Shown in pieces: positions 1 through 64,000 of a stretch of 64,000 nt of DNA. The notes below the pieces were generated by a model that searched no databases, was not told the origin of the DNA, and saw nothing but the letters and a program-made list of their open reading frames with translations. Location: the NCBI GenBank assembly GCA_013348845.1, contig CP054675.1, forward strand, positions 1,683,501 to 1,747,500. Reading direction: 5' to 3'. Both the position numbers and the translations under genes were made by a program. The stretch comes from Candidatus Tepidiaquacella proteinivora. GTDB taxonomy: Bacteria > Bacteroidota > Ignavibacteria > Tepidaquicellales > Tepidaquicellaceae. The stretch's first letter is position 1. The number at the start of each line of letters is the position of its first letter.

Positions 1-285
1 TCCCTTCTGAGGCTTCGGGGTTATTGTACCAATTTCTAAATGTGAAAATCCTATTAACTCCCAAAACAGAATTGCAATACCATCTTTATCCATACCTGCG
101 GCAAGACCAAGTCGGTTTTTAAACCTGCAATTGTTTAATATAAATTCTTCATTCCTTTCCTTAAAACGAAATGATTTTTTTAAAAGGGGATAAAGTATAT
201 TAATTTTAGAGGCACAAAAAAGAACAAAGTTGTGCGCTAACTCAGGGTCAAGTAAGAACAATATTTTTCTTATTAACTTATACAA
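1..285 (-). CDS. pyrD: Dihydroorotate dehydrogenase (quinone), class 2, N-terminal part
   Basis: Reading frame of 95 codons running off the left edge of the window. It oxidises dihydroorotate to orotate in pyrimidine synthesis, at the membrane with quinone as acceptor. The translation opens MYKLIRKILFLLDPELAHNF, matching the membrane-associating N-terminal helix of class 2 enzymes (LDPE-AH). It continues into the FMN-binding segment GLAAGMDKDG (residues 60-69) and EIGTITPKPQ (84-93), the hallmark of the family. The start is a TTG at 285-283; an in-frame TAA lies 6 codons upstream and no ATG is better placed. The C-terminal three quarters lie outside the window. Confidence 0.9.
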   Translation of the reverse strand, partial: MYKLIRKILFLLDPELAHNFVLFCASKINILYPLLKKSFRFKERNEEFILNNCRFKNRLGLAAGMDKDGIAILFWELIGFSHLEIGTITPKPQKG

Positions 286-415
286 AATAATTTACAATTA
301 GAAAAATTAAGAATTAAATTATAATAATGATATTCAAATTAAATAGTTAATCTTTGGGTTTATATTTTTATTCATTTAAACAAAAATAAAATTTTGTTAT
401 TTTTATATTGAAAAC

Positions 416-490
416 CGGAGCGTAGCGTAGCCTGGATATCGCGCCTGCTTTGGGAGCAGGAGGTCGCTGGTTCGAATCCAGCCGTTCCGA
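416..490 (+). tRNA. tRNA-Pro (anticodon UGG)
   Basis: Full cloverleaf of 75 nt. The acceptor stem CGGAGCG (416-422) pairs with CGTTCCG (483-489), with one G-T pair. The anticodon stem CCTGC/GCAGG (444-448/456-460) encloses a 7-nt loop with TGG at 451-453. The T arm GCTGG-TTCGAAT-CCAGC is at 466-482 and the discriminator is A490. CCA is not encoded. The gene stands alone between pyrD and a membrane-protein gene. Confidence 0.95.
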
Positions 491-813
491 CAGGGAAATT
501 ATATATATCATCATAAAAAAATTTCGACAAAAATCTTAATTAAAGTGTATTCGAATTTATTCAGTAATTCTCTTTTCCTATCTTTCAACTGAAAATAAAT
601 ATTTTTCAGGAAAGGATTTTCATATATTTCAATAATACCATTTTAAAAAGTTTTTTTCATTAATTAACAAATTTGAGCATTTATTTATAATTTAGTCTTA
701 GTAAGAACTAAGGATCTTACTTTTAAGAGAAAAAAAATTACATTTACTTTAATAGAAAATTTACATAAAATAAAATGTTAAATTAATTATTAAACTTTAA
801 AAAAGGAGTTATT
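491..813. other. Intergenic, AT-rich
   Basis: About 320 nt between tRNA-Pro and the DUF5684 gene. I see no open frame or RNA gene. There is a small dyad (CTTAGT/ACTAAG, 697-712). The good ribosome-binding site AAAGGAG just before the ATG at 814 supports that start. Confidence 0.6.
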
Positions 814-1275
814 ATGAAAATTTTAGCTTTACTTTTAAACTTCATCATTCTTCAAACAAGATATCGATATTATGAATATGATGATAGAGAAGCAGTGGGG
901 ATTGCTGTTGGTCTCTTAATTTTTTATATCATTTTGATATTAATATTTATAGCTCTTTACATTATTCCGTTATGGAAAATTTTTGTAAAAGCGGGAAAAC
1001 CAGGTTGGGCGGCTATAATACCAATTTATAATACTATTGTTCTTCTTGAAATTGTCGGGAGGCCAATTTGGTGGATAATATTGTTCCTTATTCCTTGTGT
1101 AAATATTGTGTTTAATATAATTGTTTGTATTGATCTTGCAAAGTCTTTTGGCAAAGATGCTGCTTTTGGAATTGGATTAGCATTACTTTCAATTATTTTC
1201 TTCCCGATTCTCGGGTTCGGAAGCGCCCAATATATTGGTCCATCTGTAAACCCTGAAAAACCTTCATCTATTTAA
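814..1275 (+). CDS. DUF5684-family small membrane protein
   Basis: A 153-residue inner-membrane protein of the DUF5684 type, often mis-named signal peptidase I in databases. Visible are a short hydrophobic N-terminus (1-13), three membrane segments (about 28-52, 84-106 and 114-135), and the family motif AGKPGWAAIIPIYN (60-73) in the cytosolic loop. There is no Ser/Lys catalytic pair, so it is not a signal peptidase. Biochemical function is unknown. The start is fixed by a strong AAAGGAG Shine-Dalgarno. It is followed 15 nt later by a DUF2752 gene, probably in the same unit unless the hairpin at 1315-1349 terminates transcription. Confidence 0.8.
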   Translation: MKILALLLNFIILQTRYRYYEYDDREAVGIAVGLLIFYIILILIFIALYIIPLWKIFVKAGKPGWAAIIPIYNTIVLLEIVGRPIWWIILFLIPCVNIVFNIIVCIDLAKSFGKDAAFGIGLALLSIIFFPILGFGSAQYIGPSVNPEKPSSI

Positions 1276-1290
1276 TTAAGATTTTCTATT

Positions 1291-1674
1291 TTGATTTTCA
1301 AAAATCAAAAATTAAAAACAGCTGCGGTATTATTTACCGCAGCTGTTTTAATCATTATATTATACACATTAAATCCAACAGAATATAAATATTATCCCCC
1401 GTGTTATTTTAAAGAAATAACAGGATATTTATGTCCTGGCTGTGGCGGAATAAGGGCAACTCATTTATTGTTAAGGGGGCAAATTTTTGAAGCTGTTAAG
1501 AGTAATTTGTTAATTGTATTATTTATTCCGATAATTTCTTATTATTTAATATCAGAAATTATATTTTTAATTTTCAATAAAAAACTACCACCTTTCAATC
1601 CTCCTTTATTTGTTATTATTGTTTTTATAGTTATAATAATATGTTATTGGATACTTAGAAATATAAATATATAA
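1291..1674 (+). CDS. DUF2752 membrane protein
   Basis: A 127-residue protein with the DUF2752 signature: C38 in PPCYF, then CPGCGGIRATH (48-58) between the first and second membrane segments (about 10-27, 71-95, 105-123). Family function is unknown; the cysteines suggest metal binding or redox. The start is a TTG at 1291 with no clear ribosome-binding site. Later starts would remove the first membrane helix, which the family normally has. Unusually, codons 9-20 form a perfect 15-bp hairpin (1315-1349) that would otherwise be called the terminator of the upstream gene. Confidence 0.75.
   Translation: MIFKNQKLKTAAVLFTAAVLIIILYTLNPTEYKYYPPCYFKEITGYLCPGCGGIRATHLLLRGQIFEAVKSNLLIVLFIPIISYYLISEIIFLIFNKKLPPFNPPLFVIIVFIVIIICYWILRNINI
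1315..1349 (+). terminator. Perfect 15-bp hairpin, terminator- or attenuator-like, inside the DUF2752 start
   Basis: Arms AAAACAGCTGCGGTA (1315-1329) and TACCGCAGCTGTTTT (1335-1349) pair without mismatch around a 5-nt loop. The GC-rich core and 3' T run look like a Rho-independent terminator 40 nt after the DUF5684 stop. The same bases encode the first membrane helix of the DUF2752 protein, so the hairpin may act as an attenuator or partial terminator. Confidence 0.6.
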
Positions 1675-1730
1675 TTACCCCAATATTTCAGAAATGATTA
1701 ATTATTGAATAAAATTTTTAGTTTACAAAT

Positions 1731-2723
1731 TTATTTAGTAAATTGAAATGATTCTATAACCGCTTTAAATCTATCTTTATAATTAAGGTACATCCCAACA
1801 GGAACTGAAGACTGAATAAAATAAAAGAATGATTCTCTTATTATATAATAATCAAGAAAGGTAATTTTTTGTTGTTTTCCGCCTCTTACTTCTGTGGCGT
1901 CATATTTTAAATGCGCAGCAGGAATACCATCAACTGTTGTATAGATTTTCAAATCAACCCGTAAATCTTTTCTTTTTTCCCTTATTCCTTCAATCAATTC
2001 CTCAAAATCAAGGTCTTTGGCATTAATCCCTTTAAATTCGTCATTATCATAAACATCAACGGTAATAATAGCAAGGTTTGTATTATCCATCGCTTTATAA
2101 GGAATATAAGTAGATTGAACAGTCCAGCCTTCTGGAAATGCTATTCTAAAATTATATTTTGTGTTTGAAACAAATTTTCCTGTTTTTGATCCAGTTAAAG
2201 AAAAAGTGTAAACATACCCTTTAGCGGTTTCTTCAAAAGATGGAAAAAGATTAACCTTTGCTTCAAGTTGAATAACATATAATAGTGTACCATTTAGAAA
2301 ATAATATTGACCTATTTGCATATTGTCGTCATCTTTTTTTGCATAATATGTTGCATACAGAATTTTATTGTTATCTATCGTTTCTGTTTCTGATTGTATG
2401 AAGGTAACATCAGTAAATGATTTTTTCAGTAAATTTATAAAGTGGTTAATTCCTACGTTTTCAATCGTTTTACCAGCATAATAGCCATCATCATATATGA
2501 TAACTGACAAAGTTGAACCGTTTTCATTTTCTGCAACTACTAAATCTGCATTTTCCGGAGATGGTTCATAAGAAATTTTCCATGTTTTGGGTAAATTTAT
2601 TCTATATGCATATTTTCCGTTTATATAAGTCTGAGAATACAATATATTAGAAAAAGCAAAGATTATTATAATAAGTAAAAAGATTTTTATGAATTTAGTT
2701 TTATTTTTATTGTTTTGTTTCAT
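1731..2723 (-). CDS. Exported protein with two PsbP/DcrB-like domains
   Basis: A 330-residue protein with a basic N-terminus and hydrophobic segment (12-29) ending in NILYSQ, a typical signal peptide of this lineage. The mature part has two similar halves of about 150 residues. Each begins with a Tyr/Phe-rich strand followed by a proline-Lys/Glu-x-Trp motif (LPKTWKI at 44-50 and FPEGWTV near 196). This pattern belongs to the PsbP/Mog1/DcrB-like fold, compact periplasmic domains found in lipoproteins. No catalytic residues are evident. It is the last gene of a reverse-strand group with a receiver-like protein and a subtilase. The family assignment rests on pattern only. Confidence 0.6.
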   Translation of the reverse strand: MKQNNKNKTKFIKIFLLIIIIFAFSNILYSQTYINGKYAYRINLPKTWKISYEPSPENADLVVAENENGSTLSVIIYDDGYYAGKTIENVGINHFINLLKKSFTDVTFIQSETETIDNNKILYATYYAKKDDDNMQIGQYYFLNGTLLYVIQLEAKVNLFPSFEETAKGYVYTFSLTGSKTGKFVSNTKYNFRIAFPEGWTVQSTYIPYKAMDNTNLAIITVDVYDNDEFKGINAKDLDFEELIEGIREKRKDLRVDLKIYTTVDGIPAAHLKYDATEVRGGKQQKITFLDYYIIRESFFYFIQSSVPVGMYLNYKDRFKAVIESFQFTK

Positions 2724-2796
2724 AGTTAAACTCCTTGTAATAAATATAATTAATATATTTTATATAATTAATATAATATTTTATCTTACCAATAAT

Positions 2797-3198
2797 TTAT
2801 TCTTCCCGGGGCTTATTAAAATCACTATCTTTATACTTAATAAATTTATTTAAGAGATTTAGTAATTCATTTGATTCTTCACTTTTTCCTGTTTTATCAT
2901 TCATCCAATCATTTTGTGTAAGGATAATGTTATGGTTATTATTAGGGTTTGTAAAAATCACTACAGGGGTTTTTATTTGCTTTAGTTTTATATTTTTCAA
3001 GAGTTTTTCTCCTTCTTTTTCATTGCCCGAATAATCAAGTATAACAAACTTGTATTTTCCTTTTTCAATAATGTTGAGTACTTCATTTCGATTAAATTCT
3101 TTATCAAATAAACTTTCATGTTGAGAAAAAAATTGTGTAATATATTCAAGTTTATAGTTATTATTTGGGGTAATTACTATTTTTACTGCTTTCGACAT
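2797..3198 (-). CDS. Degenerate response-regulator receiver-like protein
   Basis: A 133-residue soluble protein resembling a CheY-type receiver. It has a beta-strand start (VKIVITPN), the phospho-acceptor-like Asp in FVILDYS (D55), and a strand ending in Thr at IFTN (T83). The acidic pair expected after strand 1 is replaced by Pro-Asn-Asn and the conserved C-terminal Lys is not obvious, so phosphorylation by the usual Mg-dependent chemistry is doubtful. It has no output domain. It lies 25 nt after the end of the subtilase gene and 73 nt before the PsbP-like gene, so the three may be co-transcribed. It could be a pseudo-receiver used as a protein-protein module. Confidence 0.5.
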   Translation of the reverse strand: MSKAVKIVITPNNNYKLEYITQFFSQHESLFDKEFNRNEVLNIIEKGKYKFVILDYSGNEKEGEKLLKNIKLKQIKTPVVIFTNPNNNHNIILTQNDWMNDKTGKSEESNELLNLLNKFIKYKDSDFNKPREE

Positions 3199-3223
3199 AA
3201 AACTTTATAAAAGTATTAATATT

Positions 3224-5032
3224 TTAGTATAAGCTAATTAATAATTTCAACGCACCCTCCGGATTAAGTTTGCCATATCCCCATTTTGTATTTGGGGTAT
3301 TACCTGTAAACTTATCCTGAATAGCAGTTGATAGCAAAATATTTCTAATTATCGTATGGGTAAGGCTTCTTTCATACTGTAGCATAAGTGCAGCTGTTCC
3401 AACAACGTGGGGAGCGGCAGAACTCGTACCGCTGAAAATCCCATATTTATTACCCTTTTCAACTGTAAAAGTAGTATGTCCTGGAGCGCAAATATCAGTA
3501 CCCATTTTTCCCGAAATATTATATCCAATCCCACTATATGAACATAGGTTATTCAATTTACCATATCCGGGCCATTCCATATTAACAACATAAGCACCCA
3601 CTGCAACAATACTATCAGCAGTACTTGGAAACGTAACGGTTCCTTCGGGGGTAATTTTATCAGAGACCCAACGGGTTGAACCCGACCAGGACTGAGAAAC
3701 ATCTACAATAAAACCATCTAAAACAATATCATTTTCTGTTTGAGCTGTAATTATCCAACTACCATTAACTGTACCTGAGTCTTGTTTGGAAAATCCAAAT
3801 CTAAGCATTACGGTATTTCTTGAGGAAACGTCTCTTGAATAAAAAATATTATAGTTCCCTAATGAAAAAAATTCCGCTCCTTGTTTAATTTCTTTAGTTG
3901 TTTTTCCTTCCGGGGTTGTAATCCAAAATGATACAAGATTTTCGGAGCCCTTCCATATAAACGAAACAAAAGCTCCGTCCACTTTTTTCCCTTCAGATTC
4001 CTTTGGTGATATAAACTTGTAAGTTGTTTTTTGATTTGCTGAAAGAGTATCTTTCAAATGCATATTTCCATCTGCAAGGTTACCCGCACCTCCAACTATA
4101 AAAATTCCTTCGCGTGCCATTTGGTTGACTAACTCTTCTTCTTCCGTGGAACCATCCATAAATTCCCACATCCATTCGCCATCTTCAAAAAGCAGAATAT
4201 TAACTTTTTCTTCTTTTATAAAATTAATCAGGTCAGGAAAGTTTCTAACAAATCTGGGTGTATAATCATAAAATATGTTTGCCATAACAATTTCTGCATC
4301 AGGAGCAAATCCATGTAGTTTTTGGACTCCGTAATGTCCACCGCATATAATTCCACATACCCCGGTACCATGTCCAATACTATCCGGTTCGGCTTTTATC
4401 AAATCTATTCCTCTTCGCCTTATTGTTCCGTTTTTTTCTCTTATTGCACGAATTTTGGAGGTCTTTAGCGCTACAATCTTCTCAGAAATATCAAGTTTAT
4501 TGTTCTTATTAACATCTATCGAAACAAAAAGAGGCTCGCCATATGTTGGGTCATTTTCTGTAAAACCTTTTTCTTCTCCGAAGTCTCGTTTTTTATTTCC
4601 GTTCAAATCTAAATACAGAAAATCAAAGTCAGGTTCGTATACTCCCTGCTTTGAAGAAATTAATCCATAAGTGTTATTCCAAATTTCAAGTACTTCCAAA
4701 ATTTCCTCTGTATCCAATTTTCCATTTTTATTAAAATCTACTCCATCAACTTCTGGGGTAAATACGTTATCTTTATTTACATCAACCCAATCATATTCGC
4801 CACCATCGGCAAAGAAAAACATTGGATGAAAGATATCTACACCGGAATCAATATCTCCAATTACAACTCCTTTCCCTGTTAAAGGATTTCCTTCTTTATC
4901 ATAAAACTTTTCCTTTAAAATTGTTGTAATCCAAATATCACTTTTCTGAGAATAGATTAATGCCGGGTTTAGTATAAACAGAATAAGTAATATAATTATA
5001 TGTTTTTTGTTCAAGTTTTTTAAAATTTTCAT
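3224..5032 (-). CDS. Exported subtilisin-family (S8) serine peptidase with inserted calcium-loop motifs
   Basis: A 602-residue protein with a signal peptide (1-29, ends IYSQ). The catalytic triad of S8 peptidases is complete: D62 in IGDIDSGVD, H221 in GHGTGVCG, S537 in FSGTSSAAPH, with the oxyanion Asn at N318. Between Asp and His lies an unusually long (about 120 residues) insert with repeated Dx(N/D)xN-type loops (about 84-92, 99-110, 142-153, 173-184) like EF-hand or dockerin calcium loops. A beta-rich domain (about 330-450) is inserted between N318 and S537. I see no C-terminal T9SS sorting domain; the chain ends shortly after the catalytic core. Probably a secreted, calcium-stabilised protease. 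Confidence 0.88.
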   Translation of the reverse strand: MKILKNLNKKHIIILLILFILNPALIYSQKSDIWITTILKEKFYDKEGNPLTGKGVVIGDIDSGVDIFHPMFFFADGGEYDWVDVNKDNVFTPEVDGVDFNKNGKLDTEEILEVLEIWNNTYGLISSKQGVYEPDFDFLYLDLNGNKKRDFGEEKGFTENDPTYGEPLFVSIDVNKNNKLDISEKIVALKTSKIRAIREKNGTIRRRGIDLIKAEPDSIGHGTGVCGIICGGHYGVQKLHGFAPDAEIVMANIFYDYTPRFVRNFPDLINFIKEEKVNILLFEDGEWMWEFMDGSTEEEELVNQMAREGIFIVGGAGNLADGNMHLKDTLSANQKTTYKFISPKESEGKKVDGAFVSFIWKGSENLVSFWITTPEGKTTKEIKQGAEFFSLGNYNIFYSRDVSSRNTVMLRFGFSKQDSGTVNGSWIITAQTENDIVLDGFIVDVSQSWSGSTRWVSDKITPEGTVTFPSTADSIVAVGAYVVNMEWPGYGKLNNLCSYSGIGYNISGKMGTDICAPGHTTFTVEKGNKYGIFSGTSSAAPHVVGTAALMLQYERSLTHTIIRNILLSTAIQDKFTGNTPNTKWGYGKLNPEGALKLLISLY

Positions 5033-5239
5033 AATTGGTTTTAATTTTACTAATTTATAAATATAAAAATAACAGGTTAATATTTATATGTATTTTCTAT
5101 TATAGTTGTTTCATTAATAATAATGTGTTTTAGCAAGAATAACTCTATTTGCTCACCAACAAAAATATTTTCTTAATACCTAATTTAAATAGAAGATTAT
5201 ATATAAATAGGTTATTTTTGTTAAATTTTAATTATCAAA

Positions 5240-6388
5240 ATGAATCCCACCAGAGCTGAAATATCTTTGAAAAGGTTAGAAGATAATTATAATGAGATTA
5301 GAAAACATTTACAAAAAGCAAAGCCAAATAAAAAAATTAAAATATGTGCTGTTGTAAAAGCTAATGCTTATGGACATGGTTTGAGAGAAATCAGTCAGAA
5401 ACTGGTTTCCTTAGGAGTTGATTATTTAGGGGTTGCAAACTATGATGAAGCAATTAAGTTGAGAACTCATATTCCAAAAGCAAAAATTCTTGTATTTGGA
5501 ACCTTAATACACTCAAAACTTAAGCCTGCTGCTTATGTGTCAAAACTATTAAAATATAACTTAGTTGCAACTGTAGCATCTTTAAGTACTGCAAAGTTTT
5601 TGGATTTTTATAGTAAAAAGTTAAATAGAAAATTTAAGGTTCATATAAAAATTGATACTGGATTAAAAAGAATTGGTTTCGATGTTAAAAGAGCATTTAA
5701 AAACGTTGAACAGATCTTCAATTACAAAAATTTAGAAATTGAGGGAATATTTACTCACTTTGCAACTTCAGAAAGCAGAGATAAATCTTTTGCTCGTCTG
5801 CAGTTGAATAAATTTAATGAACTGCTTTATAATTTGAAAAAGGCAGGCATGGAATTTCCGATCGTTCATTGCGCAAATAGTGGGGCTATACTTAATATAA
5901 AGGATTCATATTTTGATATGGTTAGACCCGGCTTAATACTTTATGGATATTTCCCTTCTGATGAGACAAAACATAAAATAAACATAAAACCAATAATGAA
6001 TCTTAAGTCAAAGGTCACGTTTATTAAAAGAGTTGATGCAAACACGAGCATATCATATGGAAGAAAATATTTCACTGATAGAAAAGTTTTTATTGGTTCG
6101 ATTCCAATAGGATATGGGGATGGATATTGGAGAGCATTTTCAGGAAAAGGTAAAGTATTTATAAATCATAAAACTTATCCAATTGTAGGCGCAATAACAA
6201 TGGACTGGTTAATGATAAATCTTGGAGTGCAAACAGATGTAAGAATTGGCGATGATGTTCTTTTGATGGGTATGGAAAATAGTAATTACATTGGGGCTGA
6301 CACGCTCGCTAAGATTGCAGGCACAATACCTTACGAAATTATTTGTGCTGTTGCCGACAGAGTGCCAAGGGTTTATCTCGATTATTAG
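5240..6388 (+). CDS. alr: Alanine racemase
   Basis: A 382-residue PLP enzyme that interconverts L- and D-alanine for peptidoglycan. The PLP lysine is K40 in AVVKANAYGHG. The second catalytic base is Y273 in ISYGRKY. The barrel motifs KIDTGLKRIGF (about 137-147) and MVRPGLILYG (about 227-236) are intact. The ATG at 5240 is well placed for the family N-terminus. It is transcribed away from the subtilase and followed after 66 nt by the DUF47/Pit genes, perhaps by chance rather than function. Confidence 0.95.
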   Translation: MNPTRAEISLKRLEDNYNEIRKHLQKAKPNKKIKICAVVKANAYGHGLREISQKLVSLGVDYLGVANYDEAIKLRTHIPKAKILVFGTLIHSKLKPAAYVSKLLKYNLVATVASLSTAKFLDFYSKKLNRKFKVHIKIDTGLKRIGFDVKRAFKNVEQIFNYKNLEIEGIFTHFATSESRDKSFARLQLNKFNELLYNLKKAGMEFPIVHCANSGAILNIKDSYFDMVRPGLILYGYFPSDETKHKINIKPIMNLKSKVTFIKRVDANTSISYGRKYFTDRKVFIGSIPIGYGDGYWRAFSGKGKVFINHKTYPIVGAITMDWLMINLGVQTDVRIGDDVLLMGMENSNYIGADTLAKIAGTIPYEIICAVADRVPRVYLDY

Positions 6389-6454
6389 CATTATTAAAAA
6401 CTACATTTCTTTTTTATTTAGAAATCACAATGTTTGTAAGTTAAATTTTCTAAT

Positions 6455-7078
6455 ATGAGTATATTAAAAAAAGCTTTACCGAAAAAACAAAGTTTTTATA
6501 TTTTACTAATACAACTTGCTGAAAAGATAAACGAGGCAACAGAGTTGCTTCATAATTTATTAAGCGATAAAGAAATATTACTTGAAAATGCTTCTAAAAT
6601 ACATATTCTGGAAAACGACTGTGATGAAATTGCTCACTCAATAATAAATAAATTAAATGAAACATTCGTCACTCCTCTTGATAAGGAAGATATTTACCAA
6701 TTAACAAATGCTCTTGATGATGTAATTGATTCAATTGACTCAATAGCAAGAAGAATGTGTGTTTACAAGCTTAAAAAGAGCACTGTTTTTGGTCCTCAGC
6801 TTTCCAGCATCCTACTCTCGCAAACAAGACTTATAGTAGAAATAGTTAAATCATTAGAAAAAGGGGAACAAACATTAACAAAAATTATAGCAATTAAGAA
6901 TTTAGAAACAGAAGGTGATTCGGTGTTTAAAGATGCTTTAACCCTCTTGTTTGAAAAACAAAAGGATGTCATAGAATTAATAAAAGAAAAAGAAATTCTC
7001 GAAATTACTGAAAAAGCCGTTGATAGATGTCAACGAGTTGCTACTGTTATGGAAGGTATTTTAATTAAAAACGGATAA
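6455..7078 (+). CDS. DUF47 (PhoU-like) Pit accessory protein
   Basis: A 207-residue all-helical cytosolic protein of the DUF47/TIGR00153 family, distantly related to PhoU. These proteins are regularly encoded next to Pit phosphate transporters and are thought to regulate them. The acidic metal-binding type motifs of the fold are seen as LENDCDEIAH (about 51-60) and NLETEGDSVFKD (about 150-161), one in each three-helix half. The downstream pit gene starts 9 nt after this stop, supporting translational coupling. Confidence 0.9.
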   Translation: MSILKKALPKKQSFYILLIQLAEKINEATELLHNLLSDKEILLENASKIHILENDCDEIAHSIINKLNETFVTPLDKEDIYQLTNALDDVIDSIDSIARRMCVYKLKKSTVFGPQLSSILLSQTRLIVEIVKSLEKGEQTLTKIIAIKNLETEGDSVFKDALTLLFEKQKDVIELIKEKEILEITEKAVDRCQRVATVMEGILIKNG

Positions 7079-7087
7079 CTTTACTTA

Positions 7088-8083
7088 ATGTTTCAGCTAA
7101 CTTTATTTATTATAATTCTCGCTTTACTTTTTGATTTTCTTAACGGAATGAATGATGCTGCAAACTCTATTGCAACAATTGTTGCAACAAGAGTTTTAAC
7201 TCCTAAAATTGCTGTAGCATGGGCTGCGTTTTTTAATTTTTCTGCTGCTTTCTTTTTCGGGGTTGAGGTTGCAACAACTATTGGAAAGGGAATTGTTGAA
7301 CCTTCTGCAGTTGATCAATATGTTATTCTTTCTGCTTTAATAGGAGCTATTGTATGGACACATTCCTGTACAAGGTTAGGATTACCGATTAGTGTTTCTC
7401 ATGCACTTGTTGGGGGGTTAGCCGGTTCTGCAATAATTAAAGCAGGTTTCGAATCTTTAATTCCCGCGGGGATTACAAAAGTTGTGATATTTATTTTCCT
7501 TTCACCTATAATTGGATTGGTTCTTGGAACATTATTTATGATTATTGTTATATGGATATTTAAAAATTCCAAGGGAAGCAAAGTGGACAAAATATTCAGA
7601 TACGGACAACTTCTTTCTTCAGCAGCATTTAGTCTTGGACATGGAACAAACGATGCTCAAAAAACAATGGGAATAATTTCTATTTTACTTTATACAAGTG
7701 GGTTTTTGGGGGAAGAATTTTATGTTCCGTTTTGGGTTGTTATAATTTCACATACTGCAATAGGGCTTGGTACATTAGCAGGAGGCTGGCGCGTAATTAA
7801 AACAATGGGAATGAGATTAACTCATTTAAAGCCTGTTGGAGGGTTCTGCGCGGAAACTGCGGGTGCTCTTGTTCTTGGTGGTACAGCAATTTCAGGTATT
7901 CCTGTAAGTACCACACATACAATTGCAGGTGCTATAATGGGGGTTGGTATGGTTAAAAGATTAACTGCTGTTAGATGGGGGCTGGCGGGTAAAATTATTT
8001 GGGCGTGGGTATTGACAATACCATTCTCCGGATTGTGTGGAGCGCTTTCTTATTTTATTATTAAGCAGTTTTTCTTACACTGA
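7088..8083 (+). CDS. pit: Inorganic phosphate transporter, Pit family
   Basis: A 331-residue integral membrane protein, low-affinity phosphate:cation symporter type. The duplicated signature of the family is present: FLNGMNDAANSIAT (17-30) in the first half and LGHGTNDAQKTMG (about 182-194) in the second. About ten membrane segments are visible. It ends in TGA, which shows that TGA is a stop codon in this genome. It is coupled to the DUF47 gene upstream. It could transport phosphate or, as in some bacteria, sulfate. Confidence 0.93.
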   Translation: MFQLTLFIIILALLFDFLNGMNDAANSIATIVATRVLTPKIAVAWAAFFNFSAAFFFGVEVATTIGKGIVEPSAVDQYVILSALIGAIVWTHSCTRLGLPISVSHALVGGLAGSAIIKAGFESLIPAGITKVVIFIFLSPIIGLVLGTLFMIIVIWIFKNSKGSKVDKIFRYGQLLSSAAFSLGHGTNDAQKTMGIISILLYTSGFLGEEFYVPFWVVIISHTAIGLGTLAGGWRVIKTMGMRLTHLKPVGGFCAETAGALVLGGTAISGIPVSTTHTIAGAIMGVGMVKRLTAVRWGLAGKIIWAWVLTIPFSGLCGALSYFIIKQFFLH

Positions 8084-8388
8084 TAAGATTAACCTTTCTA
8101 AAATAAACTTTTATTTGCTAAGTTAATTAATTTTTATTAAAATTTAAAAATATACATATCATATGTTTCAATCCAGAATATTAAAACAAACAAAATAAGG
8201 ATAATATTTGGGGCAACGTTTTTAAAGGGGGCATTTATAATTTTGGGTTAAAATAATTTCGGTTAGTCTCTTATATAAACATAATTTATAAAGATATTAA
8301 GATATTAAGAGATTAAGAGTAGAATAGTTATTCCGAATACAGTTCTCTATAACAATTTTTTTTAGTTGTTATCTATATAAAAACAAAG
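8084..8388. other. Intergenic, AT-rich
   Basis: Roughly 300 nt between pit and tRNA-Phe. It has no open frame of note. A short imperfect repeat of GATATTAA/GATTAA units lies near 8293-8320. I see no clear terminator for pit. Confidence 0.5.
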
Positions 8389-8461
8389 TGGACAGGGGCG
8401 GAATCGAACCGCCGACACATGGATTTTCAGTCCATTGCTCTACCAACTGAGCTACCTGTCC
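8389..8461 (-). tRNA. tRNA-Phe (anticodon GAA)
   Basis: On the reverse strand the 73-nt sequence starts GGACAGGTAGCTCAGTTGG and folds as a canonical tRNA. The acceptor GGACAGG pairs with CCTGTCC. The anticodon stem ATGGA/TCCAT encloses CTGAAAA with anticodon GAA. The T arm is GGCGG-TTCGATT-CCGCC. The discriminator is A and CCA is not encoded. Confidence 0.96.
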
Positions 8462-8556
8462 ATTGACTATATTCGTTAATATAAAGAACTATTTTATTAA
8501 TATAATAAATATATAAATCTTTTTCAATTATAAATTAAAGATATTCATACGTTAAT

Positions 8557-9837
8557 TTATTTTGAATAAAATTTTATCATTTCTATAATAGCGTTAGAGC
8601 AAACTTTGCAAAAATTATTGTACTTTATAGATTTCATTGTACAATCCATCATAGGTCTAAATACTCCTTTTGCAACGTATCCACCTCCCTCAAAAGCTCC
8701 AACTTTACCTTTGTATTTTTCCTCCGATGGAGTTGGAATAGGAACTTCTTCTTCTACAAGATCAGCCCACTTACTTTTAAAATCAACTAATGTTGTTATA
8801 TTGGGTTCGTATGGTTCTATTTTCAAGTCATAGTAATCTTCGGTGGCGACTTCTGAAGTATAGTACTCATCTGCCAACGAAGCAAAGGAATGACCAAATT
8901 CATGTACTGTAACATAGGCTACATAAGGATTATCAGATGAGGTTAAAGCATAATAATTGTAAACCCCGCCACCTCCATACTTATCAGTATTTACAATAAT
9001 AAATATCTGATCGTAGGGAACATACCCTGCAAGATCTCTTACTGTTTTTATATCCGTTGTCATCAGGTATCTATCTATATTGAAAGTATAAAACGAAGAG
9101 TTTAATATCGTATTTTTATAAATTCTTTCTCCCGGAATATCTGTGCCGGACTCTTCAGAGATTGATTTAACAAGCCAGATATTGAAATTATTTTTGAATT
9201 CTTTGAACGGAGAACAGTTAATTATACACTCCTTAATGTTGTTTGCATCGTTTTCCATTTTCTTTACTTCGTTGATTGTATATCCATCACATAAAATTAC
9301 AATGTCAACTTTTTCTGCGGGGTCACCATTGTAAAGAATTTTCTCAACTTCAAAAACAGGTGGTTGTGAAGGCTGAATAAAATAATCACGGGGATCAACA
9401 ATAAATTCAAACATTTTAGTAAATTCAGCTCTTCTCATTCTTCCTGAAATTACTACTCTAATTTTATTCACAGGATAAGGAATAATAACAGTTTCGTAAA
9501 AACTCCTTGAAATTTTTTTTGCTTCTTCTGTGGCTTTCCATTCCTGAAATAATGTTGCATAACCTCTTGAATAAATAAGTTTGTCAGTTGCATAATCATA
9601 AACCTCAACAATATTTTCCCCATATCTAAACTTATCAATTAAGTGCGTTTTAGAACCTCCCCAGTATGGTTCTTTAATAAGCTTTTCCAAAAAATAATTT
9701 TCGCTTTCAAAATTCCCTGCGTGTATTAAGTCAATACGTAAAGTTTGAGAAATAAAATACTCATTAAAATTAACGTCCTGAGAATAAGTATTTACTGTTA
9801 TTAAAAAGAAGAATAAAAATAATATTGTTCGTTTCAT
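8557..9837 (-). CDS. Exported M64 (IgA peptidase-type) metallopeptidase
   Basis: A 426-residue protein with a signal peptide (1-20, ends NTYSQ). The zinc site of family M64 is intact: H312, E313, H316 and D323 in VHEFGHSFASLADEYY. The region before (about 23-150) is the beta-rich M64 N-terminal domain; the catalytic domain runs from about 165 to the end and includes VDIVILCDGYT (about 177-187). Family members are zinc endopeptidases; the Clostridium ramosum member cuts IgA, but in a free-living lineage the substrate is unknown. It is a single gene downstream of tRNA-Phe in the same orientation. Confidence 0.9.
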   Translation of the reverse strand: MKRTILFLFFFLITVNTYSQDVNFNEYFISQTLRIDLIHAGNFESENYFLEKLIKEPYWGGSKTHLIDKFRYGENIVEVYDYATDKLIYSRGYATLFQEWKATEEAKKISRSFYETVIIPYPVNKIRVVISGRMRRAEFTKMFEFIVDPRDYFIQPSQPPVFEVEKILYNGDPAEKVDIVILCDGYTINEVKKMENDANNIKECIINCSPFKEFKNNFNIWLVKSISEESGTDIPGERIYKNTILNSSFYTFNIDRYLMTTDIKTVRDLAGYVPYDQIFIIVNTDKYGGGGVYNYYALTSSDNPYVAYVTVHEFGHSFASLADEYYTSEVATEDYYDLKIEPYEPNITTLVDFKSKWADLVEEEVPIPTPSEEKYKGKVGAFEGGGYVAKGVFRPMMDCTMKSIKYNNFCKVCSNAIIEMIKFYSK

Positions 9838-10058
9838 AGATGTAAATAATTTTTATAAAATTAGTTTTTTATTAAATTTTATTAAAGTTAATATTTCTAT
9901 AAAAATGTATTTATGTTTTATTCAAAAAGTTAATTTAGGAAATATATAATATAGGAGGTGTTTTTTTTCTATTAATTACAAATAAATGCATTCTTAAATA
10001 GTTTGATACAAATCCTTATTAAAAATTAAATAAACAATAAGCGACTGTTCCGGCGCTT

Positions 10059-10862
10059 TTAATTTTTCATACAATATTTAAGTAAAAGTTCCCGTCCCTC
10101 TTCATCTCCAAGTGAATAAGCCGTTTGCCAGTTTTCACAGGCTTTTTTAAAATTACCAGATTCTAAATATGCAATACCACGCAATGTATATGCTTTAGAG
10201 TTGTTTCTATCCACCTGAATTGCTTTTCTAAAATTATCAACTGCTTCTTTATAATTTTTAAGACAGATATTACTTTTTCCTAAACCGATATAAGCTTCAA
10301 TGAATTTAGAGTCAAGTTCGATAATTTTTTTATAATCTTTTTTCGCATCCTCATATTTTCCGTCTTCAAAAAATGAATTACCCCGCAAAAAGTACCCGTG
10401 TGAAGAATGGTTATCGCTTTCAATAAATTTTGAATAATCCATTATTGCTTTCTTATAGTTTCCCTGTTTATAATAAGCAGCCCCACGTCTGTAATATAAA
10501 TTAGTGTTGTTAGGATCAAGTTTCTCTGCCATATTAAAATCAGATATTGCTTTATTATATCTTCTAAATATATAATGTATAAACCCACGAAACATATATG
10601 CATTTGTGTTTCGAGAATCAATTTCAATTATTTTGTTGAGGTCTTTCATTGCTTTTATATATTCCTGCTCTACAAAATATCCAAATGCTCGCTCATGGTA
10701 TGCTTCTATAAAATAAGGGTTTAATTTAATTGCTTTACTGTAATATTTAATCGCTCCTTCAGTGTTAAGCTTTTTAAGCTGTTCCCGTCCCAATTTGAAA
10801 TATTCAATATCCTTTTGGGGTCTCGGTAGAGATGTTTTATTTTTTTGTTTAGTTTTTCCCAT
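10059..10862 (-). CDS. Tetratricopeptide-repeat protein
   Basis: A 267-residue soluble protein made almost entirely of about six to seven TPR units (34 residues each, pattern A-x-x-Y/R-G-x-x-Y-x-x-G-x-Y-x-x-A-x-x-D). It starts near residue 20 and ends in a half repeat with ACENWQTAYSLGDEEG. There is no signal peptide, so it is likely cytosolic. It is a protein-protein scaffold of unknown partner. An adjacent weak hairpin near 10040 could end transcription. Confidence 0.85.
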   Translation of the reverse strand: MGKTKQKNKTSLPRPQKDIEYFKLGREQLKKLNTEGAIKYYSKAIKLNPYFIEAYHERAFGYFVEQEYIKAMKDLNKIIEIDSRNTNAYMFRGFIHYIFRRYNKAISDFNMAEKLDPNNTNLYYRRGAAYYKQGNYKKAIMDYSKFIESDNHSSHGYFLRGNSFFEDGKYEDAKKDYKKIIELDSKFIEAYIGLGKSNICLKNYKEAVDNFRKAIQVDRNNSKAYTLRGIAYLESGNFKKACENWQTAYSLGDEEGRELLLKYCMKN

Positions 10863-11283
10863 AGCGCTTTTAGATTTTTTTTTATTTAAATCAAATTTGT
10901 ATATTATGAAAAACTTAATTTTCTATATACTACAAAACTAATTATTAAAATACAAGAATAAAAAATTTATGATACATTTTTATCTATAATTATTTCTACC
11001 TTATTTGTTGTTAGGTTTAATGGTTAATGGAAAATTTTTAACAGATAAGTACATCCATTTTAATGTAAATTTGTTTTTTTATTATATAAAATTTAAAAAT
11101 ATTTTCAGATATATAATATTATTTTTTCAATTGTTTAATTGCTAAACTCTCTTTTATTAAATATTTTTTTTCAAATATTCCTTTATATAAGATGTTTTAT
11201 ATTATATTAAATAATCACATTAAATTTTCATTCTACTTTAAAAAGATAATTGTATTTTGTAAATCAAGTTATTATCTTAAACT
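10863..11283. other. Intergenic, very AT-rich
   Basis: 420 nt between divergent genes (TPR protein and eIF2B-like). It must hold both promoters, but I cannot pick convincing elements out of the AT background. No open frame or RNA structure was seen. Confidence 0.5.
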
Positions 11284-12222
11284 ATGAAGGAGACAATAAC
11301 CTTAACCGATTTTCAGGTAGAATTAAAACACATTAAAAAAGATAAGTACTCAGGGTCTCAAAAAGTTTTAAACGATTTTTTGAACCTGTTTATAAAATTT
11401 CTTTCTAACTGCAAAGAATTAGAATCAATGACTAATGAAGAGCTTTTCAAAATTATAAAGTTTAATTTTAGAAGTCTTCTTGAATCACATAATCAGTTCG
11501 CTCTTCTTCGTCATTTCAATCTTGAAATAATGAATGCGTGCGATTCATACTTTACTAAATTAATCGATGCAAAAAATCCTGATATCGATTTTAAGATTAC
11601 ATTAAAAGATTTTCTTCTAACAAAAGTTGATAGCTATATTAAAACCTGGGTAAGTGTTAACGACAGAATCGCAATGAATGCTTTAAAAAATATAGATTTT
11701 ATAGATAAAACAATTTTGTTGCATAGTAATAGTAGTACGGTAAGACATCTTTTTAACTATATAAGAAAGCAATCTATTTCTGTTGAGATTATACAAACAG
11801 AATCTCGTCCCAAATGTGAGGGAAGGGTTCAGGCAGATTACATTTCTTCTCTTGGGTTTAAGGTTACATATATAATTGATGCTGCAGCAATAAAATATCT
11901 TTCTAAGGTTGATTTTGTTTTAATGGGATGCGATAGCGTTTATCCTGAGTATTTTATAAATAAAGTTGGAACTAAAGCAATTGCCCTTGGTTGTAAAAAA
12001 TATAATATTCCTTTCTATATAATAACAGATAGCAGAAAACTTTCATCTGTTGAATATATTAGACCTGAGAATAAGAAACCCATTTCAGAAATTATAACTT
12101 CTGCTTCTACTTATAAATTCAATATTGAAAATTACTATTTTGAAAGTATTCCGAATGAATTCATTACTAAATTGATAACTGAAAATGAGATATATGAAGA
12201 GAATTTCAAACTAAAAATTTAA
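11284..12222 (+). CDS. eIF2B alpha/beta/delta-like protein (MtnA superfamily)
   Basis: A 312-residue protein of the eIF-2B/MtnA/ribose-1,5-bisphosphate isomerase superfamily. C-terminal Rossmann-like domain motifs are clear: LLHSNSSTV (145-153), ESRPKCEGR (173-181, the sugar-phosphate-binding type motif), MGCDSVYPEY (214-223) followed by NKVGT (226-230), and DSRKL (249-253). The N-terminal 120 residues are helical as in eIF2B subunits. In bacteria such proteins are presumably sugar-phosphate isomerases; the actual substrate is unknown. It lies 6 nt upstream of the AmmeMemoRadiSam genes and is clearly in the same operon. Confidence 0.82.
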   Translation: MKETITLTDFQVELKHIKKDKYSGSQKVLNDFLNLFIKFLSNCKELESMTNEELFKIIKFNFRSLLESHNQFALLRHFNLEIMNACDSYFTKLIDAKNPDIDFKITLKDFLLTKVDSYIKTWVSVNDRIAMNALKNIDFIDKTILLHSNSSTVRHLFNYIRKQSISVEIIQTESRPKCEGRVQADYISSLGFKVTYIIDAAAIKYLSKVDFVLMGCDSVYPEYFINKVGTKAIALGCKKYNIPFYIITDSRKLSSVEYIRPENKKPISEIITSASTYKFNIENYYFESIPNEFITKLITENEIYEENFKLKI

Positions 12223-12228
12223 AATTAA

Positions 12229-13116
12229 ATGCAAGAAGCAAGCTATTATATCAGATTATCAAATGAAAATAAAACAAAATGCTTGCTATGTCCAAAAGAA
12301 TGTGTAATTGTTGATGGGAAAACCGGCACGTGTGGTGTAAGAAAAAATATTGGGGGAAAACTTTATTCTCTTGTTTATGGAAAACCTGTCGCTATTCATA
12401 TAGACCCAATTGAAAAAAAACCTTTATATCACTTTTATCCTGGCTCAAAAATTTTTTCTATAGGTACTTTTGGGTGTAATTTAAGCTGCCGATTTTGTCA
12501 GAATTATGATATAAGTCAGTTTCATTTGGATGAAAATTCTGAAATTTTAGAAGAAATTAAGTTTGTATCTCCCGAAGAAGTTGTTGGTTTGTGTCTTCAT
12601 TATGGTCTTAAGTTTATTGCTTTCACTTATAATGAACCAACCGTTTATTATGAATATATGTATAATACTGCAAAATTATGTAAAGACCCAATGAGAAATT
12701 ATGAAATTAAAACTGTGGTCGTTTCTAACGGTCAAATTAATGAGAAACCTCTTAGAGATTTATTACCATATATAGATGCGTTCAATATTGATTTAAAAGC
12801 TTTTAATCAAAACTTTTACAAAAGACTTTGCAACGGAGATATCGAAACTACTAAAAATACAATCAGAATAATTATAGAAGAAAAAAAACATTTGGAGGTT
12901 ACTTTTCTTTTAATTGAGCATTATAATGATGATAAAAATGAGTTCTTAGAAATGTGCAAATTTTTAAAGGAATACAATGAAGATTTAGTCCTGCATATTT
13001 CAAGAGCCTTTCCACATTATAAACTTAATTTTAATCCAACTCCTATTAAATTACTAAGAGAATTTTATGATATTGCAAAAACACAACTTAAAAATGTATA
13101 TTTGGGTAACGTTTAA
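12229..13116 (+). CDS. amrS: AmmeMemoRadiSam system radical SAM enzyme
   Basis: A 295-residue radical SAM protein with the CxxxCxxC cluster motif at C83, C87 and C90 in FGCNLSCRFCQNYDIS. An N-terminal cysteine set (C18, C21, C25, C35) typical of the AmrS family may bind a further metal. The following text (EPTVYYEYM, NIDLKAF) fits the PflA-like barrel. It sits between an eIF2B-like gene and amrB/amrA, exactly the conserved AmmeMemoRadiSam neighbourhood. The reaction is unknown; modification of a protein or tRNA has been suggested. It is slightly shorter than many family members but complete. Confidence 0.92.
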   Translation: MQEASYYIRLSNENKTKCLLCPKECVIVDGKTGTCGVRKNIGGKLYSLVYGKPVAIHIDPIEKKPLYHFYPGSKIFSIGTFGCNLSCRFCQNYDISQFHLDENSEILEEIKFVSPEEVVGLCLHYGLKFIAFTYNEPTVYYEYMYNTAKLCKDPMRNYEIKTVVVSNGQINEKPLRDLLPYIDAFNIDLKAFNQNFYKRLCNGDIETTKNTIRIIIEEKKHLEVTFLLIEHYNDDKNEFLEMCKFLKEYNEDLVLHISRAFPHYKLNFNPTPIKLLREFYDIAKTQLKNVYLGNV

Positions 13117-13143
13117 TATTTATTAAAATTAATTTTTCTTGCT

Positions 13144-13917
13144 ATGAAAAGTAAAATTAGAAAAGCGATCTGTGCCGGAAGTTGGTATGAAAACGATCCT
13201 TTTGAGTTAAGCGAAGAAATAAAATTCTACCTTGAAAAAGTAAAGCAATTAAACAAACCAGTGAAAGCGGTTATTGTACCTCACGCGGGATATATGTATT
13301 CCGGACAGGTTGCAGCTTATTCTTTTAAACAAATTCCCAAGACTACAAGAAAAATAATCATAATGGGAACTCTACACCATTATTATATGAAGGGTGTTTG
13401 TGCTCTCGACTATGATTTCCTGGAAACTCCTTTGGGTAATATAAAGGTAAGTAAAGATGTAAAGGATTTAATTAACAGAGGAATTGCAGAATTTGTTCCA
13501 CAGGCTGATAGTTATGAACATTCAATAGAAATAGAGCTTCCTTTTTTAAAATATTGTTTAGAAGACTTTGAAATAGTTCCTCTTCTTGTGGGAAATGTTG
13601 ACTCTAAAAATTTTGCAGACATACTAATTAATTACATTGACCAATGTACTGTTATCGTTGTATCAGTAGACTTTAGTCATTTTCATAATTACGAAAAAGC
13701 AAGAGAGCTTGATTCTAAAGCTGTAAATACTATACTGGCTCTTAAGGAAAATGATGTGCCTGACCTTGAAATAGATTCTCCTTACGCTGTAATGACTTTA
13801 ATTAATATATGTAAAATTTTAAAGTGGAAACCGGAGTTATTAATTTACAAAAATAGTGGAGATATTACCGGTGATAAAAGTAGGGTTGTGGGATATTCTT
13901 CAATAGTATTTTATTAA
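13144..13917 (+). CDS. amrB: AmmeMemoRadiSam system protein B (MEMO1 family)
   Basis: A 257-residue MEMO1-type protein. The family fold resembles class III extradiol dioxygenases and keeps putative metal ligands. Seen here are VPHAGYMYSG (about 46-55), IIMGTLHHYY (about 73-82), EHSIEIELPFL (about 124-134) and VVSVDFSHFHNY (about 175-186). The human homologue binds iron or copper; the bacterial role is unknown. It begins 27 nt after amrS and is followed by amrA, forming the three-gene system. Confidence 0.93.
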   Translation: MKSKIRKAICAGSWYENDPFELSEEIKFYLEKVKQLNKPVKAVIVPHAGYMYSGQVAAYSFKQIPKTTRKIIIMGTLHHYYMKGVCALDYDFLETPLGNIKVSKDVKDLINRGIAEFVPQADSYEHSIEIELPFLKYCLEDFEIVPLLVGNVDSKNFADILINYIDQCTVIVVSVDFSHFHNYEKARELDSKAVNTILALKENDVPDLEIDSPYAVMTLINICKILKWKPELLIYKNSGDITGDKSRVVGYSSIVFY

Positions 13918-13937
13918 CGTTTTTAAAATTTTTAAAA

Positions 13938-14528
13938 ATGTATTTTACAAAAGATGAAGAACAATATATGAAATCCCTTGCTCGCAATGCGGTTGAGCAG
14001 TATGTTTTAACTGGTAGGGCAAATGATGGTGAATATAATTTTAATGAGGATGATTTTTTAATGTTCCCAGACAATATGTATAACATTCCGGAAAAGCTCA
14101 ACAAGAGACATGCCTGTTTTGTAACAATAAGGAAAAATGGAGATTTAAGGGGGTGCATCGGTACTATAATACCACATAATACTTTATATAATTCTATAAT
14201 AGAAAATGCAATAGGTGCTGCTGTGCGAGATCCAAGGTTCCCGCCTGTAACAAAAGAAGAGTTAAAATATTTAACTTATGAGGTAACGGTACTATCAGAA
14301 CCCAAAGAAATCAAATATAAAACAGTAGAAGAACTCTTCTCTAAAATCAAAAACAAGGGGGTAATTATTAGAAAGTCTTTTTATACAGCTGTTTATCTTC
14401 CCCAGGTCTGGGAGCATTTCAATACGCCTGAAGAATTTATTTCTTCCTTATGCCAAAAAGCCGGATTATCGTCTGATGAATGGAGAAATCTAAATTTACA
14501 GGTTCAGATTTTTGAGGCATTAAAATAG
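13938..14528 (+). CDS. amrA: AmmeMemoRadiSam system protein A (AMMECR1 domain)
   Basis: A 196-residue protein consisting of a single AMMECR1 domain. The hallmark LRGCIGTI (about 71-78) follows a basic stretch (CFVTIRKNGD), and AVRDPRFPPVT (about 95-105) is also conserved. The C-terminal LPQVW motif (about 154-158) is intact. It is the third gene of the AmmeMemoRadiSam operon, 20 nt after amrB, and ends convergently 15 nt from uvrC. Biochemical role unknown. Confidence 0.93.
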   Translation: MYFTKDEEQYMKSLARNAVEQYVLTGRANDGEYNFNEDDFLMFPDNMYNIPEKLNKRHACFVTIRKNGDLRGCIGTIIPHNTLYNSIIENAIGAAVRDPRFPPVTKEELKYLTYEVTVLSEPKEIKYKTVEELFSKIKNKGVIIRKSFYTAVYLPQVWEHFNTPEEFISSLCQKAGLSSDEWRNLNLQVQIFEALK

Positions 14529-14543
14529 TTCTGTTTATCAGAG

Positions 14544-16565
14544 TTATTTCTTTTTAAAATATTTTTCTAAAATTTGTGTTTGTTTTTTCCCGATTATTTC
14601 GATTACTTTGGAGGGATTTTCTATAATTAATTTTTTTATTTCTTCCATTGAATCAAATTTTCGCAAAAGTTTTTCCGCTGTTATTTTACCAATTCCTTTT
14701 ATATCAAGGAGTTCAGTTTTAATTGTTCTTTTTGCTCTAAGCTGCTGATGAAAAGTTATCGCAAATCTATGTGCTTCATCTCTGATTTTTTGCAGTAGTT
14801 TTAAACCGCTTGACGACTTTTGTATATTATAGGGTCCTTCTTTTTCAGGGAAATATACTTCCTCTAATCTTTTTGCAAGAGATATTACAAAAGGTTTTTT
14901 ATCTTTAGAATATAAATTTAAATATTTTAATACTTTTATCGCTGCGTTCAGTTGCCCTTTTCCTCCGTCAATTATAATTAAATCGGGTATTACATTTTCT
15001 GAATTTTCTTTCGATAACTTTGAAAATCTTCTATAAATTACTTCTCTTATTGCTGCATAATCATCAGGTATGTTGTAGACCAAATTACCTTCGTTGTTAT
15101 TAAAATTTTCATCTATCTTTTTCGTGTGCTGTATTTTGTATTTTCTATATTCAGATTTTCTGGGTTTACCATCCTGAAATACAACTAATGAACCAACCAT
15201 ATCACTACCCTGAATATGTGATATATCAAAACATTCTATTCTCCGTGGAATATTTTCCAACATTAAATCTCTTTTCAAAGATTCAAGAGCGGGCGGAATA
15301 AAATATTTTTTGGTTTTCATAATCAACAGTTCATCAAGCATAAGTTTTGCATTTGCTTTCACCATTGTAACAAGTTTTAGTTCTTCATCTTTTTGTGGAA
15401 TTATTATTTTTAGCTTTTCTTCTATATTGTTCAATTTTCTTTTCGTGTTTAGCCAATCTTGTATAGTTTGCAGAAATTCAATTTCTGTGTCGTTGTTTAT
15501 TTCATTATTTTTGCTTTTTGTTTCTAAATCCTGTATCGCTATATTATTTTTTATTTTATCTTCTATTACAATCTTGGGTAAAATTATTTTATCAGGTATA
15601 AAATCGTTCTCCGAATAATATTTTACAATAAATTTTTCTAATATTTCTTTTTCCGTAACATTAAGAACATTTGAAATGTAATAATGTGACCTACCAATTG
15701 TTTTACCATCTCTTATCTTTAAAACTACTCCACAAGCATCATCATCTGCTTTTTCAACTGCAAATACATCAATATCTTCAGTTGTTTCATATATTATCTT
15801 TTGTCTTTCTATATATATTCTCAGGGTTTCAATTTTGTCTCTTATCTCCGCTGCATCTTCAAACTTCATTTCTTTAGATTTAATATCCATTTCTTTCTCA
15901 AGTTCCTTTATTACAGATTCAATCTTACCATTTAGCAAAAGTGAAACTTGTTTTATCATTGAATTATAGTCTTCCTTAGACACAAAACCTTCGCACGGAC
16001 CATCACATTTTTTTATGTGATATTCCAAACAAATTTTGAACTTTTTCTCTTCTATAGCAGATTCATTCAGATTCAAATTACAGGTTCTCACTTTGAAAAT
16101 ATCTCTTAATATCTTTAATGAGCGCCTCATCACTTTAACATCTGTATAGGGACCGAAATACTTTGAACCATCTGATTTTTTATTTCTTGTTGGAAATACT
16201 CTGGGAAATGGTTCGTTTGTAATAACTATGTAAGGATAGCTTTTATCGTCTTTCAAATTAACATTATATCTTGGTTTTAACATTTTAATCATATTTTGCT
16301 CTAAGAGTAGAGCTTCTACTTCTGAATCCGTACTAATAACCTCAACGTCTTGTACTTTTGAGAGCATTGCCAATGTTTTACTATCTGAGTAAAACTGATT
16401 TATAAAAGTTTCTCTAAAATACTGTTTTACTCTTTTTTTTAAGTTTTTTGCTTTTCCTACATATATTACTCTCCCCTCTTTATTTTTAAACTGATATATT
16501 CCGGGTTTTTCAGGTAAGTTTTTAATTTTATCTTCCAGGTGTTTCATTGATATTGTGGAAAGCAA
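14544..16565 (-). CDS. uvrC: Excinuclease ABC subunit C
   Basis: A 673-residue nucleotide-excision-repair endonuclease subunit that cuts both sides of a lesion with UvrAB. Domains in order: GIY-YIG nuclease (about 16-95; PGIYQF then VIYVGKAKNLKKRVKQYF), four-cysteine region (about 175-195), UVR motif (about 215-245), UvrC RNase H-like domain (around ECFDISHIQGSDMVGSLVVF) and C-terminal helix-hairpin-helix (IKGIGKITAEKLL). The Met at residue 7 (16547) is an equally good start. It is the last gene of a reverse-strand run with the epimerase and guanylyltransferase. Confidence 0.95.
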   Translation of the reverse strand: MLSTISMKHLEDKIKNLPEKPGIYQFKNKEGRVIYVGKAKNLKKRVKQYFRETFINQFYSDSKTLAMLSKVQDVEVISTDSEVEALLLEQNMIKMLKPRYNVNLKDDKSYPYIVITNEPFPRVFPTRNKKSDGSKYFGPYTDVKVMRRSLKILRDIFKVRTCNLNLNESAIEEKKFKICLEYHIKKCDGPCEGFVSKEDYNSMIKQVSLLLNGKIESVIKELEKEMDIKSKEMKFEDAAEIRDKIETLRIYIERQKIIYETTEDIDVFAVEKADDDACGVVLKIRDGKTIGRSHYYISNVLNVTEKEILEKFIVKYYSENDFIPDKIILPKIVIEDKIKNNIAIQDLETKSKNNEINNDTEIEFLQTIQDWLNTKRKLNNIEEKLKIIIPQKDEELKLVTMVKANAKLMLDELLIMKTKKYFIPPALESLKRDLMLENIPRRIECFDISHIQGSDMVGSLVVFQDGKPRKSEYRKYKIQHTKKIDENFNNNEGNLVYNIPDDYAAIREVIYRRFSKLSKENSENVIPDLIIIDGGKGQLNAAIKVLKYLNLYSKDKKPFVISLAKRLEEVYFPEKEGPYNIQKSSSGLKLLQKIRDEAHRFAITFHQQLRAKRTIKTELLDIKGIGKITAEKLLRKFDSMEEIKKLIIENPSKVIEIIGKKQTQILEKYFKKK

Positions 16566-16601
16566 TTTCTATAAAAAGTGTTTTTCTTCTGTGAAGAATT
16601 T

Positions 16602-17006
16602 TTATTCTTTTGTTCTTTTTTGTGATAATTCTATTAACACTCCCGCTGTTGATTTTGGATGAAGAAACGCTATTAACATATTATCCGAGCCGATTTTGGG
16701 TTCTTCATTTATAAGTTTAATGTCGTTATTTTTCAACTCTTTAAGTTTTTCTGTAATATTTTCACTTTCAAAAGAACAGTGGTGAATTCCCTCTCCTCTT
16801 TTTTCAATAAATTTTGTTATAGGAGAATCTACATCTGTTCCCTCAAGAAGTTCAATGTCAATGTTTTCAAGGTGAAGTTTTGCAACATTAACTTTTTGTT
16901 CCTCTACATATTCAATTTGAGTTGCTTTTACCTTAAATATTTTTTCAAACACAGGAATTGATTCCTGAAGTGATTTTACTGCTATTCCAATATGTTCTAA
17001 TTTCAT
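16602..17006 (-). CDS. Methylmalonyl-CoA epimerase (VOC fold)
   Basis: A 134-residue vicinal-oxygen-chelate protein. The metal ligands of methylmalonyl-CoA epimerase are recognisable: H5 (LEHIGIAV), a His at 75-76 in GEGIHHCSFE, and E126 in GVLIELSQ. The central IELLEGTDVDSPITKFIEKR segment is characteristic of this branch rather than of glyoxalase I. It would convert (S)- and (R)-methylmalonyl-CoA in propionate or branched amino-acid metabolism. The mutase partner is not in the window. Confidence 0.88.
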   Translation of the reverse strand: MKLEHIGIAVKSLQESIPVFEKIFKVKATQIEYVEEQKVNVAKLHLENIDIELLEGTDVDSPITKFIEKRGEGIHHCSFESENITEKLKELKNNDIKLINEEPKIGSDNMLIAFLHPKSTAGVLIELSQKRTKE

Positions 17007-17020
17007 AAATGTGTTTTAGT

Positions 17021-18142
17021 TTATAAGTATTGGTCATATCCTTTTCTTCTTAAAAAATCTACAACCTCTCTTACGCTTTGAGAATCTCCCTTCTTACATA
17101 CCAGTAATCCATTGTCTGTATCAACAATAATTAAATCTTCACATCCTACTACCGCTGTAATTCTTTGCTCATTAAGGACAAAACAGTTTTTAGAGTTAAT
17201 CATAACTGTCATTCCCTGGGTTACATTATTAAGAGCATCTTTCTTACTCAAATTATAAATTTCATCCCATGAACCTACATCGCTCCAATCAAAATTTGCT
17301 TTTATTGTATATACACAATCAGATTTCTCCATGACCCCATAGTCAATTGAAATACCTTTTATTTGTGAGAATGTCTGCTCAAGTATTCTACTAAATTCTT
17401 TAGAATAAATATTTTTGCTTAATACGTCCAGAAAATTATATAAGTCCGGCAAGTGTTTTCTGATTTCTTCCATCATTACATTAACTTTAAATATAAACAT
17501 TCCTGCGTTCCAAAGAAAATCACCACTTTTAATAAACTCTTTTGCAATTTCAAGGCTTGGTTTTTCCGCAAATGTTTTCACTTTGTATATAGAAACTTGT
17601 GTTTCTTTATTTTCAATTTTACTATCTGTAACATATTGAATATATCCATAACCAGTTTCAGGTTTGGTCGGCGTAATTCCAATGGTAACAATTCCTTTCT
17701 GTTCCTCCACAAAATTTAACCCAGTTTTAACAACTTTCTCAAATTCTTCTACATTTCTTGTCAGTTGATCAGCTGGTATTGCTAAAACCAATGCATTTGG
17801 GTTAAAATTTTGAATATATAAGCACGATAAGCCTATGCATGGGGCTGTGTTTTTTCCAATTGGTTCAAGAATTATGTTTTCTTCTGGTATTTGTGTAATT
17901 TGTTTTTTTACAATACTTTTATACGATACATTGGTAACAACAAAAATTTTTGTTGTTTCAAATATACGTTCAAGCCTTTTATATGTTTTCTGTATTAATG
18001 ATTCTCCACTGTTATCAATATCTAAAAACTGTTTTGGTGTTTTTACCGTTCCCCTTGGCCACAAACGGGTTCCAACTCCACCTGCCATTATAATAGCATA
18101 TTTGTTTTCCTTATGGTAAAATGTGTTGTCGCTCTTACTCAT
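17021..18142 (-). CDS. manC: Mannose-1-phosphate guanylyltransferase
   Basis: A 373-residue nucleotidyltransferase that makes GDP-mannose for surface polysaccharides. The N-terminal pyrophosphorylase motif is MAGGVGTRLWPRG (19-31), followed by TPKQFLDI. Other family segments are EPIGKNTAPCIGLS (about 92-105), AIPADQ (about 119-124), TFAEKPS and FLWNAGMFIF (about 209-218). It lacks the C-terminal isomerase domain of bifunctional ManC/AlgA. It starts 13 nt after the end of the large charged protein gene, so the two probably share a transcript. Confidence 0.92.
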   Translation of the reverse strand: MSKSDNTFYHKENKYAIIMAGGVGTRLWPRGTVKTPKQFLDIDNSGESLIQKTYKRLERIFETTKIFVVTNVSYKSIVKKQITQIPEENIILEPIGKNTAPCIGLSCLYIQNFNPNALVLAIPADQLTRNVEEFEKVVKTGLNFVEEQKGIVTIGITPTKPETGYGYIQYVTDSKIENKETQVSIYKVKTFAEKPSLEIAKEFIKSGDFLWNAGMFIFKVNVMMEEIRKHLPDLYNFLDVLSKNIYSKEFSRILEQTFSQIKGISIDYGVMEKSDCVYTIKANFDWSDVGSWDEIYNLSKKDALNNVTQGMTVMINSKNCFVLNEQRITAVVGCEDLIIVDTDNGLLVCKKGDSQSVREVVDFLRRKGYDQYL

Positions 18143-18155
18143 TTACTTAATTTAT

Positions 18156-20027
18156 TTAGCTAAAAATTTTCTCCGGGTTATTTAAATAAGAAATAAAAAG
18201 GTCAAGATCTTTGGTTTTTTTATCAAGAAATAAAAGCTTCATATTTACAACTATGTAATTCAGTATTTCTCTAATATCTTTAGACAAAGGATCCATTCTG
18301 TAATTTTGTATAAACTTTATAAATATATAACTTGATTCAGATAGTTTTGCCATCTTATCTATTTTTAATTCTTTAGATAATTTTACAACGTCCTTAAAAT
18401 AAACAAATGTTCTTGATAGTGTTCTTAACGCATTATAAATTTGATATTCGCCTTCTATCTCATCAAGAGATTTAAAAACACCTTCTATACCAAGAATTTT
18501 TTCTTTCAGTATTAATAGTTTTCTTCTTTGTGTTAAGTCGGGAAATTTCTCAGATAGTTTTTTCTCGAGTTCTTTCTTCTCGGCTTCTGTTCTTCTTTTT
18601 CGCTCTTCTTCTTCTTTTTCTTTTATTAGTTTATTTCTTATTTCCTCGATCCTTTCAACAACGGTTTCATAACTTTTATAATCTTCATTTGCAACAAGTT
18701 TTCTGATTAGTATTATTCCGTTTATGAATAAGTTTATATTCTCTTCCGTTAATAAATTAAAACATTTTTCTTTGTCCGCAATTTTTTCTAATACTCTTTT
18801 CATTAATGCTGATATGGTAGCATATATATTAGTAATGATTTCAAATGACATTTCTCTCGAATAACTTACCATGTAATCACATTCAGAAATTATACTCTTC
18901 ATTAGTGGTTCAACGTTTTTTAATAAATTACTTATTTCTCTTTCTCTCTCTTCCTCGTCAAATGTTAGTTTTACTGCTTTTTCTTCTTTTTTCTTTAGTT
19001 GTTTATAACCTTTTTTCTTTTGTGTTGTTTCATGTTCTTTTACTCTTAGTATTTTAACTATTTCGTCTTTTGTTATTGTTTCTTTAATTTTTCCAAGTGC
19101 TTCAGAAATAATTAAGTTTCTTTGGTATATTTCTGTTTCGTATTTTTTAAATTCCTCGCTTTCCCCAGCGTATTTTTCAACTATTTTTTCTTGATCTTCT
19201 TTCTTTTCCACAATTTCATTTGCCATAGTTTCAGTTTTAAAATCTTTAAATTCTTCATCAAAATGATCTATATATATCTTTTTCGTTAAGGTTTTATTTT
19301 CTTTTTCTTCTTTTTTGTCTTCTGTTTTTGGTTTTTCTCTATCTGACATTAAATTGTCCTCGGAATATATTTCTTGTTCTTCTTTCTTTTTTTTATCTTT
19401 TTCTTTCTTTGCATCCTCTTCCTTTGGTAAATCATAAATTTCCTCTGTTGAATTTTTATCTTTCTGTACAATCAATGTTAAGCCTGGCTCTTCTGTTGTT
19501 TCTTCCTGTAAACTTTCTACGGTATGTACATCATTTTTTTCAGATTCTTCTGAAATATTCATTTCTTCGGTTATGCTTTCTGTCTTTGAATTAAGAAATT
19601 CACTTTCCAATGTTTCATATACTTGCTGACTTTCTTCAATGTTTTTTAATATAGTTTCTGTGTTTTCTTTAACAAAATCTTTTTCTTCTTCTTGAATATT
19701 TTCTGTTTCTATTCCAAAGCAAGTTAAAAAGTAATTCTTCAGGTAACCTTTGTCAAGTGTTAGATTATCATTAAAATTTTCGAAGTTAATAACTTCTTCT
19801 TCCGCTTTTTTAATAACAAATAATAGATACGAGCCAAGCCCTTCAAATTGTTTTGTTTTTAAAAGTACATAAGTATATTTAATTAATTCGTCATACGAAC
19901 CTTTCTCTGAAATTTTTTTAAGAACACTTAATAATTTGTATAGTTCTTTGAACTTCTGATTATCTGCATAAGAAAGTAAATCATTTTCTAATTCGTTAAG
20001 AAGATATATAAGGTAATTTTTTTTCAT
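18156..20027 (-). CDS. Large charged helical protein, unknown
   Basis: A 623-residue protein that I do not recognise. The N-terminal part (1-105) is helical and compact. The middle (about 110-310) is low-complexity, rich in Glu and Lys with long charged runs, probably disordered or coiled coil. The C-terminal half (about 330-623) is again predicted helical with hydrophobic heptads. No signal peptide or membrane segment, so likely cytosolic. Its design (compact head, acidic-lysine spacer, helical end) resembles the other large charged proteins of this window. It is first in a reverse-strand run and its upstream region abuts the putative origin. Confidence 0.7.
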   Translation of the reverse strand: MKKNYLIYLLNELENDLLSYADNQKFKELYKLLSVLKKISEKGSYDELIKYTYVLLKTKQFEGLGSYLLFVIKKAEEEVINFENFNDNLTLDKGYLKNYFLTCFGIETENIQEEEKDFVKENTETILKNIEESQQVYETLESEFLNSKTESITEEMNISEESEKNDVHTVESLQEETTEEPGLTLIVQKDKNSTEEIYDLPKEEDAKKEKDKKKKEEQEIYSEDNLMSDREKPKTEDKKEEKENKTLTKKIYIDHFDEEFKDFKTETMANEIVEKKEDQEKIVEKYAGESEEFKKYETEIYQRNLIISEALGKIKETITKDEIVKILRVKEHETTQKKKGYKQLKKKEEKAVKLTFDEEEREREISNLLKNVEPLMKSIISECDYMVSYSREMSFEIITNIYATISALMKRVLEKIADKEKCFNLLTEENINLFINGIILIRKLVANEDYKSYETVVERIEEIRNKLIKEKEEEERKRRTEAEKKELEKKLSEKFPDLTQRRKLLILKEKILGIEGVFKSLDEIEGEYQIYNALRTLSRTFVYFKDVVKLSKELKIDKMAKLSESSYIFIKFIQNYRMDPLSKDIREILNYIVVNMKLLFLDKKTKDLDLFISYLNNPEKIFS

Positions 20028-20100
20028 TAAATATCACTATATATTTCCGTATTCTTTTAATTTAATATACAATAATAAAATTAAATTATAAATTAAATTT

Positions 20101-20536
20101 GTAATGAATAAGAAAACTATTTTTATATTTTGTTTTTTTTTCGGATATTATAAAACAAGGTTATAAAAAATAATTATACTTGACATTAAAATTAAGTTTT
20201 ATAATATTATATTTGTAATATTCTGATTTTATTTTGTTAATACTTTGTTAATAAATTTTATTAAGTTCTCTTAATTTCGGCGTTTTCAAATTATTATCTG
20301 CTCACTATTTAAAGTTATTAACATCTCTTGTAAATTATTATTTTGTTCTTTGAGATAATCTTATGTTTTTATTGAGTTTATATTCGGTTAAATATGTTAA
20401 TAACTTCATACACAATCGTATATAACATATTTAACCGCTAAGTGTTTTTTAAAGTATTTTTTTAAATAAATAAATCTATTGGTTATATTTTGTTAATAAA
20501 TATGATTGGTTATTAATAATAACAACAGTTTTTATA
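20101..20536. other. Putative oriC, upstream half: DnaA-box-like array and AT-rich tract
   Basis: The roughly 500-nt gap between dnaA and the divergent gene contains four exact copies of the 9-mer TGTTAATAA or its complement: 20246-20254 (+), 20315-20323 (-), 20395-20403 (+), 20491-20499 (+). There are near copies at 20235-20243 and 20510-20518. TCATACACA at 20406-20414 differs by one base from the classical TTATNCACA. The 9-mer differs from TGTGGATAA at two positions. An AT-rich stretch (about 20101-20280) could unwind. Origin assignment is inference from position beside dnaA and the repeats. Confidence 0.6.
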
Positions 20537-22057
20537 ATGGGAACACAAAATAATTTAGCAAATAAAAACTTACCGGTTAATGATATTGATCCTAAAAATG
20601 ATAATATACAGATTAATAGCGAAAATGAAGCAAATTTAATATGGGAAAAATTTTTAGATTTACTATCTCATTCTACCAAGGAAAGCGAAATTCAGGCATG
20701 GTTTTCAGTAATTATCCCAAAAAGTTTTTCTGATAATATTCTTACTTTATATGTTCCAAGCAGTGATTATTATGCAATTATAGAAAGAAGGTTTAACAAA
20801 CAAATTACCAAAATTCTTGAGAGCGGGCTTCTTGGTACAAATGGAAAATTAGTTTATGAGGTTTTACCAAGAGAGGAAATTCTTGCAGATAATCATATAG
20901 AGCTACCAAATTATCAAACTAAAACAGAAATTTCTACAAGCAATATTTTTATATCTTCAAATTCAGAAACAGACAGCTTACAAAAAATCCAATCTTATTG
21001 TAATGGTTTATATCCAAGATACACGTTCGAAAATTTTGTTAGAGGAGATAGTAATGAGTTAGCTGCAGCTGTTGCTTATGCAATCGCACAGAACCCAGGT
21101 AATCTATATAATCCGTTTTTTGTTTATGGTGGTGTAGGAATAGGTAAAACACATTTAATACAAGCTATCGGGAATGAAGTTCTCAAACGATTCCCAAATA
21201 AAAGAGTTTATTATACTACTACACCTGACTTTACTACACAATTCACATCAAGCATAGCAAAAGATAGAGGTGATTTTTCTTCCGGCTCTTTCGGAACTAA
21301 GAAATTAGATGCATTTTATAAATCTTTGGATATATTAATTCTTGATGATATTCAAAATCTCGCCTGTAAACAAGGAACACAGGATTTTATTTACCAGATT
21401 TTTAACACTCTTTACAACAATAATAAACATATAATTCTATCCTGCGATAAACCAATTAACCAAATAAAAGATATAGAAGAAAGACTTGTTTCCCGTTTTC
21501 GTTGTGGTATGATTGCAGACATTCAACCACCAAGCTGGGAAATGCGGGTTGCAATAATTAAAAGAAAACTTTCTGAACTTTCTGTTACTTTTTCCGAGGA
21601 AGTAATTCATTTTATTGCTACTAATGTAACTGATAGTATAAGAACAATAGAAAGTTGTATTTCCGGAATAATAACTGAAAGCAGATTCTTATATAATAAT
21701 CAGATTAATTTAGATATTGCAGAAAGAACATTAAACAGGGTTATTGGACACATAAAAAGAACGAAGAATGTATCAATAGAAAATATCATATATACGGTTG
21801 CACAATATTACAAAATATCTGAAAATAGCATACTATCCAAAAAAAGAACAAAGGAAGTTGCTTTTGCCAGACAGGTTGCAATGTATTTAGCAAAACATCT
21901 TACAAATTTAACTTTAGAAACAATCGGTTTAAACTTTGGGGGAAAAGATCATGCAACTGTTCTCTACGCATATAATAGTATAAAAGAACTAATTAAAAGG
22001 GATTCTTCCATTAATAACCAGGTTTTAGAAATTAAAGAAATTTTAGAAAATCTATAA
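20537..22057 (+). CDS. dnaA: Chromosomal replication initiator DnaA
   Basis: A 506-residue AAA+ initiator. Domain I (about 35-115) has the WEKFLDLL and AWF pattern. A variable domain II follows. Domain III carries Walker A GGVGIGKTH, Walker B LDILILDDIQ and the sensor region VSRFRCG. Domain IV has the DnaA signature ending FGGKDHATVLYA, which binds DnaA boxes. Compared with the usual GGRDHTTV, Arg is Lys and the first Thr is Ala, in line with a changed box sequence around the gene. It binds and opens oriC. Long flanking intergenic regions on both sides carry candidate boxes. Confidence 0.97.
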   Translation: MGTQNNLANKNLPVNDIDPKNDNIQINSENEANLIWEKFLDLLSHSTKESEIQAWFSVIIPKSFSDNILTLYVPSSDYYAIIERRFNKQITKILESGLLGTNGKLVYEVLPREEILADNHIELPNYQTKTEISTSNIFISSNSETDSLQKIQSYCNGLYPRYTFENFVRGDSNELAAAVAYAIAQNPGNLYNPFFVYGGVGIGKTHLIQAIGNEVLKRFPNKRVYYTTTPDFTTQFTSSIAKDRGDFSSGSFGTKKLDAFYKSLDILILDDIQNLACKQGTQDFIYQIFNTLYNNNKHIILSCDKPINQIKDIEERLVSRFRCGMIADIQPPSWEMRVAIIKRKLSELSVTFSEEVIHFIATNVTDSIRTIESCISGIITESRFLYNNQINLDIAERTLNRVIGHIKRTKNVSIENIIYTVAQYYKISENSILSKKRTKEVAFARQVAMYLAKHLTNLTLETIGLNFGGKDHATVLYAYNSIKELIKRDSSINNQVLEIKEILENL

Positions 22058-22290
22058 TCTTACACAGAATTGTTAATTTGTTGTTAATATTTAATACTTA
22101 TTAACATAAACTATAAATTATTATTATTATTTTTAATAATTATCAATATTAGGTACAAGTTAATAACGAAGAATTGACATTAAATAATAATGTAAATAAT
22201 ACGCTTTTTTTATATCTTACAATTATAAAATATTATTATTAATATTATTAACAACACTATTATTGTTTCTTTATTATATAATATTTAATT
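22058..22290. other. Putative oriC, downstream half: further DnaA-box-like repeats
   Basis: The 233-nt gap after dnaA has two exact TTATTAACA copies (22098-22106 and 22245-22253) and near copies TGTTAATAT (22082-22090), TGTTAATTT (22071-22079) and AGTTAATAA (22158-22166). The rest is almost pure A/T. Together with the upstream array this makes dnaA the centre of a two-part repeat cluster, a layout known from bipartite origins. Confidence 0.5.
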
Positions 22291-24153
22291 ATGATTGAAA
22301 GACTGTATATTAAAAATTACCTGATAATAAAAGAAGCAAATATTGAATTTACGCCCGGATTAAACATTCTAACCGGAGAAACAGGGGCGGGAAAATCTAT
22401 TATAATTGATGCATTAAGTTTAATATTAGGAGAAAGAGCAGATTATTCAATTATCAGAGATAAAGATGACAAACTTATTGTTGAAGGGATTCTTGATTTT
22501 GCAATGATAAATAAAAACAAAAAATTCGTTAGAGATAATGAGATTATAAAATTTTTAAGAAGTAAAAATATCCCTTCTTTGAACGAAGATAAAGAAGAAT
22601 ATAATACTATAATTATAAGAAGAGAGTTATTTAAGAAAGGAATTAGCAGAAGTTTTATTAATGATTATCCGATATCAATTAATGATTTAAAAAAATTTGG
22701 GAAATTAATAATAGATATACATTCACAAAACGAGCATCAACTATTATTAGATAAAAATACTCATATTCTGCAACTTGATGAATATGTCAAAAGAGAAGAC
22801 AAAAATTTTAATTCTTTATATGAAGAATATGAAAAGTACTATTTAGAATATAAAAATATTATAGAAGAACTAAAGGATTTAATAAACAGAAAAAATGAAT
22901 TTATCAGTAGAAAAGAATTTTTAGAATTTCAGTTAAGAGAAATAAACAATATTAATCCTCAGGAAAAAGAAGATGAAATAATAGAAAAAGAATTAAGTAA
23001 GTTAGAAAACGTTGAAGAAATAACACATTCTGTAAGTAATTGTTTAGAATTATTATCGGGAGAAAGAATAAACATAATAGGAAATATTCATTTTATCATT
23101 AAAGAAATAAGAAAATTAATTCAGTATGATATTCAATTTAGTGATATATTAAAAGATTTAGAAACAGTATATACTATTTTAAAAGAACTAAATAATTCAC
23201 TAAGTAATTATATAACAAATATTGATTTTAATAATGCAAGAATTGAGGAAATAAGAGAAAGATTAGGACAGATTTCATTTTTGAAGAAAAAATATAGAAT
23301 GACAATAAATGAACTTATAGAAAAATCAGAACAATTAAAAAAAGATCTTAACTTTGCAGAGAACTATGATTTTGAAATTGAGAAAAAAGAAAAAGAAAGT
23401 AATTTAATAAAAGAAAAACTGAAAAATATTGCAATAGAAATTTCTAATGTGAGAAAGCGTATCGCAAAAAAGATGGAAGAAAAGATAAAAAAATATTTTA
23501 ATGATGTAGGACTTGAGAATGCAGAATTTTTAATAAAATTTTGGTATAACAAAAAAAGTAACGATAAATATTTTGATATAGAATTTAATGGTAATAATAA
23601 TAAAATAGAAACAACAATTAGTAATTTAGGAATAGATGAAGTAGAGTTTTATATTAATACAAATGTGGTAGAAAAGAAAGACCATAAAATCAGTAAAAAC
23701 AATAATTTAGATCAAAACAATAAAGAAGAAGAATTTTATTTTCCCTTAAAAAAAGTTGCTTCCGGAGGAGAAATTTCAAGAATAATGTTATCTATTAAAG
23801 CAGTACTTTCAGATAAAGATAAAGTGCCAATTCTTGTGTTTGATGAAATTGATTCTGGAGTTAGTGGAAGAATAGCGGATAAAGTTGGTTACATATTAAA
23901 AGAGTTATCAAAGAGTCATCAGATTATTTCAATTACTCACTTACCACAAATAGCAGTATTTGGAGAAAACAATTTGAGAGTGTCAAAACAAATTAAAGAA
24001 ACAAAAAACAGTAAAGAAACAATTACAGTTATTGAGAGATTAAACAGAGAAGAAAAAATAAAAGAGATTGCAAAACTTATTAGTAGCGAAAAAATAACAG
24101 ACGCTTCTTTAAAAGCAGCGGAAGATATGTTAAACTATGCTGAGAAAAAATAA
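22291..24153 (+). CDS. recN: DNA repair protein RecN
   Basis: A 620-residue SMC-like ATPase for double-strand-break repair. Walker A is GETGAGKS (29-36). Two long coiled-coil arms follow (about 155-400). The C-terminal head has the ABC signature ASGGEISRIML and Walker B ILVFDEIDSGVSG. Slightly longer than E. coli RecN because of a charged insert before the signature. It ends convergently 2 nt before the mnmG stop. Confidence 0.95.
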   Translation: MIERLYIKNYLIIKEANIEFTPGLNILTGETGAGKSIIIDALSLILGERADYSIIRDKDDKLIVEGILDFAMINKNKKFVRDNEIIKFLRSKNIPSLNEDKEEYNTIIIRRELFKKGISRSFINDYPISINDLKKFGKLIIDIHSQNEHQLLLDKNTHILQLDEYVKREDKNFNSLYEEYEKYYLEYKNIIEELKDLINRKNEFISRKEFLEFQLREINNINPQEKEDEIIEKELSKLENVEEITHSVSNCLELLSGERINIIGNIHFIIKEIRKLIQYDIQFSDILKDLETVYTILKELNNSLSNYITNIDFNNARIEEIRERLGQISFLKKKYRMTINELIEKSEQLKKDLNFAENYDFEIEKKEKESNLIKEKLKNIAIEISNVRKRIAKKMEEKIKKYFNDVGLENAEFLIKFWYNKKSNDKYFDIEFNGNNNKIETTISNLGIDEVEFYINTNVVEKKDHKISKNNNLDQNNKEEEFYFPLKKVASGGEISRIMLSIKAVLSDKDKVPILVFDEIDSGVSGRIADKVGYILKELSKSHQIISITHLPQIAVFGENNLRVSKQIKETKNSKETITVIERLNREEKIKEIAKLISSEKITDASLKAAEDMLNYAEKK

Positions 24154-24155
24154 TC

Positions 24156-26126
24156 TCATCCCCTCATATATATTAATATAGCAGCAATATCTGATGGATT
24201 AACCCCAGCAATTCTTGATGCCTGGCCTATTGACCGGGGCTTGATTCTCTTTAATTTATCTTTTGCTTCAAGAGAAAGGGATTTTATTTTATCATAAGGA
24301 AAATTTTCAGGAATAGATATATTTTCATTTCTAATGAAAGAATCAACCTGTTCTTGTTGTCTGTTTATATAACCTTCGTATTTTAATTCTATATCTATTT
24401 GATTGATTACCTCCTCATTATCATAAATGGATAACAAAAAATTATTTTCCTCTGAACTGTATAAAGTGTCAGAATATTTTAAAAGGTAGTTCAGTAAATC
24501 TTTAGTTTTAACTTCAGTTCTTTTTACAATATTAGAAAGAAATTCATTTTGTGAAATTATAGAAGAATTCAAAGGTTTCAGAAAATTATTAATAATTTCC
24601 GGCTTTATAGTATGCGTTTTGAAAAAAGTAATGGAGTTTTCGATTAAGTGTTTTTTATGAATTAAATTTTTATATGTTGAATATTCGACCAGTCCTAATT
24701 CATACCCAAGAGGAAGCAGTCTTATATCAGCGTTATCCTGTCGTAATAATAACCTGTATTCGGCTGAAGATGTGAACATTCTGTAAGGTTCAACAGGACA
24801 TTTGTTAATTAAATCATCTATTAAAACCCCAATATATGCTTGATTGCGACGAATTACAACTTGTGGACGATTTTTAATTTTTAGTGCAGCATTAATACCT
24901 GCTATAATACCTTGTGCTGCTGCTTCTTCATATCCGGAAGTTCCGTTAACCTGCCCGGCAAAGTATAAACCAGAACATAGTTTCGTTTCAAGAGTCAGGA
25001 AAATCTGATGTGTAGGAAAAAAATCATACTCAACAGCATATCCGGGTCTTAACATAATTGCATTTTCTAAACCCGGAATTGTTTTTAATGCGTTATATTG
25101 AACCTCTTCTGGAAGAGAAGTTGAAAAGCCGTTCATATAAATTGTTTTCCCATCCAGAGTTTCTGGTTCCAGGAATATTTGATGTCTTGGTTTGTCAGAA
25201 AACCGTGAGATTTTGTCTTCAATTGATGGGCAATAACGAGGTCCAACCCCTTTGATTCTACCTGTGAATAAAGGAGAATCTTTAAAACCTTTTCTTAATT
25301 CTTTATGTGTTTTATCGTTAGTATAAGTAAGATAGCAATTTACTTGTTTTAAGTAAGGAAATTTGTTTTTGTCAGTATAAATTGAAAATGTCATAGGGGG
25401 ATTGTCCCCATATTGTATCTCAAGTTTTGAATAATCAATAGAATTGATATCTAATCTTGGGGGTGTTCCTGTTTTTAATCTACTTGAAACAAAACCTAAT
25501 TGTACCAGATTTTCTGTTAAACCTTGTGCCGAAGGTTCTCCATACCTGCCACCAACATAAGACTTCGTGCCAACATACATAATTGCATTCAGAAAAGTAC
25601 CCGAAGAGATAATTACAGCTTTGCATTTTATAATCAAATTATTTTGTGTTGAAACACCTACTACCTTATACTTTAAAAAATTTCCGTTTTTATTATTTTC
25701 ATCGTTAAAAGATATTAATTTACTGGCATCCTTTTTAGTGATATCTTCAACCAGCAATTTTATTACCGTATCCTGTATTATATTTATGTTATCAAAACCT
25801 TTTAGATAATTAATAGCAGCGAGAACATACTGTTCCTTATCTGACTGACACCGTGGGGACCAGACGGCAGGACCTTTCGATTTGTTTAACATCTTAAATT
25901 GTATTCCTGTTTTATCGGCTAAAATACCCATTGCACCACCGAGCGCATCAATTTCTTTTACTAAGTGTCCCTTTGCCGTTCCCCCAATTGCGGGATTACA
26001 ACTCATTCTACAAATAGCATTTATATCCATTGTAACAATACAAACACTACACCCTATCTTTGAGGCGGCAACCGCAGCCTCAAGCCCTGCATGGCCACAC
26101 CCGACAATTACAATATCAAATTCCAT
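24156..26126 (-). CDS. mnmG: tRNA uridine-5-carboxymethylaminomethyl modification enzyme MnmG
   Basis: A 656-residue FAD protein that with MnmE modifies the wobble uridine of several tRNAs. The dinucleotide motif is [13 protein letters not shown] (7-19), then [18 protein letters not shown] (about 37-54), and the family segments GTFLNA and [13 protein letters not shown] (second half). The C-terminal GidA-associated helical domain ends in [20 protein letters not shown] perfect 28-nt palindrome lies 14 nt before the start codon. mnmG commonly lies near oriC, as here. Confidence 0.96.
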
Positions 26127-26139
26127 CTTTTATAATAAT

Positions 26140-26167
26140 AGAGAATGTTTCTTAAGAAACATTCTCT
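26140..26167. promoter_or_regulatory. Perfect 28-nt palindrome between pepF and mnmG
   Basis: The sequence AGAGAATGTTTCTT followed at once by AAGAAACATTCTCT is a perfect 14+14 dyad with no spacer. It lies 37 nt past the pepF stop and 14 nt before the mnmG ATG on the same strand. It may be the pepF terminator (weak T-rich tail ATTATTAT follows), or an operator or leader hairpin of mnmG. Confidence 0.6.
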
Positions 26168-26204
26168 AAAAATTTACTTAATTAATAAAATTTAAAGTAT
26201 CTAT

Positions 26205-28139
26205 TTATTTTATCAAATTTAACTTCTTGGCAATAGCTTCCATTTCATCTAATAAATAATTTAAGCGATTAAATGCTGATACATAAGTCGTTTTATCAGA
26301 CATATCAACCCCGGCAGCTTTTAATAATTCAATCGGATAATTACTACCACCTGATTTTAATAAATTTAAATAGCGTTCTACAGAATTATTTTCACGGTTA
26401 AGTTCCTGATTTAAAACATAATTACTTAATGCCATTGAAGCTATTATGCCTGTACTATATTGATAAACATAAAAATTGTAATAAAAATGAGGAATTCGGC
26501 TCCATTCTACTTGTATATAATCATCAACTATACATATATTATTTTCGTGTCCACAGTATTTTCTTGTAAGCTCTAAATATTTCTGGTTAAGCCAATCAGA
26601 AGTGAGAGATTTACCAGATTCTACCCTTTTATGCATTTCTAATTCAAATTCTGCAAACAGGGTTTGCCTGAATAAAGTACCTCGCACCTGATCAATATAA
26701 CTATCTAACACATAAAGCTTAAAAAGATCATCTTTTTCATTTTTGATTAAGTATTCCATTAACATATTTTCGTTAAAGGTAGAGGCAATTTCAGCAAGAA
26801 AAATTGGATATTGTGATAATGCATATGGTTGATTATTATCAGATAAGTAACTATGTAATGCGTGGCCAAGCTCATGGGTCAAGGTTGAAACTGCGTCATA
26901 TTTACCATTATAATTCATTTTTATAAATGGGTGAATTCCATATACTCCGCTTGAGTATGCACCCGATTGCTTGCCCTTATTAGGATATACATCTATCCAT
27001 CTTGAATTAAATGCTTGTTTTAATATGTTGTTATATTCATCACCAAGAGGTTTCATAGAATTGATTATTATTTCCTGGGCTTCTTCATATGTATATAATT
27101 TTTCAACGGCTGGTACAGCGGAAGCATAAATATCTTCATATTTGAATGTATCAATCTTAAGTAATTGTTTTTTCAAAGTTAAATATCTATGTAGCGTATT
27201 TAAATTTGAGTTAACAGATTCTATTAGTTGTTCATAGACACTAACAGGGATATTATCATCAAACAATTTTGCTTCCAAACAGGTGTTAAAATTATGAACC
27301 ATAGCATTGAAATAATGCTGTTTCACAGCCCCATCCTGAAGTAAAGCAAAAGTATTTTGAAACTTCTTTTGATTTTTCCAAAACTCTCTCATTACTATAC
27401 TTCTATCGGTTGAAATCTTTGAAGAACGATATTTAACATAATTAGCATAGTTTAAAATTACTTTTTCGCCATTACTTAATACGACTTCAACATTAGGTAA
27501 TTCGGAATCATTTAACATATTAGCAACCTTTGATGGTGTTCCGCTAAAAAGTCCTGTTAAAGAAACAATTTTTTGCTGATCATCAGGAAGAACATGTTCT
27601 TTTCCTCTTATTATATCTTCAATTTTAAACCTGTATTGCTCTAACTCTGGCTCTTCTTTGATATATTCATTAAATTTTTCTGAGCCAAGATTAATTACAT
27701 CAGTATTGAAAAAAGAAAGTTTAGAATTAAATTGAACAAATAACGATTGGAGCTCTCCTTTCATTGCCTGAAACAGGGTATTGTTAATATCTGTATTACT
27801 TTGATGACTTGCATATTCATAAAGAATAGAAGCACGCAAATCTATTTCATTTAATAAGTTCAGAAGAGACAGCATATTTTTTGAAGAAGAAGTCCAATTG
27901 ACTTTTGCTTCGTCCAATTTTGACATAAGCAAAGCAACTTCTTCCTTTTCTTTTTTCCAGTCTTCTATTGAAGGAAACAAATCCTCAATTTTCCATGTGT
28001 ATTCTACGGGGATATCTTTTCTTTCAGTAAGAGAGTAATCAGGTATTTCCTTTTCTTGTGAAAAAGAATTGTTCATATATACTGTTATTAAAATTGTTAT
28101 TAAAAGTACACTTACAAAAAAATTTTTAAAGTATTTCAT
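26205..28139 (-). CDS. pepF: Oligoendopeptidase F-like M3B metallopeptidase, predicted exported
   Basis: A 644-residue zinc peptidase that cleaves oligopeptides. The zinc motif is LTHELGHALHSYL (about 418-430), followed at the expected distance by AEIASTFNE, the third ligand helix. The N-terminal helical domain of PepF is complete. Unlike the cytosolic Lactococcus enzyme it begins with a hydrophobic signal peptide (about 8-28, ending NSFSQ), so it probably works in the periplasm. A single gene, transcribed toward mnmG. Confidence 0.92.
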   Translation of the reverse strand: MKYFKNFFVSVLLITILITVYMNNSFSQEKEIPDYSLTERKDIPVEYTWKIEDLFPSIEDWKKEKEEVALLMSKLDEAKVNWTSSSKNMLSLLNLLNEIDLRASILYEYASHQSNTDINNTLFQAMKGELQSLFVQFNSKLSFFNTDVINLGSEKFNEYIKEEPELEQYRFKIEDIIRGKEHVLPDDQQKIVSLTGLFSGTPSKVANMLNDSELPNVEVVLSNGEKVILNYANYVKYRSSKISTDRSIVMREFWKNQKKFQNTFALLQDGAVKQHYFNAMVHNFNTCLEAKLFDDNIPVSVYEQLIESVNSNLNTLHRYLTLKKQLLKIDTFKYEDIYASAVPAVEKLYTYEEAQEIIINSMKPLGDEYNNILKQAFNSRWIDVYPNKGKQSGAYSSGVYGIHPFIKMNYNGKYDAVSTLTHELGHALHSYLSDNNQPYALSQYPIFLAEIASTFNENMLMEYLIKNEKDDLFKLYVLDSYIDQVRGTLFRQTLFAEFELEMHKRVESGKSLTSDWLNQKYLELTRKYCGHENNICIVDDYIQVEWSRIPHFYYNFYVYQYSTGIIASMALSNYVLNQELNRENNSVERYLNLLKSGGSNYPIELLKAAGVDMSDKTTYVSAFNRLNYLLDEMEAIAKKLNLIK

Positions 28140-28336
28140 ACGCTGTTTTATTTTATGTTAAAAAGTTAGTTACAAATTAGCAATATAATTGATTTTATTA
28201 AAGTAATAATAGAAACCAACTTTTATATTATAGTTAATAATTTTAAGAAGTATTAGTAATTACATTTAAACTAAATTGATAAAAAATTATCTTTATTAAT
28301 ACTAATTCGAAAATTTTAAAAAAAGCAATTACTTAA

Positions 28337-29509
28337 GTGTTTACTAATATAATAGAAAAGAAAATAAAATCAGAAATTTCTAAATCTCTTGTTAATATAA
28401 AAAGCAAAAAACAATTTACTATAAACGATGTATTATTAAGTAATGTATCTGAGTTTACAAAACAATTTATAAAAGTTGAAATAATAAATAGAGATGATAA
28501 TATAACAACACCCGAAATTGGCACACTCTCAGACACAGCGTCGGGTTTGGTTTTGAATTTGAACTCAATTATTAACACGGATATACTTAATAGAATTATT
28601 GATAAATCTGTAAAATTGCAGTTCAATTATACAATCAGACCAAAATGGACATTGATAAATTACATTTTTGGTAAGATGGAATCAGCCCCGGTAGATAGTG
28701 TAAGAAATAAATTATCTATTTTTCAATTTTATAGATATTATCTTGATACCATATTAAATTATATAAAAGACAGACCAGTACAGGATAATATAATTATTAC
28801 TAAAAGCAGAGTTAAGAACCTTTTAGAAGAAACAGATACAATTATTCACGATAAATTACTAACGAATCCTTCTTCAATTAAAGTAAAAAACTTTTTTCTG
28901 CAACTCTTCAGAATAAAGTATGATGATATATCACAACCGAAACTTAATGATACAATTCCATTTGGTTTTATTAGAATTTTTCTGGAGGATAAAACATTTT
29001 ACGGCGTTCTTGATAGATTTATGCAATTTTGTAATTACTTATATGAGGATATATCCGAAAAAGAAAGCCTTTATGACTCAAAAGAAATTCAACTGAAAGA
29101 TATCATAAAAGTTATAACAGGACAGGTTAAAGTTGAAGAAGCAGAGATGAAGTATATAACTCCGGATATAAATAACGACTATTTATTTTTATTGGAAGAC
29201 GCTTTTGAAGAAAAGAAGAAAAAAACTACCATTAAAACCGAACAAAAAGATAAAGCGCAAAGTGGTTTAGAAAAAAGGGAAATTACAGATATATTTACTA
29301 AGACTGAAATAGAAAAAGTGCAAAAGAAAATATTTAAAAATAATAAACTATTGTTATATGAGTTTTTTGAGTTATTAAAAAATTGCAAAAACTGGGACGA
29401 AGCAACCGAGAAACTTAAAACATTATTTGAAAACAATGATGTAAAACTCTATGATGAAGATGTTGTAAATTTTGTAGATAAACTTAATAACTATTTTACT
29501 GAATCATAA
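28337..29509 (+). CDS. Hypothetical protein upstream of obg
   Basis: A 390-residue cytosolic protein that I do not recognise. It starts with GTG at 28337, with no ATG nearby that keeps the open N-terminus. Mostly helical by composition, with a Lys/Glu-rich linker (about 293-325) separating a main domain (1-290) from a small C-terminal helical domain (about 330-390). No signal peptide, membrane segment or catalytic motif. The 46-nt gap to obg suggests one transcript. Confidence 0.7.
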   Translation: MFTNIIEKKIKSEISKSLVNIKSKKQFTINDVLLSNVSEFTKQFIKVEIINRDDNITTPEIGTLSDTASGLVLNLNSIINTDILNRIIDKSVKLQFNYTIRPKWTLINYIFGKMESAPVDSVRNKLSIFQFYRYYLDTILNYIKDRPVQDNIIITKSRVKNLLEETDTIIHDKLLTNPSSIKVKNFFLQLFRIKYDDISQPKLNDTIPFGFIRIFLEDKTFYGVLDRFMQFCNYLYEDISEKESLYDSKEIQLKDIIKVITGQVKVEEAEMKYITPDINNDYLFLLEDAFEEKKKKTTIKTEQKDKAQSGLEKREITDIFTKTEIEKVQKKIFKNNKLLLYEFFELLKNCKNWDEATEKLKTLFENNDVKLYDEDVVNFVDKLNNYFTES

Positions 29510-29555
29510 GGAAACTACCCTTACTAATTTGAAAATTTCTATAGAAATTCCGTAA

Positions 29556-30628
<1,073 letters not shown>

Positions 30629-30629
<1 letters not shown>

Positions 30630-31396
30630 TGAAACCTACAATACTTATTTCTAATGACGACGGAATAGAATCTAAAGGAATCATAAAACTTGCTACGGAA
30701 GTAAGAAAATTTGCAAACGTTATTGTCGCCGCCCCCCATACACAACAAAGCGCAGTAGGACACTCAATTACAATGTCTAACCCTATAAGGATGAGTGAGA
30801 TATATTACGGAAAAAAATTTTTCGGCTATGCAGTAGAAGGAACGCCAGCAGATTCTGTAAAGTTAGCAGTACATAACCTGTTAAAAGGGAAAAAAATTGA
30901 TTTACTTATTTCAGGTATAAACCAGGGCGCAAACACTGCAATAAATATAATATATTCAGGAACTGTTTCCGCTGCTGCAGAAGGTACAATTTTAGGAATA
31001 CCTTCTATTGCAGTATCATTAGCAAGTTATGTCTATAAAAAATTTGACGTAGCAGCGGCTATAACAGTTAAAATTGCAAAAGCTGTATTGAAGAGAGGAT
31101 TACCCCCGGGAACGTTGCTAAACGTAAACATTCCACCTGTACCACGAAGCAAAATACGGGGAATAGTAATTACAAAACAAGGTAAGTCATTCTGGAATGA
31201 TTTATATGAAAAAAGAATTGACCCCAATAACCGAGAGTACTATTGGTTAACAGGTTATATGGTGAAAACTGACAAAACCCTCGAATTTGATGTATATGCA
31301 GTTGATAAAAATTATGTTTCAGTTACGCCTATACATTATGATTTAACAGATTATAAAACATACGAAAAAATAAAAAACTGGAAAATCTCGCTTTAA
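30629..31396 (+). CDS. surE: 5'/3'-nucleotidase SurE
   Basis: A 255-residue metal-dependent survival phosphatase that dephosphorylates nucleoside monophosphates. Metal-site motif ILISNDDGIES (5-15, D10 and D11), then APHTQQSAVGHSIT (about 35-48), GTPADSVKLA (about 73-82) and ISGINQGANT (about 93-102) with the metal Asn. The start overlaps the obg stop. Confidence 0.96.
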
Positions 31397-31492
31397 AGCA
31401 ATTAAATATTTTCAGGTGAGCAATTTATTAATTGAATAATAAATGCAAATAATTTAGATTTAAAATCATTTAAAAATTAAAATTAATTAATT

Positions 31493-32170
31493 ATGAAAAT
31501 AATATATCACGGACATTCATTTTTAGAAGTATTCTCAAAGGACTATAGTATCCTTATAGACCCCTTTATTACCGGTAATCCGGTTTGTGATATTTCAAAG
31601 GATGACATAAAAAAATGTGATTACATTATTCTTACCCATGGACACGGCGACCATTATGGAGATACAGACTTTCTTGCTCAGAAATTTAATGCTACAGTAT
31701 TGGCAATATATGAACTTGCAGTGTTTGCTTCCAAGAGAGGCTTAAAAACCCACGAGTTAAATATTGGAGGTGGATATAATTTTCCTTTTGGTCGCGTGAA
31801 ACTTACCCCGGCATATCATTCTTCTTCAACAATTGAGGGAGGATATGCAGGTGACCCCGCAGGTATTTTGCTTTATATAGAAGGGAAAACAATTTATCAT
31901 GCTGGTGATACTTCTCTTTTTGAGGATATGAAAACAATAGGAGAAACAAATAAAGTAGATGTAGCATTTTTACCAATTGGAGATAATTACACAATGGGAG
32001 TAGACGATGCAGTTAAAGCAGCTGAGTATATAGGTGCAGAAACTGTTATTCCTATTCATTATAATACTTTTGACCTTATTAAATCTGATGAAAAAGAATT
32101 TTGCAGAAAGATAGAGTCAATTGGTAAGAAATGTAAAATTTTAAAACCCGGGGAACAAATTGAGCTTTAA
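31493..32170 (+). CDS. UPF0173 metal-dependent hydrolase (metallo-beta-lactamase fold)
   Basis: A 225-residue protein. The zinc motif is THGHGDHYGD (48-57), with further ligands in TPAYHSS (about 103-109), HAGDTSLF (about 136-143) and IPIHYNTF (about 185-192). This is the YtkL/UPF0173 branch, whose substrate is unknown. It lies 39 nt upstream of parA but its function is probably unrelated. Confidence 0.92.
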   Translation: MKIIYHGHSFLEVFSKDYSILIDPFITGNPVCDISKDDIKKCDYIILTHGHGDHYGDTDFLAQKFNATVLAIYELAVFASKRGLKTHELNIGGGYNFPFGRVKLTPAYHSSSTIEGGYAGDPAGILLYIEGKTIYHAGDTSLFEDMKTIGETNKVDVAFLPIGDNYTMGVDDAVKAAEYIGAETVIPIHYNTFDLIKSDEKEFCRKIESIGKKCKILKPGEQIEL

Positions 32171-32209
32171 GGTCTGTGATTTATAGAAATAAAAAATAAA
32201 ACAAAGAAA

Positions 32210-32998
32210 TTGACAAAGATTATAGCAATTGCAAACCAAAAAGGCGGAGTGGGAAAAACCACAACTGCCGTTAATCTTTCAACAGCTATAGCACTTGCAG
32301 GGAAGAAAGTTCTTCTAATTGACTCTGACCCTCAGGCTAATGCAACTACGGGAATGGGAATTGAAGCAAAAAACGATGGTAACACAATATATGAAGTAAC
32401 AGTTTTGGAAAAGAAATTATCGGAAGCAATTAAAAATACAATTGTTGAAAACCTTGATATAATAACCTCCCATATAAACTTTGTTGCAGCAGAACTTGAG
32501 TTGAAAGATTTACCCCAAAGGGAAGCAAGATTAAAGCTAAAACTTGAAGAATATATTTCAGAAAATAAATTTTCATTATCAAACTATGATTTTATATTTA
32601 TAGATTGTCCTCCGTCTCTGGGATTAATCACATTAAATGCATTAACGGCAGCCGATACCGTATTAATACCTGTGCAAAGCGAGTATTATGCACTTGAAGG
32701 ATTATCACAATTATTAAATACTTTGAAGTTAGTAAAAAATACTTTTAACCCTTCCTTAAATATTGAAGGATACTTATTAACAATGTTTGACTCAAGGTTA
32801 AGATTAGCAAATCAGGTTGAAATAGAACTGAGAAAATATTTTGGTAATAAAGTTTTTAATGTAAAAATTGCAAGGAATGTAAAGATTGGCGAAGCACCGA
32901 GCTTTGGAAAACCGGTTCTGATTTATGACCCGACTTCAACAGGTGCACAAAATTATATTGAATTAGCAAAGGAATTTCTTACCCGAAACCCAATTTAA
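32210..32998 (+). CDS. parA: Chromosome-partitioning ATPase ParA/Soj
   Basis: A 262-residue deviant Walker ATPase that positions the origin region with ParB. The motif KGGVGKTTT is at 11-19, the Walker A' region LLIDSDPQANATTG follows (about 35-48), and Walker B is FIFIDCPPSLG. Start is a TTG at 32210; the family N-terminus (KIIAIANQKGG) begins right after it, so no other start fits. Upstream of parB by 60 nt. No helix-turn-helix extension, so the chromosomal type. Confidence 0.96.
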   Translation: MTKIIAIANQKGGVGKTTTAVNLSTAIALAGKKVLLIDSDPQANATTGMGIEAKNDGNTIYEVTVLEKKLSEAIKNTIVENLDIITSHINFVAAELELKDLPQREARLKLKLEEYISENKFSLSNYDFIFIDCPPSLGLITLNALTAADTVLIPVQSEYYALEGLSQLLNTLKLVKNTFNPSLNIEGYLLTMFDSRLRLANQVEIELRKYFGNKVFNVKIARNVKIGEAPSFGKPVLIYDPTSTGAQNYIELAKEFLTRNPI

Positions 32999-33058
32999 AG
33001 ATTGCACTTTAGAAGGATTAACAGCAACAATTTTAAGTAATATAAAACAAAAACTAAA

Positions 33059-34033
33059 ATGACTGAAAAAAAACCTGTATTAGGAAAAGGTTTATCTGCA
33101 ATTTTTGGTGATAAAACATCTGATTTACTTTCAGAAGAAAAGGATATAAAAACGGATTCAACAGAAGAAAAAAAAGAAAATATAATTTATCTGGAATTAG
33201 ACAAACTAATTTATAGTAAATCACAACCCCGTAAAGATTTTAATGACGAAAAACTTCAGGAATTAATAGAATCGATAAGAATCAATGGTGTTTTACAACC
33301 AATTCTTGTAAAACCTCAGAAGGAAGTTAGCGGAGAAAGTAAGACGCAAAGTATTAAGTATTATTTAATCGCAGGTGAAAGAAGGGTTAGAGCCGCATTA
33401 AAATTAGGATTAGAAAAAATCCCGGCGTATGTTAAAGAAGATATTTCAGAAAACCCTGAAGAATTGCTCGAACTTGCTCTTACAGAAAACCTGCAGAGGG
33501 AAAATTTAAACCCAATGGAATTATCTGATGCATATCAGAAATTAATTAGCGAATTTAATTTAACGCAGGAAGAAATTGCAAAACGGGTTTCAAAAGATAG
33601 AAGTACCGTTGCTAATTATTTAAGACTTCAAAAACTTCCCGTAGAGATAAAAGAATCTCTGCGCAAAGGTGAAATTACAGAAGCACACGCGAGACTGATA
33701 CTCCGGATAGATGAGACGGAAAAACAAATCGAATATTGGAAAAAAACGGTTAATGAATCTTTAACAGTAGAAGAGTTATATAACTACACAAAAGAATTTA
33801 TAAGGCAGCCAAAGAAGAAGAAAAGACAAAACAAAAGGACATCATTAGAATTAGAACTCCTGGAAAAAAACAGTAAACTAAAACAACTTGAAGAACAATT
33901 AATGCATTACTTCGGAACAAAAGTAAAGATAAAACCCAAAACAGAAACTTCAGGTGAAATCATAATAGACTATTACAACAACGACGATATTGAAAGAATC
34001 ATTGATAAATGTCAAAATAGTAAAGAGTATTAA
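33059..34033 (+). CDS. parB: Chromosome-partitioning protein ParB/Spo0J
   Basis: A 324-residue CTPase that loads on parS. It begins with a ParA-interacting type N-terminus (LGKGLSAIFGD). The ParB/sulfiredoxin domain has QPRKDF and GERRVRAA (about 106-113), then TENLQRENLNPME, and a helix-turn-helix LTQEEIAKRVSKDRSTVANY (about 170-189). A C-terminal dimerisation segment is present. I could not find a palindromic parS in the window. Confidence 0.95.
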   Translation: MTEKKPVLGKGLSAIFGDKTSDLLSEEKDIKTDSTEEKKENIIYLELDKLIYSKSQPRKDFNDEKLQELIESIRINGVLQPILVKPQKEVSGESKTQSIKYYLIAGERRVRAALKLGLEKIPAYVKEDISENPEELLELALTENLQRENLNPMELSDAYQKLISEFNLTQEEIAKRVSKDRSTVANYLRLQKLPVEIKESLRKGEITEAHARLILRIDETEKQIEYWKKTVNESLTVEELYNYTKEFIRQPKKKKRQNKRTSLELELLEKNSKLKQLEEQLMHYFGTKVKIKPKTETSGEIIIDYYNNDDIERIIDKCQNSKEY

Positions 34034-34052
34034 AAATAAAAGTAATTATTTT

Positions 34053-34433
34053 ATGAGAAAAGTACTACAAAGTAATAAAATTCCCAAACCAATTGGACCA
34101 TATTCACAGGCAATTAAAGTAAATAATTTAATTTTTACCTCCGGAATGATACCTATCGATATTAATGGTAATATTGTTGAGGGAGGGATAAAAGAACAAA
34201 CCGAAACGGTTCTTAATAATCTAAAATTATTTCTTGAGGATAATAAACTAACCTTTAATAATGTTGTGAAAATTAATGTATATCTTACCGACATTAATGA
34301 ATTTTCAGAAATGAATGAGGTTTACAGTAAGTTTATGACTACATCACCACCCGCAAGAAGTATTGCCGAAGTTTCAAAACTTCCGAAAAATGTTGGAATA
34401 GAAATTGACGCTATAATTTATTGCGAAGATTAA
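34053..34433 (+). CDS. ridA: RidA family reactive-intermediate deaminase
   Basis: A 126-residue enzyme that hydrolyses reactive enamine/imine intermediates from PLP enzymes. Family landmarks are PIGPYSQAIK (13-22), FTSGMIPID (about 28-36), the catalytic Arg in PPARSIAEV (about 103-111) and a C-terminal EIDAIIY. The frame stays open upstream to 33990, overlapping parB, but the family N-terminus starts at the ATG at 34053. Ends 5 nt from the convergent rpsT. Confidence 0.93.
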   Translation: MRKVLQSNKIPKPIGPYSQAIKVNNLIFTSGMIPIDINGNIVEGGIKEQTETVLNNLKLFLEDNKLTFNNVVKINVYLTDINEFSEMNEVYSKFMTTSPPARSIAEVSKLPKNVGIEIDAIIYCED

Positions 34434-34438
34434 AAAAT

Positions 34439-34696
34439 TTATGTCAGCTTTTTTAAATGCTTACTAAGTTTTGATTTTAATCTTGCCGCTTTATTTTTAT
34501 GTATTATATTTTTAGTGGTAGCCCTATCGAGAGTAGAAACCGCGGTTTTGAATTCATTTTCAGCAGAAGATTTTTCTTTTTGAGCATAAACCTTTTTAAT
34601 TACACCACGTATCTTTGCTTTATATTTCTTATTTCTTTCAGTTCTCTTCTTAATTTGACGAGCCCTTTTTTGCGCTGATTTATGTCTTAATGGCAT
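34439..34696 (-). CDS. rpsT: 30S ribosomal protein S20
   Basis: An 85-residue, very basic helical protein starting MPLRHKSAQKRARQIKKR, typical of S20, which binds 16S rRNA early in assembly. The middle has the AVSTLDRATTKNIIHKNKAA segment of the family. It is a single-gene unit with convergent ridA downstream. It marks the left edge of the accessory region. Confidence 0.95.
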   Translation of the reverse strand: MPLRHKSAQKRARQIKKRTERNKKYKAKIRGVIKKVYAQKEKSSAENEFKTAVSTLDRATTKNIIHKNKAARLKSKLSKHLKKLT

Positions 34697-34868
34697 ATAA
34701 AAAATAATTTTTTTAAACTACTAAAATAACAATTATATAAAAAACATTCAATAGATTTTATGAACGTAAAAATCAATACGCATACCTCTATCCAATAAGG
34801 AAAACGAATTGTGGATAAAAAAAGAGGGATATTAATTGAATTTGTAAAAAATATTAATCAAAATATGT

Positions 34869-35528
34869 TTGCCTGAATTTATTCACACTAACAAGGGGAA
34901 TGTTTCAGATAATAGGATGACATTTGATACAAAACTTAGGAAAGGCAGTATAGTAGTGGCTGAGAGGGCATGTTTTGATTCAATATTGTTAGGAAAGTGA
35001 GGCATAAAAAAAAATAAATTTTGTAATACAAATAAAAGATAATACAAAAATCATAGAATTTAAAAAAAGAAAATTACCGAGAGGAACAAGCCAACATATA
35101 TTAAAAGACAGGAACATAATTTTTAAGAATACTGGATTAAATGAGCAATACAATGAAGAAAAGAGAAAGTGATTAAGACTTATAACAATATATAAGAAAA
35201 ATAAAAATTACACGTTAGAGCTCCTAACAAATAATTTTGATTGGACAGCAGAAGAGATATCTGAGTTGTATATAAAGGGCTGAAAAATCGAAACATTTTT
35301 CTCGGATATAAAAAAAACTTAAAAATAAAGACATTTATAGGAAACAGCGCTAATGCAGTACATATTCAGATTTGGATAGCACTGATTGTAATATTGATAA
35401 CAAAATATTTAATATTGTTAACTCAAAAGAGGTATAAATGGCATTTATCCGATTTAGTAAGAGTTTTTAAGGCAATGTTATTAATAAAAACAGAATTACA
35501 GAATATATTTGATGGACGAAAACAATAA
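34869..35528 (+). pseudogene. Decayed IS4-family transposase
   Basis: Conceptual translation across several lesions gives the C-terminal part of an IS4/IS5-type DDE transposase: LPEFIHTNKGNVSDNRMT, LRKGSIVVAERACFD (the second DDE Asp replaced by Glu), FVIQIKDNT, ELLTNNFDW, then YIKG-stop-KIETFFSDIK (the YREK-type helix with the catalytic Glu) and NAVHIQIWIALI. It carries three in-frame TGA codons (34998, 35170, 35281) and single-base frameshifts in two poly-A tracts (35006-35014 and about 35310-35317). The N-terminal third is missing and I could not find terminal repeats, so it is a fossil. Confidence 0.8.
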
Positions 35529-35822
35529 ACAAAGCCTGTAGTACCTGCGACGATAAGTTTGTTTGACGGATAAAATAAAACCATATGATATAACTCCAAA
35601 ATTCGTAAAGGAGAGCGAAAAGAAAATTTGAATTTTAAGGATTTTTATTATCCCAAATAAGACTTTTTAAGCAATTTATTTAAAAGTTCCATTTTTATTT
35701 TGAACAATAATGTATATAACCAGAAAAAAATTGATAGATAAATAAAAAAAGAAATATAATTAACTAAATTAAATTAGTAAATACCGTATAAAATTCGCTA
35801 CTTATTTTCCCTTATGAAACTG

Positions 35823-35894
35823 TTTTAGAAAAAAACTCATTTAGGAAAGAACTATTTTAGAAAAGAACCCTTTTAGAAAAAAACTCTTTTAGAT
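35823..35894. repeat. Short tandem repeat, about 16-nt unit, 4.5 copies
   Basis: Units beginning TTTTAGAAAA and ending AACTC lie at 35823-35839, 35840-35854, 35855-35870 and 35871-35886, with a partial one after that. They differ by a few bases and by 1-2 nt in length. The stretch is non-coding, between the transposase remnant and the truncated WD40 gene. A single related copy occurs near 47322. Confidence 0.7.
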
Positions 35895-35898
35895 AATA

Positions 35899-36003
35899 TT
35901 ATATAATATTCATTCGTGACCCTGAACCCCCCGATCCAGTTCCAAAAGCAAGAACCTCAGTTACTCCCGACATTACCTCAGTTGCATCATACCGAATTGT
36001 AAT
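35899..36003 (-). pseudogene. Possible C-terminal gene fragment
   Basis: A short reverse-strand frame (34 codons, ends TAA) reads TIRYDATEVMSGVTEVLAFG and then a Gly/Ser-rich tail. The base composition is clearly less AT-rich than the surroundings, suggesting leftover coding sequence. Upstream the frame is closed by a stop. I do not recognise the family; the + strand of the same segment is also open, so orientation is uncertain. Confidence 0.25.
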
Positions 36004-36149
36004 ATTTTAAATCTATTTATTTTTTCCTTATTATAAATATTTTTAGATACGCATTCAAATTCAATAAATTATTATTCACATAATATGCTTAAATTATAAT
36101 CTTTATGAGTTAATATTTTAGTTAGGTTATAATTCGTATTGTATTTGCT

Positions 36150-36695
36150 TTAGTCTTTCTGATATTTTTCACCATTAATAATTTTTTTCAGAAGTCCATC
36201 AACATAAAAGTCTTCATAGAAGGCATCAAGGGGATAAATTTCAAGTCCTTTTACCCAGTGGAGATTTTTCATACCGTTTGGTGAGCCGTCGAAATAGCCA
36301 TCCGGAGTTACCACCACCCAGTCATTTTCATCCATAGAAATAAGTGAAGCAAGTTCCTTTCCTGTTTCTATTTCCCAGAGTTTGAGAGTACCATCCCCAC
36401 TACCCGAGAGCGCATATTTCCCGTCGGGGGAAAAAGCTACGGAAAAGACAATATCGCTATGCCCCTGAAAAGTACGGATTTCCTTGCCGGTATTTACATC
36501 CCAGAGTTTGAGGGTTTTATCCAAACTTCCCGAGAGTGCATATTTCCCGTCGGGGGAAAAGGCTACAGAATTGACATTACCGCTATGCCCCATCTGTACT
36601 ACGAGTTCAGGCTTCTGAGAAAAGGAATTTTGGATTTCGAATGAGAGATTCAGAATTGTAAAAAATACAAAACAAATAAAAATTTTTGCTTTCAT
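36150..36695 (-). CDS. Truncated paralogue of the WD40-caspase protein (two WD repeats)
   Basis: A 181-residue protein with the same signal peptide (MKAKIFICFVFFTILNLS) and the same KPELVVQMGH start as the large neighbour. It has only two WD repeats, then the same post-propeller segment (ENDWVVVTPDGYFDGSPNG) and stops just after GEKYQ. The second repeat (SDIVFS, SGDGTLKLWEIETGKE) corresponds to the last repeat of the big gene, so repeats 2-13 are missing, as expected from recombination between near-identical repeats. The Ig-like and caspase domains are absent. Two repeats cannot close a propeller, so it may be non-functional, a decoy or a regulator. Confidence 0.8.
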   Translation of the reverse strand: MKAKIFICFVFFTILNLSFEIQNSFSQKPELVVQMGHSGNVNSVAFSPDGKYALSGSLDKTLKLWDVNTGKEIRTFQGHSDIVFSVAFSPDGKYALSGSGDGTLKLWEIETGKELASLISMDENDWVVVTPDGYFDGSPNGMKNLHWVKGLEIYPLDAFYEDFYVDGLLKKIINGEKYQKD

Positions 36696-37030
36696 AATTA
36701 TTCTTTAATTTTAAAATATTTTTTTTAAAAAAAATTATTATTACAGCTAACCGTATTTCTTTTGATATTTTAATTTTATTATACTTACCTTTATAATTAC
36801 TTATAATCAAACCCTGTAAATATAATTATTGAAAAAATATTTTTAGATACACATCTAATTCAATAAATCGCCCTTCGAATAATTTTTAATTTAGATTTTC
36901 ATAATTTATTTCTATCTGTTTTTTTTTATTATAAAAATTCTTATTAAATAATATGTATTTTATTCTGATCGTTAAAATAAAAAATCTTAAGTTTTCTTTT
37001 TAAATAAACAAATTTATTTTCACATTTTTA
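36696..37030. repeat. Intergenic region with duplicated upstream sequence (copy A)
   Basis: The first about 108 nt upstream of the truncated gene (36696-36803) match the region upstream of the large gene (40178-40284) with only a few differences. A second duplicated block, AATATTTTTAGATAC plus following bases, occurs near 36838-36866 and again near 36041-36076 downstream of the truncated gene. The two WD40 genes and their flanks therefore look like a tandem duplication. Confidence 0.75.
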
Positions 37031-40000
37031 TCATTTACAGAGACCGATTGGAAGTTGTGAAAACTGATGTAATGTAATAAATCTCGGTTTCTGCGCGCTC
37101 GTATTATATTTTTCTACCAGCTCAAGTACTTTCTCGCCCGTATATTCAACAAGTTCATTCAGATATATTAAACCGTCCCGCTTTCCAACATTACCCTTGC
37201 AGTTCAGCCCCTGTAATAAACTGTATGTAAATATTCCATGCTTCAAATCCTTAATTTCTTTTGCAGTCTGGTCTCTGCCGGTTGCAAGAAAAATATATAT
37301 TCCTGTACTTCTTGCAAGTTTATTCTGAATTTCATTATCCGGCTCCCCTTTAAAACTTGCCGCTATATCCGACCAAAATTCTTCGGCATAGCAGGCATCA
37401 ATTATTAACAACTGTTTCTGAGCTTTAATGCTTCTGAACTTCTCACCGAGATCCTTTGAAGACACTGCCGTCATTCTTTTATTTTCACTTGAAGAATTTG
37501 ACATTAAAAGATAAAACTGCTTGACCGTTCCCCAATCAACATCTCCATGCCCGGAATAATAAAATATAAAAACATCTTCCGGTTTTGTTTTTAGTGCTAT
37601 TTCATCAAGTTTCCTAAGTAAGTTATCCCTTGTTACTTCTTTGTCATACATTACATATTTATATGTATTATTATACACCCCTTTTCCTTTTTCCGTTATT
37701 ATACTTACCAGTTCATCAACATCGGATTTGCAATAACTTAAATCATTTATATAATCATAATCATTAATCCCTGCTGCAAATATATAAAGCGACGGCTTGT
37801 CCTCTACTTTGCAGGTGACAATTACAGACTTTGGAAATCTTGATTCATATCCTTGTTTATCTATTGCCTTTGCTACTATCTCGTTTTTCCCTTTTACCAG
37901 ATCTATTTTTAATGTTATTTCATCTGGCAGGGTAATTTTAAAATTTTTGCTTACTTCTTCGATTACCTTACCATTTACAGTTACAATTACACCCTTGATT
38001 GGATTTGTTCCTTTTTCAATACTTATTTTTAATTCTATTTCCTTTGTGTTAAATTCATCGAAGTTTTTTGGGGAAAGGATTTCTACCTCAGGGAATTTAA
38101 ACTCAGAAGCAATTATTATATCAACATTGGTTTGATTTGTTTGATATTTTTCACCTTTTAAAACCTTCGGCAGAAGTCCATCAATATAGAAATTTTCATA
38201 GAAGGCATCAAGGGGATAAATTTCAAGTCCTTTTACCCAGTGGAGATTTTTCATACCGTTTGGTGAGCCGTCGAAATAGCCATCCGGAGTTACTACCATC
38301 CAGCCATTTTCATCCATAGAAATAAGTGAAGCAAGTTCCTTTCCTGTTTCTATTTCCCAGAGTTTGAGAGTACCATCCCCACTACCCGAGAGCGCATATT
38401 TCCCGTTGGGGGAAAATGCTACAGACTGGACAATATCGCTATGTCCCTCAAAAGAACGGATTTCTTTGCCAGTATTTACATCCCAGAGTTTGAGTTCCTT
38501 ATAACTACCCGAGAGTGCATATTTCCCGTCGGGTGAAAAGGCTACGGAATTAACCCAACCGCTATGCCCCTTAAAAGCACGGATTACTTTGCCGGTATTT
38601 ACATCCCAGAGTATGAGCCCTTTATAACTACTCGAGAGCGCATATTTCCCGTCGGGTGAAAAGGCTACGGAAAAGACCCAAATGCTATGCCCCTTAAAAG
38701 AACGAATTTCTTTGCCAGTATTTACATCCCAGAGTTTGAGAGTAAAATCATCACTTCCCGAGAGTGCATATTTCCCGTCGGGGGAAAAGGCTACGGAAAA
38801 GACCCAACTGCTATTCCCCATAAAAGTACGGATTTCTTTGCCGGTATTTACATCCCAGAGTTTGAGAGTACTATCCCTACTTCCCGAGAGCGCATATTTC
38901 CCGTCGGGGGAAAAGGCTACGGAAGTGACATAATCGCTATGCCCCTTAAAAGTACGGATTACTTTGCTTGTGTTTACATCCCAGAGTTTGAGTTCCTTAT
39001 AACTACCCGAGAGTGCATATTTCCCGTCGGGTGAAAAGGCTACGGAACGGACAGCACCGCTATGCCCCTTAAAAGTACGGATTACTTTGCCGGTATTTAC
39101 ATCCCAGAGTATGAGCCCTTTATAACTACTCGAGAGCGCATATTTCCCGTCGGGTGAAAAGGCTACGGAATAGACCCAAATGCTATTCCCCATAAAAGAA
39201 CGGATTTCTTTGCCGGTATTTACATCCCAGAGTTTGAGAGTTTCATCCTCACTACCCGAGAGCGCATATTTCCCGTCGGGGGAAAAGGCCACGGACAAAA
39301 CGTAATGGCTATGCCCCTTAAAAGTACGGATTACTTTGCCAGTATTTACATCCCAGAGTTTGAGAGTACTATCCCCACTACCCGAGAGGGCATATTTCCC
39401 GTCGGGTGAAAAGGCTACGGAATAGACCCAACTGCTATGCCCCATAAAAGAACGGATTTCTTTGCCTGTATTTACATCCCAGAGTTTGAGAGTTTTATCC
39501 CAACTACCCGAGAGCGCATATTTCCCGTCGGGGGAAAAGGCTACGGAATAGACCCAAATGCTATTCCCCATAAAAGAACGGATTTCTTTGCCGGTATTTA
39601 CATCCCAGAGTTTGAGAGTTTTATCAAAACTTCCCGAGAGGGCATATTTCCCATCGGGTGAAAAGGCTACGGAATGGACACTACTGCTATGCCCCTTAAA
39701 AGTACGGATTACTTTGCCTGTATTTACATCCCAGAGTTTGAGAGTACTATCCAAACTTCCCGATAGCGCATATTTCCCGTCGGGTGAAAAGGCTACGGAA
39801 TAGACAAAACTGCTATGCCCTTCAAAAGTGCGGATTACTTTGCCGGTATTTACATCCCAGAGTTTAAGAGTTTCATCCCAACTTCCCGAGAGTGCATATT
39901 TCCCGTCGGGGGAAAATGCTACGGAAGTGACATTACCGCTATGCCCCATAAAAGTACGGATTTCTTTGCCTGTATTTACCTCCCAGAGTTTGAGAGTTTT

Positions 40001-40177
40001 ATCCGAACTTCCCGAGAGCGCATATTTCCCGTCGGGTGAAAAGGCTACGGAATAGACACTACGGGTATGCCCCATCTGTACGACGAGTTCGGGCTTCTGG
40101 GAAAAGGAATTATGTATTCCCAATGACAGATTCAGAATTGTAAAAAATACAAAACAAATAAAAATTTTTCCTTTCAT
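37031..40177 (-). CDS. Exported WD40-repeat caspase-like (C14) protein
   Basis: A 1048-residue protein. Order: signal peptide (1-27, ends NSFSQ); fourteen WD40 repeats of 41-42 residues (35-618) that are almost identical to one another; a conserved post-propeller segment (MVVTPDGYFDGSPNG, about 627-641); an Ig-like beta domain (about 690-785); and a caspase-like domain (about 790-1048) with the catalytic dyad H877 in YYSGHGD and C929 in IIDACYA. Caspase-like peptidases of bacteria cleave after basic residues or act in death and conflict responses; fourteen blades would make two seven-bladed propellers. The signal peptide places it outside the cytoplasm. A truncated paralogue follows. Biological role unknown. 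Confidence 0.88.
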   Translation of the reverse strand: MKGKIFICFVFFTILNLSLGIHNSFSQKPELVVQMGHTRSVYSVAFSPDGKYALSGSSDKTLKLWEVNTGKEIRTFMGHSGNVTSVAFSPDGKYALSGSWDETLKLWDVNTGKVIRTFEGHSSFVYSVAFSPDGKYALSGSLDSTLKLWDVNTGKVIRTFKGHSSSVHSVAFSPDGKYALSGSFDKTLKLWDVNTGKEIRSFMGNSIWVYSVAFSPDGKYALSGSWDKTLKLWDVNTGKEIRSFMGHSSWVYSVAFSPDGKYALSGSGDSTLKLWDVNTGKVIRTFKGHSHYVLSVAFSPDGKYALSGSEDETLKLWDVNTGKEIRSFMGNSIWVYSVAFSPDGKYALSSSYKGLILWDVNTGKVIRTFKGHSGAVRSVAFSPDGKYALSGSYKELKLWDVNTSKVIRTFKGHSDYVTSVAFSPDGKYALSGSRDSTLKLWDVNTGKEIRTFMGNSSWVFSVAFSPDGKYALSGSDDFTLKLWDVNTGKEIRSFKGHSIWVFSVAFSPDGKYALSSSYKGLILWDVNTGKVIRAFKGHSGWVNSVAFSPDGKYALSGSYKELKLWDVNTGKEIRSFEGHSDIVQSVAFSPNGKYALSGSGDGTLKLWEIETGKELASLISMDENGWMVVTPDGYFDGSPNGMKNLHWVKGLEIYPLDAFYENFYIDGLLPKVLKGEKYQTNQTNVDIIIASEFKFPEVEILSPKNFDEFNTKEIELKISIEKGTNPIKGVIVTVNGKVIEEVSKNFKITLPDEITLKIDLVKGKNEIVAKAIDKQGYESRFPKSVIVTCKVEDKPSLYIFAAGINDYDYINDLSYCKSDVDELVSIITEKGKGVYNNTYKYVMYDKEVTRDNLLRKLDEIALKTKPEDVFIFYYSGHGDVDWGTVKQFYLLMSNSSSENKRMTAVSSKDLGEKFRSIKAQKQLLIIDACYAEEFWSDIAASFKGEPDNEIQNKLARSTGIYIFLATGRDQTAKEIKDLKHGIFTYSLLQGLNCKGNVGKRDGLIYLNELVEYTGEKVLELVEKYNTSAQKPRFITLHQFSQLPIGLCK
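38324..40075 (-). repeat. 14 tandem WD40-coding repeats of 123-126 bp
   Basis: Fourteen in-frame units, ten of 126 bp and four of 123 bp, with a nearly invariant core (VAFSPDGKYALSGS and LKLWDVNTGK). Variation falls on few codons: the residues just after GHS/GNS, the residue after the invariant Val, and the two around the Asp before TLKLW. Repeats 8-9 and 12-13 form a matching pair with a distinctive YKG/YKE version, revealing block duplication inside the array. Such DNA repeats recombine easily. Confidence 0.9.
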
Positions 40178-40284
40178 AATTATTCTTTAATTTTAAAATA
40201 TTTTTTTTAAAAAAATTATTATTATAGCCAATCTTATTTCTTTTGATATTTTAATTTTATTATACTTACCTTTATAATTACTTG
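40178..40284. repeat. Duplicated upstream sequence (copy B)
   Basis: About 107 nt directly upstream of the WD40-caspase start codon that closely match 36696-36803 upstream of the truncated paralogue. They presumably carry the promoter of both genes. Similarity ends abruptly after ATAATTACTT. Confidence 0.75.
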
Positions 40285-40353
40285 TTAAAAATATTATATT
40301 ATTCATAAGAAATAAATTTTGCACTTAATGTTGCCACAAACTAAAACATAGTT

Positions 40354-41220
40354 TTAAAAAGCAACATAAAATCCAATTTTAAATCTATCGATTGATAATG
40401 GTTTAGTCGTGTCAAATGGCCAGTTCATTTTTTCTTTTCTTAAGTATTGAAATCCAAATGACAATGCATTTTGAAGAACAAAATTAAAGATTACTGATGC
40501 CTCAGGAGAGCTTTCCGCTATAAGACCTGCCAACCCTAAAATGCCTACGCTTCCACACCCTTCAATAGCTTGGCTTAATAAATCTTTCCAAAATAAATGC
40601 CTTGGATAAATTATCTGGCTTTCATATCCCAAATTTATTCCAAACCGAGTACTTCTTAATTTTCCAAAATCAATAGAAATACCCCCTTCTCTTATTGCAC
40701 CGTATCTGATTTGTTCTCCGAAATCTTTATAAATAATCTTTTCAGAAGAATCTATTTGACTTGGGAAAGAATCAATAGTTAATTTTGCCCAACTTAAAGA
40801 ACTAGCAAGTATTGGACTGTAAAAAATTATTCTAAATTTTCTGCCCCCAAAACCTAACCCTGTTTGAATAGAGTGTTGGCCAAAACTTATTAATGTTGAA
40901 TTTACTTTCCCAACATCATTTTTGCTCGCTGATAGGGTGTTATTATTGTATGTAAAAAAATAGGGTACTTTATAAGCCACATAAAAATTATCTTCTTCAA
41001 AATTTTTTATGTATCCTAAGCGTAACTCTATTGATCCTATATTATTAAATTCTGATTTTAGATCTTTAATTGAATTACTAACTGAATTTCCATAATTGAT
41101 TTCCCAAAAAGCACCACTTTTTACATTATAAAGGTTAGACCACCCCTGAGAGAAAGTGATGTTTGTAAAAATTAAAAATATTACCGTTAAAGTTACAAAG
41201 TAAAATTTTGTAATTTTCAT
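40354..41220 (-). CDS. Exported outer-membrane-type protein, unknown
   Basis: A 288-residue protein with a signal peptide (1-25, ends ITFSQ). The mature part alternates short amphipathic strands with turns and ends in an aromatic residue (KIGFYVAF), the usual C-terminus of outer-membrane beta-barrels. It has no domain that I recognise. Same strand as the flanking TPR and CarboxypepD_reg-like genes, with 70-90 nt gaps. Confidence 0.6.
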   Translation of the reverse strand: MKITKFYFVTLTVIFLIFTNITFSQGWSNLYNVKSGAFWEINYGNSVSNSIKDLKSEFNNIGSIELRLGYIKNFEEDNFYVAYKVPYFFTYNNNTLSASKNDVGKVNSTLISFGQHSIQTGLGFGGRKFRIIFYSPILASSLSWAKLTIDSFPSQIDSSEKIIYKDFGEQIRYGAIREGGISIDFGKLRSTRFGINLGYESQIIYPRHLFWKDLLSQAIEGCGSVGILGLAGLIAESSPEASVIFNFVLQNALSFGFQYLRKEKMNWPFDTTKPLSIDRFKIGFYVAF

Positions 41221-41306
41221 TTTTTATTTTTTAAGTTAACAAAATAGTTAATTAAATTCTTTAATTGTTTTAATTAGAAGAATTATAATTTAAATAAATA
41301 AAAAAG

Positions 41307-41858
41307 TCACTTTAACTTTGATTTCATTTCATTAATAAGGGATCTTAGTTTAAGCTCATAATTGGGATTAAGTTTTATTGCATTTTCGAAATCGCTTATA
41401 GCCTTTTTATAATCTAAAAAAGAATAGTATAACATTCCTCTATTAAAGTATGCAGTTGCAAACCCAGGCTCTATTTCAATAGCTTTCTTGAAATCATCTA
41501 ATGCACCTGCTAAATCTATTATTTCGGGATATAATTTGGGAGACTGTTTTGCAATTCCCCTGCTGTTATATGCATAATAATTATAAGGGTTTAACTCGAT
41601 TGCGATATCAAAATCTGAAATAGCATTTGAATATTTTTGTAATTTAAGATATGCGTATCCTCGACCCTCATAAACTTTATCGAGGTAATTATGGGAAGGG
41701 TATTTGTAAATAAACTCTGTAAATATTTCTATGGCTTTTTCATAATTACCATTATTTAACTGATCTACCCCGGAGGCATATAAATTATAATCGGATATCT
41801 GGGCATTGCAATTAAAATAAATAAAAATGATAAAAATATTTTTTAAAAATAATTTCAT
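41307..41858 (-). CDS. Exported TPR protein
   Basis: A 183-residue protein with a signal peptide (1-19, ends NCNAQ) and about four TPR units (from about residue 24), such as NYEKAIEIFTEFIYKYP and DYKKAISDFENAIKLNPNYE. Probably a periplasmic scaffold. It lies between two outer-membrane-type genes on the same strand. Confidence 0.8.
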   Translation of the reverse strand: MKLFLKNIFIIFIYFNCNAQISDYNLYASGVDQLNNGNYEKAIEIFTEFIYKYPSHNYLDKVYEGRGYAYLKLQKYSNAISDFDIAIELNPYNYYAYNSRGIAKQSPKLYPEIIDLAGALDDFKKAIEIEPGFATAYFNRGMLYYSFLDYKKAISDFENAIKLNPNYELKLRSLINEMKSKLK

Positions 41859-41923
41859 AAATTATACATATAAAATTAATATTATTTTCATATTATGAAT
41901 TAAATTAATTTTACTATGCAAGC

Positions 41924-43048
41924 CTACCATTCTGGAGCTATACATAAGTCTAACCCAAAACTAAAGCATATTTCACGAAAAACAGGAGCATCTTTTGCTT
42001 TTCCATATATATGTGAAACCGAAACATAAAAACCAAAACCATAAGGAAAAGAATTCAAAAATCTTTTATTATAATATTTTTTTGCCCAAGGATGGTATCT
42101 TAATGTCAAATCAGAAAATATTATATCTCCCTTTCTTTCTTCTAAATAAACTTTATCAGTATCACTTAAAGAAAAATTATTAATATAACCAACCTTAAAA
42201 GAACTAGAAAAATTATACCAACTGCTAATCTCTAAAATTATTCGTTTATATTTATCAGTTAATTTAATCTCAAGTTTTGGGGCGCGAATATATCCTGACG
42301 TGTGATAGTACAAGTTATCTACCCTTTTAAAAGGTGCATCTAGATAACCATAAATAAATCCAATTCTAACATAATTGAAAGAAAATGGCTTAAAGTAATA
42401 TATTAACCCTATATTGGGGGTAAATGGTAATTCTGGTAATTTCTCATTATTGTTTATATTGATTTCAGATTTTGAAATTGTATTTGAATTTGAATCCTTT
42501 TCAGCACTCGAAAATTCAGTTCTTGTAATACTAAATGCACTTGCTAGAAGTAGTCCATCCATTTTAAAACTTACTCCCAAATGTGGCGAAAAAATATAAT
42601 TGAGCTCAAACATACTCTTTTCCCAAATTAGTTTGTATTTCTTTTTATCCATACAAGTTAGCACACCGAATGAAAAGCGATTTAAAACTTGCCAGTTTGA
42701 TGGACCATACACATCATCCTCTTTATTGTAGTCATTTATTTCTCCCAATTCTATATCTAAACGATAAGTTCCACTCAAATCGCTTATGTTATAATTTCTC
42801 ATTATATATTTCTTAAATCCATATTTATAAACTTCAATATCATACCATCCTTCATCAATAAAATTTATTTCATAATAGCCATCTTCATCTGAAATTGTAG
42901 ATAGAGAAGTTCCCTTAACTGTAATCGTGGCTCCCTTTATAGGTACATTATTATATTTCATCTCAACATATCCCAATAATGTAGCTGAGTAACAAATTTT
43001 TATAAATAAGAAATTAACTATTAAAATACAAAGGACTTTTTGTACCAT
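41924..43048 (-). CDS. CarboxypepD_reg-like domain plus outer-membrane barrel protein
   Basis: A 374-residue exported protein (signal peptide 1-21). Residues about 23-100 form a carboxypeptidase-regulatory-like beta-sandwich (GYVEMKYNNVPIKGATITVK then ISDEDGYYEINF), the domain that precedes TonB-dependent receptors and other outer-membrane proteins in Bacteroidota. The rest (about 120-374) is rich in alternating aromatic strands and could be a small barrel. There is no plug domain, so it is not a TonB receptor. Partner and substrate unknown. Confidence 0.65.
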   Translation of the reverse strand: MVQKVLCILIVNFLFIKICYSATLLGYVEMKYNNVPIKGATITVKGTSLSTISDEDGYYEINFIDEGWYDIEVYKYGFKKYIMRNYNISDLSGTYRLDIELGEINDYNKEDDVYGPSNWQVLNRFSFGVLTCMDKKKYKLIWEKSMFELNYIFSPHLGVSFKMDGLLLASAFSITRTEFSSAEKDSNSNTISKSEININNNEKLPELPFTPNIGLIYYFKPFSFNYVRIGFIYGYLDAPFKRVDNLYYHTSGYIRAPKLEIKLTDKYKRIILEISSWYNFSSSFKVGYINNFSLSDTDKVYLEERKGDIIFSDLTLRYHPWAKKYYNKRFLNSFPYGFGFYVSVSHIYGKAKDAPVFREICFSFGLDLCIAPEW

Positions 43049-43901
43049 CCTTATTTTTTAAGTATAAAAATATTTTGTTTTTGAATAATTAATCTTGTAA
43101 TACTTTATTGAATTATAAATTGTAAAATTATTTAACATCTTTTTGAAATTGTTTTATTTTTTTATATAATAAACAATATGTAATTATTTAAAATAATAAC
43201 AATATTACTCTTAACCCTAATTTTGTAATAGTTAGTACCAATGATAAATGTATAAAGAAAAATAAAAGCATTAATATATCCATAAAAATACTTTGAAACC
43301 GAAGAATAAGTGATATAAACTTTAAATATATAATTTGACATTGTATTTAAACTATTAATATTTGTTGTATTCCAATATTTATAGCATTATCACGTTTAAT
43401 CTTAAAGCAAAAGAATAGAATTATAAGTTGTGTCTGTAACCTTAATTGATTGATTAATATGGATGGTATTATTTTCCTTGTCACCATAATTTCTTAACAT
43501 TTTTTAATAAAATTCTCCCATTTTTAAGAAGAAAAAAAATCTGTATAAAACATTTTCCCCCTTCATTTCCACAAATTATTAAAAATCAATTTTTTATTTT
43601 TCATATTATTATACACTGTACATTTTTCAAAAGAGACTTTTTAAAAACGTTTAATTTTATAATTATCAGGTTTTTTATACATCGGTCTATTGGTTTTTCC
43701 TCTATTATATATATACTGTACATTTAAGAACGACAGAATAAAATACCCTGATTATTATAGTAAAATTTTTGTGGTAAGGAAATAAGGATTTTCTTGTTCA
43801 GGGCTAAAAAAGTCCGGAGTTTATAATTCTAATTTTTATTTAATATAAAAATGAAATAAAATGGTGTGTATATGTAATAAATTTTGTGTTAAAAGGAAAA
43901 A
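43049..43901. other. Long AT-rich intergenic region with a paired TGTACA motif
   Basis: 853 nt without a credible gene. It contains two copies of ATAYACTGTACATTT at 43611-43625 and 43711-43725, exactly 100 nt apart and differing at one base, each around a TGTACA palindrome. A related AATGTACATTT is at 46585-46595 inside the sigma-like gene. The remainder shows only A/T runs. It lies after the end of the Lon-like operon and upstream of the CarboxypepD_reg-like gene. Confidence 0.5.
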
Positions 43902-46040
43902 CTATTCGTAAAAACTTGCTTTCAGGTAATTTTTATTTATAGAGGGGTAATTGACAAATTTATCGCCGTCCCACCAGCGGATTTTGGATTTTAGATTGTT
44001 TAAATAAATTGTTAAATCAGGTAATTGTTTAAAAGTTGTTTCTTTAAGTTTATTATATTTATTCTTAAATTCGTCATTGCAATTAATGTTAATGATATTC
44101 ATATCTTTGTCAAATTCATACATTACAGACTCCCAATTATTATTTGTGTAGTTCTCAACAGACCAGCAGGCAATAGAGTAATCTGAATTCAGCTGGATAT
44201 TTTGAATGTCGTTTCTTTCTCTGCCTGATAAGTCAAACAAGATAGTTTTCGGAAATAAAATGTAATATTTTTCTGTTCCCCTGGCACCAGTACCGAGCGG
44301 GTCAGTATAAGGACTGCTTCCTGAAATATACTCCGGGTCAAAAACTATTAACGCTGCGCATTCCAGAGAATCCCGGTTATTGCAGGCGCCGCAATAAACT
44401 TCTTTTTTACCATCATTATTAGCATCAAAAATTTTTATAACTCTGGGCATTCCTTCATTCCAATATTCAGCTATTAAGTTTCCATAGAAATCTATTGCTC
44501 CGATAATACCCGGGTAAAACTGAGTATTCATTCCCCAAAATAGTATATCATCTCTGTTATCATTATTGCAATCAAGCAAGGAAATGCCCCCCAGATAATA
44601 ATAATAATTACGAATTGGGTCGTTTGGATAATTTAATTTTCTCAGGGGAAGTAAACATGGAAATGCTTTTATTTGTTCATTAGAGCAGTAGATAGTTCTG
44701 CTTTCAGAAGTGTCGGTTTCTCCCCTGAAAATATAAATCAATTCATTATTTCCATCATTGTTAACGTCTGTTAAAAAGCATCTAATCTGGTTGGTGACAT
44801 TTTCGAAATATTGTATCTTATTAAACAAAGGCAAATCTCTTGAATGCCACAGCTCTATTCCCTTTTCATTAAATATACTGTAATGGTTGTCTATGTAACT
44901 GTGGAATGTGGGATTTCGGTCAAGCCTTGGTACTATGAAATCGAAGGTTATAAATATAATCAAAATAATAAAAATGATACTAAGAACTGAATTAATTATA
45001 GTGCTATATCTTTTATATTCCGCTCTTAATTTTTGTATAAACTTTAAGTCAAATCTTTCTACAATTTCAAGATTAGAAAAAACATCCTGAAAATTTTTAA
45101 CAGGTATTAACTTTAATTTTCTGTCAGGGTATTTTAAACTTAATTTTTCCAATTCATCTTTTGCTGAAAAATAGTTTTCTTCTGGTATAACAAATTTTTC
45201 ATAACCAGAGAAAAACACTGCCCTTAATTTTATTAAAAAATATTTATCATCTATTTTAACAACATCTCCGTTTTCATCAATTTCCCCCGTAAAAACACAG
45301 TCGTTCCAGAATTTATAATATTGTTTTTCAAATTCATTTATCAATATTGAATTATATGCTAAACATAGTGCAGCCAAACCGTGAGAATTGCCGGAGTATA
45401 TGTATTCTCTTTTATCAAAAAAGAATGTGAAGTTATAAAAATTACTTTTATTACTTATTGACTGATATTTATTTTTTGCTAATTCAACAATTGATTGCAG
45501 ATTGTTTATAATTTCAGGTTCTTTTAAGTCGATATAATTGGTAAATTCAATTTTATCGAAAGCATCTTTTCTTTCCCTTCCTGAAGAAATTAAATTTAGC
45601 TTTCGGATAATAGCAATTTCCGGAGTTTTACCCGAATGATCATCAAGGGGCTTCTCAATTAACACTACCGGTATTGCATTATCAAGTAACCTCCTGTCAA
45701 ACTTTTTGAAAACCCCCTTCTTTGCTTCTTCCAGAATATCAATCAATATTTCTTCATTTGGAAAGATATTCAAAGAGTTTAATTTTAAAATCAGTATCTG
45801 AAATTCATTTAATGAATCTAATGATAAACCTTCAAAATCTTTGCTTTCAATCAAATGATTTATATAATAAGAAAGGTCTGAAAAGTATGAATTATATTTT
45901 GAAATATCTTCCTCGTTGAGAAGTATTTTTAAAAAATTGAATATTGTATTTAGTTTAAAGCTGTTTGAAGCGGGTAATTTTAAAAGGTCGAGTAAATGTT
46001 GAAAATGAGTTTCAATTTCAATTAATCTGGTGGGCGCCAT
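43902..46040 (-). CDS. Membrane protein: Lon-protease-like domain, one TM helix, FG-GAP-like region
   Basis: A 712-residue protein without signal peptide. The N-terminal 200 residues are helical. Residues about 210-325 resemble the Lon (S16) proteolytic domain: YSGNSHGLAALCLAYNSIL places a Ser (S219) in the G-x-S-x-G position, then FTGEIDENGDV and YEKFVIPEENY follow as in Lon. The catalytic Lys is uncertain (K266 or K271). One membrane helix (about 348-370) leads to an outer part with calcium-loop FG-GAP/VCBS-type motifs (DVNNDGNNE, DCNNDNRDD, DANNDGKKE). I infer a cytosolic protease-like head coupled to a periplasmic sensor. It is the last gene of a three-gene operon. Confidence 0.65.
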   Translation of the reverse strand: MAPTRLIEIETHFQHLLDLLKLPASNSFKLNTIFNFLKILLNEEDISKYNSYFSDLSYYINHLIESKDFEGLSLDSLNEFQILILKLNSLNIFPNEEILIDILEEAKKGVFKKFDRRLLDNAIPVVLIEKPLDDHSGKTPEIAIIRKLNLISSGRERKDAFDKIEFTNYIDLKEPEIINNLQSIVELAKNKYQSISNKSNFYNFTFFFDKREYIYSGNSHGLAALCLAYNSILINEFEKQYYKFWNDCVFTGEIDENGDVVKIDDKYFLIKLRAVFFSGYEKFVIPEENYFSAKDELEKLSLKYPDRKLKLIPVKNFQDVFSNLEIVERFDLKFIQKLRAEYKRYSTIINSVLSIIFIILIIFITFDFIVPRLDRNPTFHSYIDNHYSIFNEKGIELWHSRDLPLFNKIQYFENVTNQIRCFLTDVNNDGNNELIYIFRGETDTSESRTIYCSNEQIKAFPCLLPLRKLNYPNDPIRNYYYYLGGISLLDCNNDNRDDILFWGMNTQFYPGIIGAIDFYGNLIAEYWNEGMPRVIKIFDANNDGKKEVYCGACNNRDSLECAALIVFDPEYISGSSPYTDPLGTGARGTEKYYILFPKTILFDLSGRERNDIQNIQLNSDYSIACWSVENYTNNNWESVMYEFDKDMNIININCNDEFKNKYNKLKETTFKQLPDLTIYLNNLKSKIRWWDGDKFVNYPSINKNYLKASFYE

Positions 46041-46046
46041 TAAATT

Positions 46047-46562
46047 TTAATTTTCTGATCCTAAATTTATATGTATATTAGTATTCAAATCAATATTGAA
46101 ATCATTAACTAAAGCAGTTCCCCTGCTATCAGGAATTATCTCCCTTTGATAGCCGCCGAGATATATTCTAACCTTTGAAAAATCAACAGGAGATTCAGTT
46201 ATTAAATGAATCTTAAATTCATTGGTAGCTTCATTTTTCTGAATCCTTACTATTATAACATTATCAGCAGAAATAAATGACGCAAAATATTTAAACACAT
46301 TTTCTTTTTCTTTTACATTTGCAGCAGCAAGTTTTGGATACCTTAATGAAGATTCAACAGGTTTCATGGGATATAAAGCGATTATCCCCTCGGGTTTACT
46401 TTGCGATTTGAATTCTTTGTGAAATTTTTTTACCCAGTCAATTCTTTCTTTAAATTCCGGATCAACAGTAACCCTTTTTTCAATTTCCTCTTTTAATTCT
46501 TTATCAACTAATAAAGAATTAATAATATATAGATGTAATATTTCATCTGTTATAATTTTCAT
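46047..46562 (-). CDS. Anti-sigma-factor-like small protein
   Basis: A 171-residue protein. The N-terminus (ILHLYIINSLLVDKELKEEI, then a VDPEFKERIDWVKKFHKEF helix) follows the pattern of anti-sigma N-terminal domains (short helix, E-rich helix, third helix) but without zinc-binding His/Cys. The C-terminal part (about 95-171) is beta-rich. No membrane segment. The start overlaps the upstream sigma-like stop by 4 nt and the Lon-like gene starts 6 nt after its stop, so the three are translationally coupled. The assignment is tentative and relies on context and helix pattern. Confidence 0.45.
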   Translation of the reverse strand: MKIITDEILHLYIINSLLVDKELKEEIEKRVTVDPEFKERIDWVKKFHKEFKSQSKPEGIIALYPMKPVESSLRYPKLAAANVKEKENVFKYFASFISADNVIIVRIQKNEATNEFKIHLITESPVDFSKVRIYLGGYQREIIPDSRGTALVNDFNIDLNTNIHINLGSEN

Positions 46563-47269
46563 ATTTCTTTCTCTATATCTATATAATGTACATTTTTTAA
46601 ATCCGAAAGGTAGCTTTCATATCTTTTCTTGTAAAACTCTGATATTACGAAATATAATTTTACCTCACTAAGAACTTTAGCATATTTATTCTGTGAATTA
46701 ATTATTTCGAAAACAGAATTAACTGTTGATGAAACAGAGAATTTTTTAGTGTTTCTGGCAAAAAGATGTTCCAATAGTTCCTCTTCCGGAAATTCTAAGA
46801 AATTTTCCTTTAACCCCTTGATATTGCAGGTATGAATGAAGCAATGAGATTTATAAAGAAACTTTTTGAAATTTTTATTCCTTGATATGTGTAAGAAGAC
46901 TGCCCTTTTTATCTTAAAATATAACTCCCCATATTCTTCTCTTAACTCAACAATTTTCTGATTGGTTCTTGATATTACAAGCGCATATATTTTTGAAGTT
47001 ATAACTTCACTCTTGATAGTTTTTTCCCGAATCAGGTCAGAAAAATTATTATCTATAACTAAATATCTGTTATTTTCAACAATAAAAATATCTGCAATTA
47101 CATCGTACGCTAAATCACTAATTGATAACCCGGATTTTTCAGAAATAAAACCTGAATATTTTGAAATTTTTAAAGTAGTAACAGCAATTTTATGGCAGAA
47201 ATTTATAAGGTCATTAATTCTTTTTGATTTTGCACCCTCTGTTATTACCGACTCAATTATTTCTTTCAT
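46559..47269 (-). CDS. Divergent sigma-factor-like protein
   Basis: A 236-residue, mainly helical, Lys-rich soluble protein. The segment GLSISDLAYDVIADIFI (about 46-62) resembles sigma-70 region 2.1/2.2 (x-DLAQDVFxxxF). A later basic region and a C-terminal helical pair (about 195-230) could be region 4, but there is no clear helix-turn-helix. I would call it sigma-like only because of this and the following anti-sigma-like gene. It is first in the operon, with 279 nt of upstream sequence for regulation. Confidence 0.4.
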   Translation of the reverse strand: MKEIIESVITEGAKSKRINDLINFCHKIAVTTLKISKYSGFISEKSGLSISDLAYDVIADIFIVENNRYLVIDNNFSDLIREKTIKSEVITSKIYALVISRTNQKIVELREEYGELYFKIKRAVFLHISRNKNFKKFLYKSHCFIHTCNIKGLKENFLEFPEEELLEHLFARNTKKFSVSSTVNSVFEIINSQNKYAKVLSEVKLYFVISEFYKKRYESYLSDLKNVHYIDIEKEI

Positions 47270-47548
47270 ATAATTTGTTACTACTTTACCAGAAAGAATT
47301 ATTGATTTATTCTTCTATAAAAAACTCATTTTAGAAAAAATTTTAAAAAAATGCAATATATTAATGTATTCAGACAACCCCCTTAAAAGTCGGATGTGTC
47401 TGATGTTAACCCTGTATGTTTTCTAAGCGGAATGAAAAATTAAAAATATGAAACATTTTTTAAATAAGTAGTTTTTGTTGAATATTCATAGATTATTGAT
47501 AGAAATAAAGAGGTGGGATAGAAATTTTAAAAAAGATAATGGCATTAT

Positions 47549-48049
47549 TTAGTGTATCCTTGTCTTCTTCAGGTCATTGAGGGAGGGAAAATTCAAATAT
47601 ATGTAAAGCAGAGATATTATAAATCCAACAGTAGAGAATAATTTTTCATCTAACAGGAATGAATTTGTTACTATGCAGAATAAGCCCCCAAAATCACATA
47701 AAGCCATTGGAAGTATAATTGCGTTGAAATATGAAGACATAAAGTTCTTCTCAGAAACTTTTTTCAGCAAGAAACTTTTTAAAGGATACGAAGAAACACA
47801 AGCTGATATACAAACAATTAGAGATATAATTTTTAAAGGAAGTAATGCAGATACATCTGACTCATTTTCTCCCTGGATAACAGGTGTAAACAAACCAATG
47901 AAGAAAATAATAACAATCCCGAGAGATATTGCAATGGATAAAAGTCTTATTCGTCTTAAAACGAAATTAAACTCAATTTGCAATTTTGTTGAAAGGGGTT
48001 TGTAATCATTGTTTAAAATTGGTTTAGAATTTTCCTTTTGATTGTTCAT
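47549..48049 (-). CDS. Small integral membrane protein, unknown
   Basis: A 166-residue protein with four hydrophobic segments (about 36-56, 70-90, 107-127, 136-155) and a polar N-terminus. I do not recognise a family. It is divergently transcribed from ruvB, with a 65-nt gap. An open frame on the other strand over the same bases is a shadow; the hydrophobic pattern favours this strand. Confidence 0.55.
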
Positions 48050-48114
48050 ATTTTATTGACGTTGCGGGTTTTCTTAATTGTATATACTTAAATTTAGTAT
48101 TATTTTTAATTAAA

Positions 48115-49146
48115 ATGAAATCAAAAACAACAATTATCACCCCCATAGAATTACCTGAAGATGATAAGGATTTTACAACTTTAGTGCGTCCCAAAAGTTT
48201 TAAGGAATTTGTTGGGCAGGATAAAATAAAAGAAAATCTAAAAGTTTTTATTCAAAGTTCACAACTGCTAAAAGAGCCATTGGATCATATATTATTTACA
48301 GGACCACCAGGACTTGGAAAAACTACTCTTGCTCATATAATTTCTAATGAGTTAAATGTACAATTGATTTCTACTTCCGGACCTATAATAGAAAAACCTG
48401 GAGATCTTGCCGGAATGCTGACAAGGTTAACACGAGGTCAAATTTTATTTATTGATGAAATTCACAGAATACCTAAGATTGTGGAAGAGTTTTTATATTC
48501 AGCAATGGAAGAATACAGACTTGATATTATGATTGATCAGGGACCTGCTGCAAGAAGTATCCCTTTAAAACTGGAAAAGTTTACCCTTATTGGAGCAACC
48601 ACAAGACAGGGGTTACTGTCATCACCAATGTTAGATAGATTTGGTATTACCTGTAACCTTGATTACTATTCTGTGGATAACCTTTTAAATATTGTTAAAC
48701 GTTCTGCAAGGCTTTTGAAGATAAAAATCGATGACGATGGAGCATTGGAAATTGCTAAACGAAGCCGGGCAACTCCGAGAGTAGCGAATCGTTTACTTAA
48801 GAGGACAAGAGATTTTGCAGTGGTAAAAGGAAAAGGAATTATAAATAAAGAAATAGCAGAAATTGCACTTGAAGCACTGGGAGTTGATGAACACGGGCTT
48901 GATAAAATGGATAAGAAAATTCTTGAAACTATAATCTATAAATACAACGGAGGACCGGTAGGGCTATCAACTATATCTGCTTCTATTTCAGAAGATCCCG
49001 GAACAATTGAAGAAGTATATGAACCATTTTTAATAATAGAAGGATTTATTAAACGTACCCCAAAAGGGCGTGAAGCAACACAATTGGCATATAAACATCT
49101 TGGAATTATAAAAGAAAAAGAAGACAAAACAAAACCACTGTTTTAG
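48115..49146 (+). CDS. ruvB: Holliday-junction branch-migration helicase RuvB
   Basis: A 343-residue AAA+ motor that works with RuvA and RuvC. Walker [10 protein letters not shown] (about 63-71), Walker [10 protein letters not shown] (about 105-113), sensor 1 IGATTRQG (about 157-164), arginine-finger region MLDRFGI (about 170-176) and a C-terminal winged helix ending in [13 protein letters not shown]. Length is typical. ruvA and ruvC are not adjacent. Confidence 0.97.
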
Positions 49147-49317
49147 ATAGGAATATTGGGGAAATACAAACCAGCCCCACTGTTTAGCAGAAAATAAAAA
49201 GTTTAATTTTTTTATGGGGATTATTTTTTTTTCTACTACTAAGAATAGTCATAAATACCCAAAAATGTTAAATATTATCATAGAAAATGAAGATAGATTA
49301 ACTTATTTTTATATGAT

Positions 49318-49896
49318 ATGAAAGCAATATTAAAAGAATCGCTGATAGTAATAATAATTGCAATTATATTTGCGTTCTTTGGAAATATTTTAAATCCTAA
49401 AGGTATATCTTTATTTCCTGATGAGACCAGATATAAGATTGATTCAACCAATAATAATATTGATTACAGTAAAGTATGGAACGACCCTTACGATACTGTG
49501 AACAATAAAGTAGCTGTACTTTCTGGTGGGGAAATGACAAAAGAAGGATATATAAAGCCCCAGAATATAAATTTAACGCAAGCAAAAACGCTTTTTGATA
49601 TAAATGGATTGTTTATAGATGGAAGGAAAAAAGAAGAGTTTGAAAAAGGACACATAAAAGGAGCAATTAATATTCCTTATGAGGAGTTTATGAAATTAAC
49701 TGTTGACCAAAGAAAAGAAATGATGAGAAAATACAATAAGAATGGCGTAATTGTATGTTATTGTGATGGCGGTGGGTGCGATGTTAGCGTGGATCTCGGT
49801 TATGAACTTGCTAAAATCGGGTTTAATAGTGTAAATATATATTTAGGTGGATATTCAGAATGGAAGTCAAAGGGATATCCTGTAGAAGAAAAATAA
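49318..49896 (+). CDS. Membrane-anchored rhodanese-like protein
   Basis: A 192-residue protein with an N-terminal membrane helix (5-25) and a rhodanese domain (about 85-190): LFIDGRKKEEFEKGHIKGAI is the substrate-domain start, and the active loop is VCYCDGGGCDVS (146-157) with C149 in the catalytic position plus extra Cys at 147 and 154. Followed by MauE/DoxX-like and DUF1573 genes with gaps of 31 and 12 nt, a set that recurs in Bacteroidota. Probably a sulfur-relay or thiol-redox function outside the membrane. Confidence 0.85.
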   Translation: MKAILKESLIVIIIAIIFAFFGNILNPKGISLFPDETRYKIDSTNNNIDYSKVWNDPYDTVNNKVAVLSGGEMTKEGYIKPQNINLTQAKTLFDINGLFIDGRKKEEFEKGHIKGAINIPYEEFMKLTVDQRKEMMRKYNKNGVIVCYCDGGGCDVSVDLGYELAKIGFNSVNIYLGGYSEWKSKGYPVEEK

Positions 49897-49927
49897 AAAT
49901 TATAATACTATTATAAAGTAGATTAAT

Positions 49928-50425
49928 ATGTTGCAGGAAAACATTAACAACGAGAATAACAAGACTTTGAAAACAAAAATTTTTCGATATAAATATTTTA
50001 TATTTATTTTAAGATTAATTATTGGAGTAATTTTCATTTATGCTTCTTTTGGTAAGATTATAGCCCCTAATGATTTTGCTATAGCAATTAAGAACTATGA
50101 TATGTTGCCATATAGTTTGATTAACATTCCGGCAATTATTATTCCTTATCTTGAATTTTTCGCAGGAATATTTTTGATTTTCGGGAAATTTAAAATCGGG
50201 AGTTCATTCCTTATCGGTTTAATGTTGATTTTCTTTTTAATTGGTTTAATTCAGGCATATGCAAGGGGGTTAGATATTAATTGTGGGTGTTTTTCGCTTG
50301 ACAATCCAAATTCAAGTAGCGATATTCTACTGAGAATCTTTGAAGATATTCTAATGCTGATAGCTATAATCCTGATTTTTTTATATAGCTATAAAGAGAA
50401 ACTTTTAGCTCAAAAAAATGGTTAA
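49928..50425 (+). CDS. MauE/DoxX-family membrane protein
   Basis: A 165-residue protein with four membrane segments (about 25-43, 61-83, 88-108, 135-155). The loop GLDINCGCFSLDNP with a Cys-x-Cys pair is the MauE/DoxX-like signature of proteins that work with thiol-disulfide partners. It sits between the rhodanese and DUF1573 genes. Role inferred from the neighbourhood: membrane electron or disulfide transfer. Confidence 0.85.
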   Translation: MLQENINNENNKTLKTKIFRYKYFIFILRLIIGVIFIYASFGKIIAPNDFAIAIKNYDMLPYSLINIPAIIIPYLEFFAGIFLIFGKFKIGSSFLIGLMLIFFLIGLIQAYARGLDINCGCFSLDNPNSSSDILLRIFEDILMLIAIILIFLYSYKEKLLAQKNG

Positions 50426-50437
50426 ATAATAAAAATT

Positions 50438-50887
50438 ATGGAAAAATTAATTCAAACTAAAACCGCCAAAATACTATACTTCATACTCGGGCTTATTGTT
50501 ATATCGGTGCTTATGATGTATATTAGTGATAATTCAATAATTGCAGCTTATGATAAAGGACCTAAAATTGTATTTAAAGAAACCGAACATGATTTTGGAA
50601 AGGTTCCGCAGGGACCCTCATTGCAGTATAATTTTAAATTTACAAATAAAGGAAGTGGTATTTTAAAGATTGAGAAAGTACAGACATCGTGCGGGTGTAC
50701 CGCTGCGGAAGTGGGTAATAAAACTGAATATAAGAAAAATGAAAGCGGGTCAATAAAAGTAGAATTCCAAACTCAGGGTAGAGTTGGGCAACAGGAAAAA
50801 ACAATTACTGTTCTTACAAATGACCCTGATAATCAACAAGTAGTGTTGAAAGTTAAGTGCGATATTGACCCGAATATGTCGTATTAG
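50438..50887 (+). CDS. DUF1573 protein
   Basis: A 149-residue protein with an N-terminal membrane anchor (about 10-28) and one DUF1573 Ig-like domain (about 45-145): FKETEHDFGKVPQG, then QTSCGCTAAEV with C85 and C87, and the closing VLTNDPDNQ. This domain is frequent in Bacteroidota and often next to MauE and rhodanese genes. The CGC pair suggests a redox or metal-binding role. It ends convergently with a MATE gene. Confidence 0.9.
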   Translation: MEKLIQTKTAKILYFILGLIVISVLMMYISDNSIIAAYDKGPKIVFKETEHDFGKVPQGPSLQYNFKFTNKGSGILKIEKVQTSCGCTAAEVGNKTEYKKNESGSIKVEFQTQGRVGQQEKTITVLTNDPDNQQVVLKVKCDIDPNMSY

Positions 50888-50918
50888 AATTTTTAATTAA
50901 AAATATAGTCTATTTAAA

Positions 50919-52286
50919 TTAGCTAAAAGGAAAGTACTTATCCGCCATTTCAGGATAGGGAATTTCCTTTTTTAGTAATTTTGATTTTTTAGATTTCCAC
51001 GAACCTTTTCTAAACCAGAAAAATATTATAACTCCTTTTAAAAAAACAGTAAAGCAAATTGCAACCCAGATTCCGTTTAAGCCCAAATAAAGTGAAAACA
51101 AAGCAGATAACGGAATTCTTAGGAAATTTACAGACAACCCAACAATTGCCGGAGGAATAGAATAACCTGCACCAGTAAATGCGCCTTCTAAAATTATTTC
51201 TATTGTAGAAAAGATTATTACTATAGCTGTTAGTTTATTAAAAAATGAAGCAGTATGAACAATTTCACTGTTTGTAGAGAAAATGGATGCAATTTCTTTG
51301 CTGAATATAAACAGGGCTATGGAATAAATAATTGAAACCACGCTTCCGTAAAATAATGTTTTCCAGGCAAGTTTTTCTGCCTTATCCGGATTTCCCGCTC
51401 CAATCTGTTGACCAGTTATAATTGATGCTGCAATGGAAAACCCAACTGTAATTTGATATGAAACAGATTCAGAACGATGACTAATTCCTACCGCTGCAAA
51501 ACCAAGCGTGCCGTAATAAGAAAGTATATTTGAGATGAATATATATATTAAGGAAAAAGCAAAACCGTTTAATGAAATCGGAAATCCAATTCTTGCTGAT
51601 TCTTTAATTATTTTAAAATTAAAGTTGTATTTATTTATTGAGTAGATAAAATTTTTCTTTAATAATAAAAAATATCCGATAACAAAAGAAATAAAATAAG
51701 AAATAATAGTGGAAAGTGCCGCACCTTTTATACCTAAAGGATTAATAAACTTAAATCCGAAAATTAAAATTGGGGTAGTAATAAAGTTAAGACACAGAGC
51801 AATTAATAAAAGATAAAAAGGAGTTTTTGTATTTCCATTTCCACGAAAAACCGAATTTACTACAGAAAGCAAAATAATTATCGGAAAACCCAATAGGTAA
51901 GTAATGAGATATTCATCTGAAAGATTGGAAAGGGTAGGATTTAAATTTGTAATCGTATATAGTAATGGTAATGCTAAAATAAATACTATTCCAATTACAA
52001 AGGAATAGATTAAGGAATTAATTATATTTTGCACCCCAATGTTTTTAGCAAGCGAGAAATCTTTAGCACCAACAGACTGGGCAATTAATGAATTTGTTCC
52101 GGTGGCAAGCATTTCCCCAAGCTCAAGAGATGCCCAGACAGCAAACATAGAAAATGTAAGAGCTGCAAGTTCATCACTACCAAGTTTCCCCACCCAGAAA
52201 GCATCAACAACAATAAAAAGAGCCCTTAGTATTGTTTGTAGTATTGCTGGTATTGCAAGTCCGAGAATTAGTTTTCTGTCACTCAC
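50919..52286 (-). CDS. MATE-family efflux transporter
   Basis: A 455-residue inner-membrane protein with 12 predicted helices in two related halves, starting LILGLAIPAILQTILRAL. The QSVGAKDFSLAKN and QQIGAGNPDKAEKLAW segments at equivalent places in each half mark the MATE superfamily. Expected to export cationic drugs or metabolites by Na+ or H+ exchange; the substrate is not predictable. Confidence 0.93.
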   Translation of the reverse strand: MSDRKLILGLAIPAILQTILRALFIVVDAFWVGKLGSDELAALTFSMFAVWASLELGEMLATGTNSLIAQSVGAKDFSLAKNIGVQNIINSLIYSFVIGIVFILALPLLYTITNLNPTLSNLSDEYLITYLLGFPIIILLSVVNSVFRGNGNTKTPFYLLLIALCLNFITTPILIFGFKFINPLGIKGAALSTIISYFISFVIGYFLLLKKNFIYSINKYNFNFKIIKESARIGFPISLNGFAFSLIYIFISNILSYYGTLGFAAVGISHRSESVSYQITVGFSIAASIITGQQIGAGNPDKAEKLAWKTLFYGSVVSIIYSIALFIFSKEIASIFSTNSEIVHTASFFNKLTAIVIIFSTIEIILEGAFTGAGYSIPPAIVGLSVNFLRIPLSALFSLYLGLNGIWVAICFTVFLKGVIIFFWFRKGSWKSKKSKLLKKEIPYPEMADKYFPFS

Positions 52287-52398
52287 TTTTTATACATATA
52301 ATTCTGAAACAAAAAAAATTTTAACACTTTTTTTAAACCTTTAAATTATTTGTTATTATTTATAAATTCTAATTTGTAAGTTTATATAATTTTTTTAA

Positions 52399-54168
52399 AT
52401 GGAGAAATTAATAGATACAATTTTAAACTTAATTGAAAAAAACAAATACGAGGAAGCATTAACTGAATGTAGCCGGTTAGTGTTCCTTTACCCGCTTAAT
52501 CCTTTAGGGTATGAATTAAGGGGAGATTGTTTTTTATATTTTAGAAAGTATGAACTTGCATTTATTAATTACCGGGAAGCGATTAGTTTGACAGACGAGA
52601 AGAGCGATAAAGACAAAATTAATTTATCTCAACTTTATAAGAAAAAAGGAATTTGCGATCTTAAAACAAATAATATTGCTAACGCTGTTGAGGATTTTAC
52701 AAATTCAATAAAGTATAATCCTGATAATTATGACGCTTATCACTTACGCTCAAAAGCATATAGGAAGTTGGGCAATTATGAATTAGCCCTAAAAGATGCG
52801 AACAACGCTATTGAACTTTTTGGTAAATTTGCAGAAGCATATAACAACAGGGGAAGTATTTACTACCTGCTGGGAAAGCCAGATGAAGCAATTAATGATT
52901 TTACAAAGGCAATTTCTTTAAGACCTGATTATAGCGGTGCATATTACAATCGTAGTCTTGTATATAGTAATCTTAAAAAAGATTACAAATTAGCAAAAGA
53001 AGATTTAGAAAAGGCAGAATTTTATAAATCAAATAAACCAAAACCACCAACTCTTGATAAAACTGAAGAAGCAGAGTTAGACAGAGAAAAAGAAAAAAAA
53101 TTAAAGACCTACGAAGAAAAAAGAGAAGAATTTAAGAATATGACAATAGAAAACGGGATGAAATTATCTGAGGGTTTATTTGACGCTACTCAGTTTGAAA
53201 CAGCAAATATTCTTAACTTCGATAATAAAGAGCAGGAAACAGATAAGCCGGAAGAAAAATCATTTTCAGATATATTTACAACGAATGAAAAAAAGAAAAT
53301 CCCGACACCTGCAAGTAAAGGAGAGCTGGAAAACATAATAGTAGAAGATGTTCTTGAAGCGAAACATAAGACAGAGACTTTATCTACTCCGTTTGTTGAG
53401 GAACCTGAAGAACAACAAAAAAAATCTATTGATGACTTAGTTTCTGAAGTAAAAATTCCGGATGAAGTAAAAACCCTGCACGAAGAAATTGTTTTACCAC
53501 CAGAAATGAAACAGGAAATAAAAGTGCCACAGCAGGATTTTAAAACAAAGGAATTAGATTTTGGAGAGATAACAGATAAGAAACCCGAAACGGAAAAAGA
53601 AACAAAAATATTAGAAGGTATTATTAAAGAAGAAAGAACAGAACAAAAAGAAAAAAAAGATTATCAAAAAAGTTTTAAAGAAGAGAGAATAGTTTCAAGC
53701 CCCGCTAAAAAACCCTTAATAACCGAACCACGAAAAAGCAATACTGTATTATATATAATTATTAGTTTACTTATTTTAGCAATTATAGGAGTAGTTGTAT
53801 TAATGAGGTTGTTAAAGGAAAGTAATGATAAGACAGAAGAGAAAACGTTATCACAGAAAGAAGCCAAAAATTTAATTATTTACGAAAGAGAGGACACAAA
53901 TAAAATAACATTAGGAGAAGACTTAAAAAATATAATGATTGAAAAAGGACTTGTACTTGTAGTTAATGACGAAGGATTTGAGTTTCAAGCCGGTTCATTT
54001 AAAGACAGTATGTATGCAGTTTCAAGGATGGAGTGGCTTTCAGAGCAAGACTTTGAACCAAGAATTGAACCGGTAGATTTAAATGAAAGAGGTAAATTTT
54101 TCAGAGTAAGATTCGGCGAATTTAACTCCATTGAAGAAGCAGATTCAACCGCAAAAATAATTAAATAA
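52399..54168 (+). CDS. TPR - transmembrane - SPOR-domain protein
   Basis: A 589-residue protein. Residues about 1-210 are TPR repeats, followed by a long acidic, probably disordered region (about 215-440), one membrane helix (about 451-473) and a C-terminal SPOR-like domain (about 510-589; FEFQAGSFKDSMYAVSRM and FRVRFGEFNSIEEA). SPOR domains bind denuded glycan strands in septal peptidoglycan, so this single-pass protein could link a cytosolic TPR scaffold to the cell wall. Directly followed (16 nt) by the tandem-HU gene. Confidence 0.85.
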   Translation: MEKLIDTILNLIEKNKYEEALTECSRLVFLYPLNPLGYELRGDCFLYFRKYELAFINYREAISLTDEKSDKDKINLSQLYKKKGICDLKTNNIANAVEDFTNSIKYNPDNYDAYHLRSKAYRKLGNYELALKDANNAIELFGKFAEAYNNRGSIYYLLGKPDEAINDFTKAISLRPDYSGAYYNRSLVYSNLKKDYKLAKEDLEKAEFYKSNKPKPPTLDKTEEAELDREKEKKLKTYEEKREEFKNMTIENGMKLSEGLFDATQFETANILNFDNKEQETDKPEEKSFSDIFTTNEKKKIPTPASKGELENIIVEDVLEAKHKTETLSTPFVEEPEEQQKKSIDDLVSEVKIPDEVKTLHEEIVLPPEMKQEIKVPQQDFKTKELDFGEITDKKPETEKETKILEGIIKEERTEQKEKKDYQKSFKEERIVSSPAKKPLITEPRKSNTVLYIIISLLILAIIGVVVLMRLLKESNDKTEEKTLSQKEAKNLIIYEREDTNKITLGEDLKNIMIEKGLVLVVNDEGFEFQAGSFKDSMYAVSRMEWLSEQDFEPRIEPVDLNERGKFFRVRFGEFNSIEEADSTAKIIK

Positions 54169-54184
54169 AGTTTTAAAATATAAA

Positions 54185-56674
54185 ATGAATAATTCAAATT
54201 TAATAAACAAAATTTCTGCAAAGTTCAGCCTAAATAAAAAAAGCTGTGAGTTGATTTTCACAAAAATTTTTGAGGGGATTAAGACATATCTGAAAGATAA
54301 AAAAGAATTTTGTATAGAAAACTTTGGTAGCTTTAAGGTTGTAAGGCGAAAAATGCAGAAGATGATAGATTATAATAAAAAGGCGGTTGTGTTATTACCC
54401 CCAAAAGATAAATTAATTTTTGTCTTTTACAATGGCTTAGAAGAAAAAGAGAACATAAAGAAACGCACACAAAAAGAACTACATGCAAAAGAATTAATAA
54501 AAGAAATTGCCGCCGAAAATGACCTGAGCGAAATAGATGTATATAATTTTTATTTTACATTGTTTGATATAATAAAAGATTGTTTTAAGAAAAGTACAAA
54601 TGTAAATATTTTAGAATTCGGAAAGTTTAGAATTTCTGGTAAAGGAAAGGTGAGTTTTTCGCCCGCAAAAAAGTTTCAGGATGAAATTAATTATAACTTT
54701 AACAATCTTGAAACAGTTGTTATAAGGTCATTAAATCAGGCAGAGATTTCCGCACTCAAAACACAAAAGGAAGAAATAAGCAAAGAATTAATAGAAGAAA
54801 AGTATTCCCCCAGCGATACAATGGTAGTTGATACCGATGTTGAAGAATTAGTATCAGAAGAAGAGATCGGAGAAGAAGAAAAGGCGATTGAAGACTTACT
54901 TAAAACAGAAGAAGAAATTGAGGACACGGCAAAGAAGTATGGAGAAGAAAAAACGAAATTGGAAAATATGATAAATGAATTAAAGGAGAAGATAGAATTA
55001 CTGGAAAGAAGAGATGAAGAAATACTTTTGAAAATAGAGGAAGCAATTAGAAAAACGAAGGAGCCCGAATCGATAATTACAGAAGAAGAGGAAGAGTCTA
55101 TATTGGAAGAACCGCCGTTAGAAGAAGATGAAACAGAGGCAGTTCAACAGGAAGAAGCAGAAATTAAGGAAGATATTGAAAAGATGTTAAGGGAATTAAA
55201 AAAAGAAATTTCTGATGATGAAGTGAGTGAGGGCGGAGAATACGGTGATGAAGAAGGAATAGATGAAGATGTAATTGATATAGATAAGATTGATTGGGAT
55301 AGTATTAATATAGATGAACTGGAAAATATTGAAGAAAAAGAACCAGCATTACAAAGACCTCCGGTTGAAGAAACAGAAACAATTCAATTAGAAGAGCCAG
55401 AAACCAAAGAAGAGATAACCGAAGAAATAAAGAAAGTGATTTCCGAGGAAGAACATAAAAAAGGATATGTAATTGAAGAAACCGAAGCAGAAAAAGTTCT
55501 CTTAAAGGAAGAACAACCACAAGAAACGGAAACAACAATCGAAAAAGTAACAGAAGAGAGAAAAGAAGAATCATGGGAAGAATCATTTGAAAGAAAATGG
55601 CAGGAACTTAGAGAAAAGATATTTTCTACAACCCCTACCGAAATAGAAGATTTGAAGCAAGTATCATTCCCCGAGGAATCCCCTGTAATCAGCGAAGGAA
55701 TCGCTACTGAACCTAAAGAAGTTATTCCTGAACTACCGTTAAAAGAAGAGAGTCCAAAGCAAGAAATTGAAACAGCCGAGTTCTTACCAGCAGACAAAAT
55801 AGCCGAACCCTACGAAGAAACTGTTACCAACGTAGATATTAAAGAAACCACGCCAATTGAAGAAAAAGAAATTTCATCAGTTTATCCGGATATTTATGAA
55901 GATGAAGATGCGCTATCTATAAGCGAAATATATGGAAGACTTAAGGATAGTTTTTCGTTCTTTACACAGGAACAGCAGGAAGAAAAAGAGGAAAATTTCA
56001 TTGAAGATGAAACTACACAAACAATAAAAGAAGAAGCAGACGTAAGCCTTCCCAGAATAATTTCAGAAGAAGCCGAGGCAATGGTAAAAGAAGAACCAAC
56101 CGAAATAGTTGATACATCAATGGAAGATGTTATCAGAAAATATGAAAGATTAAAGGAAAAACTGAGGGAAGAATTATCAAAAGAAGATATTTCATATCCG
56201 GAAGAAATCATAAGTGAGAAACCCCTTGTCGAAGTAGGTGCTCCTGTGGAGGAAGAAGTTTTACCCGAAACCGAAGAAACAAAAACCATTACCCCGGTTG
56301 AATCCTCATCCACTAAACAACAGGAAGTTGGTATAACAGAAGAACCGGAAAAAGAAGCAACACCTCTATCTTCAATTGAGGATTTAAAAAATAGAAAAGT
56401 TGAAGATGATATAGAAGAATCCATAGAGAAGACTTTACATGAAATAAAATCTTATATGGATGAAATTGCAAAGAAAGAAAAGTTTCCTTTAATAAACGGC
56501 GAATCCGGCACGCAAAAGGAACCACCTTTTAACTCGCTTAATAATATTGAAATGCCTAAAAGTATAGATGATTATTTTGAGAAAATTACAAGAAATAATA
56601 TAAAAAAATTTCCTGATATACCCAACAACGGTGATAAAGAAGAAGAAAACGGAAACAACAATAACGATAAATAA
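54185..56674 (+). CDS. Protein with two HU-like domains and a long acidic tail
   Basis: An 829-residue cytosolic protein. Residues about 1-80 and 95-180 are two diverged HU/CCDC81-type domains (IENFGSFKVVRRKM and ILEFGKFRISGKGKVSF are the beta-arm cores). The remaining 640 residues are extremely Glu-rich and low in complexity, probably disordered or coiled coil; they generate long spurious frames on the other strand. No membrane segment. In Bacteroidota such HU pairs often occur in the same polypeptide as a SPOR domain; here the SPOR domain is in the preceding gene. A role in nucleoid or envelope organisation is inference. Confidence 0.8.
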   Translation: MNNSNLINKISAKFSLNKKSCELIFTKIFEGIKTYLKDKKEFCIENFGSFKVVRRKMQKMIDYNKKAVVLLPPKDKLIFVFYNGLEEKENIKKRTQKELHAKELIKEIAAENDLSEIDVYNFYFTLFDIIKDCFKKSTNVNILEFGKFRISGKGKVSFSPAKKFQDEINYNFNNLETVVIRSLNQAEISALKTQKEEISKELIEEKYSPSDTMVVDTDVEELVSEEEIGEEEKAIEDLLKTEEEIEDTAKKYGEEKTKLENMINELKEKIELLERRDEEILLKIEEAIRKTKEPESIITEEEEESILEEPPLEEDETEAVQQEEAEIKEDIEKMLRELKKEISDDEVSEGGEYGDEEGIDEDVIDIDKIDWDSINIDELENIEEKEPALQRPPVEETETIQLEEPETKEEITEEIKKVISEEEHKKGYVIEETEAEKVLLKEEQPQETETTIEKVTEERKEESWEESFERKWQELREKIFSTTPTEIEDLKQVSFPEESPVISEGIATEPKEVIPELPLKEESPKQEIETAEFLPADKIAEPYEETVTNVDIKETTPIEEKEISSVYPDIYEDEDALSISEIYGRLKDSFSFFTQEQQEEKEENFIEDETTQTIKEEADVSLPRIISEEAEAMVKEEPTEIVDTSMEDVIRKYERLKEKLREELSKEDISYPEEIISEKPLVEVGAPVEEEVLPETEETKTITPVESSSTKQQEVGITEEPEKEATPLSSIEDLKNRKVEDDIEESIEKTLHEIKSYMDEIAKKEKFPLINGESGTQKEPPFNSLNNIEMPKSIDDYFEKITRNNIKKFPDIPNNGDKEEENGNNNNDK

Positions 56675-56681
56675 GAATATA

Positions 56682-58445
56682 TTATATAGGATTTCGCTTT
56701 ATGAAAAATTGTATTAATATACCGACCAGAAAAAACAAACCAGTTATATAACAAAATATTTTAGGTAGCCAGTCTCCATAGGTTATATAAAAAGTTTTTT
56801 CCTCTCTGAGACCAATGTTTGCAATAAAAGTTGCCTCTTGATTGATGGGGGTTTTGTTATAATAATTGCCGAAAGGATCAATTGTTCCCGAGATTCCGGT
56901 ATTAGCACATCTTATCAACCACCTTCGGTTTTCTATTGCACGGAAAACTGCAAACTGATTGTGTTGGTATGTTCCCTGTAATTTTCCCCACCACCCATCA
57001 TTAGTAATAATAACAGAAAATTGCGCCCCCTTATCAACAAACCGTGAGAAAAATTCCGGGTAGATTGATTCATAACATATAGCAACATTGAATCTGAATT
57101 TGTTATATACATTGAAAATAGTAGTATCATTACCTGTTTGGTAAGAACTTAATCCCACCCCCCATTTAATTAGGTCTTTTAGAAAAGTTAATTTTTCCTG
57201 GTAAGGCATTCTTTCACTTCCAATTACAAGTTTTATCTTATTGTATTTTTGGAGCGCTTCAGTATTATTATTTGTATCTAAAAGTACAGCGGAATTAAAT
57301 ATATCGTAAAAAAAACTTCCATCGGAAGATTGTTTTGAATCAATGCGAGGTTTTTTAATATTTTTATTATTTGATGTTATTGAATCTTTGTATATAAAAA
57401 AATCAGGAAAGCCTAATAAAATCGGTACTTTTAAACTATCCGAAATATTTTTTAATACAATATACTCCTTATGATAAGATGGGTGTAAAAGATAGAAAGT
57501 AACCGCTGTTTCCGGGAGTACAAACAATTGAACGTTTTTATCCTTTTTGTATAAATCTTGAATTAAATCTGAGTACTTATTCATAAGTTCACTATATCGC
57601 ATTCCCCATTTTTCCCATGGATCTATATTAGGTTGTATTATTCCTACCTTTAAAGTGTCTGAGTTTTCATTTTTTGAATACAGCTCCTTACTTTTTGAAA
57701 AGATTGTATATAAATTTGGAGAAATTAGGAGAAAAGTAAATAAAAATGCCAATATTATTGCGGGAATAAAAGAAGGTTTTTTATGCGGTGTTGATTCGAA
57801 GCGGTTTTTTATTGTTATATTAAGATTAATAAAAAGAAAATACAATAAAGTTGAAAGGCACAAAGCCCAGAAGGAAACACCATATACACCTGTAATTTCT
57901 GCAAATTGAATTTTTTCTAAATTATTTGAAAAAGCATTTCCTGTTATTAACCATGGGAAACTAACCTCTGTAACGGACATTAAAAATTCGTATGCGGTGA
58001 ATATAAAAGGAAAAAGTATTAAAGAAAAAATTTCGAGCTTAATTTTTCTGAATTGTTTTAAAATAAAATAAAAAACAAATACTGGAATTTGCAAGGTTAA
58101 ACAATGAAGAATTATCGTGAATATACCACCTAAAATTAAAAATTTATCTGCATCTGGCCGGATACCTGCAAGAGAAATCCACGATAAAGAAATTAAGTCG
58201 AAAACTATAAAAACAAAAAGTGCTCTTATAAATAATTTTTTATAATTAATTGAGGTATGTATAATATAGATAAGTAATGAATATCCCGGGATTATTAAAA
58301 AGCTAAAATTAAAGGGGGGAAAGGCAAATCCAATAAAACATCCTGTGATAATAAGAATAACTATGTTATAATATTTATTTTTTTCTGTTTTCGTATTTGT
58401 ATTTTTTGAAGATGTATTTTTTTTAAGATGAGTAGAAGAATTCAA
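56682..58445 (-). CDS. lnt: Apolipoprotein N-acyltransferase
   Basis: A 587-residue inner-membrane enzyme that adds the third acyl chain to lipoproteins. The N-terminal 240 residues hold about six helices. The nitrilase-like periplasmic domain has FVLPETAVTF (catalytic Glu), YNKIKLVIG (Lys) and VAICYESIYPEF (Cys), and a last helix follows. Slightly longer than E. coli Lnt because of loops in the nitrilase domain. Convergent with the HU gene 8 nt away; followed in the reverse-strand run by the PAP2 and ispF genes. Confidence 0.92.
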   Translation of the reverse strand: MNSSTHLKKNTSSKNTNTKTEKNKYYNIVILIITGCFIGFAFPPFNFSFLIIPGYSLLIYIIHTSINYKKLFIRALFVFIVFDLISLSWISLAGIRPDADKFLILGGIFTIILHCLTLQIPVFVFYFILKQFRKIKLEIFSLILFPFIFTAYEFLMSVTEVSFPWLITGNAFSNNLEKIQFAEITGVYGVSFWALCLSTLLYFLFINLNITIKNRFESTPHKKPSFIPAIILAFLFTFLLISPNLYTIFSKSKELYSKNENSDTLKVGIIQPNIDPWEKWGMRYSELMNKYSDLIQDLYKKDKNVQLFVLPETAVTFYLLHPSYHKEYIVLKNISDSLKVPILLGFPDFFIYKDSITSNNKNIKKPRIDSKQSSDGSFFYDIFNSAVLLDTNNNTEALQKYNKIKLVIGSERMPYQEKLTFLKDLIKWGVGLSSYQTGNDTTIFNVYNKFRFNVAICYESIYPEFFSRFVDKGAQFSVIITNDGWWGKLQGTYQHNQFAVFRAIENRRWLIRCANTGISGTIDPFGNYYNKTPINQEATFIANIGLREEKTFYITYGDWLPKIFCYITGLFFLVGILIQFFIKRNPI

Positions 58446-58456
58446 TATTTTAAAAT

Positions 58457-59020
58457 TTATTTTCTTTTATAGTTAATTTTCAAAAGTTTATTAGTTAATA
58501 GCCACAACTGTAGAATAATAAAACCAATAAATAAACCAATTAATATACCCCCTAAAACATCAGAAGGATAATGCACCCCCACAAAAACTCTTGATATTGC
58601 AATAATAAAACTACCCCCATATAACCAAAGTCTGTATTCAGGATAAAAATGTGAGAGAACAAAAGAACCGGCAAAGTGATTAACCGCATGGGACGAGGGA
58701 AAAGAAAAAGAACTCGTACAAGAAACCAATAAATGTACTCCTGGTAATACATTACAAGGGCGTACCCTGCAAAATAAATTTTTTATAACCGAACTACTTG
58801 TTTGGTCGCTTACTAATATGCAGATTAAAATAAGTATGGCGGCAATTGCTCCCCTCCTGCCTCCTTTTATTAGCATTGCAAACCACATAATAACATAAAA
58901 AATCATCCAATGACTACGTTCAGTAATAAAAGGCATTAAAAAATCTGTTACTGGATTTGCCAATGTTACATTAATAAAATAAAAAATCTGTACATCAATA
59001 TTATATAATAAATCCAACAT
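58457..59020 (-). CDS. PAP2-family membrane phosphatase
   Basis: A 187-residue membrane protein. The three phosphatase motifs are complete: KNLFCRVRP (C1, K-x6-RP), FPSSHA (C2) and SRVFVGVHYPSDVLGG (C3). Five or six helices. Likely undecaprenyl-diphosphate or lipid-phosphate phosphatase; the precise substrate cannot be assigned. It lies 11 nt upstream of lnt, so both may be co-transcribed in envelope biogenesis. Confidence 0.92.
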   Translation of the reverse strand: MLDLLYNIDVQIFYFINVTLANPVTDFLMPFITERSHWMIFYVIMWFAMLIKGGRRGAIAAILILICILVSDQTSSSVIKNLFCRVRPCNVLPGVHLLVSCTSSFSFPSSHAVNHFAGSFVLSHFYPEYRLWLYGGSFIIAISRVFVGVHYPSDVLGGILIGLFIGFIILQLWLLTNKLLKINYKRK

Positions 59021-59090
59021 TTATCTTATAAAAATCAAAAAATATGAATTAAGATTAAAGAGAAAAATAAAGAGGTAATTAATTTCAGAA

Positions 59091-59573
59091 TTATAATTTA
59101 GATAATAATGCAATTGTATATGCTATACATCCCCTTTTTTCCCCAACAAATCCAAGCCCTTCTGAGGTAGTTGCCTTTATAGAAATATTTGAGCATTTTA
59201 AGCGGGAGGAAATATTTTTTTTCATTTTGTTTATATAACGAGATAACTTTGGCTCTTCAAGAACTATTACACAATCAATATTAATTACTTGCCAATTTTT
59301 CACTTTAAGCATATAATACGTTTTCTCAAGTAAGACCAAACTCGAAATATTCTTATATCTTTTATCTGTGTTTGGAAAATGTGTGCCAATATCTTTTAAT
59401 CCCGCTGCTCCTAATAGTGCATCACAAACCGAATGAAGTAAGACGTCAGCGTCTGAATGTCCGGCTAATCCGTATTTATAAGGAATTTCGACACCACCTA
59501 AAATTAGCTTTCTATCATTAGCAAATTTATGAACATCATATCCTAAACCAACTCTTAAACCTTTTACATTCAT
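59091..59573 (-). CDS. ispF: 2-C-methyl-D-erythritol 2,4-cyclodiphosphate synthase
   Basis: A 160-residue MEP-pathway enzyme. Metal ligands D13 and H15 in GLGYDVHKF, then GLAGHSDADVLLHSVCDALL, IGTHFPNTD, and TTSEGLGFVGEKRGC near the end. The frame extends upstream to 59621, but the family N-terminus fits the ATG at 59573 (MNVKGLRVG), so I use that start. Confidence 0.95.
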   Translation of the reverse strand: MNVKGLRVGLGYDVHKFANDRKLILGGVEIPYKYGLAGHSDADVLLHSVCDALLGAAGLKDIGTHFPNTDKRYKNISSLVLLEKTYYMLKVKNWQVINIDCVIVLEEPKLSRYINKMKKNISSRLKCSNISIKATTSEGLGFVGEKRGCIAYTIALLSKL

Positions 59574-59668
59574 ATTTAATTGTTTGAACTTTATGGAATA
59601 AAATAGTAAAAGAAAGTTCAATCTTCAATGTTATATAATGGAGGAAATAAGAAAACAGCTGAATACTT

Positions 59669-60985
59669 CTATGTTGAAATTCCTACACGAATTATTTTTT
59701 CACCATGTTTGTATTTTAGTTCATCAAGAGTATGATATGGTAAAAAAACTTTATTATTAAATAAATCAAAATTTACACATTTATTATCAATATGTAAATC
59801 ACCCGCCATTAAACCAAAAAGACGAGCCTTTATTTTTGATGTTGGGGGTGGCAGTTTTTTATAGATTTCTATTGCATAAGAAAATAATTCCCGATCGTCA
59901 TTTGTATATATTTTTAATTTTAAATCCTTCGCAGCATATTTTAAATTCTCATATCTTATTATTAGAACAAGGTACCCGGTGACAAGATTTTTATCTCTCA
60001 GTTTCCTTCCGATATATTCACAAATGCGACGAATTTCTTGCTGAATATCATTAGACTTGTAAATAAGAGTTGTTAAAGTATGCTGGTGGCTTATTCCTTT
60101 TTCATGTGTCTGTTTATGAAATATTTCAGATGTGTCTTCCCCCCTTGCAAGTTTTCTGTATACAATACCATTAATTCCAAATTCGTGTCGTAAAACATTT
60201 TCCTGAGCGTTTGCAAGATCTCCTATTGTAAATATATTATATATACTCAAACGCCGCATTATTCTTGTTCCAATACCCCAAATCTTTTTTACAGGTAAGC
60301 GATAAATTATCGGCTTATCCTTCGGGGTTATAATTGTTAAACCGTCAGGTTTTTCAAGTTTACTTGCGATTTTTGCATATGTTTTATTGTAAGAGCATCC
60401 AAGAGAAGTGGTAAGATTTTCACGGATACGAATTTTGGATTTAATCTGGCGAGAAACTCTTAAAGCCTCTTTCCAATTTATATCTTTTGAAGAGGAATTC
60501 TTTACAAGATAGGAGATATCAATAAAACACTCATCTATACTATACTGTTCAATTTTTTCGGGGGGAGCGAACATTTGTAAAACCTCCATAATACTTTCCA
60601 TTATAGATTCATATTTTGGACCATAGCAAGGTATCGAAATTAGCTGGGGACATATTTTTTTAGCCTGCCATACACTCATTCCTGTATCAACTCCGAATGC
60701 TCTTGCCTCATATGAGGCAGTCATTACTATCCCTTTTCCGTCTGGAGTACCCCCAACTGAGATTGGTTTTCCCCTTAATTTGGGATTATCCCGTTGCTCT
60801 ACTTGTGCATAAAATGCATCAAAATCAATATGTACAAAGCATCTGTCTTTATGTTCAATTAAATTCGGGTTGAAGTCTTTAAAATGCGGGTGAGAATAAA
60901 GGGGCATAAGCCTTACCCTTTTAAATACCTCAAAGAAAGAGTCTGTTTCTCTTGGAATGAAGAAAAATGAGCTTGCCTTTTTCAT
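59669..60985 (-). CDS. dinB: DNA polymerase IV (Y family)
   Basis: A 438-residue translesion polymerase. Catalytic motifs HIDFDAFYAQVEQ (about 52-64) and YSIDECFIDIS carry the metal-binding acids. The helix-hairpin-helix region has KIWGIGTRIM. About 45 residues precede the usual start, so the true Met may be internal (Met 27). No beta-clamp motif is obvious at the C-terminus, which ends in a short helix. Confidence 0.92.
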   Translation of the reverse strand: MKKASSFFFIPRETDSFFEVFKRVRLMPLYSHPHFKDFNPNLIEHKDRCFVHIDFDAFYAQVEQRDNPKLRGKPISVGGTPDGKGIVMTASYEARAFGVDTGMSVWQAKKICPQLISIPCYGPKYESIMESIMEVLQMFAPPEKIEQYSIDECFIDISYLVKNSSSKDINWKEALRVSRQIKSKIRIRENLTTSLGCSYNKTYAKIASKLEKPDGLTIITPKDKPIIYRLPVKKIWGIGTRIMRRLSIYNIFTIGDLANAQENVLRHEFGINGIVYRKLARGEDTSEIFHKQTHEKGISHQHTLTTLIYKSNDIQQEIRRICEYIGRKLRDKNLVTGYLVLIIRYENLKYAAKDLKLKIYTNDDRELFSYAIEIYKKLPPPTSKIKARLFGLMAGDLHIDNKCVNFDLFNNKVFLPYHTLDELKYKHGEKIIRVGIST

Positions 60986-61082
60986 ATGCCATAATTAATT
61001 ATACCATAATAATATATGGTATAATTATTAAAAAAGCAAGTATAATAATTTTTTTATTAAGTGTTTTTCATTTTTTAAAAAT

Positions 61083-61119
61083 AAAAAAAGCCACTTTAAC
61101 AAAAGCTAAAGTGGCTTTT
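61083..61119 (-). terminator. Rho-independent terminator of the cold-shock gene
   Basis: A 13-bp perfect stem AAAAGCCACTTTA (61086-61098) with TAAAGTGGCTTTT (61107-61119) around an 8-nt loop, followed on the reverse strand by a T run. It lies 15 nt past the cold-shock stop. Confidence 0.85.
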
Positions 61120-61134
61120 AAAGCAAAACGTATT

Positions 61135-61335
61135 CTATATTTTTGTAACGTTTGCCGCCTGTGGACCTTTTGGACCCTGTTCTATTTCAAATTGAACCTT
61201 ATCACCCTTGTTCAGTGTTTTATAACCTTCTGTATTGATAGATTTAAAATGAACAAATACATCAGGTTTGCCTTCACGGGAAATAAATCCGAATCCTTTT
61301 TCAGGGTTGAACCACTTTACAGTTCCTTCTTCCAT
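61135..61335 (-). CDS. Cold-shock protein (CspA family)
   Basis: A 66-residue single CSD protein. RNP1 KGFGFI and RNP2 VFVHF are intact, and the start [15 protein letters not shown] is canonical. Binds single-stranded RNA or DNA as an RNA chaperone. A single-gene unit with a clear terminator after it and a possible TAnnTTTG promoter before it. Confidence 0.97.
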
Positions 61336-61371
61336 TTAAAAGATTTAGTTAGTGCAAAAAAATAATTAAAA

Positions 61372-61379
61372 CAAAGTTA
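61372..61379 (-). promoter_or_regulatory. Possible Bacteroidota-type -7 element of the cold-shock gene
   Basis: On the reverse strand TAACTTTG fits the Bacteroidota -7 consensus TAnnTTTG, 36 nt before the ATG. A TTTA at the expected distance could serve as -33. AT-rich background makes chance matches likely. Confidence 0.3.
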
Positions 61380-61622
61380 ATAAATCTTTTGTTTTAAACC
61401 CCTTAAACCGAAAACTTTCTTGCCAAACAGCAAATTAAATTTCAGTTGGTAGGTATTAAAACTCAAATTTATTTTACTTCATTACAAATATATAGTAATA
61501 ATCAACCAACTGCAAGACTAAATACATATATATTTATTACTAATATTTTTATTTTAACCACTTGTAACGAGTATTTTCTATGTTTTTATATTTTTGTACT
61601 GAAAATTAACTCTTATAAAATA

Positions 61623-62879
61623 ATGCAAGAATATGAAAATATAAATATTAATGATTATGATTACGAATTGCCAAAGGAATTTATTGCTCAATATCCGTTA
61701 GAACAACGTGACAAATCCAGATTGCTTATTTACAGAAATAAAAACATAAAAGAAGATATTTTTAAAAACATAGATAAATATATTCCGGAAAACAGTTATC
61801 TTATTTTTAACGACACAAAAGTTATAAAATCAAGATTGTTTTTTTTAAAGCCTACCGGAGCACAAATAGAAATATTTTGCTTAGAACCGGAAAAAGGAAT
61901 GGCATTTTTTAATGAAGCAATCTCTTCAACTGCAAAAACAACCTGGAAATGTCTTGTAGGGAAAAGCGGGAAATGGAAGCGAAATATTTTAGAAAGAACG
62001 ATTGTAAAAAACAATACAAATTATAAATTAATAGCAAAAGTAATAGATAAAGCCCCTCAGTATTTTACAATAGAATTTAGTTGGTTTCCCAAAGAAACAA
62101 AATTCAGTGAAATATTAAAATTATTTGGCGAAACACCTCTTCCACCCTATATAAAAAGGAAAGCAATTGAACAAGATGAGCTAACTTATCAGACAATCTA
62201 CGCTCAGAAAAATGGGTCAGTGGCTGCTCCGACCTCAGGATTTCACTTTACAGAGGAAGTCTTTACCAGGTTAAGAAAGAAAGACATAAATTTCTTATAT
62301 ATTACTCTCCACATTGGCATTGGTACATTTAAGCCTGTGAAAAGTGAAAGTATAATAAACCATAAAATGCATTCGGAATTTGTCTGCTTTGAGAAAGATA
62401 TCATTGAAAAACTTTACACAAATATTGGTAAATATGATATTGATAAAAAAAAGATAATATCTGTAGGAACTACTTCAACCAGAGCACTTGAAACACTTTA
62501 CTATTTAGGTAAACAGATATATGATAACCGGGAACTAAGATCTTCTGATTATTTATTATCTTTTAACATAAGTCAATGGATGCCATATAAAGTAGAACAA
62601 AATATTTCAATTGAAAAATCACTTGAAGTAATTTTAGAAGTTATGCAAAAAGATTCAATTAATAAAATTTCAGGAGAAACCGAAATAATAATAATACCAG
62701 GATTCCAATATAAATTTATTGATGGATTAATTACAAATTTTCATTTGCCCAAAAGTACTCTATTATTGCTTGTGTCAGCATTTATAGGTGATAAATGGCG
62801 AGAGATTTATAAATATGCCCTTGATAATAAGTTTAGATTTCTTAGTTATGGAGATGCCTGTTTATTTTTCAGAAATTGA
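61623..62879 (+). CDS. queA: S-adenosylmethionine:tRNA ribosyltransferase-isomerase
   Basis: A 418-residue queuosine-pathway enzyme. The N-terminus DYDYELPKEFIAQYPLEQRD is characteristic, followed by NDTKVIKSRL and later SVAAPTSGFHFT, then LHIGIGTFKPV and the C-terminal FHLPKSTLLLLVSAF. The frame is open upstream to 61446, but the family start is the ATG at 61623. Longer than E. coli QueA (356), with extra residues in the middle. Ends in TGA. Confidence 0.95.
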   Translation: MQEYENININDYDYELPKEFIAQYPLEQRDKSRLLIYRNKNIKEDIFKNIDKYIPENSYLIFNDTKVIKSRLFFLKPTGAQIEIFCLEPEKGMAFFNEAISSTAKTTWKCLVGKSGKWKRNILERTIVKNNTNYKLIAKVIDKAPQYFTIEFSWFPKETKFSEILKLFGETPLPPYIKRKAIEQDELTYQTIYAQKNGSVAAPTSGFHFTEEVFTRLRKKDINFLYITLHIGIGTFKPVKSESIINHKMHSEFVCFEKDIIEKLYTNIGKYDIDKKKIISVGTTSTRALETLYYLGKQIYDNRELRSSDYLLSFNISQWMPYKVEQNISIEKSLEVILEVMQKDSINKISGETEIIIIPGFQYKFIDGLITNFHLPKSTLLLLVSAFIGDKWREIYKYALDNKFRFLSYGDACLFFRN

Positions 62880-62890
62880 AAAAAAATAAA

Positions 62891-63838
62891 ATGGAAAAAT
62901 TACATAACTCATTATTACCAACACCATTACATAAATTAAAAAATTTATCAAATAAATTAGGAATAAATATTTATTGTAAAAGAGATGATTTAACGGGTTT
63001 TGCTTTTGGAGGTAATAAAACCCGAAAACTTGATTATTTAATTGCAGAAGCTAAAATTAAAAAATTTAACACTATAGTTACCACGGGTGGTTTTCAATCT
63101 AATTTTTGTAGAATTACCGCTGCTTATGCGGCAAAAGAAGGATTTGAAACACACTTAATTCTTGGAGGAGAAAAAAAACCTGAAAAAGCAACTGCAAACT
63201 TGTTATTGATGAAAATATTTGGAGCAAATATACATTATGTTGAAACTGAAAACTGGGATTTATGGGAAGAAAAAGCACAGGAGTTAGCAAACAAACTGGA
63301 AAAAAAGGGTAAAAAAGTTTTTCGAATGCCAATCGGAGGCTCAAATGCAATTGGAATATTAGGATATGTAGAATGTTTTAAGGAAATAATGACATTTGAA
63401 AGAGAACATAATATTAAATTTGATATAATTATACATGCATCAGGTTCAGCAGGAACACAGGCAGGATTGATATTGGGTAAAAAGAAATATAACTGGAAAG
63501 GAAAAATCATTGGAATTTCCGTTGCTAAAGATAATGCAGAATTATATAAGGATGTTTTGAAACTCGTTAATGAAGGAATGATAAATCTAAAGTTGAAAAG
63601 TTCTGAACCTGAAATAATAATAGATGACAATTATATAGGGAAAGGCTATGGGGCATATACTAAGCAATCAAAAGAAGCAATTAAAATATTTGCTCTAACT
63701 GAAGGCATTTTGCTTGATTCTGTTTACACGGCAAAAGCCGCGGCAGCCCTTATTGATTATTGCAAAAAAGGATATTTTAATAAAAACGAGAATATTCTAT
63801 TTATCCATACAGGCGGAAATATTCATATGTTTAAATAA
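62891..63838 (+). CDS. PLP-dependent ACC deaminase / D-cysteine desulfhydrase family enzyme
   Basis: A 315-residue PLP enzyme of the tryptophan-synthase-beta fold. The PLP lysine is in FAFGGNKTRKLDYL; TTGGFQSNFCRITAAYA follows, and the Gly-rich phosphate loop is HASGSAGTQAG. It could act on 1-aminocyclopropane-1-carboxylate, D-cysteine or L-cysteate; the family members cannot be separated by eye. An alternative TTG start at 62876 would overlap queA by 4 nt. Just downstream of queA, likely co-transcribed. Confidence 0.88.
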   Translation: MEKLHNSLLPTPLHKLKNLSNKLGINIYCKRDDLTGFAFGGNKTRKLDYLIAEAKIKKFNTIVTTGGFQSNFCRITAAYAAKEGFETHLILGGEKKPEKATANLLLMKIFGANIHYVETENWDLWEEKAQELANKLEKKGKKVFRMPIGGSNAIGILGYVECFKEIMTFEREHNIKFDIIIHASGSAGTQAGLILGKKKYNWKGKIIGISVAKDNAELYKDVLKLVNEGMINLKLKSSEPEIIIDDNYIGKGYGAYTKQSKEAIKIFALTEGILLDSVYTAKAAAALIDYCKKGYFNKNENILFIHTGGNIHMFK

Positions 63839-63910
63839 ACCTTTCTTGAAAATTTATATATAAAAAATGCTTTTTTATTTAAGTTAAAAAGTTTATCTTA
63901 TAAAAAAAAT

Positions 63911-64000
63911 ATGCCAAAACCAACCCCAGAAGAATACCCGAACTTTTTTAGCATCTATGTAAACTTAATAGAAGATGATGACATAGTTAATGTTCTTATG
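63911..64000 (+). CDS. DinB/YfiT-like protein, N-terminal fragment
   Basis: Thirty codons before the window ends: MPKPTPEEYPNFFSIYVNLI then EDDDIVNVLM. This matches the start of DinB/YfiT-type four-helix metal-binding proteins, whose Tyr-Pro and Asp-rich first segment is similar. The remainder is outside the window. Confidence 0.55.
   Translation, partial: MPKPTPEEYPNFFSIYVNLIEDDDIVNVLM

Follow-up and report, generated by a model that had tools for sequence, protein, structure and literature searches.

A candidate transmembrane receptor-protease with a Lon-like domain, encoded with an anti-sigma factor and a sigma-like protein in Ignavibacteria

Related systems and the three-gene operon

CalpL/CalpT/CalpS is the closest known system to the three-gene locus described here. 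Its Lon domain cuts the anti-sigma factor, and ClpXP is proposed to carry out the final step (PMC11417357, PMC12751052). Both systems combine a Lon domain located N-terminal to a sensor with an anti-sigma factor, which is the substrate in CalpL/CalpT/CalpS, and a sigma or sigma-like protein. The sensors differ: a cytosolic SAVED domain binds cA4 in CalpL, while the trio has an FG-GAP or LamG region across a membrane helix. CalpL/CalpT/CalpS includes an ECF sigma factor and belongs to a type III CRISPR locus, whereas the sigma-like protein of the trio was not recognized as ECF.

In the RseA/DegS/RseP and RsgI/RseP systems, an outside signal leads to proteolysis of the anti-sigma factor, to a hydrophobic-AA end, and finally to ClpXP (PMC10202637, PMC12203970). 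Sister loci of the trio that are free of Lon look like this form. In the trio, in contrast, the anti-sigma factor is soluble and the protease itself would be the receptor, and the model proposed below needs no site-1 or site-2 protease. In the type III-E CRISPR system Csx29/Csx30/CASP-sigma, a dedicated protease cuts the inhibitor of a sigma factor (PMC10028731), but that protease is a cytosolic CHAT protease activated by target RNA and works without a membrane sensor. The proteolytic fold and the Ser-Lys pair of the Lon (S16) proteases are common to the third protein of the trio, which differs from them in having no AAA+ ATPase and in carrying a membrane helix and an outside domain. A literature search for FG-GAP together with an anti-sigma factor returned nothing relevant in open-licence papers, and thus gives no proof of novelty; among these papers, no description of a membrane Lon, anti-sigma and sigma arrangement was found.

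The trio is encoded on the minus strand of the window, the whole stretch of 64,000 nucleotides analyzed here, which comes from a genome consisting of one contig of 2.4 Mb. Gene 1 (46559..47269) encodes a sigma-like protein of 236 aa, gene 2 (46047..46562) a stand-alone anti-sigma factor of 171 aa, and gene 3 (43902..46040) a protein of 712 aa with a Lon-like protease domain, a membrane helix and an FG-GAP region. In the minus-strand open reading frames (ORFs) of the window, genes 1 and 2 overlap by 4 nt and genes 2 and 3 are separated by 6 nt, exactly as in the coupled three-gene operon described in the earlier note. A second full trio is present in the source genome (L003:8939-12315), with a Lon protein 48% identical to the window copy, and further trios were found repeatedly across Ignavibacteria. 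The operon is therefore beyond chance; it is confirmed as real, and its genes stay together across genomes. In the contig scan, a single window protein used as the query gave no match, while an alignment used as the query succeeded.

Membership of the trio in the CRISPR/CalpL systems was considered and rejected, as SAVED models from Pfam and PADLOC did not match gene 3 and no array-like repeats were found at positions 30000-64000 of the window. CalpL was not retrieved by the sequence profiles of gene 3. The type III Csm1 of the source genome is encoded about 0.68 Mb from the operon.

The three proteins

Gene 3 encodes a Lon-like protease anchored in the membrane. The Lon (S16) proteolytic domain, recognized through both profile and structural matches, corresponds to residues 112-332 (45045..45707, minus strand). 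The window protein alone shows weak similarity to spore_lonB (e-value 0.0048), while the profile of 11 gene 3 relatives matches the proteolytic domain of Archaeoglobus fulgidus Lon with the e-value 3.5e-6. In this profile match, the catalytic Ser and Lys of A. fulgidus Lon are aligned with S219 and K271. The AlphaFold model of gene 3 (pLDDT 84.9) is similar to the Lon domain 6x27 with Z 20.1 over 180 residues (rmsd 2.7 A), and Foldseek reported e-values down to 5e-9 against Lon proteolytic domains. S219 (codon 45384..45386, minus strand) is located in YSGNSHGL, which contains the GNSHG motif where the catalytic Ser had been placed from the sequence. Neither this Ser nor Lys271 (codon 45228..45230, minus strand) varies in any of the 51 members, and in the predicted structure the pair falls within a well-modelled Lon fold. 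No AAA family matched gene 3, and the part before the Lon domain is a helical stretch of only about 110 residues. The lack of an AAA+ module indicates that the Lon domain should be ATP-independent.

The only strong hydrophobic segment between the Lon domain and the FG-GAP part is a membrane helix at residues 352-370 (44931..44987, minus strand; mean hydropathy 3.06), seen as a helix of residues 346-373 in the model. Arg and Lys precede this strongly hydrophobic helix, which by the positive-inside rule would place the Lon domain in the cytosol and the FG-GAP region on the other side of the inner membrane. The FG-GAP region, C-terminal to the helix (residues 375-650; 44091..44918, minus strand), would form a sensor-like propeller; it is rich in beta structure and contains DxNxDG loops. 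FG-GAP_3 (PF13517) was matched by 8 of the 11 Lon members with the best e-value 8.1e-9, although the window copy alone stays below the cut-off (e-value 0.0055; 17.7 versus 26.9 bits). The single helix and the FG-GAP-type region noted earlier are both borne out.

Gene 2 was judged mainly through its relatives, since searches with the window protein alone matched nothing convincing. Many homologues at the same operon position contain HxxxCxxC, and zf-HC2 was matched in two members of the gene 2 alignment. The soluble anti-sigma factors have no membrane helix. In the window copy the zinc ligands are absent and HxxxCxxC is replaced by RVTVDPEFK. By this kinship, gene 2 is an anti-sigma factor predicted to be without its zinc; the anti-sigma assignment proposed earlier stands on the relatives, and the window copy has lost the zinc ligands that mark them.

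Gene 1 belongs to a family in which D52, D56 and F62 are near-invariant. These residues fall within the stretch GLSxxDLAxDxxAxxF, which in the window protein is GLSISDLAYDVIADIF (residues 47-62; 47084..47131, minus strand). It resembles the RpoD stretch GLSLNDLINEG, presumably region 2.2. Searches against Pfam, NCBIfam and PDB sequences gave no match for gene 1, with no sigma family at the curated score. HHalign comparison with profiles of Ignavibacterial ECF and RpoD proteins was no better than reversed or shuffled controls, with the sole exception of a short match to the "GLSxxDL" stretch of RpoD. Ranking of ORFs gave a specific signal. The profile of residues 15-135, numbered on the relative L113, ranked 32 ORFs labelled as sigma-70 among 1214 background ORFs with an AUC of 0.953, against a mean of 0.58 and a maximum of 0.74 (0.743) for 12 column permutations; the sigma set contains many nearly duplicate ORFs and perhaps one or two that are mislabelled. 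In the same test, residues 20-72 alone placed sigma ORFs at ranks 1-8. The structure analyzed was the model of a 343-aa relative (pLDDT 88.7). With this model, 10 of the 22 chains reaching Z >=5 in VIA-align were sigma-70 factors (Z 5.0-7.7), a result that is only suggestive given the large rmsd over two domains and a Z range in which the tool warns of chance, and Foldseek reported no significant match.

The rank test, the structural matches and the RpoD-like near-invariant stretch together favor the sigma reading of gene 1, whose similarity to sigma-70 region 2 is weak but specific. The sigma-like character assigned to it in the earlier note holds to that extent; a curated sigma score was not reached, and region 4 is unsupported. 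Longer relatives carry a C-terminal domain of about 115 aa in which no region 4 signal was found by sequence, and the window protein, like its nearest relatives, is a short form without this domain. The absence of a region 4, of a curated sigma match and of a significant Foldseek match would fit another helical regulator that binds DNA or RNA polymerase, or a protein that pairs with the anti-sigma factor of some distant sigma, freed by the same proteolysis. This is considered unlikely in view of the specific region 2 signal, the many sigma factors among the structural matches, and the constant place of gene 1 directly upstream of zinc-finger anti-sigma factors. The sigma activity of gene 1 is a prediction.

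Linkage and sister architectures

Conservation of the gene order in other genomes had been suggested as a check of the operon, and the linkage is strongly conserved. None of the three outcomes that the earlier note named as refuting its reading was observed, and that reading is supported in part. Upstream sequence longer than 2.5 kb was available for 41 Lon members, of which 24 have the order sigma, anti-sigma and Lon on one strand. Other loci show a different gene order, 8 have no sigma or anti-sigma gene nearby, and some Lon members occur alone or in tandem.

Two sister architectures were recognized. In the first, a zinc-finger anti-sigma factor is fused directly to a transmembrane helix plus the same FG-GAP region, without a Lon domain (for example, L039, L045, L089 and L090). 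Relatives of gene 1 are located directly upstream of 45 of 47 such anti-sigma fusions. In the other, Ig-like and LamG domains replace the FG-GAP region and both partners are kept (L038, L040 and L047), with e-values of 5e-17 to 1e-20 for Laminin_G_3. A quick tree built from the FG-GAP region requires 5 changes between the Lon and fusion forms, against a mean of 35 after shuffling, which indicates that the switch between them is rare.

Across the 391 genomes of the class, 124 have both a gene 1 relative and a receptor relative of gene 3, in the Lon or the Lon-free form, while 6 and 16 have only one of the two (odds ratio 316); like all counts in this work, these are from related genomes and sequences and hence are not independent.

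The LAA motif and the proposed mechanism

The best-conserved residues of the soluble anti-sigma factors are Leu78, Ala79 and Ala80 of gene 2 (46323..46331, minus strand). In 35 divergent sequences, Ala79 and Ala80 are conserved in 34 and Leu78 in 31, while the median column is conserved at 29%. The pattern [LIMFV]AA is present in 34 of the 35, against 8.0 expected and a maximum of 15 in shuffled sequences. It divides the inhibitory N-terminal half of these proteins from their C-terminal part, with variable residues after it. The presence of the motif is tied to the Lon form: only 2 of 22 Lon-free fusions have it in their cytosolic part, compared with the 34 of 35 soluble anti-sigma factors (Fisher p 4e-12). 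The fusions carry a hydrophobic-AA sequence in or at the membrane helix instead (25 of 51; shuffled mean 9.9, maximum 18). The helices of the Lon members show no such excess (5 of 49, with 4.8 after shuffling).

In RsgI anti-sigma factors, the hydrophobic-AA of the helix becomes the new C-terminus after the RseP cut, and such fragments are degraded by ClpXP (PMC12203970). The source genome encodes ClpX and ClpP, as well as an M50 site-2-type protease. Its tmRNA tag is ADNYALAA, with the same -LAA end as the gene 2 motif. A conserved LAA in the inhibitor suggests that the Lon-like protease cuts the anti-sigma factor to switch genes on. The motif is not mentioned in the earlier note, and it strengthens the proposal made there that outside binding would trigger this cleavage.

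It is fairly probable that a transmembrane receptor-protease controls the sigma-like factor through a cut at LAA and removal of the anti-sigma factor by ClpXP. In the resting state, the soluble anti-sigma factor would hold the sigma-like protein. Beyond the inner membrane, the FG-GAP region would sense a ligand or the state of the envelope, and outside binding to LamG would be the corresponding trigger in the LamG form. The signal would pass through the one membrane helix and activate the cytosolic, ATP-independent Lon domain, perhaps through clustering of the kind known from CalpL. The Lon domain would then cut the anti-sigma factor at or beside Leu-Ala-Ala and so separate the inhibitory N-terminal part from the C-terminal part. 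As the -LAA end of the inhibitory fragment is that of the ssrA tag of the organism, ClpXP would degrade the fragment, and the sigma-like protein would be released. LAA would thus be both the cut site of Lon and a hidden ClpXP signal. In the fusions, site-2 proteolysis in the helix would expose the hydrophobic-AA, and the Lon domain would do likewise to the soluble anti-sigma factor. A more specific version is possible but rather less probable: a family of one-pass receptor-proteases with an FG-GAP or LamG sensor would replace the site-1/site-2 cascade, cut exactly after LAA, and so control a divergent group of sigma factors through a ClpXP-degron switch.

The same three players may also work with LAA as a structural or sigma-contact element, with Lon cutting elsewhere or only binding and ClpXP uninvolved. 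LAA stands at the start of the conserved C-terminal part and may serve as a fold element, and in the CalpL system CalpT is cut into pieces of 23 and 10 kDa, with the ClpXP step only proposed. Such a role is improbable, however, as the LAA columns are more conserved than any other, the fusions have a hydrophobic-AA in the helix instead, and the residues match the ssrA end of the organism. A very unlikely reading takes the Lon-FG-GAP protein for a quality-control protease of the envelope that has substrates of its own and whose gene neighborhood reflects co-regulation and not anti-sigma cleavage; the Lon members found alone or in tandem would suit that role, but the sensor half is common to the anti-sigma fusions, co-occurrence with gene 1 is near-complete, and LAA goes with the soluble type of anti-sigma factor found alongside Lon.

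If the receptor-protease mechanism is true, bacteria can use proteolysis by a single protein, whose outside domains are interchangeable, to relay an outside signal to transcription, and the degradation signal of the inhibitor mimics the ribosome-rescue tag. It would also tie the protease signaling of CRISPR-type systems (CalpL) to the ordinary sensing of the surface and be relevant to the origin of such CRISPR modules. With 124 of 391 genomes carrying both the sigma-like gene and a receptor relative, the system would be widespread in the class.

Inspection by eye of the region upstream of gene 1 gave no convincing autoregulatory promoter motif. The sequence TACTGTACATTT occurs near the operon in 3 copies, against 0.62 expected, and 2 of 100 shuffles contained as many. 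A T9SS-like sorting motif is more common in the ORFs within 3 kb downstream (19 of 130) than in the other ORFs of the same loci (27 of 761; p 5e-6 without correction for kinship). The targets may include secreted surface proteins.

Receptor variants and gene arrangement

Lon-FG-GAP genes without a nearby sigma or anti-sigma gene were found in eight loci (L037, L041, L147, L149, L150, L151, L153, and L155), and every one of these genomes encodes a relative of the sigma-like gene 1 elsewhere. In three other loci, a tandem pair of Lon-FG-GAP genes adjoins a single sigma-like gene (L098:400-4582, L152:4979-9234, and L159:4788-9537), which looks like more than one sensor feeding a single sigma.

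The outside region is also variable. In four receptors, Ig-like and LamG domains take the place of the FG-GAP region, while the Lon domain and the helix are retained (L038:6532-9654, L040:6508-9600, L047:5811-8903, and L048:6134-9220); the sigma-like and anti-sigma genes are both upstream of these receptors. Longer Lon-free receptors of 856-863 aa are encoded downstream of a sigma-like gene (L101:1-2592 and L102:8641-11211), and their FG-GAP region is apparently doubled. The Lon gene at L034:6360-8560 is interrupted by a stop that separates two ORFs (320 and 386 aa), and this split represents either decay or an assembly error.

Genes downstream of trios and fusions

The ORFs located ≤3 kb downstream of trios and of fusions of the anti-sigma to the helix and FG-GAP region are enriched in T9SS-type C-terminal sorting motifs (19/130 vs. 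27/761 for the remaining ORFs of these loci). ORFs with such motifs lie 3' of many trios and fusions, such as L030:10146-13230. WD40-repeat genes are found 3-8 kb downstream of the window trio (window 36150-40177, minus strand); one product is 1048 aa long, and its C-terminal half was judged by eye to be caspase-like. Downstream of the paralogous trio in the same genome (L003) are a WD40 fragment (L003:13738-14148) and TPR genes.

Repeats in the window

Three copies of a TACTGTACATTT-like sequence are present around the operon (window 43614-43625, 43714-43725, and 46584-46595) against 0.62 expected, and as many were seen in 2 of 100 shuffles. A short tandem array of four copies with a 16-nt period is located at window 35818-35892.
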